Shown: positions 1 through 64,000 of the stretch, one piece after another
How positions within the stretch are numbered: position 1 is the first letter of the stretch
How the letters are laid out: every line of letters starts with the position of its first letter
NCBI GenBank assembly: GCA_036971615.1
Contig: JAYKKR010000002.1
Location: 2,356,001-2,420,000 of the forward strand
Direction: 5' to 3'
Origin: Amyloporia xantha
Lineage: Eukaryota; Basidiomycota; Agaricomycetes; Polyporales; Adustoporiaceae
DNA length: 64,000 nucleotides
Notes under the pieces: model-generated
The model's database searches: none
What the model was told of the DNA's origin: nothing
Seen by the model: the letters and a program-made list of their open reading frames with translations, nothing else
Position numbers and translations under genes: made by a program

Positions 1-2680
1 GAGTCAGCGAATGAGGTCAACTAGAAAGCTATAGATTACCTCCGTTATTCCCAAGAATATACGAGCACTGGAAGAGGTCTGTCAGTATCCCAGTTGCCAG
101 TCACACAATGTGCATACGCCAGTAGCCCGGAGAAATCCTTGACAAAAGCCATGGACAACATAACGATTCCCCAGAAAAACATGATCAATGGTACTAGTGA
201 GAGGATTAGTATTAGTGAGACGCATCGAGTTTGAAAATGCTTTGAACTAACTCCAGCGTGAAGGCTTAAGAAACTTCATAGCCATATTCCTGACAAATGA
301 AAATTAAGCTGTTCGATTTTGAAGTTTATCAAGTGTCGTGACGCACGAGGGTACTTCGAAAAAGCAGTACGGGATCTGACAAGAGGAAATGGTTGAATTT
401 CGTGCACGATTTAGAAATTTGGAATGTCTACATACGAAGAATATGGCGGAACATAGGTTGTATTGAAGACCGGTGAGATGCAAGTCCTCGGTCAGACCAG
501 CGACTTTCGCATTTCCTGCAGAACGTGTATAAATGAGATGGATGTGCATGAAGATGATGTCCTCGAGTCCAATATACCAATGTTTGTGCGGTCCCTGACA
601 ACAGAGGCATTCAGATAGGTAGATCTACCCAAGAACCCATCGATGTACTTACAAAAACGATAAAAGGTACAACAACGACACAAACGGGAGGAGATGCCAG
701 TCAAGCTTACGGAGGATCCGACGGCGGTCGATTGCCAGAGACTCGGAGGAAAGGGATGGGGAATCAAGAGGAGAGACCTTTTCCTCAGCCGTGTTCGACA
801 TAGTGGACTACTGCAAGTCAACCAACTTGGAGCGGACAGGCGGCCAGGACCCCTGATAATTGAAGGGAAGCCAGGGTACCCAGCGCAATTATAAGAAGGC
901 TTGATGCTGGCCATGGACAAATTTGGAACAAGATGATTCGAATGACAAGCTCATCGAATGGAAGATCGTTGGGGTCCAGCCGTTCCGAGACATACTGAAT
1001 CGTTTGGCGTCTGCAGTAAGCACATCTGCTCCCGAATCAGCTCACCGAGCGTTGACCGATGTGGGAGTCAGTTCGGCACGAGTGACCACACTTACTCTTT
1101 TTGTTGCCATTGGTGCCTATGTTATTTGCAAATGAGAGCGAGGTCGAGAAGGTTTGACTTTAATGGTGATGAGCCTATCCACAAGACTGGACCTTGGTGC
1201 CAGTTCTATAGTTACCACGCCACAAAGCAGACTGCATGGGGCTGCTACCGTTACGTACATTGCCCCTGTCCACGAGGACGACCTAAGATTAATCATCTCA
1301 AGATGGCCGCGACAGGGATTTCCGAATCTATAAGTACGTTTAAGTTCGGCGGCGAATTCAGAGAAGCGTAAGCACCGCGCAGCGCCTGGTGAGGCTTGGC
1401 GAGAATGCCAAGAGATTTCTCGGAGGTAATGCTGTGGATGTTTGACTGGGTGGTTGAGATATAGCTAAACTGACGTCTCCGGCATGGTACATTGGCTCAG
1501 TCATGGTGGCACGTACCAGTCCCGGCAGATGTTCAGATGATCTTACCAAGTTGGGAGGCATATTTTCGGCTGGGAGATAGCGAGCAGTTTTCAGAACTAG
1601 GGTACCCTCAGTATAAGGTTAAGGTTCAACGTGACGGCATTTGCGGTCGACCACTGTGGTAGTCACGTATTGACAGTTATCATAAGTTCAATCTATTTCC
1701 GAGTCAGTGCACCGCGTTCTGCTAGACCTTGTGTATTAGTCTCGTTTCCACACAGCTTCCACGGGAGGCATCGATTTTGTCAGTGTACCGGTGCTTTTTC
1801 AGAGATTCAAAATTTCCATACATGGGTGGATGGTACCTACTAGAATGCAGTGTGCAGCACAGTGGCGCGTCTCTTTGCCATCTCCTTCTGACCCTGGAAA
1901 GGAAGCCACCCCAAATCTCGCAGCTTTGTGCGCGAGAAATATGGAGGGGGGTGTGAAGAGAGGCGGGTCTCCGCTCCTTATTGTGCACGGTAGCCTACAT
2001 GCTCGCATAGACGCCGTTAAAGCAGAACTCAACAGTAAGGGTCGCCAAACCATGACCATGCCTAAATTCCTAACCAGTCGTACGCATCGGGTGGCTGCGA
2101 CACGCTGAGCGTGGAACCTACTTTCCCATTAGGCGTAAGATTGTCGTATACACAAGAGGAAACCAACGCTCGTGAAATGCATCTCCTCACACGCTCTAGG
2201 ACATGCCATCCCGCGCATGTACGTACAGTCTAACAATGAGATCATTTGCCGTAAGAGTTATCACGCTGGCGACGAGTGTTAAATGTGCAGACAAGACTAG
2301 ACTACAAGATACGTACGTATGGGGTGCGATGCGTAAGAAATGTGCTGTCGATCCTGTGCAGGTAATAATAAGCCTGAAGACTATGCGGACGAAAGATGAC
2401 GGATCGATCCTTTACCCTTGTACCACCCAAAGACACCTTCTGCCTTCAGCGTTTTCCACAAACAATCGATCGGATTCCTGTACAAGGTCCCGATCAGACG
2501 GCCATTTGGCCCGTGCACCGTGGGTTGGTTGTACATTCGCGTGAGGGTCTACAACACCACATGAGACTAGTGGTCGAAGTATTCGGGAGCCATGCGATAG
2601 AGCTTACCGTGTCTGCAGGTTGCATAGCTAGACACTTGTTTATGAGGTCATTTATCCACGTTAAACCTAACCATAAGGTG
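1..2680. other. Unassigned DNA, no supported gene
   Basis: I find no recognisable protein domain, RNA gene or repeat here. The open frames are short (under about 145 codons), overlap on both strands and resemble no family I know. The base composition is close to even, unlike the codon-biased retroelement genes downstream. It may be intergenic DNA or a decayed element. One 13-bp direct repeat (GATAGAGCTTACC, about 2595 and again about 2950) straddles the MITE-like element that follows. Confidence 0.6.
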
Positions 2681-2936
2681 GCATCAGAACTTTCGACATT
2701 GGCCTGACGGCCCTGACAGATCACTTGTCAGGGCAGTCAGTGCAGTCAGGGTGTCAGACCGTAAATTTGTTTGAGCTCTACAATGGCTGCCTTAGCCATG
2801 TTGCCAAAATAAATTTCAGGCTCAGGTCAGGGTGTGCTAAGCTCTCAGTCAAATTTGGAAAATTTCCAATTTAGGCAATTTACATTTTTTTGTCAGGGCT
2901 GTCAGGGTGTCAGGCCAATGTCGAAAGTACTGATGC
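2681..2936. mobile_element. MITE-like element with 28-bp terminal inverted repeats
   Basis: Positions 2681-2708 and 2909-2936 are inverted copies of each other with one mismatch (outer GCATCAG, inner TTCGACATTGGCCTGAC). The 200-bp interior has no ORF and carries further GTCAGGG / CCCTGAC units in both orientations, so the whole element could fold into a long hairpin. Size, lack of coding capacity and symmetry fit a non-autonomous miniature element. I could not identify a target-site duplication, so a simple palindromic repeat remains possible. Confidence 0.55.
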
Positions 2937-3359
2937 TGTTCGACAAGAGATAGAGCTTACCACTAGTGCTCCGGAGAATGCACTACTCGCCAGGTAAGTC
3001 CACAAGCTGTCAGGACGACCGAGGTTGTGCTGTACGAGCTGGGACTTCGCCCAAACGTACGTAGGAATCTGAACCTAAGTGTAGAGCACAATGAGACTGG
3101 TGATAGGTTATACAATTGCAATAGCCGAACACACCGATCCGCCAACAGAACCTCTGAACATTGCAGCGTCCACACCACGCAGCAGGCCTTTCATGCCCTC
3201 TTCTCGTACAATGGTAGTTAAAGCATTGAGAGCATGTCTGTAACGTCTCTGTGCTCCGACCGGCAGAACAGGAGAATATGCCTGGATCCGTTGTCATCGT
3301 TGACGATTAAGATATTCAATGTGATTACGTCCAGCGCACCTGCATTCTTGTCTTTACCA
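2937..3359. other. Unassigned flank of gypsy-1
   Basis: No gene or repeat is recognised. This is the pre-insertion DNA on the left of gypsy-1; the matching right flank resumes at 10226. Confidence 0.6.
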
Positions 3360-3364
3360 AAAAT
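3360..3364. repeat. 5-bp target-site duplication of gypsy-1, left copy
   Basis: AAAAT immediately precedes the TGTCACGAG start of the 5' LTR. The same five bases occur at 10221-10225, directly after the CGCGACA end of the 3' LTR. Five bp is the usual duplication for Ty3/gypsy integrases, so both element ends are fixed precisely. Confidence 0.9.
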
Positions 3365-3713
3365 TGTCACGAGTTGACATCGAGCGTTTCTTCCTTTCTA
3401 TATACGGACGATTTTCTCCTTTTACTCATCGTTATTTTCCCCTCTTATTCGAACGGCCATTCTACTGTACACACAGCAAGCTCCCTGTTCATGGACTTAG
3501 ACACGTCGACCATTACAGGTCACATGTTCCCTTCCCACGGACTCCGTCCCGCCTTCCCTTTACGGACGTTTACTTAAGCACGGTGCCGGCCGACCTCGGG
3601 CCCCGCCGGCCTCCGCTCACGACATCACTTATGACTCATAGCCTGCTTACTCAGGCTGCGCACAGACCACCTGCGCACGGACCATGTAGATAGCCTGCCC
3701 TGAACTCTTGTAG

Positions 3714-3720
3714 TATATAA
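3714..3720 (+). promoter_or_regulatory. TATA box of the gypsy-1 LTR
   Basis: TATATAA lies about 33 bp upstream of the 11-nt self-primer sequence. In self-priming retrotransposons that sequence is the 5' end of the RNA, so the spacing is right for a polymerase II start near 3745-3747. The gypsy-2 LTR keeps the motif (about 44270-44276, minus strand). Confidence 0.7.
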
Positions 3721-3746
3721 GTAGTACGCCTCTGCCTGGGGACTTC

Positions 3747-3757
3747 AGTTTCGACCT
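3747..3757 (+). other. Self-primer sequence at the predicted RNA 5' end
   Basis: AGTTTCGACCT is the exact reverse complement of the 11 nt at 3936-3946, two bases after the LTR. In Tf1-type retrotransposons the first 11 nt of the transcript anneal to the primer-binding site and are cleaved to prime minus-strand cDNA. The same pair is conserved in gypsy-2 (44232-44242 and 44040-44050). Confidence 0.75.
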
Positions 3758-3935
3758 CTTGTCCCTAGGTAAGCCAAGCTTGCCTGTACATACTTACCAT
3801 TACTTACATTTATTTATCTTGTCCCTAGCCTTAGACTTGAGCGTAGCTCGTCATCGCTTCGGTAAGACCCAGTCGAACGCCCTCGGCCATTTAGGTTTGT
3901 TCTTCCCCTGTCGCTTGACTCTAAGTCGCGACATT

Positions 3936-3946
3936 AGGTCGAAACT
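3936..3946 (+). other. Primer-binding site (self-primed)
   Basis: AGGTCGAAACT begins two bases after the 5' LTR. It lacks the TGG expected from pairing with a tRNA 3' end but pairs perfectly with 3747-3757 of the same RNA. Confidence 0.75.
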
Positions 3947-4305
3947 CCCCATCGCCGCCGGCGTTCACCTTTTTCAAATCCCTTTCCATAGGTTGGGTGG
4001 TGCACACCCTTACTATACTTCGATTACCATACGATACAAAGTCGGGAACTCGGTGCTCGTGACGCCATCCCCCGCACGTAGACACATCGCCACCTCGTAG
4101 TGGAACGAGCTTTCAGAGACTGCACTTCAGTGGGCGTCTCTTGTTGGGTTGACCAACGCGTGGTCTAGATTCCTGCAGCGAAATAATCAAAGGCTGTACT
4201 GGGTCCCACGTGAACTGCGAACCACTCGGGGTTCTCTCGGGCGCCGTAGCTACGTAGTCAAACGGTCTTCTTTACGTACGTGCACCTCCCCTTCCTCCAT
4301 CCATC

Positions 4306-5799
4306 GTGGCAGAAGGACTCCACTGTCACGGACTCGTTCACGCCTTCGACACCCAAGACCAAACCGACTGCTACTTCGAGGAAAACAACTGGTTCGATTG
4401 TTCCCGACAACCGTGTCCCAATCGCACCCCGCGCTCCGTCACCGAGCCTTCCCCGAACAATCGGTTTGTTCCCATCCGGCGTGTCCAACATCCCGCCGGA
4501 CCAAGGAGCGAGCACGCTTCACGTCACACCACTCCCGTTCCCTCTCGCCCTGCCACCCCTGGCTCATCTATTCCTCGACCTGGCGGCAGCGTTAGCCGCA
4601 GCCAAAGTCAAGAAGGAGGAGTCTCCCATCTCCCTACTCCCCCTGTCTCGCGAGCGAATCCACCTGCGGGAACTCAAAGAGGAGTCGCGCAGTCCGAGTC
4701 TACGCAGCCGACAGTCCCTGTCGTACCTCAGCCCGTCCCCTCCGCCTCGTCATCGGCGCCGCGTGGCCGTCAGACCACCCGTCCTACCCCGCGTCACACG
4801 ACCGCTTCGCAGCAACAACCACCGCCTCCGCCCTCGCAGCAAATTACGACCCCCTCCGCGACGGTAATGGCTGTAGACAAAGGCATTGCGAAGCTTCTCC
4901 TTCCCCAACGCTACGATGGCGAGAGCGTTGTGGAATGTAAACGGTACCTCGCCCAACTCTCGGAGTATCTCGACTACAATACGGACCTAGCTTCCGTCAA
5001 GCTACAGGTCCAGGTCGCGATCAGTCTTCTCGACGGAAAAGCCCGCGAATGGGGCACTCCTTTCCTGGCGGACTATGTAGCTGGCCGTACCCCGTTTGCC
5101 ACACGTAAGGCCTTCACCGACGCCTTCACCGCTCGCTTCGGCCATCTCGACGACGCAGCCGCAGCACAAGTCGAGCTGACCAAAGTCTGTGCTCGAAATC
5201 TACGCGATTCGAGAACTGCTGCCCAGTTCTCTGCTCAATTCAAGGGTCCGGCGGACCGTTCTGGCTACGGGAAGCTAGAACTCCGTGACAAGTACCTTAG
5301 CGGTATCCCTTCGCGCATTTACCGCAAAATTGAGCTCGAGCCCTTCGATGACTGGATCAGTGCCGAGAAACGAGTCCTCGCCGTCGAACAGATCCTGGAC
5401 ATAAGCCGCGCGCGCCGTCCGGACCTCAATATGTTCGCTCGTGGTGGGGCTCGTACGTCCCAAGGACGCCAACAAGCCGCCGCTTCTTCTTCTACTATCG
5501 CGGCTGTTGGTGACGGGAAGTTCAACGGTTCCTGTTACGGTTGTGGGAAGCCGGGGTATCGTCGAAAGGACTGTCCATCCTGCAAGGACAAACCTTACAC
5601 TCCGCGCCAGGGTGTGCGAGCTACGGTTGCGGCAAACACCGCAACGCCAAGCGCTCAGCCTGAGCAGACACAAGTTGTGCAGCAGACGCCGGGAGATCTC
5701 TCGGCTATGTTAGCGTCTGTGTCTGCATTGGCCAATGAGGTGAAGTCCATGCGGGAGGAACTGGGGCAGTATCGTGCGATGAAAGAGGAGCGTTTTTGA
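4306..5799 (+). CDS. gag: Gag of gypsy-1 (nucleocapsid polyprotein)
   Basis: A 497-codon ORF. Residues 1-180 are rich in Pro, Ser, Thr and Gln. About 185-345 is a helical capsid-like region typical of Ty3/gypsy Gag, and a zinc knuckle lies at about 410-423. The knuckle reads CYGCGKPGYRRKDC, so the expected third ligand, His, is Tyr; gypsy-2 has the same change. The start is the first ATG of the frame after the LTR leader. The gypsy-2 Gag is also 497 codons, which supports this start and end. Gag should form the cytoplasmic virus-like particle. The frame ends at TGA 5797-5799, where pol overlaps in the -1 frame. Confidence 0.88.
   Translation: MAEGLHCHGLVHAFDTQDQTDCYFEENNWFDCSRQPCPNRTPRSVTEPSPNNRFVPIRRVQHPAGPRSEHASRHTTPVPSRPATPGSSIPRPGGSVSRSQSQEGGVSHLPTPPVSRANPPAGTQRGVAQSESTQPTVPVVPQPVPSASSSAPRGRQTTRPTPRHTTASQQQPPPPPSQQITTPSATVMAVDKGIAKLLLPQRYDGESVVECKRYLAQLSEYLDYNTDLASVKLQVQVAISLLDGKAREWGTPFLADYVAGRTPFATRKAFTDAFTARFGHLDDAAAAQVELTKVCARNLRDSRTAAQFSAQFKGPADRSGYGKLELRDKYLSGIPSRIYRKIELEPFDDWISAEKRVLAVEQILDISRARRPDLNMFARGGARTSQGRQQAAASSSTIAAVGDGKFNGSCYGCGKPGYRRKDCPSCKDKPYTPRQGVRATVAANTATPSAQPEQTQVVQQTPGDLSAMLASVSALANEVKSMREELGQYRAMKEERF
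5793..5799 (+). promoter_or_regulatory. Putative -1 frameshift site between gag and pol
   Basis: The end of gag reads CGT TTT TGA: five T followed by the stop. Slipping back one base on the T tract enters the pol frame (TTG ATT CGG). There is no ATG for pol here. Gypsy-2 has CAT TTT TGA at the same place, so the T5-TGA arrangement is conserved while the codon before it varies. It is not a standard X XXY YYZ heptamer, so the mechanism is inferred. Confidence 0.5.
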
Positions 5800-6548
5800 T
5801 TCGGTCCACGCTCACTGCCGTGCGCGCTGGGCCCTCCTCGAATCGATTTTCTGTACTACAATCTGCAAATGTATACGAAATAGATCACGGTTCGCAACAT
5901 TTTCATATTCCAGTACGGCTAATCGGCAAAAAACGGCAGAAAGACGTAATCGCCATGGTGGACAGCGGTGCCACCACGAAGTTTATTCACGAGCGGTTCA
6001 TAAAAGAGAACAACGTACAAACACGGAAGTTGGGGCGCCCCATTCCGCTATATAACATTGATGGATCGCTCAACAAAAACGGAAGCATCACGGACATAGC
6101 GGTGCTACAGATGCAGATAGGAGACCATATCGAGAAGATGGTATTTACGGTAACAGACATCGGGCCTGAAGACGTTATAATCGGGCTCGATTGGCTTCGC
6201 GAGCATAACCCTGATATTGATTGGGAGAGTGGCTCGTTCAAACTAGATAGGTGCCCTGAGGCGTGTCAGGCCCGAAAGGTTGGCCAGACGGAACAAGCAG
6301 CGTCTACGCGTGATACGGGGGACAGGCCCACGGCGCAGAAACATTTACGGAAAGCCAAATGGTCAACCAAGGGCAAGGTACGTAGTAAGGTATCACCTGA
6401 GGAGGAACCAGAGTTGGATCCAATGATCGAATGGGACGAAGACGACCTTCTTGAAGCCTGGGAGCGTGGTGTCAACCTCCCTGGTGCTCCACAACTGTAT
6501 GTTGCAGCAGGACATACCTACTCACAAGTCCTTGCTGAAGAGGAGTAA
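5796..6548 (+). pseudogene. pol: pol segment 1 of gypsy-1: aspartic protease
   Basis: The frame entered from the end of gag encodes a retropepsin-type protease. The catalytic Asp is in MVDSGATT, followed about 70 residues later by the conserved II-G-LDWL block. A hydrophilic linker leads towards reverse transcriptase. The segment ends at TAA 6546-6548, where gypsy-2 has TAC (Tyr) in an otherwise matching context, so this is a point nonsense mutation rather than a natural stop. Downstream domains could be made only by readthrough. Confidence 0.9.
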
Positions 6549-6578
6549 AAGAAGCGAGAAGTCAAAAGCGTCGAGGAA

Positions 6579-8480
6579 ATGGTGCCAGAAAAGTTTCACG
6601 AGTTCTTGAAGGTCTTCTCCAAAGAAGCCTCGGAACGACTTCCGGAGCATAAACCTTATGATCATGCCATAGAACTGATTCCTGACGCAAAAACGTTCCA
6701 TTCAAGGGTATACCCACTGTCGCACAACGAACAAGGCGAGTTAGACAAGTTCCTCAGGGAGCAGTTAGCCAAAGGTTATATACGGGAATCGAAGTCGCCC
6801 ATATCCTCTCCCTTCTTCTTCATCAAAAAGAAGGATGGATCACTTCGACCCGTACAGGACTACCGACGGCTTAACGAGATCACGATCAAAAATCGCTACC
6901 CGCTGCCATTGATCTCCGAACTTGTCGACAAACTCAAAGGCGCCTCGATCTTTACAAAGTTCGATATCCGATGGGGGTATAATAACGTACGGATCAAACT
7001 CGGAGACGAATGGAAGGCTGCGTTTGTAACTAATCGAGGGTTGTACGAACCATCGGTTATGTTCTTCGGTCTCACCAATTCTCCGGCGACCTTCCAAGCG
7101 ATGATGAATGACATCTTTGGAGATCTCATCGCAGAAGGAAAGCTCACGGTCTACCTCGACGACATTCTCATCTTCTCTACGGATAAACTGGAGCATGAGA
7201 AAGTCACCCGTGAAGTATTACGTCGCCTTCAGAAAAACGATCTCTTTCTGAAACCGGAGAAGTGCGAGTGGGACGTTCCTAAAACAGACTATTTAGGTAT
7301 GATCGTAGGGAATGGTGAAGTGGCGATGGATCCTGCAAAGATCCGCGGAGTCATGGAATGGCCTACCCCTCGGAATGTTAAGGACATCCAAAAGTTCCGA
7401 GGGTTTGCCAACTTCTATCGTCGCTTCATCAAGGATTTTGCAAAAATCACGCAACCCCTTGATCGTCTAACTGGGAACGTACCCTGGCAGTGGGGTGAGG
7501 AAGAGCAGTCTGCATTCGAGGAGCTGAAACGCTGCTTTAGCACCACACCTGTCTTAGCACTGTATGACCCAGACCGGGAAACGCGGCTAGAGGTGGATGC
7601 CTCTGGGTACGCAACCGGTGGCGTACTTTCGCAAAAGCAGGAGGATGGCAAGTGGCATCCGGTGGCTTACCGATCTCGGGGTATGGATTCTGCCCAGCGT
7701 AATTACGAGATCTATGACAAGGAGATGTTAGCGATAATCGAAGCATTGGAGGACTGGCATCACTACCTCGAGGGTTGTCCTAACACGTTCGAGATCCTTT
7801 CGGATCATAAAAACCTCGAGTATTGGCGCACAGCTCAGCATCTCACGCGACGACAAGCGAGATGGGCTCTATATCTGTCCCGCTTCAATTTCACTATCAC
7901 TCACAAGTCGGGCAAGTCAAATGGAAAGGCTGACGCCTTGTCTCGTCGCTCAGACCTACAGGTTGGAGACGACGATGACAACGTGGATCAGATTGTCCTG
8001 AAACCGGAACAGTTCCGCATTTCCTCCACGCAGCGTGGGCATGCAGCTGTTGTGGCAGATCGATCGCTGCTGAAGCGAATTCGAGAATGTTCGGACAAGG
8101 ATCGGGAGGTGGCGGACGCCCTAGAAAAGATTCAGAATCTAGGCCCGCCCCGGCTACAGCGCGACTTCACCGAGTGGAATGCCGAGCAAGGGCTTCTGCT
8201 GTTTCGAGGGTGCGTTTACGTCCCAAAGAATGCAGAGCTTCGGCGGGATATTGTCAAAATCCACCACGACGCACCTGCAGCCGGTCACCCTGGGCGAGCC
8301 AAGACCCTCGAGTTGGTATCACGAAACTATTGGTGGCCGGGAATGTCCAAGTTTGTCAATGAGTACGTAAGCACCTGCGACACGTGCAACCGTACCAAGA
8401 CATTCCCGCTAAACCACAAGGACCGCTCAAACCGAATGAAATTCCAGAGCGCCCTTGGCAGGTTATTACCACCGATATGA
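6579..8480 (+). pseudogene. pol: pol segment 2 of gypsy-1: RT, RNase H, integrase N-terminus
   Basis: This segment is in frame with the protease segment; 6579 is simply the first ATG after the nonsense codon. In order: reverse transcriptase with the YLDD active site (about 7154-7165), RNase H (VDAS near 7592, SDHK near 7800) and the HHCC zinc-binding integrase N-terminus (about 8249-8395). The last ~25 codons are out of register: a CCC tract at 8405-8407 corresponds to four bases in gypsy-2 (15748-15751), so true integrase sequence continues in another frame from about 8408. The predicted protein would lack the integrase catalytic core. Confidence 0.92.
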
Positions 8481-9640
8481 TCGTAGGTCTCCCCAAGTCC
8501 GATGGGTTCGATTCAATCCTGGTCACTGCAGATCGCTTCACCAAGATGGTACATTTCTCGGCATGTCATGAGACTCTGACTGCCGAAGGTGCCGCGGAAC
8601 TTTATATACGCGATGTCTTTTCACATCATGGGGCCCCGGCCAAGGTCATATCAGACCGAGGTCCCCAATTCGCGTCAAAGTATCTGCATGCGATCTACAA
8701 AGGGATGAATATCGAACCAGCCATGTCGACTGCCTTTCACCCGCAGACAGACGGGCAGACAGAGCGGTGGAATCAAGAGATCGAGCAGTATCTTAGGGCT
8801 TATGTCAGCCATAGACAGGACGATTGGGCGAAACAGCTGCCTTTTGCGGAGTTTGCACTGAACAATCGAGTTCACTCTGCAACTGGTTACTCCCCTTTCT
8901 TCCTGAACCAGGCCTATAATCCCGATCTCCAAATCCGCTTGAACCCCATGTCGAAGGTACCCGCTGCGGAAGATAGGTTGAAGTTGTTGCAGGAAATACG
9001 GGATGACACACGCGCGGCGCTTGAGCTGTCTGCTGAGCGCATGAAGACGTACTATGATAGGCACGTACAGGAGGCACCGGTGTTCGAACCTGGTGACAAG
9101 GTGTGGCTGGATGCTCGTAATCTGAAGCTGAAACAGCCGAGCAGAAAGCTAAGTCCCAAACGCCTTGGTCCCTTCCCTGTCACACGGAAGATCGGTGACT
9201 TAGACTACGAATTGAAGTTACCCAAATCGGTGCCAGTTCATCCAGTCTTCCACGTCTCCCTGCTCAGCAAGCATACGCGTAGTGAAATCCCGGGTCGGGA
9301 ACCTGACGAACCGCCACCAATTGAGGTCGAAGGCGAAGACGAGTACGAAGTCGAGCGTATCAAAGATTCACGTATATTCCGCCGCCAGCTTCAGTACCTT
9401 GTCAAATGGAAAGGATACGATGAGTCCCATACGTCTTGGGAGCCAGCGCGTAACGTAGCGAACGCAAAGGAACTCATCGAGATCTTCCATCGTAGACACC
9501 CTAGTGCGCCTCGTCGACTAAATGCCGCTATCTTTGCGGGCTTGCAGTTTCGTCCACTTCCTGAAGCAATGACCGAAGCACGTTGCCGTTCTGGTTGGGA
9601 GATGGGGAAAGGAAGCGCGCATGAGGTCATGCGGCGTTAG
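8384..9640 (+). pseudogene. pol: pol segment 3 of gypsy-1: integrase core and chromodomain
   Basis: This is the continuation of pol after the one-base frameshift. The catalytic core has the three acidic residues (TTD near 8470, SDRG near 8655, TERWN near 8762), followed by a GPF-type module (about 9160) and a C-terminal chromodomain (about 9330-9500; YLVKWKGY with aromatic-cage positions). Chromodomains direct integration of chromoviruses to modified histones. The first ~8 codons of the open frame are shadow sequence. The stop TAG is followed directly by the polypurine tract. Confidence 0.92.
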
Positions 9641-9651
9641 GAGAGGGGTAC
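9640..9651 (+). other. Polypurine tract of gypsy-1
   Basis: A purine-rich run (GGAGAGGGG) ends two bases before the 3' LTR. It is the expected plus-strand primer site. Confidence 0.8.
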
Positions 9652-10220
9652 TGTCACGAGTTGACATCGAGCGTTTCTTCCTTTCTATATACGGACGATT
9701 TTCTCCTTTTACTCATCGTTATTTTCCCCTCTTATTCGAACGGCCATTCTACTGTACACACAGCAAGCTCCCTGTTCATGGACTTAGACACGTCGACCAT
9801 TACAGGTCACATGTTCCCTTCCCACGGACTCCGTCCCGCCTTCCCTTTACGGACGTTTACTTAAGCACGGTGCCGGCCGACCTCGGGCCCCGCCGGCCTC
9901 CGCTCACGACATCACTTATGACTCATAGCCTGCTTACTCAGGCTGCGCACAGACCACCTGCGCACGGACCATGTAGATAGCCTGCCCTGAACTCTTGTAG
10001 TATATAAGTAGTACGCCTCTGCCTGGGGACTTCAGTTTCGACCTCTTGTCCCTAGGTAAGCCAAGCTTGCCTGTACATACTTACCATTACTTACATTTAT
10101 TTATCTTGTCCCTAGCCTTAGACTTGAGCGTAGCTCGTCATCGCTTCGGTAAGACCCAGTCGAACGCCCTCGGCCATTTAGGTTTGTTCTTCCCCTGTCG
10201 CTTGACTCTAAGTCGCGACA
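9652..10220 (+). repeat. 3' LTR of gypsy-1
   Basis: This LTR has the same length (569 bp) and, as far as I can read, the same sequence as the 5' LTR. It is followed by the right AAAAT target duplication at 10221-10225. Confidence 0.95.
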
Positions 10221-10225
10221 AAAAT
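10221..10225. repeat. 5-bp target-site duplication of gypsy-1, right copy
   Basis: AAAAT, identical to 3360-3364. Confidence 0.9.
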
Positions 10226-10508
10226 AAAGGATTACCGATGAACGCTGGTACACGGTTGATCAAACAGAGGGATATATCCGTCACCGAGTAATACTCACAG
10301 CCTACGATTGCACTCAATGATCCCGCAGCCATAGATGTAGCCGTGTAACGCTTACGATTCACCCAAGTCCAAATACGTTGCACCAATCTCATATATTGAG
10401 AAGTGCGGTGTATCCGGGCAGTGAGTGAGTAAGACGTTGTCTTCTCACTCACGCGCCAGCTGTCAAACGAGTAATTCTTCACCTCTCTTCTTGAAAACTA
10501 TTTCTATG
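10226..10508. other. Unassigned flank between gypsy-1 and copia-1
   Basis: No gene or repeat is recognised. It continues the DNA into which gypsy-1 inserted. Confidence 0.5.
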
Positions 10509-10709
10509 CATCAGGAAATGTCAAATTTGCCTTAATGTACTTATATTGCACTTATCTGTCTTAATAAGAGAATTAAGTGCATTAAGACAAAATTAATACG
10601 ATCCCTTCACTTTGAAATGGTCTTAAACCAGTCTTAAATGTCTTAAATGGGACAAAAAGTCGAAAAAAGTGTGATTAAGTGGATAAGTCAAATTTGACAT
10701 TTGCTGATG
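10509..10709. mobile_element. Second MITE-like element, 201 bp
   Basis: Positions 10509-10529 and 10689-10709 form a 21-bp terminal inverted repeat with one mismatch (core AAATGTCAAATTTG). The interior is AT-rich, non-coding and full of CTTAA / TTAAG motifs. Both this element and the one at 2681 end in (G)CATCAG / CTGATG, hinting at one superfamily although the interiors differ. It may lie inside or beside the copia-1 LTR; no clear target duplication was found. Confidence 0.5.
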
Positions 10710-10966
10710 TGGACTCCTTACATCTATAGCTATCTTTCTGTCTATTCACTTTATTCCTATCTCCTTCTGAACCTATGATAGAATCCATTCTTTACCTACA
10801 CCCCTAGAGTAGTTGCCACTTCTGTGTTGATCGTTGTTTGTTCCCAAAGCGCACCACCTCAGAGTCCGTTGCATCCTGGCTTCCCCAGTTGCTCAACTCG
10901 GACTCTAGCTGTCTGTATACTTGAGCATCGATTGATCGAGCCCGCCTTTCGTCTGTGGCTCTGACA
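10710..10966 (+). repeat. Probable 5' LTR (3' part) of copia-1
   Basis: The boundary at 10966 (...CTGACA) is set by the primer-binding site that follows immediately. The upstream limit is unknown because the 3' LTR has been lost to rearrangement at 15679, so there is no second copy to compare. Confidence 0.45.
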
Positions 10967-10979
10967 GGTTATGAGCCCC
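10967..10979 (+). other. Primer-binding site of copia-1 (initiator tRNA-Met anticodon arm)
   Basis: GGTTATGAGCCCC is complementary to the anticodon stem-loop of initiator tRNA-Met (GGGCTCATAACC, anticodon CAT). Drosophila copia primes from the same tRNA region. Copia-2 has the same motif at 44644-44656. Confidence 0.75.
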
Positions 10980-11149
10980 GCGCTCTGACCGCTTCGTCGT
11001 CAATCTTCTCTGCTTGCTACAGCTTCTGGATCGAGCTCTACTTCAATATCTGGCTACTACACTGTCTCTACAATCCCTACACTCCTTCTACAACACTCTG
11101 ATCTTTCCTGATCTTCTCTGATCTCTGCTGATCGTCGTCTCTGCCTGCC
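10980..11149 (+). other. Untranslated leader of copia-1
   Basis: About 170 bp between the primer-binding site and the gag ATG, pyrimidine-rich with many CTCTGATC-like units. Nothing else is recognised. Confidence 0.5.
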
Positions 11150-11536
11150 ATGTCATCCATCGACTCTCATCCGCGCTTCAAGCCGCTTTCGAACGGCAAT
11201 TATCCGCAGTGGAGGGGGGAGATGCGTGCATATCTGATGAAGAAGGGCTACTGGAGGCTTGTGAGTGGTGTGGAGAGTCGTCCGCCTGTGGAGGAGGACA
11301 TAGAGCGCAGGGAATGGGACAAGATAGAGTCCAAGGCTGCTGGTGAGATCTTCCTGAACGTCTCACCGGACCAGCGCATCCATTTCAGTGGGTTTGAGGA
11401 GGATCCTGTGCGTATGTGGAGCGCATTGGAGGCTGCCCACGTCGTTCGTCGTCCGGGTGCACGCTTCAACGCATACAAATCCCTCTTGACGATCTCCAAG
11501 GACGAGGGGGAGTCTTTGCAGTCTCTCACGAACCGC
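11150..11536 (+). pseudogene. gag: copia-1 gag, 5' portion
   Basis: 129 codons beginning MSSIDSHPRFKPLSNGNY and matching the N-terminal part of Ty1/copia Gag (the LxGxNYxxWR-type opening, here LSNGNYPQWRGEM). It is cut at 11536 by the insertion at 11537-12620. Removing that insertion and one copy of CCGC brings the frame back in register with 12625, so the gag was intact when the insertion landed. Confidence 0.85.
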
Positions 11537-12620
11537 TGATACGACCTACGAAACCCTAACCCCTAACCTGGGTGCGACCTAAAGGGACTAGAGAGACGAA
11601 TTATAGTCTTAGTGAGAGAGGAGTTAGCAGCAAGGTGTCCCGCGGTTCGAGTGAACACGAGAAACGCCTTCGAAGAGGTTACGAACGCTAGGGAAAACTT
11701 ACGACGTAGCTCGACACGTCGTCGAAGCTACTCGAGGGCTGTGGGTAGTTAGCGGGGATCGGTAGAGACAATCGAAGCTCGATAGAGCTCTTCTATGTAT
11801 CGTAGAAGGAATAGAAATGCTTCGAGAGGGAGGACTTAGCTAGAACGCGGTTCAAGGTGCAACGCAGTTCTTCGATAGTAATCGAAGGCGATCGTAGGAT
11901 CAAAGGTTCGTCGAGACGGTATCGACGAACGGACGCAGTAGACGAGGTTTCGAAGTTACGCAGCGAAGACGAAGTAACGCAGTAGAAGACTTAGACGCAG
12001 GGCGAACTCGACTTATGAGCTCTGAACTCGAGGGGGAAAAGGAACTTGTATTTTGGAGAGAAGTACGACAGATTTTATACTACGAAACGGAACGCTACGA
12101 CTATCGAGAGTGGCACACTAGTACGAGTGGCTTTGCATTGTCCTACACGAGTCCGCCTCACCGAGTGGCACGTATCGAGGTCATCGGTAGAGTGACGTCA
12201 TGCCGAACGCGGAGATGAAGAGAAACATACGAGACACCTCGGACCGATATCCGACTTCGAAGGCACGCCGCGAGGCTCGATACCTAAACTGGAAAGACCG
12301 GATGCGTCGGTGTGGCACGAAGCGATGCATGCGCTGTACGAGCGGCGTCGAGTGGCACCATTGTCCGCCGGATGCGGGAGATGGTCCTGGATCTAAGGGT
12401 GAGACATCGGAACGACCGCGCCGAGCTTCGAGCAAGCGTAGAGAACGGCCGAAGACATCGAAGAGCGTCGAGGGGTACTGAGCCGTCGGGGATAACGTGC
12501 GTAGCATCGATGGACGTCGAAGGCGAAATCGAAGGGTTGAGTGACTGAGCCGAAGTGCCGTGCGGGAGGCGATTGCCGAAAAGAGCTGTATCGGGGCCCA
12601 GAGGGGCTTGGCGCCTATCA
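11537..12620. mobile_element. 1,084-bp TG...CA insertion inside copia-1 gag (solo LTR or non-autonomous element)
   Basis: The insert begins TGATA and ends TATCA (inverted ends) and is flanked by CCGC at 11533-11536 and 12621-12624. TG...CA ends with a 4-bp duplication suggest a solo LTR or a small non-autonomous LTR element. No ORF over about 95 codons looks real. Near its start it has a telomere-like stretch (CCCTAACCCCTAACC, about 11562), and much of the rest is CGAAG/CGTAG-rich. No second copy of this sequence is present in the window. Confidence 0.65.
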
Positions 12621-12624
12621 CCGC

Positions 12625-13884
12625 ATCGAGGAGACTATGCTCACTTGCCAGAACCTCCGTCCTCCCTCCTTCTCTCTTGCTGACTTGGACAATGAGCTCC
12701 AAGCCATGGCAATGATTCGTGCGCTTCCGCGCGAGCAGTATGCGAGCTTTACCTCTGCTCTCATCATGATGCTCCCAGAGAAGCTCGACAAGTCCAAGGT
12801 CATCGAAGCGTTCCAAACGGAGGAGCTCAATCGCATGGCACGTCCCTCTCTTACCCTTCCTTCCTCTTCATCGTCCTCCGTCGCTCTCGCTGCTACGTCG
12901 TCCCCTTCGACTTCGATCTCTTCAGCCAGCGCGAACACTGCATCTGCGGATGCTACCTGCGACTTCTGCGGTCGCAAGGGTCACACCCAGAGTGTTTGCT
13001 TCAAGTTTGCGAAGGCCAAGGAGAAGGCTCGTCAACCGCGCAAGCGTCCGGACCAGGCGAATGCTACAGAGTCAGCTGGCAATGCAAGTCTTCGTTCTGT
13101 CGATCCCTCCGATCCTCTTTCGCCTCTTCAGACCGACGCTAACATGGATTGGAACGCAGACTCAGGTGCTACAGCTCACATGACTCCTCATCGACACTGG
13201 CTTCGCGACTACTCCCCGCATCGTGTCGCTATACGCCTCGCAGACAATCAGGTTGTCTATTCTGCTGGGGTTGGAACTGTGGTCTTTTCGCCGATTGTGG
13301 GAGGTAGGGTGGTCAAGAACGTCGAGTTTACCCGTGTTCTACATGTCCCTGCCCTTCGTAACAATCTTCTGTCTGTCCTTTTCCTAACACGACGTTGCCA
13401 ATTCACTGTGCGCATTGGACGTGAAAGGATGGACTTCTCAAAGGGAGGTCGAACGCTCTTCTGCGCCCGCATCGACGACTCGAACACTGCACTTTTAGCC
13501 GGTCATACTGTCGCTCTTACAGAGTATGCAAAGCTGAGCTCCACTCTTCCTCTCGATCTTTCGCTCTGGCATCGTCGTCTCGCACATCGTCACATCGACG
13601 GAGTGAAGCGTTTGCTGTCTCAGGATCTTGTCACTGGTCTGACACTCGACTCTAAGGCTCCCTCAGACCCTGTCTGCGAGCCCTGTCTTGCTGGGAAGAT
13701 GCATGCTAATCCTTTCCCTCCGTCATCTCATCGTGCCAGCAAACCGCTCAAACTCGTTCACTCTGACGTTCATGGTCCCCTGCCTGTCCAAACCCACTCT
13801 GGCTATCGCTACTGGGTTACATTCATCGACGACTTCTCCCTTCCGCACTGTCTACTTAATGAAGACAAAGGATCAGGTCTTTGA
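12625..13884 (+). pseudogene. pol: copia-1 gag 3' part, protease and integrase N-terminus
   Basis: Continues gag from IEETM. It contains a CCHC zinc knuckle (CDFCGRKGHTQSVC, about 12958), an aspartic protease (DSGAT, about 13159), a pre-integrase HHCC region (about 13560-13690) and the first catalytic Asp of integrase (HSDVHG, about 13759). The frame fails at about 13843-13850, just after FIDDFS; conserved sequence resumes one frame over. The stop at 13884 is therefore an artefact of a small indel. Confidence 0.88.
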
Positions 13885-15679
13885 AATGTTCAGACATTAC
13901 AAGGCGTGGGCGGAGAATCAGACGGACTGCAGGATCAAAGCGTTGCGAGACGACAAGGGAGGTGAATACATGTCCACTGCCTTCCTTTCCTTCACCACAG
14001 AGCATGGCATCGAGCGACAACACTCCACGCGCAATCGACCGCAGCAGAACGGTGTTGCGGAGCGCACCAATCGAATTCTAGGCGATGGTATCAGTTCTAT
14101 GCTTTCTGAGTCCGGTCTTCCTCCCTCTTTCTGGGGAGAGGCTTTGTCTACTCTCGTGCATGTTCTGAACCGCTGTGCCTCCTCCGTGCTACCAGACGCT
14201 ACGCCCTTTGAGATGTGGTACAAGCGCAAGCCGGACGTTAGCCATCTCCGCGTTTGGGGATGCACTGCCTATGTCCACGTCCAGAAGGATAAGCGGACAA
14301 GTCTTGGCGCCCATATGGAGAAGTGCGTCTTCATTGGTTATCCTGATGGTGTTAAAGGTTGGAGATTCTACAATCCTACGACAAAGCAGATCATTCTTTC
14401 AGAGCGCGCTGATTTCGATGAGCGCTACTTTCCTGGTCTGAAGCAATCGACAGCTCCTCTTGCTTCTCCTCCTACTTCTAACTCTGCTCCTCCACCTCCA
14501 CCACCACCTCCTGACGCTGCTCCGCCGCCTCCACCACCCTCTCCTCCTCCTGCACCTGCTCCTCTGCCGGTCGCTGATCCTGTGCCTGTGCCCGCTGTTG
14601 CGCCTGCGCCACCTCTTGAGGGGGAGTTACCAGATCCTCCTGCTCCTCCAGAGCTGGATCCTATCCAAGATGTGCCTGCAGACGCTCCTCTAGCTCCTCC
14701 AGTCCCAGAACTTCCTGTCGACAATCGTCCCATCGCTCTTCGACGTGAGCGTCGAGCGAAGCGTCCAGTGCAAGATTGGTCTGTTCCATGGCATCCGTAT
14801 TCCCGTCCTGCTACTCGTTCACGTGCTCCTGCTCCTGTTCCCCCTCCTCCACCTCCGCCGTTGCCTCCGCCTCCACCGCCTCCTGCTGTTCCACTGTCGC
14901 CTCCTTCTCCAGTCGATGCTGAGTGGAGAGAACCTCCTCCCGCTCTTCCAGACAGCGATGATGATGATCTCCCAGCACTCGCAGAGGATTTTGAGGACGA
15001 CGACAGCGATGACGAGGATGCCGAAGAGGCTGCCCACTATGCAGAGTCTGAGCCTGCAACTTATGCGGAAGCCATGAGACGCCCAGACGCAGACAAGTGG
15101 CGCGCTGCTATTCAGGAGGAATACGATGCACAGATTGAGAATGGCACTTGGGAAGTCGTCGATCTACCTCCTGACCGCAAGGCTATTGGCTGTAAGTGGG
15201 TCTTTAAGATCAAGCGCAATGCGGACAGCTCCATCGAACGCTACAAGGCTAGACTTGTTGCCCAAGGCTTTTCTCAGCGCCATGGCTACGATTTCGTCGA
15301 AACCTTCGCTCCCACCATTCGCATGGCCAGCATTCGAGCCATTCTTGCCACTGCTGCCATCAAGGACCTCCACATACGCTCCATCGACATCTCCCATGCT
15401 TTCCTGAATGGTGAGATGGATGCAGATGTCTACATGCGTCAACCGGAGGGCTTTCAGAATGGTAACAAGCGAGTTGCTTTACATCTGCGCAAGCCTATCT
15501 ACGGGCTAAAGCAAGCTGGTCGACGCTGGAACAAGAAGCTGCATGCTACGCTGGTCAAGATGGGTTTCAAGCGCATTTCCTCAGATGCTGGAGTGTACGT
15601 ATACGAGCGTGATAACATTCGCATCATTGTCCCTATCTATGTCGATGATATCACTGCTGTTTCCTCCTCCCAGTCTGCG
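13850..15679 (+). pseudogene. pol: copia-1 integrase core and reverse transcriptase, truncated
   Basis: After the frameshift: rest of the integrase core (DDKGGEY near 13948, PQQNGVAERTNR near 14038), a long Pro/Ala/Asp-rich linker (about 14440-15060), then Ty1/copia reverse transcriptase (KARLVAQGF, IYGLKQAGR) up to the YVDD active site (about 15639). The element stops about 13 codons after YVDD, where sequence switches to inverted gypsy-2 integrase. The rest of RT, RNase H and the 3' LTR are missing. The ORF runs on to 15829, but those last codons are gypsy-2 antisense. Confidence 0.9.
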
Positions 15680-16940
15680 TCGGTGGTGATAACCTGCCAA
15701 GGGCGTTCCGGAATCTCATTTGGTTTGAGCGGCCCTTGCGGTTTAGCGGGGAATGTCTTGGTACGGTTGCACGTGTCGCAGGTGCTTACGTACTCGTTGA
15801 TGAACTTGGACATTCCTGGCCACCAATAGTTTCGCGATACCAACTCGAGGGTCTTGGCTCGACCAGGGTGACCGGCTGCAGGTGCGTCGTGGTGGATTTT
15901 GACAATATCCCGCCGAAGCTCTGCATTTTTTGGGACGTAAACGCACCCTCGAAACAGCAGAAGCCCTTGCTCGGCATTCCACTCGGTGAAGTCGCGCTGC
16001 AGCCGGGGCGGGCCTAGATTCTGAATCTTTTCCAGGGCGTCCGCCACCTCCCGGTCCTTGTCCGAACATTCTCGAATCCGCTTTAGCAGCGATCGATCTG
16101 CCACCACTGCTGCATGCCCACGCTGCGTGGAGGAAATGCGGAACTGTTCCGGCTTCAGGACAATCTGATCCACGTTGTCATCGTCATCTCCAACCTGGAG
16201 GTCCGGGCGACGAGACAAGGCGTCAGCCTTTCCGTTCGACTTGCCCGACTTGTGAGTGATAGTGAAATCGAAGCGGGACAGATACAGAGCCCATCTCGCT
16301 TGTCGTCGTGTGAGATGCTGAGCTGTGCGCCAATACTCGAGGTTCTTATGATCCGAAAGGATCTCGAACGTGTTAGGACAACCCTCGAGGTAGTGACGCC
16401 AGTCCTCCAAGGCTTCGATTATCGCTAACATCTCCTTGTCGTAGATCTCGTAATTACGCTGGGCAGAATCCATACCCCGAGATCGGTAAGCCACCGGATG
16501 CCACTTGCCATCCTCCTGCTTTTGCGAAAGTACGCCACCGGTTGCGTACCCAGAGGCATCCACCTCGAGCCGCGTTTCCCGGTCTTGGTCATACAGTGCT
16601 AAAACAGGTGTGGTGCTAAAGCAGCGTTTCAGCTCCTCGAACGCAGACTGCTCTTCCTCACCCCACTGCCAGGGTACGTTCCCAGTTAGACGATCAAGGG
16701 GTTGCGTGATCTTTGCAAAATCCTTGATGAAGCGACGATAGAAGTTGGCGAACCCTCGGAACTTTTGGATGTCTTTAACATTCCGAGGGGCGGGCCACTC
16801 CATGACTCCGCGGATCTTTGCAGGATCCATCGCTACTTCACCATTCCCTACGATCATGCCTAAATAGTCTGTTTTAGGAACATCCCACTCGCATTTCTCC
16901 GGTTTCAGGAAGAGATCGTTTTCCTGAAGGCGACGTAATA
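15680..16940 (-). pseudogene. pol: gypsy-2 pol, 3' fragment: late RT, RNase H, integrase N-terminus
   Basis: A minus-strand fragment closely matching gypsy-1 segment 2, from RRLQENDLFL (just after YLDD in RT) through RNase H and the HHCC integrase domain to WQVITTD. The open frame is uninterrupted here and keeps the C tract that gypsy-1 has lost. At 16940 it is broken by the KDZ transposon; the upstream half resumes at 40738. At 15680 it is fused to copia-1, so its catalytic integrase, chromodomain and 3' LTR are deleted. Confidence 0.92.
16934..16940. repeat. 7-bp target-site duplication of the KDZ element, left
   Basis: CGTAATA, part of the gypsy-2 RT coding sequence, occurs again at 40731-40737 on the other side of the KDZ element. 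Confidence 0.85.
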
Positions 16941-17055
16941 GAGCCCATTCAGTCATTATAGCCTACTCTATAGGGAGAGATATGGGTGAAATTTTTATTA
17001 CTTAGTAAGGAGAGCGGACGTCGGCCGACGCCATCGCTATAGCCTGCAGTGCAGG
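16941..17055. repeat. Left terminal inverted repeat of KDZ-A, unique part
   Basis: Starts GAGCCCATTCAGTC. Its reverse complement occupies about 40616-40730, nearly perfect except for the outermost ~23 bp. The same left end, including the outer bases, appears at 62513 in a second KDZ insertion. Confidence 0.9.
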
Positions 17056-17662
17056 GTCGGCCGAGAGGGTATAATATAGCCTGTAGATACGGCGCGGCCG
17101 AGTGCGCCATATTTCCCTGGTATATTCTCGCCTTCAAGTAGCGTCGGCCGAGAGGGTATAATATAGCCTTTAGATACGGCGCGGCCGAGTGCGCCATATT
17201 TCCGTAGTATATTCTCGCCTTCAAGTAGCGTCGGCCGAGAGGGTATAATATAGCCTTTAGATACGGCGCGGCCGACTGCGCCATATTTCTGCGGTATATT
17301 CTCGCCTGCAAGTAGTGTCGGCCGAGGGCTATAATATAGCCTGTAGACACGGCGCGGCCGACTGCGCCATATTATCGTGGTATATTCTCGCCTTCAAGTA
17401 GCGTCGGCCGAGAGGGTATAATATAGCCTTTAGATACGGCGCGGCCGACTGCGCCATATTTCTGTGGTATATTCTCGCCTGCAAGTAGTGTCGGCCGAGG
17501 GCTATAATATAGCCTGTAGACACGGTGCGGCCGACTGCGCCATATTATCGTGGTATATTCTCGCCTGCAAGTAGTGTCGGCCGAGGGCTATAATATAGCC
17601 TTTAGACACGGCGCGGCCGAGTGCGCCATATTTCCGTGGTATATTATCGCCTTCAAGTAGTA
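17056..17662. repeat. Left subterminal tandem array, about seven 86-87 bp units
   Basis: The CGGCCGAG motif recurs at 17058, 17145, 17232, 17319, 17405, 17492 and 17578. Each unit holds a TATAATATAGCC box, an imperfect palindrome GGCGCGGCCGAGTGCGCC and TATATTCTCGCC. Units alternate between two variants (GAGAGGGTA or GAGGGCTA). Arrays like this next to the ends of large transposons often act as transposase-binding sites; that role is inferred. Confidence 0.85.
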
Positions 17663-19668
17663 TATTCCGCCCTATTGTTTCCTTTTCTACGCTTTAATTA
17701 TATGCATTTCAATAAATCTCATGCTGTATGTATAATAATAATAATGCCTCGCCATCCATTAGGCTTTGCAATCTGTCATTCATCACGACGTTTCGTGTGT
17801 GGTCAGGTCAGTGGTGTGACTACAATTCAAAGCGCAAGGACTGATTGGCCATTTCCGACGGCTCCATACACCCCACCCAAGACACGCGCAGAGACAGGGC
17901 CATCTTACATGTGTCCTTCAAAGGATCCAGCTGTGTGGACCCTTTGTGGGACACAGATCCAATGGCCATCTCAAGCGGCAGCATCGCGCTATATTCTACC
18001 GCTATACATATTTCATGTACGCTAAGGTCATTTGAACTGGATCTACCCACCTACCAGCATCTAATACATATTCTCGCCCAACCCAAGACACGCGCAGAGA
18101 CTGGGCCATCTGATATGTGTCCTTCAAAGGATCCAGCTGTCTGGACCCTCTGCGGGACACAGATCCAATGGCCATCTCCAGCGGCAGCATGCGCTATGGA
18201 ATCATGGCGCCACCATGTCCAGACGCGCTATGCAACCATGCGCCACGTACCTTGCCTGCCACATTGTGAGGCGTATGGCACGCAGGTGTTATGATGTGCT
18301 GGCGCTGTTGGACGGGGCCATTTCATCCTTGCTACCCTGGGTCACCCAGAGGAATCGAATCACCGTCCACGTTTTGAGAGTACCCCTGATGCTGATGGAC
18401 AATTCAGCTGCATCCGGAGTACTCATGGCGCGGAGGGCAACTCGATTCCACTGGTGAACGTAGAGAGCAAGGAGTTAATGGCTTTATCCAACAGCGCCTT
18501 GCATGAATCCCGCATCCATGCAGACCATAAATTTGAAACTCACGTTAGAGAGTCAGACTCCAGACAGGAAGACCTGACTTATGTTCCTCCGAGCCGCATA
18601 CCTGTGGCTCAGAAGGACATAAGTCAAATGGGCCTTGTCCGGCGGAAACGGGCGCCATCCGATGGCGAAGTGCATGCGCGCTGATGCTCGCTGTTGGGAG
18701 ATGGAGCTATCGCTCGCCAGACAGGGCGCCTTCCTCTGTGTCACTCGGAGCAGCATACCTGCGGCTCGGAGGGCCACAGATGGAAGTTGCGCTGTCCGGC
18801 AGCGATGAGCGCCATCCGATGGCGCCATGCATGGCGCGCTCATGCTCACCGTGAGATAGCGCTATGGCTCGCCAGACAGGGCGCCTTCATCTATGCTCTT
18901 CAGAGCCGCATACCTGTGGCTCCGAAGGTCATAGACGAAGCCGCCTCGTTAGCGGCTATATGCGCCATCCGATGGCGCCGTGCATGGCGCGCTCATGCTC
19001 ACTGTTGGGAGATGGCGCTATGGCTCGCCAGACAGGGCGCCTTCATCTATGCTCTTCAGAGCCGCATACCTGTGGCTCCGAAGGTCATAGATGAAGCCGC
19101 CTCGTTCAGCGGCAATATGCGCCATCCGATGGCGCCGTGCATGGCGCGCGCAGGCGAGGCACATGGTGCGCAGCCGGCGTGATGTGCTGGCGTTCTCGAC
19201 CTGCATGATTCTTCAATGCTACCCTGGATCAAAGCATCTGAATCGAATCGCCATCCAACCATTGTTGGATGGCCATCCGATTCAGCTGCTTGAATACCAA
19301 GGCCATTGAAGAATTGGCTGGCGCAGAAGGACGTCATGCATTTATGCACTCACCGCGCAGGCAGAGAAACGGATACATACGCCACCTGAAAACACCCACC
19401 TTTGACATGGCGCGATGTCCAAAGAGCATGATTTGCTGGCGTCCTCGAGCTCGGCCATTCGTCAATGCTACCCGAAGTTAAGCGTCTGAATCGCATCGCC
19501 ATCCACATGATTGGATGGTAATGTGATTCAGCCACTTAAATACAAGGTCCATTGAACAAATGGGAGACGCTGGGGACGTCATGCACTCGTGCTCATAAAG
19601 GCAGCGACAAGAAATACATACAGACGACGGCGAGATCCACCTACGACATGGCGCGCAGAGACCCGGTC
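17663..19668. other. KDZ subterminal non-coding region, copy 1
   Basis: No gene is supported. The region is built of repeats: a direct repeat of about 115 bp at 17875-17990 and 18079-18194; three tandem units of about 155 bp (GCCAGACAGGGCGCC at 18716, 18871 and 19027) with ATGGCGCC palindromes; and two diverged blocks (about 19195-19345 and 19440-19590) holding hairpins around CCATCCAA / TTGGATGG. Apparent ORFs on both strands simply cross these repeats. Confidence 0.6.
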
Positions 19669-20423
19669 TCACTCCTCATCTGGCAACAGCACCTCTTTGA
19701 AGGCGTCCAACATCCTTGTGAGGTCGCCGGCATCGCGATGGCGGCTCTCGGCGAAGCGGGTGACCAGGCGTTCGACGTCATCCAATCGATGGCTGACCGC
19801 TCTCATATCGCGGTAGTTGACTTGATAGGTGTCGCCGCGACGCTATGCGGCAATCGATGCAATTTATGTGAATGAATGTGTTGAAAAGGTGGGAGCGGGG
19901 TGGCGACTTACTCTGTCATGCAGTGGATACTTCCACCATGCTGGAAGGTGACTGGGAGGGTCGTCTGGCCAAGTCCACCACGCGGGCTCGGTTTCTGTGC
20001 GCAGCTTCTGTAGCTGCAAGGATGGCGGTGAGGCGAGCGGCGTGAACGGCTGTATCTCGAGGACGTGGATCCGTGGGACGGCCCCAAAGACGGTGGCGTC
20101 GCTGATCTTGCGGACGACGTCGGGGAGCTCGACGTCGGTGACGCCGACGAGGGCGAGGCGGCCAAGGCAGTCACGAAGGGCTTCCTGCTGAGCGTCAGAG
20201 CAGACACGTTGGGGAAGGCGAAGCTTACCATTTCCATGCGGAGGCCAATCTCCCACCGCGCCAAGGTGATGTCGAAGCCAGCCACCTTGTCTCTACCGGC
20301 GGCGACAGACATGATGGTCGCTAGCGCCTGCTCGCAGCGCCAGGCATAGTATGAGATCAGTCGGCGGTTGATAGCGATGAGGCTGGAGAGGGACTGTTCG
20401 CGATTCTTCAAGGCGAGAGCCAT
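19669..20423 (-). CDS. Unknown KDZ-associated gene, copy 1 (three exons)
   Basis: Starts MALALKNREQSL at 20423. Exon 1 ends at ATG followed by GTAAGC, intron 20188-20228 (41 nt), exon 2 begins CAG GAA GCC. A second intron starts at GTAAGT after ...PLHDR (about 19912) and ends at a TAG near 19840. The last exon ends at the stop 19669-19671 after LLPDEE. The predicted protein is about 190 residues, largely helical and charged; I recognise no domain. It is divergent from the transposase gene (about 275 bp apart). The second copy at 25285-26039 reads the same, so the gene is either conserved or very recently duplicated. Confidence 0.6.
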
Positions 20424-20698
20424 TGCGCCGTGGGGTGAATGGGTTAGTAGGCCAAGGCGAAATGCAAGGCGAATTTGAGGAGTCGATGGTGGATCGGGTG
20501 ATCGCCTCGAGGGAAGGTCATGGCGAAGATCCGTCGGAGATAAGCATCGGCCAAGTATCTGAAGGTGATCGCGTGGATATGATCCGTTGTTGATAAGGGA
20601 TCAGGAGGCAGGGGCGTGAGAGATTGCCATTCAGTATGAAAAGGAAGCTGTCATGGATCACAATAAGCCAATTGTCATCTGTCCGCAGTGATACGGCC

Positions 20699-22848
20699 AT
20701 GGCCCGCACGAAGAAGCAACATGTCAGTGGCGATGCGGTGTTCGTGCGTCGCGAAGAACGGCGAACTGCAAGAGGCGCCGTCACATACGTTCCCAAGGAA
20801 GCACCGCTACCGCGTGCGCATGTGCCGACAAGCGCATCAAGATCGCCGTCGAAATCCCCCTCTAAAGCCGCGTCTCATGACGCATATTCCGAACCCGTGC
20901 AGGAGCATGTGGTGTTTGACGATGTGATGCCGATGAAGAGTCTGCACAAGGTGAGTACCGTCGCCTTATTTGGGTCGCTCAATGTCAACGCCGAAGGCGG
21001 GGCAGTCGCAGAACGACTTTATGCGCGAATGGCTTCCACTTCGCGATGTGTATCTAAGCCACATCATCGAGCTAGAAGCTCCACCAGGTGAGAGACGATG
21101 CAGCAAATGCGCTGATGCGCATGGCGATTGGCGCTGCTTGGAATGCTTTGGGCGCCCCGTGTATTGCGAGGACTGCCTGCAGTTGACGCATCGCCGCATG
21201 CCGCTGCATCGGGTGGAGAAGTGGGCGGATGGGTTCTTCGAACCGGCGTGGCTTCGGGAGGTTGGGGTGCGGATGCATCTCGGGCATGATGGCGAACCAT
21301 GTGTGGATGCGGAGTCCCCGATCACGCCGCTGGATGGGGATGCTGATAGCGATGGTGAAGACGACGACGTGAGTGACGCCGGGGACAATGAAGAGGATGA
21401 AGAGCCAATCAAAGCGGACTCGACGGCGCCGCGAAGTCACTACGCATTTGACACTTTGACCATTGTAGATGTTACGGGGATGCATAGCCTGGACGTTGTG
21501 TGGTGTCGGTGCGATAACAGGCTCACTCGAGACCTGCAACTATTGGACATGGGCCTCTATCCTGGGAGCACCAAGCGGCCACGCACTGCGTTCACATTTC
21601 GGGTGTTGGATGATTTTTGCTTACCAACAAGGAGTGCAAAACCTCGGGGATGAATTACTACAGCAAGCTTCGACGTGTCACAAACTCCGCGTTCCCGCAT
21701 TCAGTGCAGGTAAGCCGCTATGTGCATATGAAGCTGTTTTCGCCGTTGAGAAGGGGCTAGAACCGTTACAGAGAGCTTCTGCGGGTGTCCCGCCAATGGC
21801 GAAACCTCAAATACCGCAAATGGCATGGATATGGTCATGGCGCCTCCAACGCGATACCAGCTGGTGGCCTCGCTTTGGGGTGCCCGGCATGTCCCAAGCC
21901 TGGCGTGAATCTCGCTTCCGGATGGCGTGATGACCCCGTACAGTGAGCCATGTAAGACGTTTTTTGGGCGGCATGTGTAACGCGATAGCAGATGGAAGTA
22001 CATGAGGAGCATCGTAATGGACGGCAACTTTAGCGCGGAGCATCTCAAGATGCGTCGCCCAGAGGACGACGTAATTCTCAGCGATGGCGACGCTTTCATG
22101 GTGGGCGATGACACCTACAAGAAGCATCTCGCTGTCGCCATCGAGCATAAAGAGGTCCGTGATCGACTCCTAGTGGATGAACCGTTGGACGCTCATAGCC
22201 TATGTAGAAATCCTTCTGTCACGATCATCGCGCCGTCAACCAGGCGAATGCAGATCGCCATAACCTTGAAGCCACGGGGATTGGCGCCGCGGCCTGTGCG
22301 CGCCATGGGTTTTTCATGCCGCATGCGGTGGTTGATTTCCAGAAAGGCGAGAGGTAAGTGGTTTGCTATTTCCTTTGTTCACTTACACCCGCCATCAGAC
22401 AGATGAACATGGATTACGCGCTGAGCGAGGTCCTCGCCACCATGGCGGGTATCCAGGTGCTGCTGGTGATGTACGACATCATGTGTCAATACGGCATCAA
22501 TCTCATGAAGCGGTTTGGGGAGAGTGAGTATTTGCACATGCCGCCGAACGTGGAGATACGGCGCGGAATAGGCCTGTTTCATGTCCACGGCCATCAAGAC
22601 ACATGCTTTCCTCGCTACTCACCCAACTTCATTCCCGGTGCTGGTCAGATTGATGGCGAAGTGATTGAAACCCTTTGGGCGCCGTTGAATCTCATTTCGG
22701 GTAGCACACGCGGCATGACCACAGCACATAGAAAGGAAGTCATTGACGATCACATGAATGATTCCAATTGGAAGAAGTTGACCGGGATGGGTGGGCCAAC
22801 CTTGACATTGGTGGAGAGGTTGATTGACTGTGGCTTCAACAGCGAACA
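20699..22848 (+). pseudogene. KDZ transposase with CxC2 domain, copy 1, truncated
   Basis: Begins MARTKKQHV. Exon 1 (20699-20950) is open here. Exon 2 carries a CxC2-type cysteine cluster (CSKCADAHGDWRCLECFGR, about 21099-21155), the domain associated with KDZ transposases. The frame breaks at 21614-21618 (T5; copy 2 has T6). Later exons encode the KDZ catalytic core: MDGNF, CHDHRAVNQAN, MYDIMCQYG and GEVIETLWAPLN. Coding stops at 22848, where the array of the second repeat begins, so the C-terminal ~500 residues are missing. Confidence 0.9.
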
Positions 22849-23277
22849 CGGCCGAGAGGGTATAATATAGCCTTTAGATACGGCGCGGCCGACTGCGCCA
22901 TATTTCTGTGGTATATTCTCGCCTGCAAGTAGTGTCGGCCGAGGGCTATAATATAGCCTGTAGACACGGCGCGGCCGACTGCGCCATATTATCGTGGTAT
23001 ATTCTCGCCTTCAAGTAGTGTCGGCCGAGGGCTATAATATAGCCTTTAGATACGGCGCGGCCGACTGCGCCATATTTCTGTGGTATATTCTCGCCTGCAA
23101 GTAGTGTCGGCCGAGGGCTATAATATAGCCTGTAGACACGGTGCGGCCGACTGCGCCATATTATCGTGGTATATTCTCGCCTGCAAGTAGTGTCGGCCGA
23201 GGGCTATAATATAGCCTTTAGACACGGCGCGGCCGAGTGCGCCATATTTCCGTGGTATATTATCGCCTTCAAGTAGT
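22849..23277. repeat. Internal 86-87 bp array, five units
   Basis: CGGCCGAG starts at 22849, 22936, 23022, 23108 and 23194. It equals units 3-7 of the left array and marks the start of the second duplication copy. Confidence 0.9.
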
Positions 23278-25284
23278 ATATTCCGCCCTATTGTTTCCTT
23301 TTCTACGCTTTAATTATATGCATTTCAATAAATCTCATGCTGTATGTATAATAATAATAATGCCTCGCCATCCATTAGGCTTTGCAATCTGTCATTCATC
23401 ACGACGTTTCGTGTGTGGTCAGGTCAGTGGTGTGACTACAATTCAAAGCGCAAGGACTGATTGGCCATTTCCGACGGCTCCATACACCCCACCCAAGACA
23501 CGCGCAGAGACAGGGCCATCTTACATGTGTCCTTCAAAGGATCCAGCTGTGTGGACCCTTTGTGGGACACAGATCCAATGGCCATCTCAAGCGGCAGCAT
23601 CGCGCTATATTCTACCGCTATACATATTTCATGTACGCTAAGGTCATTTGAACTGGATCTACCCACCTACCAGCATCTAATACATATTCTCGCCCAACCC
23701 AAGACACGCGCAGAGACTGGGCCATCTGATATGTGTCCTTCAAAGGATCCAGCTGTCTGGACCCTCTGCGGGACACAGATCCAATGGCCATCTCCAGCGG
23801 CAGCATGCGCTATGGAATCATGGCGCCACCATGTCCAGACGCGCTATGCAACCATGCGCCACGTACCTTGCCTGCCACATTGTGAGGCGTATGGCACGCA
23901 GGTGTTATGATGTGCTGGCGCTGTTGGACGGGGCCATTTCATCCTTGCTACCCTGGGTCACCCAGAGGAATCGAATCACCGTCCACGTTTTGAGAGTACC
24001 CCTGATGCTGATGGACAATTCAGCTGCATCCGGAGTACTCATGGCGCGGAGGGCAACTCGATTCCACTGGTGAACGTAGAGAGCAAGGAGTTAATGGCTT
24101 TATCCAACAGCGCCTTGCATGAATCCCGCATCCATGCAGACCATAAATTTGAAACTCACGTTAGAGAGTCAGACTCCAGACAGGAAGACCTGACTTATGT
24201 TCCTCCGAGCCGCATACCTGTGGCTCAGAAGGACATAAGTCAAATGGGCCTTGTCCGGCGGAAACGGGCGCCATCCGATGGCGAAGTGCATGCGCGCTGA
24301 TGCTCGCTGTTGGGAGATGGAGCTATCGCTCGCCAGACAGGGCGCCTTCCTCTGTGTCACTCGGAGCAGCATACCTGCGGCTCGGAGGGCCACAGATGGA
24401 AGTTGCGCTGTCCGGCAGCGATGAGCGCCATCCGATGGCGCCATGCATGGCGCGCTCATGCTCACCGTGAGATAGCGCTATGGCTCGCCAGACAGGGCGC
24501 CTTCATCTATGCTCTTCAGAGCCGCATACCTGTGGCTCCGAAGGTCATAGACGAAGCCGCCTCGTTAAGCGGCTATATGCGCCATCCGATGGCGCCGTGC
24601 ATGGCGCGCTCATGCTCACTGTTGGGAGATGGCGCTATGGCTCGCCAGACAGGGCGCCTTCATCTATGCTCTTCAGAGCCGCATACCTGTGGCTCCGAAG
24701 GTCATAGATGAAGCCGCCTCGTTCAGCGGCAATATGCGCCATCCGATGGCGCCGTGCATGGCGCGCGCAGGCGAGGCACATGGTGCGCAGCCGGCGTGAT
24801 GTGCTGGCGTTCTCGACCTGCATGATTCTTCAATGCTACCCTGGATCAAAGCATCTGAATCGAATCGCCATCCAACCATTGTTGGATGGCCATCCGATTC
24901 AGCTGCTTGAATACCAAGGCCATTGAAGAATTGGCTGGCGCAGAAGGACGTCATGCATTTATGCACTCACCGCGCAGACGAAACGGATACATACGCCACC
25001 TGAAAACACCCACCTTTGACATGGCGCGATGTCCAAAGAGCATGATTTGCTGGCGTCCTCGAGCTCGGCCATTCGTCAATGCTACCCCGAAGTTAAGCTG
25101 TCTGAATCGCATCGCCATCCACATGATTGGATGGTAATGTGATTCAGCCACTTAAATACAAGGTCCATTGAACAAATGGGAGACGCTGGGGACGTCATGC
25201 ACTCGTGCTCATAAAGGCAGCGACAAGAAATACATACAGACGACGGCGAGATCCACCTACGACATGGCGCGCAGAGACCCGGTC
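23278..25284. other. KDZ subterminal non-coding region, copy 2
   Basis: Repeats 17663-19668 almost base for base; differences include a 3-bp deletion near 24975 and single-base changes near 24566 and 25087-25100. No gene is supported. Confidence 0.6.
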
Positions 25285-26039
25285 TCACTCCTCATCTGGC
25301 AACAGCACCTCTTTGAAGGCGTCCAACATCCTTGTGAGGTCGCCGGCATCGCGATGGCGGCTCTCGGCGAAGCGGGTGACCAGGCGTTCGACGTCATCCA
25401 ATCGATGGCTGACCGCTCTCATATCGCGGTAGTTGACTTGATAGGTGTCGCCGCGACGCTATGCGGCAATCGATGCAATTTATGTGAATGAATGTGTTGA
25501 AAAGGTGGGAGCGGGGTGGCGACTTACTCTGTCATGCAGTGGATACTTCCACCATGCTGGAAGGTGACTGGGAGGGTCGTCTGGCCAAGTCCACCACGCG
25601 GGCTCGGTTTCTGTGCGCAGCTTCTGTAGCTGCAAGGATGGCGGTGAGGCGAGCGGCGTGAACGGCTGTATCTCGAGGACGTGGATCCGTGGGACGGCCC
25701 CAAAGACGGTGGCGTCGCTGATCTTGCGGACGACGTCGGGGAGCTCGACGTCGGTGACGCCGACGAGGGCGAGGCGGCCAAGGCAGTCACGAAGGGCTTC
25801 CTGCTGAGCGTCAGAGCAGACACGTTGGGGAAGGCGAAGCTTACCATTTCCATGCGGAGGCCAATCTCCCACCGCGCCAAGGTGATGTCGAAGCCAGCCA
25901 CCTTGTCTCTACCGGCGGCGACAGACATGATGGTCGCTAGCGCCTGCTCGCAGCGCCAGGCATAGTATGAGATCAGTCGGCGGTTGATAGCGATGAGGCT
26001 GGAGAGGGACTGTTCGCGATTCTTCAAGGCGAGAGCCAT
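25285..26039 (-). CDS. Unknown KDZ-associated gene, copy 2 (three exons)
   Basis: Same exon structure and predicted protein as 19669-20423 (start MALALKNREQSL, stop after LLPDEE). I see no difference between the copies in coding sequence. Function unknown; linked only by position to the divergent transposase. Confidence 0.6.
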
Positions 26040-26313
26040 TGCGCCGTGGGGTGAATGGGTTAGTAGGCCAAGGCGAAATGCAAGGCGAATTTGAGGAGTC
26101 GATGGTGGATCGGGTGATCGCCTCGAGGAAGGTCATGGCGAAGATCCGTCGGAGATAAGCATCGGCCAAGTATCTGAAGGTGATCGCGTGGATATGATCC
26201 GTTGTTGATAAGGGATCAGGAGGCAGGGGCGTGAGAGATTGCCATTCAGTATGAAAAGGAAGCTGTCATGGATCACAATAAGCCAATTGTCATCTGTCCG
26301 CAGTGATACGGCC

Positions 26314-29300
26314 ATGGCCCGCACGAAGAAGCAACATGTCAGTGGCGATGCGGTGTTCGTGCGTCGCGAAGAACGGCGAACTGCAAGAGGCGCCGTCACA
26401 TACGTTCCCAAGGAAGCACCGCTACCGCGTGCGCATGTGCCGACAAGCGCATCAAGATCGCCGTCGAAATCCCCTCTAAAGCCGCGTCTCATGACGCATA
26501 TTCCGAACCCGTGCAGGAGCATGTGGTGTTTGACGATGTGATGCCGATGAAGAGTCTGCACAAGGTGAGTACCGTCGCCTTATTTGGGTCGCTCAATGTC
26601 AACGCCGAAGGCGGGGCAGTCGCAGAACGACTTTATGCGCGAATGGCTTCCACTTCGCGATGTGTATCTAAGCCACATCATCGAGCTAGAAGCTCCACCA
26701 GGTGAGAGACGATGCAGCAAATGCGCTGATGCGCATGGCGATTGGCGCTGCTTGGAATGCTTTGGGCGCCCCGTGTATTGCGAGGACTGCCTGCAGTTGA
26801 CGCATCGCCGCATGCCGCTGCATCGGGTGGAGAAGTGGGCGGATGGGTTCTTCGAACCGGCGTGGCTTCGGGAGGTTGGGGTGCGGATGCATCTCGGGCA
26901 TGATGGCGAACCATGTGTGGATGCGGAGTCCCCGATCACGCCGCTGGATGGGGATGCTGATAGCGATGGTGAAGACGACGACGTGAGTGACGCCGGGGAC
27001 AATGAAGAGGATGAAGAGCCAATCAAAGCGGACTCGACGGCGCCGCGAAGTCACTACGCATTTGACACTTTGACCATTGTAGATGTTACGGGGATGCATA
27101 GCCTGGACGTTGTGTGGTGTCGGTGCGATAACAGGCTCACTCGAGACCTGCAACTATTGGACATGGGCCTCTATCCTGGGAGCACCAAGCGGCCACGCAC
27201 TGCGTTCACATTTCGGGTGTTGGATGATTTTTTGCTTACCAACAAGGAGTGCAAAACCTCGGGGATGAATTACTACAGCAAGCTTCGACGTGTCACAAAC
27301 TCCGCGTTCCCGCATTCAGTGCAGGTAAGCCGCTATGTGCATATGAAGCTGTTTTCGCCGTTGAGAAGGGGCTAGAACCGTTACAGAGAGCTTCTGCGGG
27401 TGTCCCGCCAATGGCGAAACCTCAAATACCGCAAATGGCATGGATATGGTCATGGCGCCTCCAACGCGATACCAGCTGGTGGCCTCGCTTTGGGGTGCCC
27501 GGCATGTCCCAAGCCTGGCGTGAATCTCGCTTCCGGATGGCGTGATGACCCCGTACAGTGAGCCATGTAAGACGTCTTTTGGGCGGCATGTGTAACGCGA
27601 TAGCAGATGGAAGTACATGAGGAGCATCGTAATGGACGGCAACTTTAGCGCGGAGCATCTCAAGATGCGTCGCCCAGAGGACGACGTAATTCTCAGCGAT
27701 GGCGACGCTTTCATGGTGGGCGATGACACCTACAAGAAGCATCTCGCTGTCGCCATCGAGCATAAAGAGGTCCGTGATCGACTCCTAGTGGATGAACCGT
27801 TGGACGCTCATAGCCTATGTAGAAATCCTTCTGTCACGATCATCGCGCCGTCAACCAGGCGAATGCAGATCGCCATAACCTTGAAGCCACGGGGATTGGC
27901 GCCGCGGCCTGTGCGCGCCATGGGTTTTTCATGCCGCATGCGGTGGTTGATTTCCAGAAAGGCGAGAGGTAAGTGGTTTGCTATTTCCTTTGTTCACTTA
28001 CACCCGCCATCAGACAGATGAACATGGATTACGCGCTGAGCGAGGTCCTCGCCACCATGGCGGGTATCCAGGTGCTGCTGGTGATGTACGACATCATGTG
28101 TCAATACGGCATCAATCTCATGAAGCGGTTTGGGGAGAGTGAGTATTTGCACATGCCGCCGAACGTGGAGATACGGCGCGGAATAGGCCTGTTTCATGTC
28201 CACGGCCATCAAGACACATGCTTTCCTCGCTACTCACCCAACTTCATTCCCGGTGCTGGTCAGATTGATGGCGAAGTGATTGAAACCCTTTGGGCGCCGT
28301 TGAATCTCATTTCGGGTAGCACACGCGGCATGACCACAGCACATAGAAAGGAAGTCATTGACGATCACATGAATGATTCCAATTGGAAGAAGTTGACCGG
28401 GATGGGTGGGCCAACCTTGACATTGGTGGAGAGGTTGATTGACTGTGGCTTCAACAGCGAACACCCTTGTTAGGAAATGGCGAAAGGCCAAAGCCGGCGC
28501 CACGGAGAGCGGGGATGTGTTGGAGTTCATTGAGAGATCGAGCACGGAGGAGCAGCTAGGAGAGTGGCGAGCCGCTGAGGGCGAGGCGCTCGCCATGCGT
28601 GACGCTAAAATCAGCGCGATGGATGTCTTTGACGTGCAGATGAGAAAGGGTGAGAGTGCACACTAGAGGGTACGGCCATGATTAATGATGTGGCGCAGCA
28701 CCCACCCGGATGCAGATCCAACTTCAACTAACGCAAACGGAAACATCGCAACATCGCCATCAGGGCGTAGCTGCATGGATAGCCACGGGCATGAAGATTC
28801 AGGAATTGCAGTAGGTAGCGTCATTGAACATCGGGTGCCAAGCTCACAACAGGTCTTAGGTTGGTCATTAGCCAACTGAAACGGAAGATGGGCCGGCATC
28901 CGCTGGTGGCGGACCGCCTTGCGCTGGAGGAGCGCCGTCAGCGCCTTCAGAAGCGTATAGTGACATTCGAGTCCAAAGCCGCTTCGTACATTCCACTTGT
29001 GGCCGAGCCCGATGGGGATGGCGCCTCAGAGGCTTATGACGGGTCTGAATGGGATGCACTGGAGGAAGATGTCAATCCTCTTGATGAGATTTACACCGGT
29101 GAGATCGATTCTGGAATCCAGCCTGAGAGCGCCATCATTTCGCTTCCATCGCAGCTTGGCTACGATGTTGTCGTGGCCAGCGGTTTAGAGGACATCGCTT
29201 CGGAGGAGTTGAGTTTGCGCATTGGGCAGGCCAATGACGCCCTTCATCAGATTCGCCTCGCCATTGGTTACAAGTCAGTGCTGTTTCGTACGGCGGTTCG

Positions 29301-29877
29301 TCATGCAAAGAGCCAGCGCCAAAAGCTCCGGTCCTGGGACGAGGTCATCTCCACGCAGAGGGCGGTGCTAGAGAACGTGCGCATTTACAGTCAAAGCCGC
29401 CACGCCATCCTCGCTCTGAATCCGACTGACGCCATCAAAGCGCGCTTCCGTGCCATTCAACATGATGACCTCAAGGCGATCACCGCGCTGCTGGACAACT
29501 CCATCCGAGGAACACGGCAGGACAAGTTGTCCTGGATATGGACCGTAGACATCGAGGGCGATTCAACGCAGTCCAACTGGTTGACGGAGTGTGAGTGCGC
29601 TTGTGGTCCGTCCAATGCCCGCAATGCTGACTGCAGCGCGGCAGTGCATCGCGTCAACTGGTTCCGTGCAAAATCACGTAAGGATAGGTGGGCGGAGGAG
29701 TTTGTCATGGTCACGGCAGAGATGGCGTGGACGCAGGCGAGCTTCCATAACAAGGCGAACCTATGGCGCTCCCGCCTCTACGGGCCTCCAGGTCATGTAT
29801 GCTATGCGCGCCGTCAGGCCTCGCTGTGGACGCGCATGGCAGAGCATGCCGCTTCTCGCTTTAATACATGTGTGTGA
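26314..29877 (+). pseudogene. KDZ transposase with CxC2 domain, copy 2, near full length
   Basis: Eight exons by eye: 26314-26564, 26620-27324, 27376-27557, 27607-27769, 27823-27968, 28014-28649, 28699-28810, 28860-29877, with GT-AG introns of 45-55 nt. Domains: CxC2 cysteine cluster in exon 2, then the RNase H-fold KDZ core with candidate catalytic acids in MDGNF, MYDIMCQYG and DGEVIETLWAPLN, the CHDHRAVNQAN motif, and a long helical C-terminus ending NTCV. Two single-base breaks remain: C4 instead of C5 at about 26469-26472 in exon 1, and a shift near 28465. Neither transposase copy in this element is intact as written. Confidence 0.9.
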
Positions 29878-29944
29878 TGGTTCGCCATTCACGACCCTAC
29901 TAGATACACAAACATAGACTTGACACAAATACAGATCTGTGTAT

Positions 29945-31255
29945 TCAACCATAAGTCCACTCCATCCAGTGCGGTGCCTTGACATTCATCGCGGCATGCA
30001 CTGAGTCCCTCATAAAATAAGCGTAGCATATGCGCTCTCCATCGCATCTCTGAACGCCATGGCGCAGAAGCTTTCCGCAAAGCGCAACTACGCTACCCGC
30101 CTTGTAGTCTATAGCGATATTTGGACCATCCAGCTGCATTTCCAATGCGCCGTAGCTCCCTACCGTGGTGAGAAGGTCGAACCACTGCTTGCGCGAGTTT
30201 TTATCGCGGTGTAGCGGCGTCTCGCGATTGCTGATGACCTGAACGCCATTGAAGATCGAAGACCAAGCGCTTACTATTGCGGGATACTCCACTTCGCCAA
30301 GAAGCGACTCCATGCACGTATGTCCCGCAGCATACAGGTCGGGATGCATGACGGACATCATGGCGGATAGGATGGCGGCTGATTCACGGATGGCGGTCAA
30401 CCATCGCCATCCACTCTGGCCATCTTGATCGCGTAAGCTCGCCGAAGGCAGCATTGGGTCCAATGGGCCCTGGATGTATGCGCCGTCATTCGCCAGTCAT
30501 CAGAGTTAACGGATCGTCAGCGTACCGTGTGACCCAGCGCGTGCCATCCTGGAGACAGATTGACAGTCCCCGGAGGTGTGGTGCAGGTTGATCGATCGCG
30601 GAAATATGCTTCATGGTTTCGCCAACTGACCCCCGGGGCTTTACGCATCAGTTGTGTTGATAGGTGGGCCGTCGCCAATTGTATCTCTCTCTGCCGACAC
30701 AGCGTAGTGAGCGCGGTGCATGGCGGAAGATGAATGCGCCCACCTGGCGATTCACATGAAGGACGCCCGGAAGCACCCATGCTAGGATGCGCGAGTGCTG
30801 GTCGAGGAGCACGCAGGGTTCATCTAGAACCACGGTGGTGTCTGGGAGGAGAGGCGGCCATTTAGTCTTGAGCTGCGCCTCCAGATTCACGTTCTGTCCG
30901 GTGTTGCCCACGCCTATAGCATCAGAATACCGGTCAATGTCCCAGGATAAGCGCACTACTTCCCGGTCAGCGCAGAATGAGTAGATGCCCACAGCATCCA
31001 AGAGTACACACCAGGTTTGATATATGCCTTTGCGAGCTGGTGCGCGATCTGGCTGCATTCGACGACGATATCGGCGCGGATATGTGTGGGAGGCTGTGGG
31101 TTTCTCGGTTGTCCGGCTGCATTCCGAAGCTTGTGTAGCCAAAACTGAAACATATCGCGCATGCAAGCTGCCAATGTGTCGCTGAGCTCCAAGCCGCTGC
31201 CCCTATCATGGCTTACAGACAAGAGATGGATGGAGATACACGCCCCATCTCGCAT
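29945..31255 (-). CDS. TET/JBP-like 2-oxoglutarate/Fe(II) dioxygenase
   Basis: A multi-exon minus-strand gene. The last exon (30494-29945) holds the double-stranded beta-helix: iron ligands HRD (H-x-D, in TPLHRDKNS) and the distal His in LLRHGV, with a candidate 2-oxoglutarate-binding Arg in ICYAYFMR. The spacing and flanking residues match fungal TET/JBP proteins, which oxidise 5-methylcytosine. Upstream exons lie at about 30660-30530, 30930-30740 and 31255-31020; exact splice sites and the true start are uncertain. The gene is tail to tail with the transposase (stops 68 bp apart). The association of KDZ transposons with TET/JBP genes is known in basidiomycetes. No disabling mutation was seen in the catalytic exon. 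Confidence 0.85.
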
Positions 31256-31659
31256 TATTGCTCAATCTGCCATCTACTGACCATGCTGCAACAGCATGTC
31301 CATTAGCTTTGCACACTTGTTTGGTCGATCACATCGTTGAGCAAGCGCCGGCAAGATCAGGCCCAGCCGATCGGCAAGGCGTGATCCGGTGATCGAGGCG
31401 CGTCATTGGCATGTGGACCGCGATTCTCGACCACGGCGCCATTACGCCGGGGCCTCGGCCTGTGAGATGCCGCGCTCCGCCGGAGGGATGCCGGTCGGGT
31501 CTGCCCCGACATGGACGCTTGCAGTGTAAGAGAGATCAGCGGGGTTAGAACAGGACGAAAGTATCACCGGAGGTCAGACACGTCTGGGCAAATGTTCAGT
31601 TGGGAGTGCCCAAGTGTCTGTCATCCTGAGAGCATCTCGGTCTGCTTGTTGTCCTCGCC
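31256..31659. promoter_or_regulatory. Divergent intergenic region inside KDZ-A
   Basis: 404 bp between the TET/JBP-like gene (-) and the next gene (+), presumably with both promoters. I see no clear TATA box or repeat. Confidence 0.35.
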
Positions 31660-34600
31660 ATGGGAATAGCTATCCTGCAGGCATATCTAGACAAGATCCC
31701 AGAGCAAATAGAGCGATGGCGCAACACCAAAGGCACTGCGAGGGCACCCATTGTCGATGAGGCTGTCAATATCCTCATGGAACAATTCGCAGAGCTGACA
31801 GATAAAAATGGCCTGAAAAAGGTCAAACCAACAGTTCATGGCATTGTCATCTTCGTCATTCACACATTTCTATAGTCCCTGGGGACCTATTTCAGCAACC
31901 ACTACCGAATCGTAGAACCCCAGGTGCCCATCCCTGGAACGAAAAAACGGTCAGCGAGGATATGTATCAAGAGGAGCACAAAACAGAGCTGCTAAGGGTG
32001 GCCAACGAAAGGACGGGAGGACGAGGTCTGGCCCACCAGGAGATAGGCGCATACACCAAGGTAGTGAGCGAGTATTGGGGCAAACTGGATGAGGACGCAA
32101 AGGCGGACTACCAGATGAAGGCGGATGCGTTCAACAATGACGCCAAAGAGGTCAAGGCTGGATCTTCGGCGTGAGTGGGAGCGCGACCTTTGTGCTAAGT
32201 TAACGGCAGCTGATGGCGACGCAGGAAAGCGGACAAGGAGCTCATTCCGTTTCTGAGGAAATACGCTCGAGAGGCATACCGACGCCATGGTGTCAGGATC
32301 TTTACGTTGAGTAGCTACAAATCTCCTGATGGGAGAGTCGTCATTCAGGAGTGAGCAGGCAATTTGTATCGCCTCTCACCGCTCTGACCGCTTTTCACAG
32401 ACACGACTTCAACGATGAGATGGAGAATGGAAAAGCCTTTTCCAAGGTGGACGATTGGCACGCAGATACGATGGTCAAATGGGCCAAGTACAGCACAGAG
32501 GCATTTGATAGCAATCGCGAGGCGAGCGTTGACAACGGAGAGGGAACGTCTCGCGGCACACGGCGAGAGCTGCTGGTCGACGATGGCGGTCTCCCGTTGA
32601 TACCGCCAATGGATGGCGAGGATGCGCCATCCCTGCCTGTGATGAAATCCATGATCAGAGACTTTCTGTCTACTCACTACCGTAAGTCTTGATCCACACG
32701 GCGCTCACAAAGACGCTGATGGCGCCATAGAACGGGCTGCAGGAAGCGCCAAAGAGAAGTGCCCTTGGCGCGTGCTCAAAGTGCGTGGGGCTGAATTTAT
32801 AGAAGCAGGAATGGTGCCAGACGGCTTCCAATTCGACGATCCGTCGCATATGGTCAGGAAGGACATCATCGCGGTCCTGCATCATTGGAGAGCGGCGCAA
32901 GAGGCAAACAAGGGGCAGTGCGCGTTCCGCTTCAAGGCATACCTGAAGAGCAGGGGGACGAGGATTCGGAGCTAATCCCTGCTGTGTATGAGGCGGCGAG
33001 AGCACCCAAAGGCGCTAAAGGCAAGGCGGGCCCCAAAAAGAAGAAAAAGAAGGCGGTGAAAAGCGGCAAGGGCAAAGGCGTGCAACGTCTCAGCACCGAT
33101 GACGATAGCGCCGTGGACGACGACACCGAGCACGAGACTTTCAATCTGGACATCGACGTCGGGTCAACTTCCGACGAAGATGATGACAGCGAAGATGCAA
33201 AAGGCGCCGCACCCAATTGGGCGCTGCTCTCACGTAGACGGCGTCAGCAATGGCTGGAGGCGGCATCGCCATCGCCAGAATTTCGCGTGATCGTGGACGC
33301 GCTGCCTCGCATGATGGTAGTGACTTCATTTTTCTCCGTAAACTAAGGCTTACCTTGTGAGTGATAGAGTGGGCTGAAGACGACAAAGCGGGCGCCGGAA
33401 GGCGCCGACTGGGCGACCTGGCACAACCCGCATCGACACTTGTCCTATATGGTTCATCGCCACGCCCATGGGCTCGATCCAGTGCTGAAGTGGCTCGACT
33501 CAAAGCCTTATTTGAACAAGTCCGGCAGGCTGACAGGGGACGTCGGCATGATTGAACAAGTGCTCCTCGTGATCGCCATGATAAGCCGCGATCTGACGGC
33601 GGCACAGTTCGCCTTCCAGGATCCCGACGCCCCGCCTTCGGACATTCCACGCCATGTCAGCGAGAGCGCCATACCCTTCGCCGTGATTGCCCAGAGGCTC
33701 GACCCGCATGTATCATCGTTGTGCGCGCTGGTGAAGCAGGCACAATCTGTGCAAGGCGACGCGCCATCCATGGAAGGTAGCTCTGTCACCCGCAGTAGCA
33801 CTGCGGCCGCGGCGCAGCCAACACCTTTGGAGGCCCCACCACCGGCGTTGAAATATGGTCCACCACCTCCCCACGTTCCCAGACAGGGGAAGCCATTACC
33901 TCGCCCTCCCATGATGCCCACTGGGAATCTCAACAAGGGTCCACCTCCCCCACTCCGCCCGAAGCCTCGCCATTTGCAAACCCTGCGGGCGGAACAGGAG
34001 CGTCGTACGCCTGACCCGCCAGCGGCATTGGCGAGGAAGCCGCGCCAATCCTCACATCCCCTAAGATAAGGCGATCGCGAGACGTGCATAATGGCCAAGT
34101 AGCTCAGCAATCCAGCTCGCCGTTGCCGGAACCTCTGCGAGGCACGCAAAAACATTCGCTTCCGTTTCCAGTCACAGGAAAACCGCCTCCAGCAAGGCCG
34201 CTAATGACCACGGGAAGATCGGTCTTTCCATCCATACCTAAGCGCGCCTTGGGTATGAGACCGCGTCCACAACTAGAAGAGAGACCGCCATCAATTGACG
34301 GCGCACCGCCTTCCTCGCCAATGGCGCCAGGGCGTGCACCGCCATCCTCCCCCATCGCGCTCAATGACGCAACTGTCCGCCGCGGGAGTATGGATTTCTC
34401 CTCTCCACCTATTGCGATGAATCAGCTCTCACCCGTTCGAGATATGAGGGGCCTACAGGTTCATTTCTCCGACCGTGAAAATCATGACAGTGAAGACGAG
34501 AGCGACGGCGAGGCCAATCGTGGTCCTTCTCCCTCACTTCCTGTGCCAAAGCGCAAGACACGCCAAACAGCTCGGCAGGCAAAGGAGATCAATATTCAGG

Positions 34601-34934
34601 CACTGCCAACGGCAGGCGGGTCCTCGATCACGGGTGCTCTCAACGACATGAAGGTCGCCACCCACACTCGTCAGAAGACAAAAGCTAAGGAGGAAAAGTT
34701 GAAAAGCGAAGTCACCGCGTCAGCGAAGAGGAGGAAGAGGAGGAGGAAGCAGAGAAACCACCCCAACCTCGTGAAAAGCGAAAAAGGCGGGTCGCTCAAA
34801 GCGGGCTCTGGCGGAGACTTATAGCGATGGCGAGGAAGAGCAGGGCGAGCCTGCCCCCGCCATTCGTAGGTCATCGCGCAAGACAGGTAGGGGAGCTCAG
34901 CCCCGACCCACTAAAGCGCGTGGTCGCCGTTAGA
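31660..34934 (+). pseudogene. Unknown KDZ passenger gene, multi-exon, with acidic and basic tracts
   Basis: Exons near 31660-31846, 31896-32170, 32225-32350, 32401-32690, 32731-33310 and 33370 onward, joined by good GT-AG introns. Early exons give a helical region starting at PWNEKTVSED; exon 5 includes FQFDDPSH and a KKKKKK tract; later exons are Pro-rich, then end in an acidic run and RRSSRKTGRG near 34934. I have no function for it; it resembles uncharacterised proteins common in agaric genomes. Frame breaks: a G tract at 32954-32958 (one base short), one near 33990-34070 and one near 34780. It may be a decaying gene or may contain sequence errors. Confidence 0.6.
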
Positions 34935-35156
34935 ATACTATTTCTCATGTACACTACCTCACATTTAAATTCAATGGCGATGATTGAACTCAGCGCTGCG
35001 AAGGATGGCGATGGCGTGCCGCTCCCTGTGCAAGCCCCCGTGGCGCACTGTGATGCCGAGGGTGTTGCCGTCATCGCAGTCTCAATCTTACTGGTCGCTG
35101 GAGAGTGTACACAATGCATTCGTTTGAAAGTACAGCGAAGTTACAAAAACAATTAT

Positions 35157-37926
35157 CTAAGGCGAAGCGGGAGGCATCTCGGCGTCATCGACAGCGACGG
35201 GTGATGTTGCGGCATCAGGCTCTCGCTCCTCCGCGGCCATGCTCGCCATCTCGTCGTCGTCGATCTCCAAGGAGAAACGCCTGATTGAAGGTGTGGAGCC
35301 ACCGGCGGGCGTCGACAGAGCTTCATTCGTGAAGTCCGATTGATCTCCTACAGAGCCACGCTCTGAGGTAGACCACGAAATGGGAGTGGCTCCCTCATGA
35401 GCGCTGTCCATGATCGCCCTCGCCTTGCGCCGTCGTTGCGCGTCCTGTTCCGCCTTCTGCACGAGCTCCACCGACAGATGCGCCTTGTCCAATAGCGTCT
35501 CGGCCTCCCGCGTCGTTGTGGCGAGCGACGTCACGGCGCACTGACTCAAACTGCGCGATGAGCCCCTGTAATCTCGCCTCACCTGCCTCAATGCCCGCCA
35601 TCGCCTGCCGCGTCCTCTCGCTCTCATCGCGCACGTTGTCCATCAACGTGTCCACGCGCACCTCCATGTTCGCGACTTGCGCACCAAGGCGATCCATCGC
35701 CATGTTCTCCTTGGCTGCACGCAGATCGTCCTGCAGAACCGTGACCATCTCCTCGAGCGCGGCGATGCGAGCGACCGAGTCCTCAGAGCGCACATCTTGC
35801 AGAGTCTGCTCCGCGCCTTCAACTCTTGCCAGTAGGCCGCCAATCTGCCCTCGGCGTTATCAATGCGCTCGGTCATGTTGACCTGCTGCCTGTTGATGGC
35901 GAGCAGTGACTGCTGGAAGTTGTCGACCATGCTACCGAAGCGGTCTTGCCACGCCGTCATTATGTTGATGTTCTTCTCGAGTCGGTGGCCTTGCTCAGTG
36001 AGGTACGCCGTAAATGGCTGGAAATGAGACAACTCCTGGTCCTGCGCGTAGCGCCCTTCATCCATGGCGGTGGGGTCCTTGGAGAATCCTACGTAGTGGT
36101 GGTACTCGCCATGGTGGTCTGGCAGCCACACATTGACTTGGTCAGTTGATCGCGCCGTCCAGAAAGAGTGAAGCCGACTTACATTTTACCTCGCCAGGCC
36201 TGAGCCCAAGCCGCGCCGAGCGATCGCTCGAGCCGCTGGCCTCTGCCTCCTGGAGAGGACGGTCCGCGCGCTCCTTGCCCTTCCCTTTAGCCACCGCTGG
36301 AGGTGGCTTCCCAACCCACGCCTTCATCGAGCTGAGCGACGTCTTCGGGAGCGGCGCTATTGGGCGGGACGCAGCCGCATCGCTAGTCGCTGACGCCACC
36401 CGCAGCTGGCTGTCCACCTCCGCGTCGTCCTTCGCATCGACATCCGCGCTACCCGCCTTGCCATCGTCCTTTTCCCCTTCTTCTTCATCCACATCCATCT
36501 CATCGCTCGCCTTCGATTCCGAACCCTTCGCCGCCGCCTTGCCCCGCTTGCCTCTATCCTCCACAAACTCCTTCCTCTCCTCATCCCAGCGCGGTGGAGG
36601 AGGCTTGATGCCATCGGCGAGGCTGTTCTTGATGACGTCCTGATACTTGCTTGCCAGGACTGCACCGTAGGGGCCCCTGATCGGATTGCCGCTCAGGTTG
36701 TGTGGCACGATCGAGCAGCCTATCTTGCGCTTCAGGCAGCGCATGCAACGCCGACCGTCCACGACAGCAAGCCTGCATTCAGCTTTGGCCTTGGCGCAAT
36801 TTCCGCAAGGCATCGCCTGAAGGCATGTCAGTCAGCATCGCTTGCCGCGCATCTGGTAAACGTACTCACCGAGACAAATGTCTCCGTCTCCTCCATCTCC
36901 TCACTCTCGCCTTGAGCATCCTCGTCCATGTCGTCATCTTCGGGCGCCGGCGAGGCCTTCGCCTTCCCTTTCCCTTCCCCGTCGACGATCCCGCCTTCGC
37001 CTTCGACCGCGTCTGCCTGGCGTCATCATCCTTGCCCGCAGGAGACTTGCGCGATGAAGCCTTCTCATTCGTCTTCGACGTCGATGGCCCCGCCTTCGTC
37101 TTCATCCGCGGCTCAGACTTGCCGGCCGTCGTTTCCTCTCCTGCCGCTTTCGCAGTGGTGGTCTTGACTCCGCCCTTGGATGCCGCCTTAGTTCCCGGCC
37201 GTCGTTGCAGCCCCTCCGCGCCGTGGCTTCTTCGTTACTGGTGCAGCGATGATGACGCCCTCATCGCCGTCCGTCGCTGGCGTCGTTCCCTTTGACCTTC
37301 TAGAGGCCGCCCCTGCGTCGTCATCCGCCCCCTTCTTCGCCACTTTCCCTCGACTCCCGCCTGCCTCTGCCTCCTCCGTCACCCCACTTGGCCCCGCAAC
37401 TCCATCCCCACCCAGCGCAACCTCGCTCGTACGCTTGCGCAACAGCGCTGCTGAGCCGTTAGTGATGACGTGGCGTATGGTTTCGCAGTGCACTCACCTT
37501 TCCACCAAAGGTTGCCCCCGAGGTCTTCGGCAATGTAATCGCCATTCCACACGTATTTGGAGAGGCCATGGCTTTGAATGGCGGGGTCGTCAACCTTGAT
37601 GGCAGTCAAGTCCACTCCGCGCTTCTTGTGCGACGCCACCGTGTATTGCGCCATGGCGCTGACCAACAGCGGCGGCACTTGTAATCCCTCGCGGTGTTTT
37701 CCCAGCGCCTTGATCTTCGCGAAGATCGATTGCTAGAGGCGCCATTATACAGACTCAGCGCCACAGTGCTCACCCTGATTGTGTTACAATCACTTACCAC
37801 TTCCTCCCAGAAGTTGCTCTCAAACACCTTGTACTTCGCGTCGCGCTTCCCGGGCAGAAACTTCAGCGCCTCTTCCAGGCGCACTGCGGCGATGATGATG
37901 TCGCTGTTGATGCTGGAGGCGGACAT
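35157..37926 (-). pseudogene. Unknown KDZ passenger gene with Zn2Cys6-like cysteine cluster
   Basis: Minus strand, several exons. It starts MSASSINSDIII at 37926, then a conserved-looking block (VASHKKRGVDLTAIKV, about 37640-37590) and long Lys/Ala/Glu-rich disordered segments (37490-36870). A cysteine cluster CGNCAKAKAEC-x9-CMRCLKRKIGC (36807-36717) fits the C-x2-C-x6-C-x9-C-x2-C-x6-C spacing of fungal Zn2Cys6 DNA-binding domains. The C-terminal part (36131-35157) is a predicted coiled coil with Asp/Glu-rich end. Exon joins are approximate, and at least one frame break lies near 37190. A DNA-binding role is inference from the cysteine spacing only. Confidence 0.6.
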
Positions 37927-38173
37927 GGTGGTAGAAGCAAAGCGAGATGGGATTTGACAGCTGTGGTGATGGCGGTGGTGGTGGTGGTGGTGGTGGTAGA
38001 AGAAGAGACGAAGTCAGACCCACGCGGTGCATCGCGTTGGTTGATGGCGGGCGCCTGGCGGAAAGATCCGCGCCCGTTCGATCGGCACCGCACGTGTTGC
38101 GCTCATGGGTATATTAGATGCCTCTAGACGAACTTGGCACGTTTCCGCATTCCTTCCGCCTTGCTTTCAACCA
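37927..38173. promoter_or_regulatory. Divergent intergenic region with a GGT microsatellite
   Basis: 247 bp between two divergent passenger genes. It includes a GGT/ACC run at about 37974-37998. Confidence 0.4.
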
Positions 38174-39886
38174 TGTCGGAACACGCAGACGAGCTAGGTG
38201 AGCACATCATGTAGATATCCTCACGCCAACCTGCGCTCACTCCCCTCAGCCCGCCAAATACTAGACTTCGACTCCTCGCCCATCAGAGGTGATGCCCCTC
38301 GCCCTACCCTGGACTTCGAGTCCTCGCCCATCAGAGGGGATGTCCCTCGCCCAACTCTGGACTTCGACTCCTCGCCCATCAGAGGGGATGTTTCTCGCCC
38401 AATTCTGGATGTGGTGTCTTCGCCTTCGCCTTCGCCTTCACGCACTCTGCCACCAGCGCGTACGCTTGGCGATTTGTCCGCATCGCCATCGCCATCCCCG
38501 CCGCCGCTCAACTTTCGCTTTGCTATGTCGCCAACGCCTGACCTTGCCAACGTTCAGGGGGATCTGCACAACGTAGCACTCCTCTCGATATGCCGCCACC
38601 GCCGTCCGCGCCTACTTCAAAAAGACGTGTGGACCTCGTCTTCCCCCAATTAACGTCCCCTCAACTACGTAGGCCCACAATGCAGTCGGCATCTTCCCAA
38701 GATATAGATCTCTTCCGTCCATCGCTCAACATTTCGCCCTCACCGCCGAATACCTCGCTATCAAGACAACCGTTGGATTTCACCTCGCAATCGCGAATGC
38801 AGACCTCACCTTTTAGATCCGCCCTGGACCTTTCGCCATCGCAGGTAAACACCCCGTTGCACCGTCCACAGCTTGACCTGGAGGCATCTCCAGAGCGAGT
38901 GCACAGCGCCCAGCCTACCTTCGAGTCGCCTGTCCCTCATCGTGCACACCTCGACTTGTCGCCATCGCTGTCTCCAGTCCTCCAGCTCCCGCGATCAGCT
39001 GGATCTCCCGGCCACTCCATCCCCAGGTATGTCCACACTCATGTTTTTAAACCTATTTCCTACTGACACTCCATTCCTCTACTATTGAAGATAGAGGCGC
39101 GCCTATGGATGGCGTCGTGGATGGCGGCGTGGACGGCGGCGTGGACGGCGGGATGGACGGCGCACTTGATCACGACCTTGCGCATAGCCAAGATGGCGAT
39201 GTTGACATGGCGGATGAGCGCCTCATCCAACTCAATCGCCAGGTATTTTGCCTCGCTTTCTCTTGCCTTTGTGTTTGAATACTCATAGACAGTACCTTGA
39301 CATTATAAATGAGGTGTTGGACGAGCACAACATACCCTGCGGTCCTCTGGTAAGTGAAAGCCCTCCATCGCCTTCATCGTCATGCTGATACCACTCCAGG
39401 ACTTGGAGGCACACCGTCAGCGGCTCAGAGACCGTGGCCAGGATCTCCCTCGTACCTTCGCCCTCGCTCCCATTCTGGATCACGACGAGGACATCATTGA
39501 CTCAAGTAAGTACAGCGAAATTCACCCTTTCACCATACTTAAATATGCAAAGAATTGGAGAATCCATACTTTGATGATGGCAGAGGCCACTCCCCCAATA
39601 GCGCCATGAACGCCATCGAGATTAAATTCGGTATGACACTGCGCTCGCAATTTGCCATTCGCTAAAGAAAACAATAGAAGGTTTTCCTCGCGGAAGCGAA
39701 GAAAACTTGATGTTCCTTCAAGCGCAATCCCTGAGCGAGAGGTTACGACGTATAGAAGAGGACATCGACGTCGCCAACGCAATCTTGAAGCTGCACCAGC
39801 CCATCAAATCCTTGCTCACAGCCAAGCCACCGCAGGACGGGACCACTGGGGTTGAAGCCATGATGTGGAATGGCGAGATATAATTC
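38174..39886 (+). CDS. Unknown KDZ passenger gene with 16-residue repeats
   Basis: Starts MSEHADEL; a 5' intron (about 38199-38249) leads into three tandem 48-bp units encoding LDFxSSPIRGDxxRPx (about 38265-38410). A Ser/Pro-rich region of similar short motifs (DLSPS, LDFTS) follows, then a GGVDGGVDGG-type stretch near 39115, and a C-terminal helical part (QSLSERLRRIEEDIDVANAI) ending at TAA near 39884. Introns near 39029-39091, 39242-39290, 39351-39402 and 39647-39689 have GT-AG ends. No domain is recognised. The orientation is towards the right transposon end. Confidence 0.6.
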
Positions 39887-40087
39887 GTTATACAGTATAT
39901 ACTCCGATGTCGTTGGCATCAAGGACAAAATGTAGTCACAGAATATTGAGTTGCTTTACCAATATACGCGAACACATGACCTGGCGGAGCCGATACCGCG
40001 CCATGAAAATACCATCCCAGTGGGCATACCAGGCCCATAAGCGCGGCGCGCCATGATGCGCGATATGAATACCACTGCATCCACCAT
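39887..40087. other. Short spacer before the right array
   Basis: 201 bp with no recognisable feature. Confidence 0.4.
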
Positions 40088-40615
40088 CGGCCGACGCTAC
40101 TTGAAGGCGATAATATACCACGGAAATATGGCGCACTCGGCCGCGCCGTGTCTAAAGGCTATATTATAGCCCTCGGCCGACGCTACTGGAAGGCGATAAT
40201 ATACCACGGAAATATGGCGCACTCGGCCGCGCCGTGTCTAAAGGCTATATTATAGCCCTCGGCCGACGCTACTGGAAGGCGATAATATACCACGGAAATA
40301 TGGCGCACTCGGCCGCGCCATGTCTACAGGCTATATTATACCCTCTCGGCCGACACTACTTGAAGGCGATAATATACCACGGAAATATGGCGCACTCGGC
40401 CGCGCCGTGTCTAAAGGCTATATTATACCCTCTCGGCCGACACTACTTGCAGGCGAGAATATACCACAGAAATATGGCGCACTCGGCCGCGCCGTATCTA
40501 CAGGCTATATTATACCCTCTCGGCCGACGCTACTTGAAGGCGAGAATATACTACGGAAATATGGCGCACTCGGCCGCGCCGTATCTACAGGCTATATTAT
40601 ACCCTCTCGGCCGAC
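40088..40615. repeat. Right subterminal array of KDZ-A, inverted orientation
   Basis: CGGCCGAC occurs at 40088, 40174, 40260, 40347, 40434, 40521 and 40608 (spacings 86-87 bp). It is the reverse complement of the left array unit, so the arrays point inward symmetrically. The apparent ORFs through both arrays are repeat artefacts. Confidence 0.88.
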
Positions 40616-40730
40616 CCTGCACTGCAGGCTATAGCGATGGCGTCGGCCGACGTCCGCTCTCCTTACTAAGTAATAAAAATTTCACCCATATCTCTCCCTA
40701 TAGAGTAGGCTATAGTGACTGTATGGTGTG
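40616..40730. repeat. Right terminal inverted repeat of KDZ-A, unique part
   Basis: The inverted copy of 16941-17055. The outermost bases (CACACCATACAG read inward) differ from the left end (GAGCCCATTCAG), while everything inside TATAGCCTACTC matches. Confidence 0.9.
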
Positions 40731-40737
40731 CGTAATA
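40731..40737. repeat. 7-bp target-site duplication of the KDZ element, right
   Basis: CGTAATA, identical to 16934-16940. gypsy-2 RT resumes immediately after it. Confidence 0.85.
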
Positions 40738-42412
40738 CCTCACGGGTGACTTTCTCATGCTCCAGCTTGTCTGTAGAGAAGATGAGAATGTCATCGAGAT
40801 AGACCGTGAGTTTTCCTTCCGCAATGAGATCTCCGAAGATGTCATTCATCATTGCTTGGAAAGTCGCAGGAGAATTGGTGAGACCGAAGAACATAACCGA
40901 TGGTTCGTACAACCCTCGATTAGTTACAAACGCAGCCTTCCATTCGTCTCCGAGTTTGATCCGTACGTTATTATACCCCCATCGGATGTCGAACTTGGTA
41001 AAGATCGAGGCGCCTTTGAGTTTGTCGACAAGTTCCGAGATCAAGGGCAATGGGTAGCGATTTTTGACCGTGATCTCGTTAAGCCGTCGGTAGTCCTGTA
41101 CGGGTCGAAGCGATCCATCCTTCTTTTTGATGAAGAAGAAGGGAGAGGATATGGGCGACTTTGATTCCCGTATATAACCTTTGGCCAACTGTTCTTTAAG
41201 GAACTTGTCTAACTCGCCTTGTTCGTTGTGCGACAGCGGGTATACCCTCGAATGGAACGTTTTTGCGTCAGGAATCAGCTCTATAGCGTGATCATAGGGC
41301 TTATGCTCCGGAAGTCATTCCGAGGCTTCTTTGGAGAAGACCTTCAAGAACTCGTGAAATTCTTCCGGTACCATTTCCTCAACGCTTTTGACCTCTCGCT
41401 TCTTGTACTCCTCTTCAGCCAGGACCTGTGAATAAGTATGTCCTGCTGCAACATACAGTTGTGGAGCGCCAGGGAGGCTGACACCGCGCTCCCAGGCTTC
41501 AAGAAGGTCGTCTTCGTCCCATTCGACTTTTGGATCCAACTCCGTTTCCTCCTCAGGTGATACCTTACTACGTACCTTACCTTTGGTTGACCATTTGGCT
41601 TTCCGCAAACGTTTCTGCGCCGTGGGCCTGTCCCCCGTATCACGCGTAGACGCTGCATGTTCCGTCTGGCCAACCTGTCGGGCTTGACACGCTTCAGGAC
41701 ACCTATCTAATTTGAACGAGCCACTCTCCCAATTGATATTAGGATTATGCTCGCGAAGCCAATCAAGCCCGATTATGACGTCTTCATGCCCGATGTCTGT
41801 TACCGTAAATACCATCTTCTCAATATGGTCTCCTATCTGCATCTGTAGCACGGCTACGTCCGTGATGCTTCCGTTCTTGTTGAGCGATCCATCGATATTA
41901 TATAGTGGAATGGGGCGCCCCAACTTCCGTGTTCGTACGTGGTTCTCTTTTACGAATCGCTCGTGAATAAACCTTGTGGTGGCACCGCTGTCCACCATGG
42001 CGATTATATCTTTCTGCCGTTTTTCGCCGATTATCCGTACTGGAATATGAAAATGTTGCGAACCATGATCTATTTCATATACATTTGCAGATTGTAGTAC
42101 AGAAAATCGATTCGAGGAGGGCCCATCGCGCACGGCAGCGAGCGTGGACCGAATCAAAAATGCTCCTCCTTCATCGCGCGATACTGACCCAGTTCCTCCC
42201 GCATGGACTTCACCTCGTTGGCCAATGCAGACACAGACGCTAACATAGCCGAGAGATCTCCCGGCGTCTGCTGCACAACTTGTGCCTGTTCGGGCTGAGC
42301 GCTTGGCGTTGCTGCGCTCGCAGCAACCGTAGCTCGCACACCCTGGCGCGGAGTGTAAGGTTTGTCCTTGCAGGACGGACAGTCCTTCCGACGATACCCC
42401 GGCTTCCCGCAA
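40738..42412 (-). pseudogene. pol: gypsy-2 pol, 5' part: protease and RT up to YLDD
   Basis: Minus strand. The protease (MVDSGATT, about 42000) and linker are open to 41315, where TGA (41315-41317) replaces the CGA Arg codon present in gypsy-1 (EASERLPEH). RT then continues in the same frame through YLDD (about 40800) to the KDZ insertion point after EVLR. The remaining pol is at 15680-16940. The frame is open upstream of the gag stop, as expected for -1 frameshifting. Confidence 0.9.
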
Positions 42413-43647
42413 CCGTAACAGGAGCCGTTAAACCTTCCGTCACCAACAGCCGCGATAGTGGAAGAAGCGGCGGTCTGTTGGCGACCCTGTGACGTTCGAG
42501 CCCCACCACGAGCAAACATATTGAGATCCGGACGGCGCGCGCGGCTTATGTCCAGGATCTGTTCGACGGCGAGGACTCGCTTCTCGGCGCTGACCCAGTC
42601 GTCGAAGGGCTCGAGCTCGATTTTGCGGTAGATGCGCGAGGGGATACCGCTGAGGTACTTGTCACGGAGTTCTAGCTTTCCGTAGCCAGAACGGTCCGCC
42701 GGACCCTTGAATTGAGCGGAAAATTGAGCGGCAGTCCTTGAGTCGCGCAAATTGCGAGCGCAGACTTTGGTCAGCTCGACTTGTGCAGCGGCCGCATCGT
42801 CGAGATTACCGAAGCGAGCGGTGAAGGCGTCGGTGAAGGCTTTACGAGTGGCGAAGGGAGTTCGACCGGCCACGTAGTCGGCCAGGAAGGGAGTGCCCCA
42901 TTCGCGGGCTTTTCCGTCGAGCAGGCTGATCGCGACCTGGACCTGTAGCTTGACGGAAGCTAGGTCCGTATTGTAGTCGAGATACTCCGAGAGTTGGGCG
43001 AGGTACCGTTTACATTCCACAACGCTCTCGCCATCGTAGCGTTGGGGAAGGAGAAGCTTCGCAATGCCTTTGTCTACAGCCATTACCGTCGCGGGGGAGG
43101 TCGTAGTTTGCTGTGAGGGCGGAGGCGGTGGTTGTTGCTGCGAAGCGGTCGTGTGACGCGGGGTAGGACGAGTGGTCTGACGGCCACGCGGCGCCGACGA
43201 CGAGGCGGAGGGGACGGGCTGAGATACGACAGGGACTGTCGGCTGCGTAGGCTCGGACTGCGCGACTCCTCTTTGGGTTCCCGCAGGTGGATTTGCTCGC
43301 GAGACAGGGGGAGTAGGGAGATGGGAGACTCCTCCTTCTTGACTTTGGCTGCGGCTAACGCTGCCGCCAGGTCGAGGAATAGATGAGCCAGGGGTGGCAG
43401 GTCGAGAGGGAACGGGGGTGGTGTGACGCGAGAGTGAAGCGTGTTCGCTCCTTGGTCCTGCGGGATGTTGGACGCGCCGGATAGGAAATCGATTATTAGG
43501 GGATGGCTCGGTGACGGAGCGCGGGGTTCGATTGGGACACGGCTGCCGGGGGCAATCGAACCAGTTGTTATCCTCAAAGTAGCAGTCGGTTTGGTCCTGG
43601 GTGTCGAAGGCGTGAACAAGTCCGTGACAGTGGAGTTCTTCTGCCAC
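42154..43647 (-). CDS. gag: Gag of gypsy-2
   Basis: An intact 497-codon ORF, the same length as gypsy-1 gag and very similar throughout, with compensating small length differences in the N-terminal low-complexity region. The zinc knuckle again has Tyr in place of the His ligand (CYGCGKPGYRRKDC). It ends CAT TTT TGA with the T5 slip site. Confidence 0.9.
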   Translation of the reverse strand: MAEELHCHGLVHAFDTQDQTDCYFEDNNWFDCPRQPCPNRTPRSVTEPSPNNRFPIRRVQHPAGPRSEHASLSRHTTPVPSRPATPGSSIPRPGGSVSRSQSQEGGVSHLPTPPVSRANPPAGTQRGVAQSEPTQPTVPVVSQPVPSASSSAPRGRQTTRPTPRHTTASQQQPPPPPSQQTTTSPATVMAVDKGIAKLLLPQRYDGESVVECKRYLAQLSEYLDYNTDLASVKLQVQVAISLLDGKAREWGTPFLADYVAGRTPFATRKAFTDAFTARFGNLDDAAAAQVELTKVCARNLRDSRTAAQFSAQFKGPADRSGYGKLELRDKYLSGIPSRIYRKIELEPFDDWVSAEKRVLAVEQILDISRARRPDLNMFARGGARTSQGRQQTAASSTIAAVGDGRFNGSCYGCGKPGYRRKDCPSCKDKPYTPRQGVRATVAASAATPSAQPEQAQVVQQTPGDLSAMLASVSALANEVKSMREELGQYRAMKEEHF

Positions 43648-44052
43648 GATGGATGGAGGGAGGGAAGGTGCGCGTACGTAAGAAAGACCGTGGAACTAAA
43701 GGGTATAGTACGGCGCCCAAGAGATCCCCTAGTGGTTCGCAATTCACGTAGGACCCAATACAGCTTTTGACTATTATGCTGCAGGAATCTGCGCTACGCG
43801 TTGGTTACCCAACAAGAAACGCCCACTGAAGTGCAGTTTCTGAAAGCTCGTTCCACTAGTGGTGGCGATGTGTCTACTATCTACTTATGGCTTTCTGGAG
43901 ATGGCGTCACGAGCACCGGGTCCCCGCCTATTCCACAGTAAAGGTATTCTACGACGTGTAGTAGAGGTGCGCACCACCCAACCTATTGGAAGTGAAAGGG
44001 ATATAAGAGTTCGTTTGGTGAACGCCGGCAGCGATGGGGAGTTTCGACCTAA
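43648..44052 (-). other. gypsy-2 leader with self-primer binding site
   Basis: Untranslated leader between LTR and gag, matching the gypsy-1 leader. The primer-binding site (44040-44050, reverse complement of the 11 nt at 44232-44242) lies two bases from the LTR. Confidence 0.75.
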
Positions 44053-44625
44053 TGTCGCGACTTAGAGTCAAGCGACAGGGGAAGAACAAACCTAAAAGGC
44101 TGAGGGCGTTCGACTAGGTCTTACCGAAGCGATGACGAGCTATGCTCAAGTCTAAGGCTAGGGACAAGATAAAATAGAACGTAAGTACAAGTAAGTAAGT
44201 ACAAGCGGGGCTTGGCTTACCTAGGGACAAGAGGTCGAAACTGAAGTCCCCAGGCAGAGGCGTGCTACCTTATATACTACAGGAGTTCAGGGCAGGCTAT
44301 CTACATGGTCCGTGCGCAGGTGGTCTGTGCGCAGCCTGAGTAAGCAGGCTATGAGTCATAAGTGATGTCGTGAGCGGAGCCCGGCGGGGCCCGAGGTCGG
44401 CCGGCACCGTGCTTAAGTAAACGTCCGGAAAGGGAAGGCGGGACGGAGTCCGTGGGAAGGGAACATGTGACCTGTAATGGTCGACGCGTCTAAGTCCATG
44501 AACAAGGAGCTTGCGATGTGTAGAGTAGAATGGCCGTTCGAATAAGAGGGGAAAATAACGATGAGTAAAAGGAGAAAATCGTCCGTATATAGAAAGGAAG
44601 AAACGTTCGATGTCAACTCGTGACA
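44053..44625 (-). repeat. 5' LTR of gypsy-2
   Basis: 573 bp, same ends as the gypsy-1 LTRs (TGTCACGAG ... CGCGACA on the minus strand), with scattered substitutions and small indels. It abuts the last bases of the copia-2 5' LTR. The other gypsy-2 LTR is absent from the window. Confidence 0.92.
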
Positions 44626-44643
44626 GTTCGTACCTCGCTTAGA

Positions 44644-44656
44644 GGTTATGAGCCCC
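44644..44656 (+). other. Primer-binding site of copia-2, overlapping the start codon
   Basis: GGTTATGAGCCCC is complementary to the anticodon arm of initiator tRNA-Met. The ATG inside it (44648-44650) is the first codon of gag-pol. Confidence 0.75.
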
Positions 44657-47600
44657 GCCATCGCTTACGAGTTCCAGCTCAATCCGAGCGAGACGACAGC
44701 CAGCCGCATCCCGAAGTTGAACGAGGACGGCTCAAACTGGATCCTATACAAGGAACAGTTTCGCGCGGCTGTCTCCGCCAAGGGATTGGTGCGGTTCCTC
44801 GAAGGACGCGATAAAACCCCGGTTCCGCCATCAGCACCAGGAGTAGACTCCGATGCCGACGAGAAATACGAGACCGCGAATGACGTATGGGTTGCGAAGC
44901 ATCAGTCCATTCGGACAATGCTCTTTCAAACCCTCCCAGAATCCCTCAAGCTTCGGATAGCCTCCCTTCAGAAAGCCTCCGAAGCTTGGAAAGTGGTTGT
45001 TGATGAATATGACAACCAAGGGGAGTTTGTTCAGGTTGAACTTCTTCGCGAGATGCATGGACTGCGATGCGAGGAAGACACCGACCCTCGCCCAACCCTC
45101 AACCGACTCGAAAGGCTTCGGTCGGAGTATGCCACAGCGGGCGGTCAGCTCGGCGACAACGAATACAAGGCAATTATATTGTCTTGTCTCCCGCTATCAT
45201 ACCGAGGTGTTGTACGCACGATCATTACCTCTGCCCGTATCGCCACTCTCTCACAGACTGCCGCCACACCCACGGTGACACCTTCCCCTGGCCTCACTCC
45301 GGCCGAGCTCATGCGACAGATCCACATGATCGCGCGTGACGAGTTTGCGCTGAGTGAGACGAAATCAGGCAATGACGCAGCACTCTTTGCAAACAATGCC
45401 CTGAAGTGCTCAAACTGTGGGAAGTCTGGACATTTGAAGCCGGACTGTTGGAGTAAAGGGGGAGGAAAAGAGGGACAAGGGCCCAGAAGCAAGGCAAGGA
45501 AGGCCAAGGGACAGAGTGAGAGTGCAGGGGGAGAGACTGCGCAGATCGCGTCAGCCGACACTGGAAACACCTTCGCGTTTGCAGTGGCAACCGATTTTGC
45601 AAAAGCGTCACGCCAAAACTTCCCTACACTCACCCGCCTTCTCGATTCAGGAGCTAGCCGTCACTTTGACCCTCGGCGAGAGAATTTTGTTACTTTCCGG
45701 GACATCACACCCAAACCAATCACCTCCGCGGACGGCCGTGTCTTCCATGCGACAGGTGAAGGCGACGTACAGGTGACTACTACCCATAATGGAAAGACCA
45801 CCCAATTTGTGCTGCGTGACGTTCTCTATGCCCCTTCCATGCCCCACGCTCTTATCTCCATCAGCCGAGCAGCGAGTGCAGGACTTAGTATCCGCTTCGA
45901 GTGTGATGGCTGCCATGTCATTGCCCCGGGTGGTCACACACTCTTCATCGTTCCTGAGAAAAATGGGCTGTATCCACTCACTCACCCGAGGACAGACTCA
46001 CCATCGAAAACAGAGAGTGCGCTAGCTGCCAACACGACCCTCACCCTGTCCGAATTGCACCGGCGGATGGGCCATGCCTATGCCCCAGCCCTCAAGACGA
46101 TGGTCGAGAAAGGCATCATTGCCGGCATCGATCTCGAGGACACCACAATGACAGTGTTTTGCGAGCCATGCGCAAAGGCGAAACAGACACGCGAGCCGTT
46201 TCCGAAGACACGTTCGAGCCCGCAAGCCACACACTACGGACAACGCGTTCACACCGACGTCTGGGGGAAGGCACCCGTGCGCACTCCAGGAGGTAAAGAG
46301 TATTACATACTCTTCCTGGATGACTTCTCAGACGAGGCCATGGTACGCCTGATGACTAAAAAGAGCGAGGCGTTGTCACACTATATTGCGTACAATGCAT
46401 GGAGCAAGGCCCAGCGTGGAGTTAAAGCAGTAAAAGAGCTGCAGAGCGATCGTGGCGGTGAGTACCTCAGCGCCGAGTTCACCACTTACCTCGAGAAAGA
46501 GGGCACTGTCCGCCGCCTCACTGCGCACGACTCCCCGCAGCAGAACGGCAAGGCCGAGCGCCTCAATCGCACGGTGATGGAACACACGCGTGCAATCCTC
46601 GAGGATGCCCGCCTGCCAAAGACGCTATGGGGTGAAGCCGTCATGCACGTTGTATGGCTGCGCAACCGAACGACAACGGCGAACACGCCCGGTTCTACTC
46701 CGCACGAACGCGCGACGGGAGACAGGCCAAATCTGGCCAACCTCCCTCGCTTCGGCTGCACGGTGTGGGTACACCAAGACGCGGTGTCCAAGCTCGACGC
46801 CAAATCGCGCCAAGGCCGCTGGGTCGGGTTCGACGCGCAGAGCAAGGCGCACCGCGTCTACTGGCCGGATCGGCACATGGTCTCTGTCGAACGCGACGTG
46901 CACTTTGTGCACGACCCACCGGCGTCAGCACCCGTGGACGTTCGCATTCCGGCTGAGGGGGAGCACGCGCCTACGATCAGCCAAAACGCGAACGCGCCAG
47001 CCCCTTCGCAGCCCGAGACCAAGCTCGAGACTGCACGCAGCCCTGATCTCACACCTATGCCGGTCCCTGCTCCCTATCCTGCCGCGCCGCCACCCTCTCC
47101 ACCTGCCGTGCCCGTGCCGCACCCTTCAACCGACATGAAATCGAGTGTCGAGCCGCGTCGGAGCCTGCGCATTCGGGAGTTGAACACGAGGCAGGCAATG
47201 GCTGGAGACCAAGGCTGTGGAACTGAACACGCAGCGTGTGTAGAGGCAGAGACCGATCGAAAGCCCGAGTTGGGAGACGTCACGGAAGACGCCAACGGCG
47301 AGACTGTCTACGCCCTAGCGGCTATGGTCGGCGACGCGCCGACATATCGCGAGGCGATGGCAGGGCCAGAGCGGGAGGAGTGGCGGGAGGCGATGAGGGA
47401 GGAGCTGGCGAGGATCGAGGCGATGGGTACGTACGAGCTGATCAGGAAGCCAGAGGGGGCGAATGTCGTCGGGAGCGTGTGGGTACTGCGGAAGAAACGA
47501 GATGAGAACAACGAGGTAACAAAGTTCAAAGCTCGATTGTGCGCGCAAGGCTTCTCGCAGGTCCATGGCATTGACTTTGACGAAACGACTGCGCCGACAG

Positions 47601-48883
47601 CACGTCTCGCGTCACTTCGCCTCGTGCTCGCACTTGCCGCTGCGAACGACTGGGAGATCCACCAGATCGATTTTAAGAATGCATACTTAAATGGCGATCT
47701 CGACGAAACGATCTACATGCGCCAGCCACCTGGATTCGAGGCTCCCGGACATGAGGACTGGATCTGGCGGCTCCTAAAAGCTCTCTATGGACTCAAGCAG
47801 GCCGGCCATCTATGGTATCTGAAGGTCTGCGAGTTGTTCGCGGAGATCGGTCTCACGCGAAGCAAGCACGATCTCGGTGTGTTCTTCCTATTCCTCCCTG
47901 GTACTATTATCATTATCGTCATACATGTTGACGACTGTACGCTGGTCACCAATTCAAAGCGCATTATGGACGACTTGAAAAAGCAGCTAGCAGCTCGTTT
48001 CGAGATAGTAGATCTCGGCAAAGCACGCTGGTTGCTCGGCTTCGAAATCCACCGCAATCGCGCCGCCCGCACTATCTCGCTGTCCCAGGCATCTTACATC
48101 GACACGGTTCTTGACCGTTTCCACATGACCGACGCATACACACTCACGATACCCATGGACCCACATGTTACTCTCCATGGCATAGACATGACGGACGACG
48201 ATCGCCGCGAAATGGCCCGCAAGCCGTATCTACGCCTTGTCGGGAGTCTGATGTACGCGGCTATTGGCACACGACCAGACATTGCATTTGCTGTGTCTAC
48301 ACTTGCACAGTTCATGTCTAACCCTGCTTCTGTTCACTGGGAAGCTGCAAAACGTGTACTCCGCTACCTCAAAGGCACTCGTGACCTACGCCTCACTTTC
48401 GGACTATCAACAGATGGCATGATTGGATACTCAGATGCTGACTGGGCTTCGCAACCTCATCGTCACTCAATCTCAGGTCACATCTTCCTGTTCACAGGGG
48501 GAGCTATCAGTTGGAGCTCACGAAAACAACCTATCATTGCTCTGTCCTCTACAGAATCCGAATACATTGCTGCCTCCGACACGACTCGAGAGTTACTGTG
48601 GCTTCGAGCATTATTCGGTGAACTCACTACTCCGCTCGCTGATGCATCCCCTCTCCTTTTGGACAATCAAAGTGCCATCACAATTGCCAACAATGGGCTT
48701 CTCAATGCTCGCACAAAACATATCGACATCCGTTATCACTTCATCCGTGAAGTCATCGACTCCGGACGGGCAGTGCTTACATATTGCCCGACGAACGATA
48801 TGGTGGCAGATCTTCTCACGAAGGCCCTCGCGCGACGCAAGGTGGAGAGGTTTGCAGGTTTGATGGGGCTTCGCCAGGCTTGA
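44648..48883 (+). CDS. gag-pol: copia-2 Gag-Pol polyprotein, intact
   Basis: 1,411 codons without interruption. Gag (residues about 20-230; LNEDGSNWILYKEQF) leads to a CCHC zinc knuckle (CSNCGKSGHLKPDC, about residue 254), aspartic protease (LLDSGAS, about 332), integrase (HHCC region about 470-515; VHTDVWG about 536; DRGGEY about 603; HDSPQQNGKAE about 625-640), a Pro-rich linker, RT (KARLCAQGF about 960; HVDD about 1095) and RNase H (DADWAS about 1263; STESEYIA about 1300). Single-frame gag-pol is usual for fungal Ty1/copia. The only upstream ATG lies in the primer-binding site, and the Gag domain begins about 24 residues later, so that start is likely the real one. Confidence 0.95.
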   Translation: MSPAIAYEFQLNPSETTASRIPKLNEDGSNWILYKEQFRAAVSAKGLVRFLEGRDKTPVPPSAPGVDSDADEKYETANDVWVAKHQSIRTMLFQTLPESLKLRIASLQKASEAWKVVVDEYDNQGEFVQVELLREMHGLRCEEDTDPRPTLNRLERLRSEYATAGGQLGDNEYKAIILSCLPLSYRGVVRTIITSARIATLSQTAATPTVTPSPGLTPAELMRQIHMIARDEFALSETKSGNDAALFANNALKCSNCGKSGHLKPDCWSKGGGKEGQGPRSKARKAKGQSESAGGETAQIASADTGNTFAFAVATDFAKASRQNFPTLTRLLDSGASRHFDPRRENFVTFRDITPKPITSADGRVFHATGEGDVQVTTTHNGKTTQFVLRDVLYAPSMPHALISISRAASAGLSIRFECDGCHVIAPGGHTLFIVPEKNGLYPLTHPRTDSPSKTESALAANTTLTLSELHRRMGHAYAPALKTMVEKGIIAGIDLEDTTMTVFCEPCAKAKQTREPFPKTRSSPQATHYGQRVHTDVWGKAPVRTPGGKEYYILFLDDFSDEAMVRLMTKKSEALSHYIAYNAWSKAQRGVKAVKELQSDRGGEYLSAEFTTYLEKEGTVRRLTAHDSPQQNGKAERLNRTVMEHTRAILEDARLPKTLWGEAVMHVVWLRNRTTTANTPGSTPHERATGDRPNLANLPRFGCTVWVHQDAVSKLDAKSRQGRWVGFDAQSKAHRVYWPDRHMVSVERDVHFVHDPPASAPVDVRIPAEGEHAPTISQNANAPAPSQPETKLETARSPDLTPMPVPAPYPAAPPPSPPAVPVPHPSTDMKSSVEPRRSLRIRELNTRQAMAGDQGCGTEHAACVEAETDRKPELGDVTEDANGETVYALAAMVGDAPTYREAMAGPEREEWREAMREELARIEAMGTYELIRKPEGANVVGSVWVLRKKRDENNEVTKFKARLCAQGFSQVHGIDFDETTAPTARLASLRLVLALAAANDWEIHQIDFKNAYLNGDLDETIYMRQPPGFEAPGHEDWIWRLLKALYGLKQAGHLWYLKVCELFAEIGLTRSKHDLGVFFLFLPGTIIIIVIHVDDCTLVTNSKRIMDDLKKQLAARFEIVDLGKARWLLGFEIHRNRAARTISLSQASYIDTVLDRFHMTDAYTLTIPMDPHVTLHGIDMTDDDRREMARKPYLRLVGSLMYAAIGTRPDIAFAVSTLAQFMSNPASVHWEAAKRVLRYLKGTRDLRLTFGLSTDGMIGYSDADWASQPHRHSISGHIFLFTGGAISWSSRKQPIIALSSTESEYIAASDTTRELLWLRALFGELTTPLADASPLLLDNQSAITIANNGLLNARTKHIDIRYHFIREVIDSGRAVLTYCPTNDMVADLLTKALARRKVERFAGLMGLRQA

Positions 48884-48890
48884 GGGGGAG
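48884..48890 (+). other. Polypurine tract of copia-2
   Basis: GGGGGAG directly between the gag-pol stop and the TGTTAAAGG start of the 3' LTR. Confidence 0.75.
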
Positions 48891-49235
48891 TGTTAAAGGC
48901 CAAGCGCTGCGACGCCCGACGATAGCCTCGTGCTATCGCAATCGACGCGCCGACGCGTGTTCCTGACCTATGCATGACTCGATTAATTATCATAAAATCT
49001 TCATCTCATCGATTACTCACCGTACTCTTATACGATACGCACGTAGACACGAGCTTCAGTTGCTCGTTTTATCCCCGCAACTGAAGCCGTGAGTACTCAG
49101 ATATTTCGTAACCTAAAGCCTGTGTATTGACCTACTGTATAGTCATTTACTTTAGGTATCTAATACAGAGTTGCTCGTTTTATCCCCGCAACTGAAGCCT
49201 CATTTACTTTAGACGTCGTTCGTACCTCGCTTAGA
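48891..49235 (+). repeat. 3' LTR of copia-2, with duplicated hairpin
   Basis: 345 bp. It holds a perfect 10-bp hairpin (CTTCAGTTGC at 49054-49063 with GCAACTGAAG at 49077-49086); a second copy of most of it lies at 49170-49199. CATTTACTTTAG also occurs twice (49145, 49201). The end is not the usual CA: the shared sequence stops at ...CGCTTA(GA), so the last two bases are uncertain. Confidence 0.75.
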
Positions 49236-49902
49236 TCCCTCCCTTCCGATTACGATAACGGGGAATATCCTGATCGTGGACAAATGCATGGAAGTGAGAC
49301 CCATCGATGGCTGCCCGTACATGATTGAAGAATGGATAGAGTTTGGGATTGTTTTTGATTTCAGCGGGAGTGGAGTTTTTAGGAAGTTGCACGTATGTCG
49401 TATAAAATGATTGAGACACAAGCAAATTGAGAATACAGTGTATGGCCCTAGTAAAATCTGTCAGGTCAATACCAGTAGTACCGACAGTACACACTCACTT
49501 GGAGATGGTGTCAGGGCTGTGTTGAAAACGCTCCTGTAGATCTTCATTGCTACATCCTCTCCGAGCGAAGTAGAGAAATATGCCAAGTTTCTCATCTGCG
49601 TTAATGTACCTGCTGTCACAAAGACCGCATCGGGTTTGCAAATCACGTAGCAAGTGTTGAAAGGTACCCTTGGACATCCCAAATTGACGCCAGAAGCGTT
49701 TCGGATGTCCGCGCCAGAGCTCGTCCATCCATTTGCGGCCTGTCTGCTCAGAATCGTGCATCGGAATTGGCTCTGCCCTCTCCATAAGGAGGTTCATGGC
49801 TACCACTGCTCCAGATACAGCTGCCAAGACAGCGAGCGCACTTCTGCGCTTTTGAGCCGCGGCTCGTAACACTTTGTTCTTGGCCGATTTCGTCGCAACC
49901 AT
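49236..49902 (-). pseudogene. PIF/Harbinger-like transposase, truncated by copia-2
   Basis: Begins MVATKSAKNKVL at 49902. The first part (to 49495) ends ERFQHSPDTISK; the second resumes near 49480 and reads ...AAIDGSHFHAFV...RYRNRKGG, which contains the first catalytic Asp of the DDE_4 (Harbinger) fold. It stops at the copia-2 LTR, so the remaining catalytic residues are lost. An intron is expected near 49455-49495, but the only GTGAGT donor leaves the second exon out of frame, suggesting decay at the donor. Confidence 0.75.
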
Positions 49903-50109
49903 TGGGGCTGAAATGTGCCGTCTCGCACTGCAGTGAGGGACTCAAAGGGCGCGCGGCGGCATGTGACTACATGTGACTACGTGTGACTAATGGGTGACCA
50001 CGCTCTCATGTTCGGCCTTGGCCTTGCTTTGTTTGGAAGGCAAGGCCAAGGCCAAGGCCAGGCGCCGTTGCCGAAGAGGCCCTTATCCACAGAGGGAGTT
50101 ACATCCCAG
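49903..50109. other. Upstream of the Harbinger gene: short repeats and a 14-bp hairpin
   Basis: Three copies of a CATGTGACTA-like decamer lie at 49960-49989. A perfect 14-bp inverted repeat (GGCCTTGGCCTTGC, 50014-50027 with 50040-50053) may belong to a Harbinger end or to gypsy-3. Confidence 0.5.
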
Positions 50110-50149
50110 GTAACGTCCACGATGAGACGTGGACCCACCGCTCAGGTCA

Positions 50150-50574
50150 ATGAGTAATACTTAGGCGTGCGACCAGCGCTGCCCGCGGCGGTGTGAAGGG
50201 ATGTCGGAGACCGGCCCCCTGGGGTCAGTTCTCGTCCATCCGTTCAACCGGACCCGCTTCAGTGGGATCTCCCTGAAGTGGGTTTTGTGGGCCCAGAGGG
50301 GTTACCTCTGGAGCCCCGACGGCGTTGCCACCATCGACGACCTGGGGGGTGTCGCGCGAATAGAGGAAACACAGACGCAAAGGGGTACTCAGAGAGCAGA
50401 TATACTCCTAGGAACTCAGGAGGGAGAGTAGGCGCCAAAACAGCTAACCCGACACATACACCGACACCTAAACCGAAGGCTACTCATAGCACGGATTAAG
50501 GATAGATACAGGCAGAGACCACAGCTATGTACGACGTATGGGCGCCTAAATCACGTGATCTGTGCGTCCGAGCA
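50150..50574 (-). repeat. Candidate 3' LTR of gypsy-3
   Basis: On the minus strand the extra ORF stop is followed by a purine run (AGAGGGAG) and TGCTCGG, a plausible polypurine tract and LTR start at about 50574. The end is not defined and no second copy is present, so this is tentative. Confidence 0.3.
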
Positions 50575-50580
50575 CTCCCT

Positions 50581-52704
50581 CTAACAGGGGGGCGCAGGTG
50601 GCGCGTTTCCGGGCAGCCCGCCCAGGAGCTGCCCCAGTGGGGTGACCGTAGCGGTCGATTCGCTCTCCAGCGAACTGGGAGCCAAAGGAAACAGAGATTC
50701 ATCCTCCGCCTCGCGACCTTCGAGGAGGTTGCGAGAACGGCGGAAGAAGTTCTCGAGATACCTGACCCGCGACGGGTGGATACCTCGATCTGCGTACCAA
50801 TACGCAACGTCCGAGAGCATTGCGTTGGCACCGCTGGTCGGTACGGGGCGGGGCAACTCCGTTGCCCCAACCGGGTACCCACCGACGTGGAGAATGTGCG
50901 CGTACAGTCCTCTTATCGAGAACAGTCGCTCAGTGACGGAGACCCAATGTCCCCGCCCTGCACCCGTCGGTGCTAGCTGACGAGCTAGCACCCACGCAAG
51001 GACGTCCTCGCGCCTGGGGAGGCCGGAGGGCGTTCTTCGAACGGCTGGTGGGATCCGTTCCCGGTTCTGCATGTACCAGGCGAACCAGTCGTCAACCGAC
51101 GAGTCGCGCCTTGGTTGTGTCAGGCGAGGAGTGGCCTTCGGCTTCTTCAAGGGCCCCTGCGTTGTCTGCGAATGAGTCGACCCCTCAACGGAGTCGGCCT
51201 TTTGTTTCGACCGTCCAACCTCAGTCGACCCTTGCGGGTTGGCTGGGGTGGGAGAGGCCGGTCCCGCAACCGGTGGAGGGTTGCGAGTCGGGTCACGCCA
51301 TCCGGTGAGGAGGGCGTGCATCTCTTCAACTGCGCCAAGGCAGGGATCCTCGTTCATTTGCAGAATGAGGTCCCGAATCCTGGCGCGCGCTCCGCCATTC
51401 ATGACGGATGCTTCCCTCATCAGGTGTGACGCGTCCTGGCGAGAACGCGGCACAAATCCTGACCAGGGCCCCACTAGGAACGGATTTGTGTTCCTAGGGA
51501 GCGGGAACCCCGCCGGCCACCCTGTGGGCGCCGGGGACTCCCCGTGCATCGTGTCGGATGCTCGCGGCATGCGACGAGCACCCGACGCTGCCGACGTCCC
51601 CGCTTGGGAGGCGTTGGGCAGCCCACGGGTCGAGACACGGTGCCGCGCTCTGTCGAGGCGGCGGCGTTCCTCGCCGTGGTTCACCTTGGACTCCTCCTCC
51701 TCCCAGTCGTCAAGGTCGTCCTCATCGTAGATGTCGGTCGGCCGACTTTGCGTCGAACGACCTGCCTGAGCTGCCCCATGCGCGAGCAGCTCAGTGTTCT
51801 GAGGTTGGGGCTGCGTCCTGGACGCAGCCTTCGCCTTACCGGCGGGTCGCGCTCCCGTTGGGGGCGGCGATCCTCTCGGTACTTCAGGAGCAACCTCGGC
51901 GACTGCTGTCGCCGCATTGCGTTGCTCCTGGGTCAAGCGGTCCAACTGCTCGCGAGCTTCCTCTCGCTCGCGGCGGTACCGCTTGGCGAGAGCCTCGGAG
52001 GCCTTCAGCTCGCTCTCCATTCGCAAGCCGAAGTCCCGAGCGTCGTCTCGCTCCTCTAGGATGCGCTCTCGCTGATGGCGCAACGCGTTTGCATCGTTAA
52101 ATGCATCACGCTGTTGGTCCGACAGCGATTGCACCTGCAGCCTCAGGTCCGCTACGACCTGGGCCAGGTCCCCACCCCCTCCTGCATTTGGCAGGCCCAG
52201 GTGCGCTCGGAGTAGGCTGCACAAGCCCTCCAAGGTCGCACCATGGGTGTGCGCAAATAGCGGCTCCTGGGCGCGTCCCTGCTCATAATGGGCGAGGAAG
52301 TGCGCGCAGATGTCGCAACCGTGGTTGTGGACGAGCAAAAGCCTGTCCACACCGGGGAGATCCACTGCTGGGAAGGCAGTGAGAATAAACCCAGGCCAGT
52401 TAATGAGGTTAACTGGGCCGGGCGGACAGTGCGTGAGAGGCACTGTCCATGTTGGACGGCGACGCGTTGTCCACACCCTGAAGGCGTGTGGACAGCGCGT
52501 TGCGCCCGTAAGTCTTCTTCGGTGAGCTGCGTCGAGGACGCGCTTACCTGGGCGGTCGGTGGCGGGGCGGAATATGGCGGCGGCGGTGGCAGCGTTGGAT
52601 GCGGCGACGGAGGCGGGGATCCAGCCAGTGAGGGTGGGTCCTCGGCCATCCTTTCTTGCGGCATGGTGTAGTGAGAGAGGCGGTAGCAGGTACCGACAGC
52701 TCAT
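50581..52704 (-). CDS. Extra ORF downstream of gypsy-3 pol (coiled-coil protein)
   Basis: 707 codons on the same strand as gag-pol, starting MSCRYLLPPL about 240 bp after the pol stop. The N-terminal half has HNHGCDICAHFLAH (about residue 149, a Cys/His-rich patch) and a coiled coil (about 195-275: LRLQVQSLSDQQ..., RKR/E-rich). The middle is Arg/Pro-rich and disordered. The C-terminal 150 residues look globular (DDWFAWYM, AYWYADRGI, RYLENFFRRSRN). I recognise no known domain. It has no transmembrane segment, so an envelope-like role is unlikely. It carries the same hairpin density as the pol genes. Confidence 0.7.
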   Translation of the reverse strand: MSCRYLLPPLSLHHAARKDGRGPTLTGWIPASVAASNAATAAAIFRPATDRPGKRVLDAAHRRRLTGATRCPHAFRVWTTRRRPTWTVPLTHCPPGPVNLINWPGFILTAFPAVDLPGVDRLLLVHNHGCDICAHFLAHYEQGRAQEPLFAHTHGATLEGLCSLLRAHLGLPNAGGGGDLAQVVADLRLQVQSLSDQQRDAFNDANALRHQRERILEERDDARDFGLRMESELKASEALAKRYRREREEAREQLDRLTQEQRNAATAVAEVAPEVPRGSPPPTGARPAGKAKAASRTQPQPQNTELLAHGAAQAGRSTQSRPTDIYDEDDLDDWEEEESKVNHGEERRRLDRARHRVSTRGLPNASQAGTSAASGARRMPRASDTMHGESPAPTGWPAGFPLPRNTNPFLVGPWSGFVPRSRQDASHLMREASVMNGGARARIRDLILQMNEDPCLGAVEEMHALLTGWRDPTRNPPPVAGPASPTPANPQGSTEVGRSKQKADSVEGSTHSQTTQGPLKKPKATPRLTQPRRDSSVDDWFAWYMQNRERIPPAVRRTPSGLPRREDVLAWVLARQLAPTGAGRGHWVSVTERLFSIRGLYAHILHVGGYPVGATELPRPVPTSGANAMLSDVAYWYADRGIHPSRVRYLENFFRRSRNLLEGREAEDESLFPLAPSSLESESTATVTPLGQLLGGLPGNAPPAPPC

Positions 52705-52941
52705 TACAAGTGTTTCAATCGCCGCTTCGGAATCCGCCGGCGTCGATCCGCGCGCGCGGGATCTACCAGTTATGGTGATCCAGCGCTTGCGTCTTCAGGT
52801 ATTTCGACCAAGTCGAAATACCTGCTCCCAAGTACTGTCCGTCGCTCGGCGGCGGGCAGTACTTATTTCGTCTGTGTCCTTACACAGGCAAAATATCCCA
52901 TTACCCTACGTCAACTTAATTGTTGGCGTAGGTATTCATAG

Positions 52942-54747
52942 TTACTTTCCTTTCGCATTCTTGCGGGAAAGTGACTTCCAGTGCTTTACTCCATGCAGGG
53001 TAAAGTACTCATCGAGCGCTGCCAACTCCTTGCAGTTGGCATACGGCTCCCAAGTGTGGTCACCGAGCGTCCACCGGACGTGGAACTCGATGCGGTTCCC
53101 GTCCCAACGGTGGCCTACGATCTCGTCGATGAGCCATTCTTGGTTCTCGTCGGCGCCGAAATCGTAGAACGATTGCGCCTCCCGGTTAGGGAAGACGACA
53201 TCGTCGTTCGGTTCATGGCGGCGGAGTAATGAGACATGGAACGTTGGATGGATCCTTCGTTCCTTGAGCTCAGTTGGGAGCTCTAACGTATAGTTAGAGC
53301 TCTCAGGATGACTCGCCGTCACTTTGTACGGTCCTATGAACTTCGGCATCAGCTTCCTGGCTCGTCCCTTAGGGAGGGCCAGGTTCTGTGTCGATAAGTA
53401 CACGGACGATCCGACTTGTATGTCTGGATCGTCCTGCCTGTTTCGATTGGCCTGGTACGCTTGAAGTACTCGGCTTTCGATAATGGCATCGTGGGCCATC
53501 TCTAGGTAGCTTCGTGCACGCTGCGCGAACTCCTTGACACCCACGAATGTACTTTCGGTACCTACTCCGCTGATCGTGCGGGGTAGGTATCCGTAGTTCA
53601 GTTCGAACGGAGCGAACCCTGTAGTTCCACTCACGGCCGAGTTCAATGCGAACTCGACCATGGGGATCTTCTCAACCCAGTTGAGTTGATCCGGGTCCAC
53701 CACTGATCGTAGGACCTGGGATACCGAACGTATAGTACGTTCGGACAGCCCATCTGTCTGCGGGTGGAACGCCGTAGACATGAGGAGCTTTGCTCCTAGT
53801 AGTCGATGTAGTTCACGCCAAAATTTTGACGTGAACTTAGTATCGCGATCCGATACTATCGACTCTGGTAGTCTGTGTAGCCGGACTATCTCTCGAAGAT
53901 ACAGCATCGCTAAGTCCGATGCTGTAGTCGTCGTGTTCACTGGTATTAAGTGAACCATTGAAGTCAACCGGCATATGACTACCCATAAGTAGTCATATCC
54001 GCCAGACTGTGGGAATGGTCCTACAAAGTCCATAGCTATCGAATTCCACGGAAACCGTGGGATTGGTAGTGTATGGAGTAGGCCAGTCTTTAGGTGGTTC
54101 CTGGGCTTGGACGTTTGGCAAGTTCCGCAGGTCACGCAGAACTTTTCAATGTCCTTGCCTATCCTCGGCCACCAGAACCAACGTCGAATGTATTCAGACG
54201 TTTTCTGTGGCCCGAAATGCCCTATCGCCGTGTGACAGTGGTCTATTACGACCTCTGTCAACATTCGACGCCGTAGTGGCACTCGAGGTATGCAAAGAAC
54301 TTCCGCTCCTTGGCGGTTCTTTGTATACAGTAACCCGTCCTTCATTGTGTAGACGGGAAACTGTGCCGGCGCACTAAGGATCTTAGTATAGACTAGGTCC
54401 TTAGCATATCCGGACTTCACCGCCTGCATGAAGTCGACCTCTCTTTCGAGATGCTTCATGGCAGGTGGTCCATTCATAAGAGCGTCGCTGATGGTGGGCC
54501 CTTCGCCTCCATCATCGGCCGCTCCTGGTCGAGCTTCAGGTGGCATTGCAGCAGCCATTTCCGCTGCTTCAACGTCTCGAAGTTCTCGCGGTTGATCAAG
54601 CGGTCGAGTACTGTTTAGTACTCGGCCGGCCTTCAACTCCAATACCCGGTTCGTTGGTAGATCATCGAACTCGGGGTCAAGACGTACGTCTGCCGAGGCG
54701 TAGTCTTGTATTGGCGTGAAGTCGTCTGCGTTGTCGTTCTCGTAATA
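52942..54747 (-). pseudogene. pol: gypsy-3 integrase with chromodomain-like C-terminus
   Basis: In frame with the RNase H segment upstream but separated by TGA at 54748-54750 (context DCLS-stop-YYEND; the expected codon is CGA). It contains the HHCC domain (HCHTAIGHFG, CVTCGTCQTSK), the catalytic core (MDFVG, SDRDTKF, DGLSERTIR) and a C-terminal chromodomain-like module (EFHVRWTLGDHTWEP). The protein ends SLSRKNAKGK at 52942. Confidence 0.88.
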
Positions 54748-55415
54748 TCAAGAAAGGCAATCCGCGACCTTGTTCGACGTTCCTTCCACGTACGTTATTT
54801 CGTACTGGAATCGGGACATGTACTCAAACCACCGAATCTGTCGATTCGATGGGTTGGCAATGCCCTCGAAGAACGTGAGGGCTTTATGATCCGTAATAAT
54901 ATGGATCTTTCGCCCTAGAAGCTTGTCTTCCCATTTGAGGAGAGCTTCTAAGATCCCCAGTGCCTCGTGCTCATAGGTCATATAAGCACGCTGCGAGCTG
55001 GAGAACTTCTTGGAGAGGAACCCAGCAGGACGGCAATTCTGCCACTGCGGTCCTTGTCCATATACTGCGCCCACGCCGTATATCGACGTGTCACTGATAA
55101 CCCAGATTGGATCTGGATTATTAGGATCGATCGGTTTAAGGATCGGTGCCTTACATGCCAGTGCCTTGATCGACTCAAAGCACTTGGTATGCAATGGCCG
55201 CCATATGAATGGTCGGTCATTGTGCACCATGTCCGATAACGGTGTGGTGTAGGCGGTGACGTCTGGCATGAAATGTGCCAGATAGTTCACTAGCCCGAGG
55301 AAGCGTTGTACCTCCTTATATGACCTTGGGATCCGCCATTCGCGGATCCGGGCCATTTTGTCTGAATCCGCATGGAGTCCCTGGTCATCTATAAGATGGC
55401 CTAGGCAGTCCATTC
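54748..55415 (-). pseudogene. pol: gypsy-3 RNase H segment
   Basis: RT connection and RNase H (VISDTSIYGVGAVYGQ, TYEHEALGILEAL, ITDHKALTFFEG). It follows the RT segment after a one-base insertion near 55416 (CC on the plus strand) and ends at the TGA nonsense codon. Confidence 0.88.
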
Positions 55416-55843
55416 GCCGAGTACAAGTCACACTTGGTCTGACTCAGATAAAGCTTCGCTTCGCGGAGCTTTCTGAATACAGTCTTCAAGTGCTGTTCGT
55501 GTTCTTCAACCGAGTTGGAGAACACGAAGATGTCGTCCAAGTAAACGTGGACGAATCTTCCTATACAATCGCGAAAGATTGTAGTCATCAGACTCTGGAA
55601 TGTAGCAGGCGCGTTGCAATCGCCCTGCTGCATTACATGACTGACGAAAGTACCATACGGCGTTGAGAACGCCGTCTTCCAGATGTCCTCCGTAGCAATT
55701 CGTATTTGCTCGTAGGCATCGGAAAGGTCTATCTTCGACCGGTACTTGGCTCGGGCGACGTCCATCCGGATCTGGTCTTGATCCGGAAAGGGCGTAACGT
55801 CCTTTACCGTATTGTCGTTGCGCTGGCATGCGTCAACGACAGT
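55416..55843 (-). pseudogene. pol: gypsy-3 reverse transcriptase core
   Basis: RT fingers and palm with KIDLSDAYEQIR and the YLDD active site (HVYLDDIFVFS, about 55555-55530). It is bounded on both sides by single-base frameshifts (about 55843 and 55416). A 7-bp perfect hairpin (55533-55539/55548-55554) has one arm in the YLDD codons. Confidence 0.88.
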
Positions 55844-56487
55844 CTGAGCTTGCCCGACTTCTTTACTATGCAAAGAAGTGGTGCAGCTTGTGGTGCAGCT
55901 CGCTGTTCCCACCATCCCGCCGCCGTATACCGCTCGATCTTCTCGAGCAGTTGCGGCTTCATCGCGTCCGGGCACCTTGGAAGGTGATACCGGTACACTT
56001 TATCGTTGTCGATAAGTGGTATGCGATGGTTCAGCTCCCGTACTGGAGGCAGAACTAGCGGTGGCGGGCACATGATGTCCGCACACTCGATCAACCACTT
56101 CTCTCGTAGTTGATCGACGTCGGGTTCAAGTGTCTGGCGGATCTCCTCTTCGATGAGTTGATCCGCTAGTGCTTTCTCGACGGCCTCATTCATTCCGAAT
56201 GGGTCTAGTCGTCCATGCAAATCTCTACGTGGTAATGTAGAGGAGTGCAATGTCGGTATCACTCGTTCAGTGATATTCGGCATTGTATTGCTTTTCGTGC
56301 GGGGTCGCGTTCGCGGCCTCGTACTTTGGTGCCGATCTACTCGTTGTGGTGGATCTGGTACATTTTCCACTGTCGAAACGATCCGCGTTTTGCGCCGATC
56401 GTTCCCCTCCCCTCCTAGAACCGTAGTACCCTCTTTCGCAAAGCGAGACAGGGGAGGCTCCGCAGCTGTGGATCTCGCTGCGGGGCC
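55844..56487 (-). pseudogene. pol: gypsy-3 linker and RT N-terminus
   Basis: In frame with the gag-protease ORF but after the TAG at 56488-56490. It contains a hydrophilic linker and the RT N-terminal region (YRYHLPRCPDAMKPQLLEKI, APLLCIVKKSGKLR), then loses frame near 55843 by one base. Confidence 0.8.
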
Positions 56488-58581
56488 CTACTGTCGTCTA
56501 GTGGAGGTAACCGCGGCGGCACCAATGTGCGTCGTGATTCTATGGTGTCGAGTGTCCCGGCGTGACGCCAAGACCTCGGCCTCTTCCTCAGGCTTATACG
56601 CCGGGACCAACACACCACCGATTGAGATGGTGTGTCGGGCGAAGTCGAGTACAACACCATAGGTGTTGCAAAATACGGTACCCAAGATCGCATCATAGCG
56701 ATCTATATCAACAACGTCCATATAATGGATGTTGTTGACGGGACCAATTTGTATCTTGGGGCGCGCACCGTAGTTGATACGGGTGCGACTACCCTTGGTA
56801 CCTAGTTGCAGGCCGATCTGTTCCTGCAGATCGACTCTGTCGGCCATACTCAGATATGCCATTTCAGGCGATATTGAGTCGGTCGTACACCCTGTGTCAA
56901 ACAAGGTGTACGCTCGAATGTCGTTGATCATTACTTCCGCGCATAACGTGCGTTGAGATCGGGGCGACCGTTTAGGTTGCCCCGATGGCTCCGTTACTCG
57001 TCGTACGCGAGGATCGTATAACCATGCCGCCTTCATTGCTCGTGATGGCGGTATGGCGTCCATTGCATGGCAGTGGACGATTTCCTCTACCGCATCATCA
57101 TATGATTGCTGCGGCAGAGGGTCTGGCTGCTCATGTGGCGTGCGTTCTACTGTACGCATCGCCCCAAATCGCATATATCCCATGTGCACTCCGTCGTCAC
57201 TTTCCTCGTGATCGGCGGGCGCGAATGAGACATGAGCGTCAGCTTCTTCCCCGGAGTCGTATTGAGACCCCTCAAATCCGTAATTGGATTGGGGGTACTC
57301 CAACACTTCGCCCCCGCCACCGTCTTCCGGTGACGGGTCGTCGGCAGCCTGGTCATCATTGCCAGGTTGCTCAGTCGGCGATACTTCATTATCCGAGGTA
57401 TCGTCAATTATCCGCTGTGCGAACATACGCGGAGTGCTCTTTCCCTTGTTTTGGGGGCATTCCGCGTCATTCGCATAGTGAGGTCCTCCACATCGGAAGC
57501 AAGAGATTGTTCCTCGCTTCTGATTGGATCCTCCTTTGTGGGCTACTCCTTGATTAGGAGTAGTCGACGATTGTCCTGGAGGCTTCGTCGAATGTTGTTG
57601 ATTCGACGAACGTCCCGTGGACGGACGCTTCTGCGGCCTATCTCGAAACGTAGTAGTTCGAGGTTGGCTCGGGCGGGGAGTTGACAACTTAGCGTTGTCG
57701 GCCTTCGCCACTGAGCTGGGGTAGGTTCTGGATTCGTGATTACGGATCCATTCCTGTCCAGTCTCATATGCAATGGCTGCCGCTTCGAGTTCCTCGAGTG
57801 AGGAGGTCTCGGGCGTCAGCCGATGCTGCATGGTCAGGCTTTCGACCATACTCTTGGGCAAAGCCTCCATGAACCTTGTTCGCAGATGGTACGCCGTAGG
57901 CTCCTCAGCCATACGCTTGCCATACTGCAACAAGCGTGTAGTTACGTCTGCCGCACCTCCAGTGGACAGATCGTACTTCACACTGTTGAACTTCCGAGCA
58001 GCGAGCTGCTCGGGATTCTTCAGTAGGAATCGTCGATGCATCTGCACGACGATGTCCTCGAACGTCCAGTCCCTCACCGTTCGAGATGGGGACTGCACGG
58101 TTGTGTAAAACCACTGCGAGGCACTATCTTTGAGTGTCTCGCCGAGGATACGGACTCGATCTTCATCAAGATCGGGTCCTGTGATCCGGAGGATGTGGAA
58201 GTAGTCGAGTATCTTCTGCAACCACACCTCAAAGACATCGACGTCGTCCTCCCCACTATATGCTGGTGGGAAGCGCGGCTTCGCAATCTTCAAATATGCT
58301 GGGGCTTCGCTCCTAGGGGGCGAGCCCACTCTCGCTCGAATCATTTCCCTGATTCGAGTGAAGGTGGCCACCCGATCCCGCAGTGTCTGCAGTAGCAGCA
58401 CTGTGTGATTCGGATGGCGTGTGTGTACCTCGACGAGTGTACACCGCTTGTGGCACCGCTCCATAGTGGCGACCATAATTGGTCGCCCCCATGTATGATG
58501 CCGTCGGCCCAGGTCCTTGTCCAGTGTGACGGATACTGCGCAGGATATCCAAAGGATATATGCGATGGTATTCCGCTCCAC
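56488..58581 (-). CDS. gag: gypsy-3 Gag and protease
   Basis: 697 codons. The N-terminal ~50 residues are weakly supported; the capsid-like region spans about 90-290 (LKIAKPRFPPAYSGEDDVDVFEVW onwards), with a zinc knuckle CFRCGGPHYANDAEC at about 365. The aspartic protease is in the last 150 residues (LFDTGCTTDSIS, then YDAILGTVFCN). It ends at an in-frame TAG that separates it from RT, so it is either a point nonsense or a natural gag-protease stop. Gag and protease in one frame differ from gypsy-1. Confidence 0.82.
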   Translation of the reverse strand: MERNTIAYILWISCAVSVTLDKDLGRRHHTWGRPIMVATMERCHKRCTLVEVHTRHPNHTVLLLQTLRDRVATFTRIREMIRARVGSPPRSEAPAYLKIAKPRFPPAYSGEDDVDVFEVWLQKILDYFHILRITGPDLDEDRVRILGETLKDSASQWFYTTVQSPSRTVRDWTFEDIVVQMHRRFLLKNPEQLAARKFNSVKYDLSTGGAADVTTRLLQYGKRMAEEPTAYHLRTRFMEALPKSMVESLTMQHRLTPETSSLEELEAAAIAYETGQEWIRNHESRTYPSSVAKADNAKLSTPRPSQPRTTTFRDRPQKRPSTGRSSNQQHSTKPPGQSSTTPNQGVAHKGGSNQKRGTISCFRCGGPHYANDAECPQNKGKSTPRMFAQRIIDDTSDNEVSPTEQPGNDDQAADDPSPEDGGGGEVLEYPQSNYGFEGSQYDSGEEADAHVSFAPADHEESDDGVHMGYMRFGAMRTVERTPHEQPDPLPQQSYDDAVEEIVHCHAMDAIPPSRAMKAAWLYDPRVRRVTEPSGQPKRSPRSQRTLCAEVMINDIRAYTLFDTGCTTDSISPEMAYLSMADRVDLQEQIGLQLGTKGSRTRINYGARPKIQIGPVNNIHYMDVVDIDRYDAILGTVFCNTYGVVLDFARHTISIGGVLVPAYKPEEEAEVLASRRDTRHHRITTHIGAAAVTSTRRQ

Positions 58582-58600
58582 TTTCGGGAAGCGAGAGCCT

Positions 58601-59065
58601 ACTCTATTCTCACCCCGTAGTCTTTTTCCGTCTTCATAGGTAGTCTAATGATCTTTCCGTACGCACGTGACCGTTTGTATTACTCTACGCGCCTATCTCG
58701 AATAGGAATAACTTCTTCTACTCGCTCTTACTCCTTGTGCTCGCTCACAGCCTACGGGTCGGAGATCGGGCGATCCCTGCGCTCTCAGCAGGATTCGACC
58801 ATCGTCGCCGGACTCTCGCGCGCTCAACGACGCGCTCGACGTCCGAAACTCCACGGCCGCGCTACGTGGCACTCTGACGATAGCCGTCTAGTGTCCCCGC
58901 AGCAATCGAGGACTCACAGAGAGTCCACCAAGTCTCGAACTCTACGATAGGGAATACTGTCCCCTGACACCGGAGACCTCCAATCGACGAGCTCTCACAT
59001 TGGTGGACGTTCAGGGGAGATAGTCCACCCCTACACGTAGTACGTTCGATTGCTCAACCTCTACC
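58601..59065 (+). other. Upstream region and possible 5' LTR end of gypsy-4
   Basis: Lies between the divergent gag genes of gypsy-3 and gypsy-4. Near 59000 the sequence CTCTCACA TTGGTGGACG could be an LTR end followed by a primer-binding site. No second LTR copy is available to test this. A 7-bp hairpin (GGTGGAC/GTCCACC) spans 59003-59030. Confidence 0.35.
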
Positions 59066-59926
59066 ATGTCGACCGATCCCGCCGTCGAAACGAAGAAGAG
59101 ATCTCCAGAGCGAACATCTAGAGAAGTCTCCGTCGAACCGGCGCGTCCTCCGCACCCTGGAATCACGTGTTTACGACCTCTGGCCCCTTCGGCCTCTCCG
59201 CCTCTGCAAGCCCCGCACTTAGCTCACCTTGTAGGATTACCTAGAACTGCCTTACCGACATCGTCGTCGGGTCCCTCGCCAGCAGGATCTACCCCCGTCC
59301 TGATCGGTTCCGACGACCTAGGAGAGTCCGGGCGATGGGGCGGAATCGTCGAATCTACTCCCGCTCGGCTAGGGGAAAACCCATATCGATTCTCGTTTGG
59401 ATCGAATACGCCGTTTTTCGAAGCGGGAGAAACCATCCCGCACACGCTTAGATCGCCTCATTTCCCTGGAGCGTTTCAGCACGTCTCTATTGGCCCAAAC
59501 TTCTCTAGGGAGGATCTCGAAAAGCCTCGAGAACCAGCTCCCGACACTTCCAGTGCCGCGGCCGTCGATTCCAATGGATCACCCCCTGCTGACCCCCTTT
59601 CTTCGCCTGAGGAGACTCCAGCCGCCGAGGCAGACGAAGCCCCTAACGCTCCCGTGCCTGCTTCAGACGTTCCCATCGCTGAGCCTATCCCCACTACTCC
59701 AGTTCCGACTGCCCCTACGACCGCGATCGAAGGAAATAGCACGTTACCGGACAGAACTCGCGCAGCTAGCATCCACTCCGCAGCTTCCACGACTTCCTCG
59801 AAATCTCGCGCTAGTCAACGATCTCGGGTGTCGCACACCTCCGTCCGCGAAGCAGCCAACGCCCTCTGGAACGCAGCACGATGCGTTCACTATGCGACGC
59901 TCACGGTTACCTCTACGAGGCCTTGA
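59066..59926 (+). pseudogene. gypsy-4 gag region, segment 1
   Basis: 286 codons starting MSTDPAVETKK, rich in Pro, Ser, Ala and Glu and without a recognised domain. The last ~20 codons overlap segment 2 in another frame, and SVREAANALWNAA appears to continue naturally into segment 2, so a one-base frameshift near 59880 is likely. Confidence 0.5.
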
Positions 59927-61485
59927 GAGATAAGGAGGCCTCCCTCGAGATCATCGCCGAACTCGCCGAACCTGACCGTCGAGGAGTCTATCGCAGCGTC
60001 GCCGACGAAGTATACGATTTCCTTCTCGAAGAGTTCTCCGAAGTTCATGTCTTCGACGCCGGGGAAGCCGCTGGTATCGAGAGAAGATTTCGCTTGCCCG
60101 CTCACATACTGCAGCGTATCTACTACCTGTCGGACGGGTTGGAACGAGCAGTAAAGGCCATGTTGCGATTGGACAACTCGGTGAAGTCTTGGGAGTTCGA
60201 CCACCATGATCGACTGCTATCGATACTGAAGGGTTGCGAATCCAAAAGCTCCCTCTGTGACGCCTTCCAGCTAATGCAATTACGAGCCGGCAAAGCTATG
60301 GAAATTCTCTGCCAGCGCAACGATTTGCACTGCGGCCATCCCATGGCCCAATCTATCCCATCCACTGCCTCGGATTTCTATAGCGAAGCCGGCAGCGCCC
60401 CACTCGCCACGAGGCGTCGATTGGATCAGTGGTTACTTCGTCCCGACGTCGCTCCTTCTCTCACTTCGCAGTACCGCCATATCGTGGAACGAAGGACAGC
60501 GGGAGATCGTTTGACAGGACGTCCCGTGCCCGCTGAACTTAGGGAAGTTCCTCCCAATCAAGCCTTGCGCTTTCAGCGGCCTACCATACCCCGGCTCGTC
60601 GTAGAGTCGCTGTCTCGCTTACGAGCCGAATTCGCTTCCGGCGACGCCTCGATGATTGAAGTTGAACAACTGACGCGGCCGCACCCTCTGAGCAGAGACG
60701 GTTCTCAAGCGGACCCTCCGGTTGTTACGCAAGCTCCGTCGTCGGGTGGACTCAGTTACATCGAGCTTCCGAATGCCCCAGCGCCCGCGGATCCTTCGCT
60801 CGACCGAACGGAACTACCTGAGAAACCCGAAGCGGTTGCCACCACGGACGAATCGATTCGCAGATCGCCCCCGCCTAACGTGACTATCCGTCCCAATTGC
60901 GCTCCACGACCACGTTCAAGTTTCGGCAACCCGGAATTTACGCTACCACCTCCCGGAGCACGAAAGGCTCCGACTGGAAGCTGGAGACCCGCCTCCACTC
61001 CGGTTGCGCCTAAGGGCCCTCGAGGAACCGACTTCCCCGTAGACGCACCAGCCGCAGGGAGCCCATCGCGTCGAGTTACCTTTGGAGGAGTAAGTGCTTA
61101 TCATACTCCAGCTAACGATACTACTAGAATAGAATCCTCTCCGGCGGAACCCTTGCCGCCCTCGGAGAAGAAGTCTAACGACTCATGCCGTAAGTCGGGA
61201 CCGTTACCTCGAGGGTTGTCGGCCGCTCTCCCGGCCACGCACGCGTACGACTTTATCAGGAACCTAGTATATCCCATTAATAACGGCGAAGTCCCTCCGT
61301 CTATCAGCCACCCTCCTGAATCTCAAACGGGCGGGGCGTTCGAAAGCCGAACCCCCGCTTCGCTCGCGGAGGAAACGATGCGTGCCAGCCACGCTCGGTC
61401 TTTCCTCGAGAACCAGCCACGAACCGAGGGTCCAGTTCAGCGTACGCTGGTCAAGCTCGTCCTTCTTTCCCGGATCCGGGGATGA
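59881..61485 (+). pseudogene. gypsy-4 gag region, segment 2
   Basis: 534 codons: a helical N-terminal part (about residues 10-140), then Pro/Arg-rich disordered sequence. The stop overlaps the next ATG as ATGA (61482-61485). No known domain is recognised; assignment to gypsy-4 is by position upstream of a clear Ty3/gypsy gag. Confidence 0.5.
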
Positions 61486-61907
61486 GCTACGCCTCCAACA
61501 CTTCCCCTCCTTCCCCTTCAAGGAACTCTCATCGAAGGAGTGGGGACGCCGCCACGCCTGGGTACGTGAGGACCAATCCGACGGGAAACGCGACTACTTA
61601 CGTCTACACTCCGGACGCTCGATGGCCTGATCCTCCCGATCCCGATTCATCGCATTCTTCGACGAATGGGAGAGGCTATCCCGCTCCGCCTCCGCCTCCG
61701 CCTCCTCCTAGAAGACCACAAGGAAACGGTGGAGGTCCCCCGGATCCCGGCCCTCCTAGAGGCGCGGCAGCCTCACAAGGACCACCAGACCTTCCGACTA
61801 TCATCATTAACCACTATCCTTCCCGCGTGAACAGAACCCGCGCCTCGACCTTAAATACCCGAAAGATTCTGTTCCGGAGTGGGATGGCGAACTTGACACC
61901 ATCCTAG
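61482..61907 (+). pseudogene. gypsy-4 gag region, segment 3
   Basis: A short Pro-rich ORF (PPPPPPPPRRP). Around 61850-61960 the conserved gag sequence (KYPKDSVPEWDGELDTILAY) is in a different frame from both this ORF and segment 4, so at least two frameshifts lie within 120 bp. Confidence 0.55.
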
Positions 61908-61971
61908 CGTACATCCGTGACATGAACATTCTCGCGGACCTCAATCCCGCCATGGCGCGGGTATCGCAGTC

Positions 61972-62512
61972 ATGGCCCCGACCCGGTTTACCGACGGAGC
62001 TAAGAGGTGGTGGAGCCTGCTTGATTCAGGTATCCGGCTAGCATACATGACTGATTGGTCCGCCATGCTCGAAGGTATTCGACTACATTTCTTCACATAC
62101 CAATTCCAGCGGAAGTTACGATCCATCTATGACGTTCAACGCTTCCGTCAACCGGGTCACACTCAAGAGTCCCCTCTTGATTTCGTGGAACGGAGGCTTC
62201 TATATCACCGACACGTCACCTCGGCGGCTGACAACGCCAGCGACGAGATCATGGCGGTTCTGCAGAACGCTCCTCCTACATGGGCCACAGTTCTGACCGC
62301 CGACAATCTACAAACTATTGCCGCCTTTTTATCGGAAGTCCAAGATAAAACGGACCAACTCGTCGCGTTTGCAGCGCTCGATGCGGCTACTCGTTCGAAC
62401 GTTCAGGATCACAATCACGAACAAAAGCCTCGAACCCGATCCTTCCGACGCAGAGCTTATGCCGCTGTCGGTGAACCAGAGGAAGGAGCAGACTCGAACG
62501 ACTTAATTGCCC
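61972..62512 (+). pseudogene. gag: gypsy-4 Gag capsid domain, interrupted by KDZ-B
   Basis: MAPTRFTDGAKRWWSLL...DWSAMLEGIRLHFF...DVQRFRQPGHTQESPLDFVERRLLYHR matches the capsid region of agaric Ty3/gypsy Gag. Coding ends at 62512, where the KDZ-B left end begins. Confidence 0.8.
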
Positions 62513-64000
62513 GAGCCCATTCAGTCATTATAGCCTACTCTATAGGGAGAGATATGGGTGAAATTTTTATTACTTAGTAAGGAGAGCGGACGTCGGCCGA
62601 CGCCATCGCTATAGCCTGCAGTGCAGGGTCGGCCGAGAGGGTATAATATAGCCTGTAGATACGGCGCGGCCGAGTGCGCCATATTTCCGTAGTATATTCT
62701 CGCCTTCAAGTAGTGTCGGCCCAGGGCTATAATATAGCCTTTAGATACGGCGCGGCCGAGTGCGCCATATTATCGTGGTCTATTCTCGCCTTGAAGTAGT
62801 GTCGGCCGAGGGCTATAATATAGCCTTTAGATACGGCGCGGCCGAGTGCGCCATATTTCTGCGGTATATTCTCGCCTTCAAGTAGTGTCGGCCGAGGGCT
62901 ATAATATAGCCTGTAGACACGGCGCGGCCGACTGCGCCATATTATCGTGGTATATTCTCGCCTTGAAGTAGTGTCGGCCGAGGGCTATAATATAGCCTGT
63001 AGACACGGCGCGGCCGACTGCGCCATATTATCGTGGTATATTCTCGCCTTGAAGTAGTGTCGGCCGAGGGCTATAATATAGCCTTTAGATACGGCGCGGC
63101 CGACTGCGCCATATTTCTGTGGTATATTCTCGCCTGCAAGTAGTGTCGGCCGAGGGCTATAATATAGCCTGTAGACACGGCGCGGACCGACTGCGCCATA
63201 TTATCGTGGTATATTCTCGCCTGCAAGTAGTGTCGGCCGAGGGCTATAATATAGCCTGTAGACACGGCGCGGCCGACTGCGCCATATTATCGTGGTATAT
63301 TCTCGCCTTGAAGTAGTATATTCCGCCCTATTGTTTCCTTTTCTACGCTTTAATTATATGCATTTCAATAAATCTCATGCTGTATGTATAATAATAATAA
63401 TGCCTCGCCATCCATTAGGCTTTGCAATCTGTCATTCATCACGACGTTTCGTGTGTGGTCAGGTCAGTGGTGTGACTACAATTCAAAGCGCAAGGACTGA
63501 TTGGCCATTTCCGACGGCTCCATACACCCCACCCAAGACACGCGCAGAGACAGGGCCATCTTACATGTGTCCTTCAAAGGATCCAGCTGTGTGGACCCTT
63601 TGTGGGACACAGATCCAATGGCCATCTCAAGCGGCAGCATCGCGCTATATTCTACCGCTATACATATTTCATGTACGCTAAGGTCATTTGAACTGGATCT
63701 ACCCACCTACCAGCATCTAATACATATTCTCGCCCAACCCAAGACACGCGCAGAGACTGGGCCATCTGATATGTGTCCTTCAAAGGATCCAGCTGTCTGG
63801 ACCCTCTGCGGGACACAGATCCAATGGCCATCTCCAGCGGCAGCATGCGCTATGGAATCATGGCGCCACCATGTCCAGACGCGCTATGCAACCATGCGCC
63901 ACGTACCTTGCCTGCCACATTGTGAGGCGTATGGCACGCAGGTGTTATGATGTGCTGGCGCTGTTGGACGGGGCCATTTCATCCTTGCTACCCTGGGTCA
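62513..64000 (+). mobile_element. Left end of a second KDZ element (KDZ-B), continues past the window
   Basis: Starts GAGCCCATTCAG exactly like KDZ-A at 16941, inserted in the gypsy-4 gag. It then has the terminal repeat, an 86-87 bp array and, from about 63319 to the window end, sequence matching 17663-18340. The right end and target duplication are outside the window. Confidence 0.9.
62630..63318. repeat. KDZ-B subterminal array, eight 86-87 bp units
   Basis: The CGGCC motif starts at 62630, 62716, 62803, 62889, 62975, 63061, 63147 and 63234. There is one unit more than in KDZ-A and a different order of unit variants, so the array changes by unit gain and loss. Confidence 0.88.

What the first reader, a model, noticed from the sequence alone, without database searches (positions are those of the whole stretch)
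50115..58487. A retrotransposon whose coding sequence is packed with perfect short hairpins
Reading gypsy-3, I repeatedly find inverted repeats with 7-14 bp arms and 3-15 nt loops. Further examples beyond the feature entry: 50115/50128, 50293/50305, 50850/50861, 51474/51490, 51897/51908, 51951/51966, 52396/52409, 52424/52441, 53021/53034, 53404/53426, 53559/53578, 53638/53650, 53838/53851, 53935/53949, 53973/53990, 54288/54316, 54605/54618, 55262/55276, 55533/55548, 55564/55577, 55765/55780, 55813/55834, 55858/55872, 56257/56269, 56814/56827, 56884/56905, 56958/56975, 57022/57047, 57543/57556, 58157/58168. For random sequence with even base use I estimate roughly seven such perfect pairs (arms at least 7, loops 3-15) in 8.5 kb; I count about fifty without a systematic scan. 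gypsy-1 read the same way shows only occasional ones (for example 7229/7246). They occur in gag, protease, RT, integrase, the extra ORF and a spacer. Possible explanations: genome-wide ordered RNA structure as in some RNA viruses, protection from RNA-based silencing, packaging or cDNA constraints, or a mutational process that copies short inverted segments.
Basis: partly seen in the sequence, partly recalled or inferred. Interest (0 to 1): 0.88.

Follow-up and report, generated by a model that had tools for sequence, protein, structure and literature searches.

The report
Retrotransposon built of short hairpins
A jumping gene in a mushroom-type fungus carries about ten times more short self-pairing hairpins than expected, in its protein-coding parts as well as elsewhere, and its relatives kept the overall folding while their sequences drifted apart, partly by matched changes, so the folding itself appears to be under selection.

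Summary
Window 50587-58522 has 60 perfect hairpins (arms >=7, loops 3-15) against 5.4 in dinucleotide shuffles. Shuffles keeping protein and codons remove the excess; gypsy-1 and copia lack it. The element is a decayed, truncated copy of a 10.1-kb Ty3/Gypsy-type LTR retrotransposon. Three sister families at about 70% nucleotide identity are hairpin-rich too. Folding-energy difference is 31-33% for family A and 19-23% for B-D; other retroelements in the window give 1-8%.
Structure is maintained: the same substitutions placed at random would cut 50 hairpins to about 15, whereas the real relative has 36. Same-place hairpins, some with compensatory changes, survive above simulation.
Unlike RNA phage controls, G-U pairs add no stability on the coding strand and, summed, are not better tolerated than A-C or transversion mismatches. 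So Watson-Crick self-pairing of both strands, or of DNA, seems to be kept rather than folding of the sense RNA alone. Multi-base arm copying was not evident among recent copies, though three compensated hairpins were (0.5 expected). Function is inferred.

The parts
50083..58522 (-). Truncated copy of a Ty3/Gypsy-type LTR retrotransposon (family A) packed with hairpins; both LTRs missing
   Evidence: collinear with full-length copy on C34 (LTR 232 bp, 99.6% identical)
50350..50586 (.). 237-bp repeat inserted in this copy (absent from the other family A copies seen there); not part of the element
56488..58522 (-). gag region (open frame runs on to 58644 into other sequence)
   Evidence: ORF, no Pfam match; on C34 copy: weak Ty3_capsid match, E 0.015, below cut-off
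54748..56490 (-). reverse transcriptase / RNase H region, frame broken in this copy
   Evidence: RT_RNaseH 7.8e-23, read with X at stops; RVT_1 1.3e-28 in C34 copy
52942..54747 (-). integrase (H2C2, rve, SH3_Tf2-1; chromodomain match below cut-off)
52795..52941 (-). non-coding spacer with a perfect hairpin of 13-bp arms and further imperfect stems seen by eye
50581..52794 (-). third ORF, 737 aa, no relative found in the search made
52796..52824 (.). hairpin, 13-bp arms, 3-nt loop, in spacer
53278..53302 (.). hairpin, 10-bp arms, 5-nt loop
53638..53656 (.). hairpin kept in families B and C with compensatory changes (1 pair in B, 2 in C)
53900..53926 (.). hairpin, 10-bp arms, kept at the same centre in B and C with a compensatory pair
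53810..53837 (.). hairpin, 8-bp arms; both arms identical in the window copy, B and C
55329..55349 (.). hairpin kept in family C with a compensatory pair
55564..55583 (.). hairpin kept in family C with a compensatory pair
55857..55879 (.). hairpin identical in the window copy, B, C and D (one change in the A copy on C40)

Best explanation
Shown: this is one lineage of Ty3/Gypsy-type LTR retrotransposons of a mushroom-forming fungus whose whole length (LTRs, gag, pol, spacer, third ORF) has been shaped at the nucleotide level to form short local hairpins, and the total is maintained over time, with some compensatory changes. The extra stability comes almost wholly from Watson-Crick pairs, so sense and antisense strands fold about equally well. 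Inferred: selection acts on a form in which both polarities, or DNA, matter. I think most likely that strong self-folding of sense and antisense transcripts keeps them from annealing to each other or to small RNAs and so protects the element from RNA silencing; perfect arms stay short (at most 13 bp in this copy), well under the size usually needed for Dicer (recalled). The confidence given is for this whole statement; the shown part alone I put near 0.9.
For: Excess over codon-preserving shuffles, energy z about -20 to -27 in family A gag and pol. Shared by families A-D and by the more distant L061; not seen at this level in gypsy-1, gypsy-2, copia and 8 foreign Gypsy fragments. Random placement of the same substitutions would destroy it. 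Same-centre hairpins kept 18 of 51 (simulated 7.5) C to D, 19 of 46 (2.6) B to C, 7 of 29 (0.6) A to C, 6 of 29 (0.8) A to B; kept with covariation 5, 8, 4, 1 (simulated 1.0, 0.7, 0.4, 0.3). Sense G-U gives no extra stability (A -5.6 vs shuffle -5.8; MS2 -9.7 vs -7.7, Q-beta -10.4 vs -8.5). One-sided changes in stems (arms >=6), observed/simulated: G-U 0.58, A-C 0.72, transversion 0.64; RNA phages 0.73, 0.49, 0.51. The LTRs are the most structured part of the C34 copy, 64-69%.
Against: No expression, small-RNA or RNAi data were seen, so the silencing part is inference. Individual hairpins turn over quickly, raw substitution rates in stems are only a little lower than outside (0.143 vs 0.155 C-D, 0.213 vs 0.243 B-C, 0.248 vs 0.292 A-C) and among recent copies sometimes higher (0.021 vs 0.010, window vs C60). 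The covariation excess (double Watson-Crick changes 1.39x simulated for arms >=6, 1.12x for arms >=5) is far weaker than in RNA phages (4.62x, 3.34x). Stems may partly sit in slower-evolving sites, which would inflate retention; the simulation keeps base, a step of three and a 90-nt neighbourhood, not the conservation of each residue. A-C exceeds G-U in stems (120:59 over four families, about 57% expected from composition), a tilt to the antisense strand that a both-strands model does not predict; the A family also gains a little G-U energy on the antisense strand (-10.1 vs -9.4). The tilt is not uniform: in the 9-pair counts family B shows the reverse. Of the nearest outside relatives, L062 shows the trait only weakly.
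Confidence: 0.45

Rival explanations
1. Minus-strand cDNA folding: the selected molecule is the antisense single-stranded DNA made during reverse transcription, whose hairpins compact or protect it or help strand transfer.
For: In counts of stems with one mismatch (at least 7 Watson-Crick pairs), A-C on the sense strand (G-T on the antisense strand) exceeds G-U in all four families, 55:22, 27:17, 22:10, 16:10; one-sided A-C changes less depleted than G-U, 0.72 vs 0.58. Hairpins also in LTRs and spacer.
Against: The tilt is weak, the families are not independent, the 9-pair counts show family B with the reverse tilt, and energy differences of sense and antisense are close (A 33.2 vs 32.8%, B 18.7 vs 17.5, C 22.8 vs 23.0, D 19.3 vs 17.7).
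Confidence: 0.2
2. Mutational origin: reverse transcriptase or DNA polymerase switches template within near-palindromes and perfects them, without selection.
For: Watson-Crick-only signature; no wobble preference; the process is known in principle (PMC8794818, abstract and start of introduction seen). In four recent copy comparisons 3 hairpins are kept with a compensatory pair against 0.5 simulated (2 in C34-C40, 1 in the two D copies). On this recheck I raised this rival from 0.15 to 0.2 for that reason.
Against: No multi-base reverse-complement arm conversion was evident in the difference clusters of 5 copy pairs 1-4% apart (judged by eye). Covarying pairs are single in 17 of 19 rows, in the other two the pairs are 3 bases apart as expected of synonymous sites (some hairpins appear in more than one comparison). 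Recent copies: lost 31 (random 47.5), gained 13 (random 9.0); the mutation model at balance needs gains about equal to losses. Caveat: most recent differences may be post-insertion host mutations, not reverse-transcription errors.
Confidence: 0.2
3. Ordinary genome-scale ordered structure of the sense genomic RNA (packaging, stability, translation pacing), as in RNA viruses.
For: Size and spread of the energy difference and loose positional conservation resemble what PMC7642675 reports for coronaviruses (passages seen).
Against: No sense G-U gain and, summed, no G-U tolerance, both seen in MS2 and Q-beta groups under the same tests. Single comparisons vary: C to A-family has G-U 0.65 vs A-C 0.44.
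Confidence: 0.15
4. Chance, codon bias or base composition.
For: None of weight.
Against: excess falls off with loop length, which composition cannot cause.
Confidence: 0.01

Closest known systems
Genome-scale ordered RNA structure (GORS) of RNA viruses
   Same: Pervasive short stem-loops through coding sequence, high folding-energy difference, poor conservation of individual pairings, maintained despite divergence (PMC7642675 passages; PMC3950689 passages)
   Different: Found in an LTR retrotransposon; A at 31.4% in 350-nt windows is above the 23.4% that a passage of PMC7642675 calls highest recorded (shuffling and folding details differ); stability from Watson-Crick pairs, nearly strand-symmetric
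Structured single-stranded RNA phage genomes (MS2, Q-beta)
   Same: Comparable energy difference by the same calculation (25.8-30.5%)
   Different: Phages gain G-U stability on the sense strand, tolerate G-U changes and covary strongly; their excess of perfect arms >=7 is smaller, 3.3x and 5.5x against 6.1-10.6x in A-D
Ty3/Gypsy LTR retrotransposons with mapped RNA (yeast Ty3)
   Same: Element type: LTRs, reverse transcriptase, RNase H, integrase
   Different: Ty1 and Ty3 RNA are described as mosaics with up to 30% stably structured regions (PMC11381356, abstract and one section seen); here 94 of 100 windows of family A fold below all 5 shuffles
Template-switch-made RNA hairpins (PMC8794818, abstract and start of introduction seen)
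   Same: Perfect short stems, compensatory changes
   Different: No multi-base arm conversion evident here

Membership tests
Ty3/Gypsy LTR retrotransposon | Two near-identical LTRs with target-site duplication | tested here: met
   C34 copy: 232 bp, 99.6%, ATCCT on both sides; C45 copy: 269 bp, 99.3%, TGGGT on both sides when the end is taken at TGTAAGG; C23 copy: 285 bp, 98.9%, ends not resolved. Window copy itself lacks both LTRs
Ty3/Gypsy LTR retrotransposon | Reverse transcriptase, RNase H, integrase in this order | tested here: met
Ty3/Gypsy LTR retrotransposon | Capsid/gag domain | tested here: inconclusive
   Ty3_capsid E 0.015, below cut-off
Genome-scale ordered RNA structure | Folding energy above dinucleotide- and codon-preserving controls along the whole sequence | tested here: met
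Genome-scale ordered RNA structure | Structure of the sense RNA as the selected form (G-U pairs count) | tested here: not met
Genome-scale ordered RNA structure | Structure formed in cells | not testable with these tools
   needs probing
Template-switch hairpins | Multi-base reverse-complement conversions in one step | tested here: inconclusive
   none evident in recent copies (by eye); covariation single-pair in 17 of 19 rows; but 3 compensated hairpins among recent copies vs 0.5 simulated
Known structured RNA family | Match to a curated RNA model | tested here: not met
   no Rfam match at gathering score in 49900-58700

The most novel reading that the evidence does not exclude
A retrotransposon lineage that has rewritten nearly every stretch of its sequence so that both of its strands fold on themselves, a whole-genome shield against base-pairing attack (sense-antisense duplexes, small RNAs), recognisable by a Watson-Crick-only, strand-symmetric signature not seen in the RNA phage genomes tested here.
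Probability: 0.3. Interest if true: 0.9.

Novelty: new variant of a known kind. Interest (0 to 1): 0.74.

Why it matters
Pervasive structure has been described mainly for RNA viruses, and its purpose there is unsettled. Here it occurs at a comparable or higher level in a DNA-resident element that can be compared copy by copy in one genome, beside other Gypsy elements that lack it. That makes the silencing-evasion idea directly testable in fungi, and the Watson-Crick-only signature suggests a way to tell from sequence whether one strand or both are under selection. In eight literature searches (search listings of open-licence papers) I saw no report of such an element.

Tried and rejected
Loop composition as a guide to the acting strand: sense loops A- and T-rich, as in phages; not decisive. 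Relatives in other species as DNA: viral contigs gave none; genome contigs gave 8 distant Gypsy fragments in bacterial bins, used as controls. Proteins of relatives in Grifola, Sparassis, Mycena and other Agaricomycetes were found but their DNA was not fetched. Third ORF: no homologue among the 7993 candidates scored. Codon register of the pairs: even over the three registers in A, B and C. Difference clusters among close copies: read for templated inversions; a few clusters do lengthen a stem in one copy (for example a 4-base difference at about 52832 that completes an 8-bp arm in the window and C60 copies but not in C34, and a G-C to A-T swap between the two D copies), none shows a copied arm. 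A first reading that G-T mismatches on the + strand point firmly to the antisense strand was weakened when family B and L019 gave mixed or opposite ratios. The folding figure of 44% that labels 'spacer' covers mostly the frame-broken end of integrase in the C34 copy, so it is not used for the spacer.
Full report
What was checked. A full scan counts 3 to 11 per kb through 50-58 kb (63 in 50000-58650) and 0 to 5 per kb elsewhere, save 7 at 24 kb. The clusters at 18-20 and 24-25 kb come largely from a repeated motif. In the part shared with other copies (50587-58522) there are 60 against 5.4 by shuffle.

It is not chance. Dinucleotide shuffles of 52942-58522 give 3.7 against 45 observed, and 0.8 against 27 for arms >=8. 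Shuffles that keep protein, codon use and boundary dinucleotides (24 each) give 3.1 against 23 in gag, 3.0 against 22 in pol, 3.5 against 17 in the third ORF; folding energy lies 11-27 standard deviations below these shuffles on either strand (C34 copy). In B and C coding regions the energy z-values run from -5.5 to -14.2, and hairpins exceed the shuffle maximum in three of the four regions tested clearly and in the fourth, B's third ORF, only just (8, mean 3.9, maximum 7). gypsy-1 (6549-8480) and copia show no hairpin excess (2 vs 2.5; 5 vs 3.5); gypsy-1 has a mild energy excess (z -3.8 and -2.3). Excess depends on loop length: 60, 48 and 59 repeats for loops 3-12 in A, B, C, and roughly 7 per ten loop sizes beyond about 30.

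What the element is. The genome is held (46.8 Mb, 60 contigs). Besides the window copy, family A copies lie on C34, C60 and C40, 96-99% identical over the integrase query. Families B, C, D are at 69-70% to the window copy, 79-80% B to C/D and 87% C to D over the pol alignment (L019, a partly matching copy, aligned poorly there, and L020/L021, an interrupted copy, were left out). Full-length copies of A, B and C are 10,072, 10,189 and 10,169 bp with LTRs of 232, 285 and 269 bp, 98.9-99.6% identical. The A copy is flanked by a 5-bp duplication and has a G-rich tract before the 3' LTR. Its pol carries reverse transcriptase, RNase H and integrase. The window copy is cut at 58522 and about 50083, lacks LTRs, and carries a 237-bp repeat at 50350-50586. 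Both the window and C34 copies carry frame breaks. Protein relatives occur in Grifola frondosa, Sparassis crispa, Mycena venus, Phanerochaete sordida and others, so the host is an Agaricomycete by inference.

How strong and how wide. The energy difference from dinucleotide shuffles in 150-nt windows is 33.2% (A), 18.7% (B), 22.8% (C) and 19.3% (D, whole locus with flanks); 94 of 100 A windows lie below all 5 shuffles, 78 of 101 for B, 83 of 101 for C, 65 of 98 for D. In 350-nt windows it is 31.4, 19.3, 21.6 and 20.4%, against 27.8% for MS2, 30.4% for Q-beta, 8.0% for gypsy-1 and 1.0% for copia. By region in the C34 copy the LTRs are highest (64-69%), pol 44%, gag 31%, third ORF 24%. Passages of PMC7642675 give 15% for SARS-CoV-2 and 23.4% as highest recorded; methods differ somewhat. 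The nearest outside relatives differ: L061 19.3% and 10 repeats vs 1.6, L062 7.2% and 4 vs 0.7. Eight distant Gypsy fragments range from -2.3 to 7.3%, with repeat counts 0.2 to 2.3 times their shuffles; two of them exceed shuffles at arms >=8 (L069 5 vs 1.0, L073 3 vs 0.2) without an energy excess. On an integrase tree of 16 rows (gypsy-2 left out, too short) A, B, C, D group together and L061 and L062 are their sister pair.

Is it maintained. When the substitutions between two families are re-placed at random (same base, same step of three, within 90 nt), hairpins fall from 50 to 14.8 and energy from -57.0 to -48.3 for C to D at 15.7% divergence, while real D has 36 and -55.2. For B and C (23.9%) the simulations give about 9, the real sequences 39 and 52. 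Same-centre hairpins kept: C to D 18 of 51 (simulated 7.5), B to C 19 of 46 (2.6), A to C 7 of 29 (0.6), A to B 6 of 29 (0.8). Kept with a compensatory pair: 5, 8, 4 and 1 (1.0, 0.7, 0.4, 0.3). Examples are 53638-53656 and 53900-53926. But most individual hairpins are not perfect at the same place in another family: of 21 arms >=8 in A, 2, 4 and 1 in B, C and D, and raw substitution rates in stems are only slightly below those outside. So places are loosely kept and the total is kept.

Which strand. If the sense RNA were the selected form, G-U pairs should help. In MS2 and Q-beta they do: -9.7 vs -7.7 and -10.4 vs -8.5 kcal per 150 nt, observed vs shuffle, sense strand; on the antisense strand -6.9 vs -7.0 and -7.4 vs -6.4. 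In A it is -5.6 vs -5.8, in B -5.3 vs -5.9, in C -4.5 vs -5.4, in D -5.4 vs -5.7 on the sense strand, and -10.1 vs -9.4, -9.2 vs -9.6, -9.5 vs -9.4, -9.3 vs -9.3 on the antisense. One-sided changes in stems (arms >=6), summed over six comparisons, are 0.58 of simulated for G-U, 0.72 for A-C, 0.64 for transversions; in phages (eight comparisons) 0.73, 0.49, 0.51. With arms >=5 the figures are 0.69, 0.78, 0.73 and 0.81, 0.65, 0.63. These sums count both directions of the same pairs. Counts of single mismatches in near-perfect stems give A-C over G-U in all four families, 120:59, about 57% expected from composition (base frequencies), a weak tilt to the antisense strand that other counts do not bear out for family B. 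The plain reading is Watson-Crick-only and nearly strand-symmetric.

Selection or mutation. Template switching can perfect stems (PMC8794818, abstract and start of introduction). Against it as the main cause: no copied arm evident in the difference clusters of five close copy pairs; covarying pairs single in 17 of 19 rows and three apart in the other two; in four recent comparisons hairpins lost 31 (random 47.5) and gained 13 (random 9.0), while between families gains were 20 vs 7.7 (C to D), 42 vs 8.7 (B to C) and 17 vs 2.3 (A to C). For it: in the same four recent comparisons 3 hairpins are kept with a compensatory pair against 0.5 simulated. Recent differences may be largely post-insertion, so neither side is decisive. 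On rechecking I raised this rival from 0.15 to 0.2.

Mechanism. Shown: pervasive, lineage-specific, maintained self-pairing. Inferred: its use. Self-shielding of both transcripts from silencing is my first choice; cDNA folding second. Neither was tested.

Noticed in passing
window 18809-20289 and 24425-25905: A duplicated stretch about 5.6 kb apart with a repeated GCGCCAT..ATGGCGC motif; folding energy also well below expectation for its composition.
   Followed up: partly
window 58525-58900: Sequence next to the element (376 bp, up to the limit of the query) that is 98-100% identical at three other places; the gag open frame runs into it to 58644, so the window copy looks chimeric here.
   Followed up: partly
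window 50350-50586: 237-bp repeat with some 25 or more full-length or nearly full-length matches elsewhere in the genome, inserted in this copy only among the family A copies seen there.
   Followed up: no
window 58437-58522: This 85-86 nt piece occurs alone at four other places at 98-99% identity.
   Followed up: no
window 50581-52794: 737-aa third ORF after integrase without Pfam match or protein relative in the searches made; the C34 copy has a 775-aa frame there.
   Followed up: partly
L019 upstream part: Hairpin-rich sequence beyond the part that matches the element, with the opposite G-U/A-C ratio, perhaps another such element in the other direction.
   Followed up: no
A copy on C34, LTR: The 5' LTR begins with a hairpin (TGTAACGG..CCGTTACA) and folds 69% more stably than its shuffles.
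   Followed up: no
D copies on C34 and C12: Two copies only 1.9% apart differ by a compensated base-pair swap in one stem, which either fast selection or a concerted mutation could explain.
   Followed up: no
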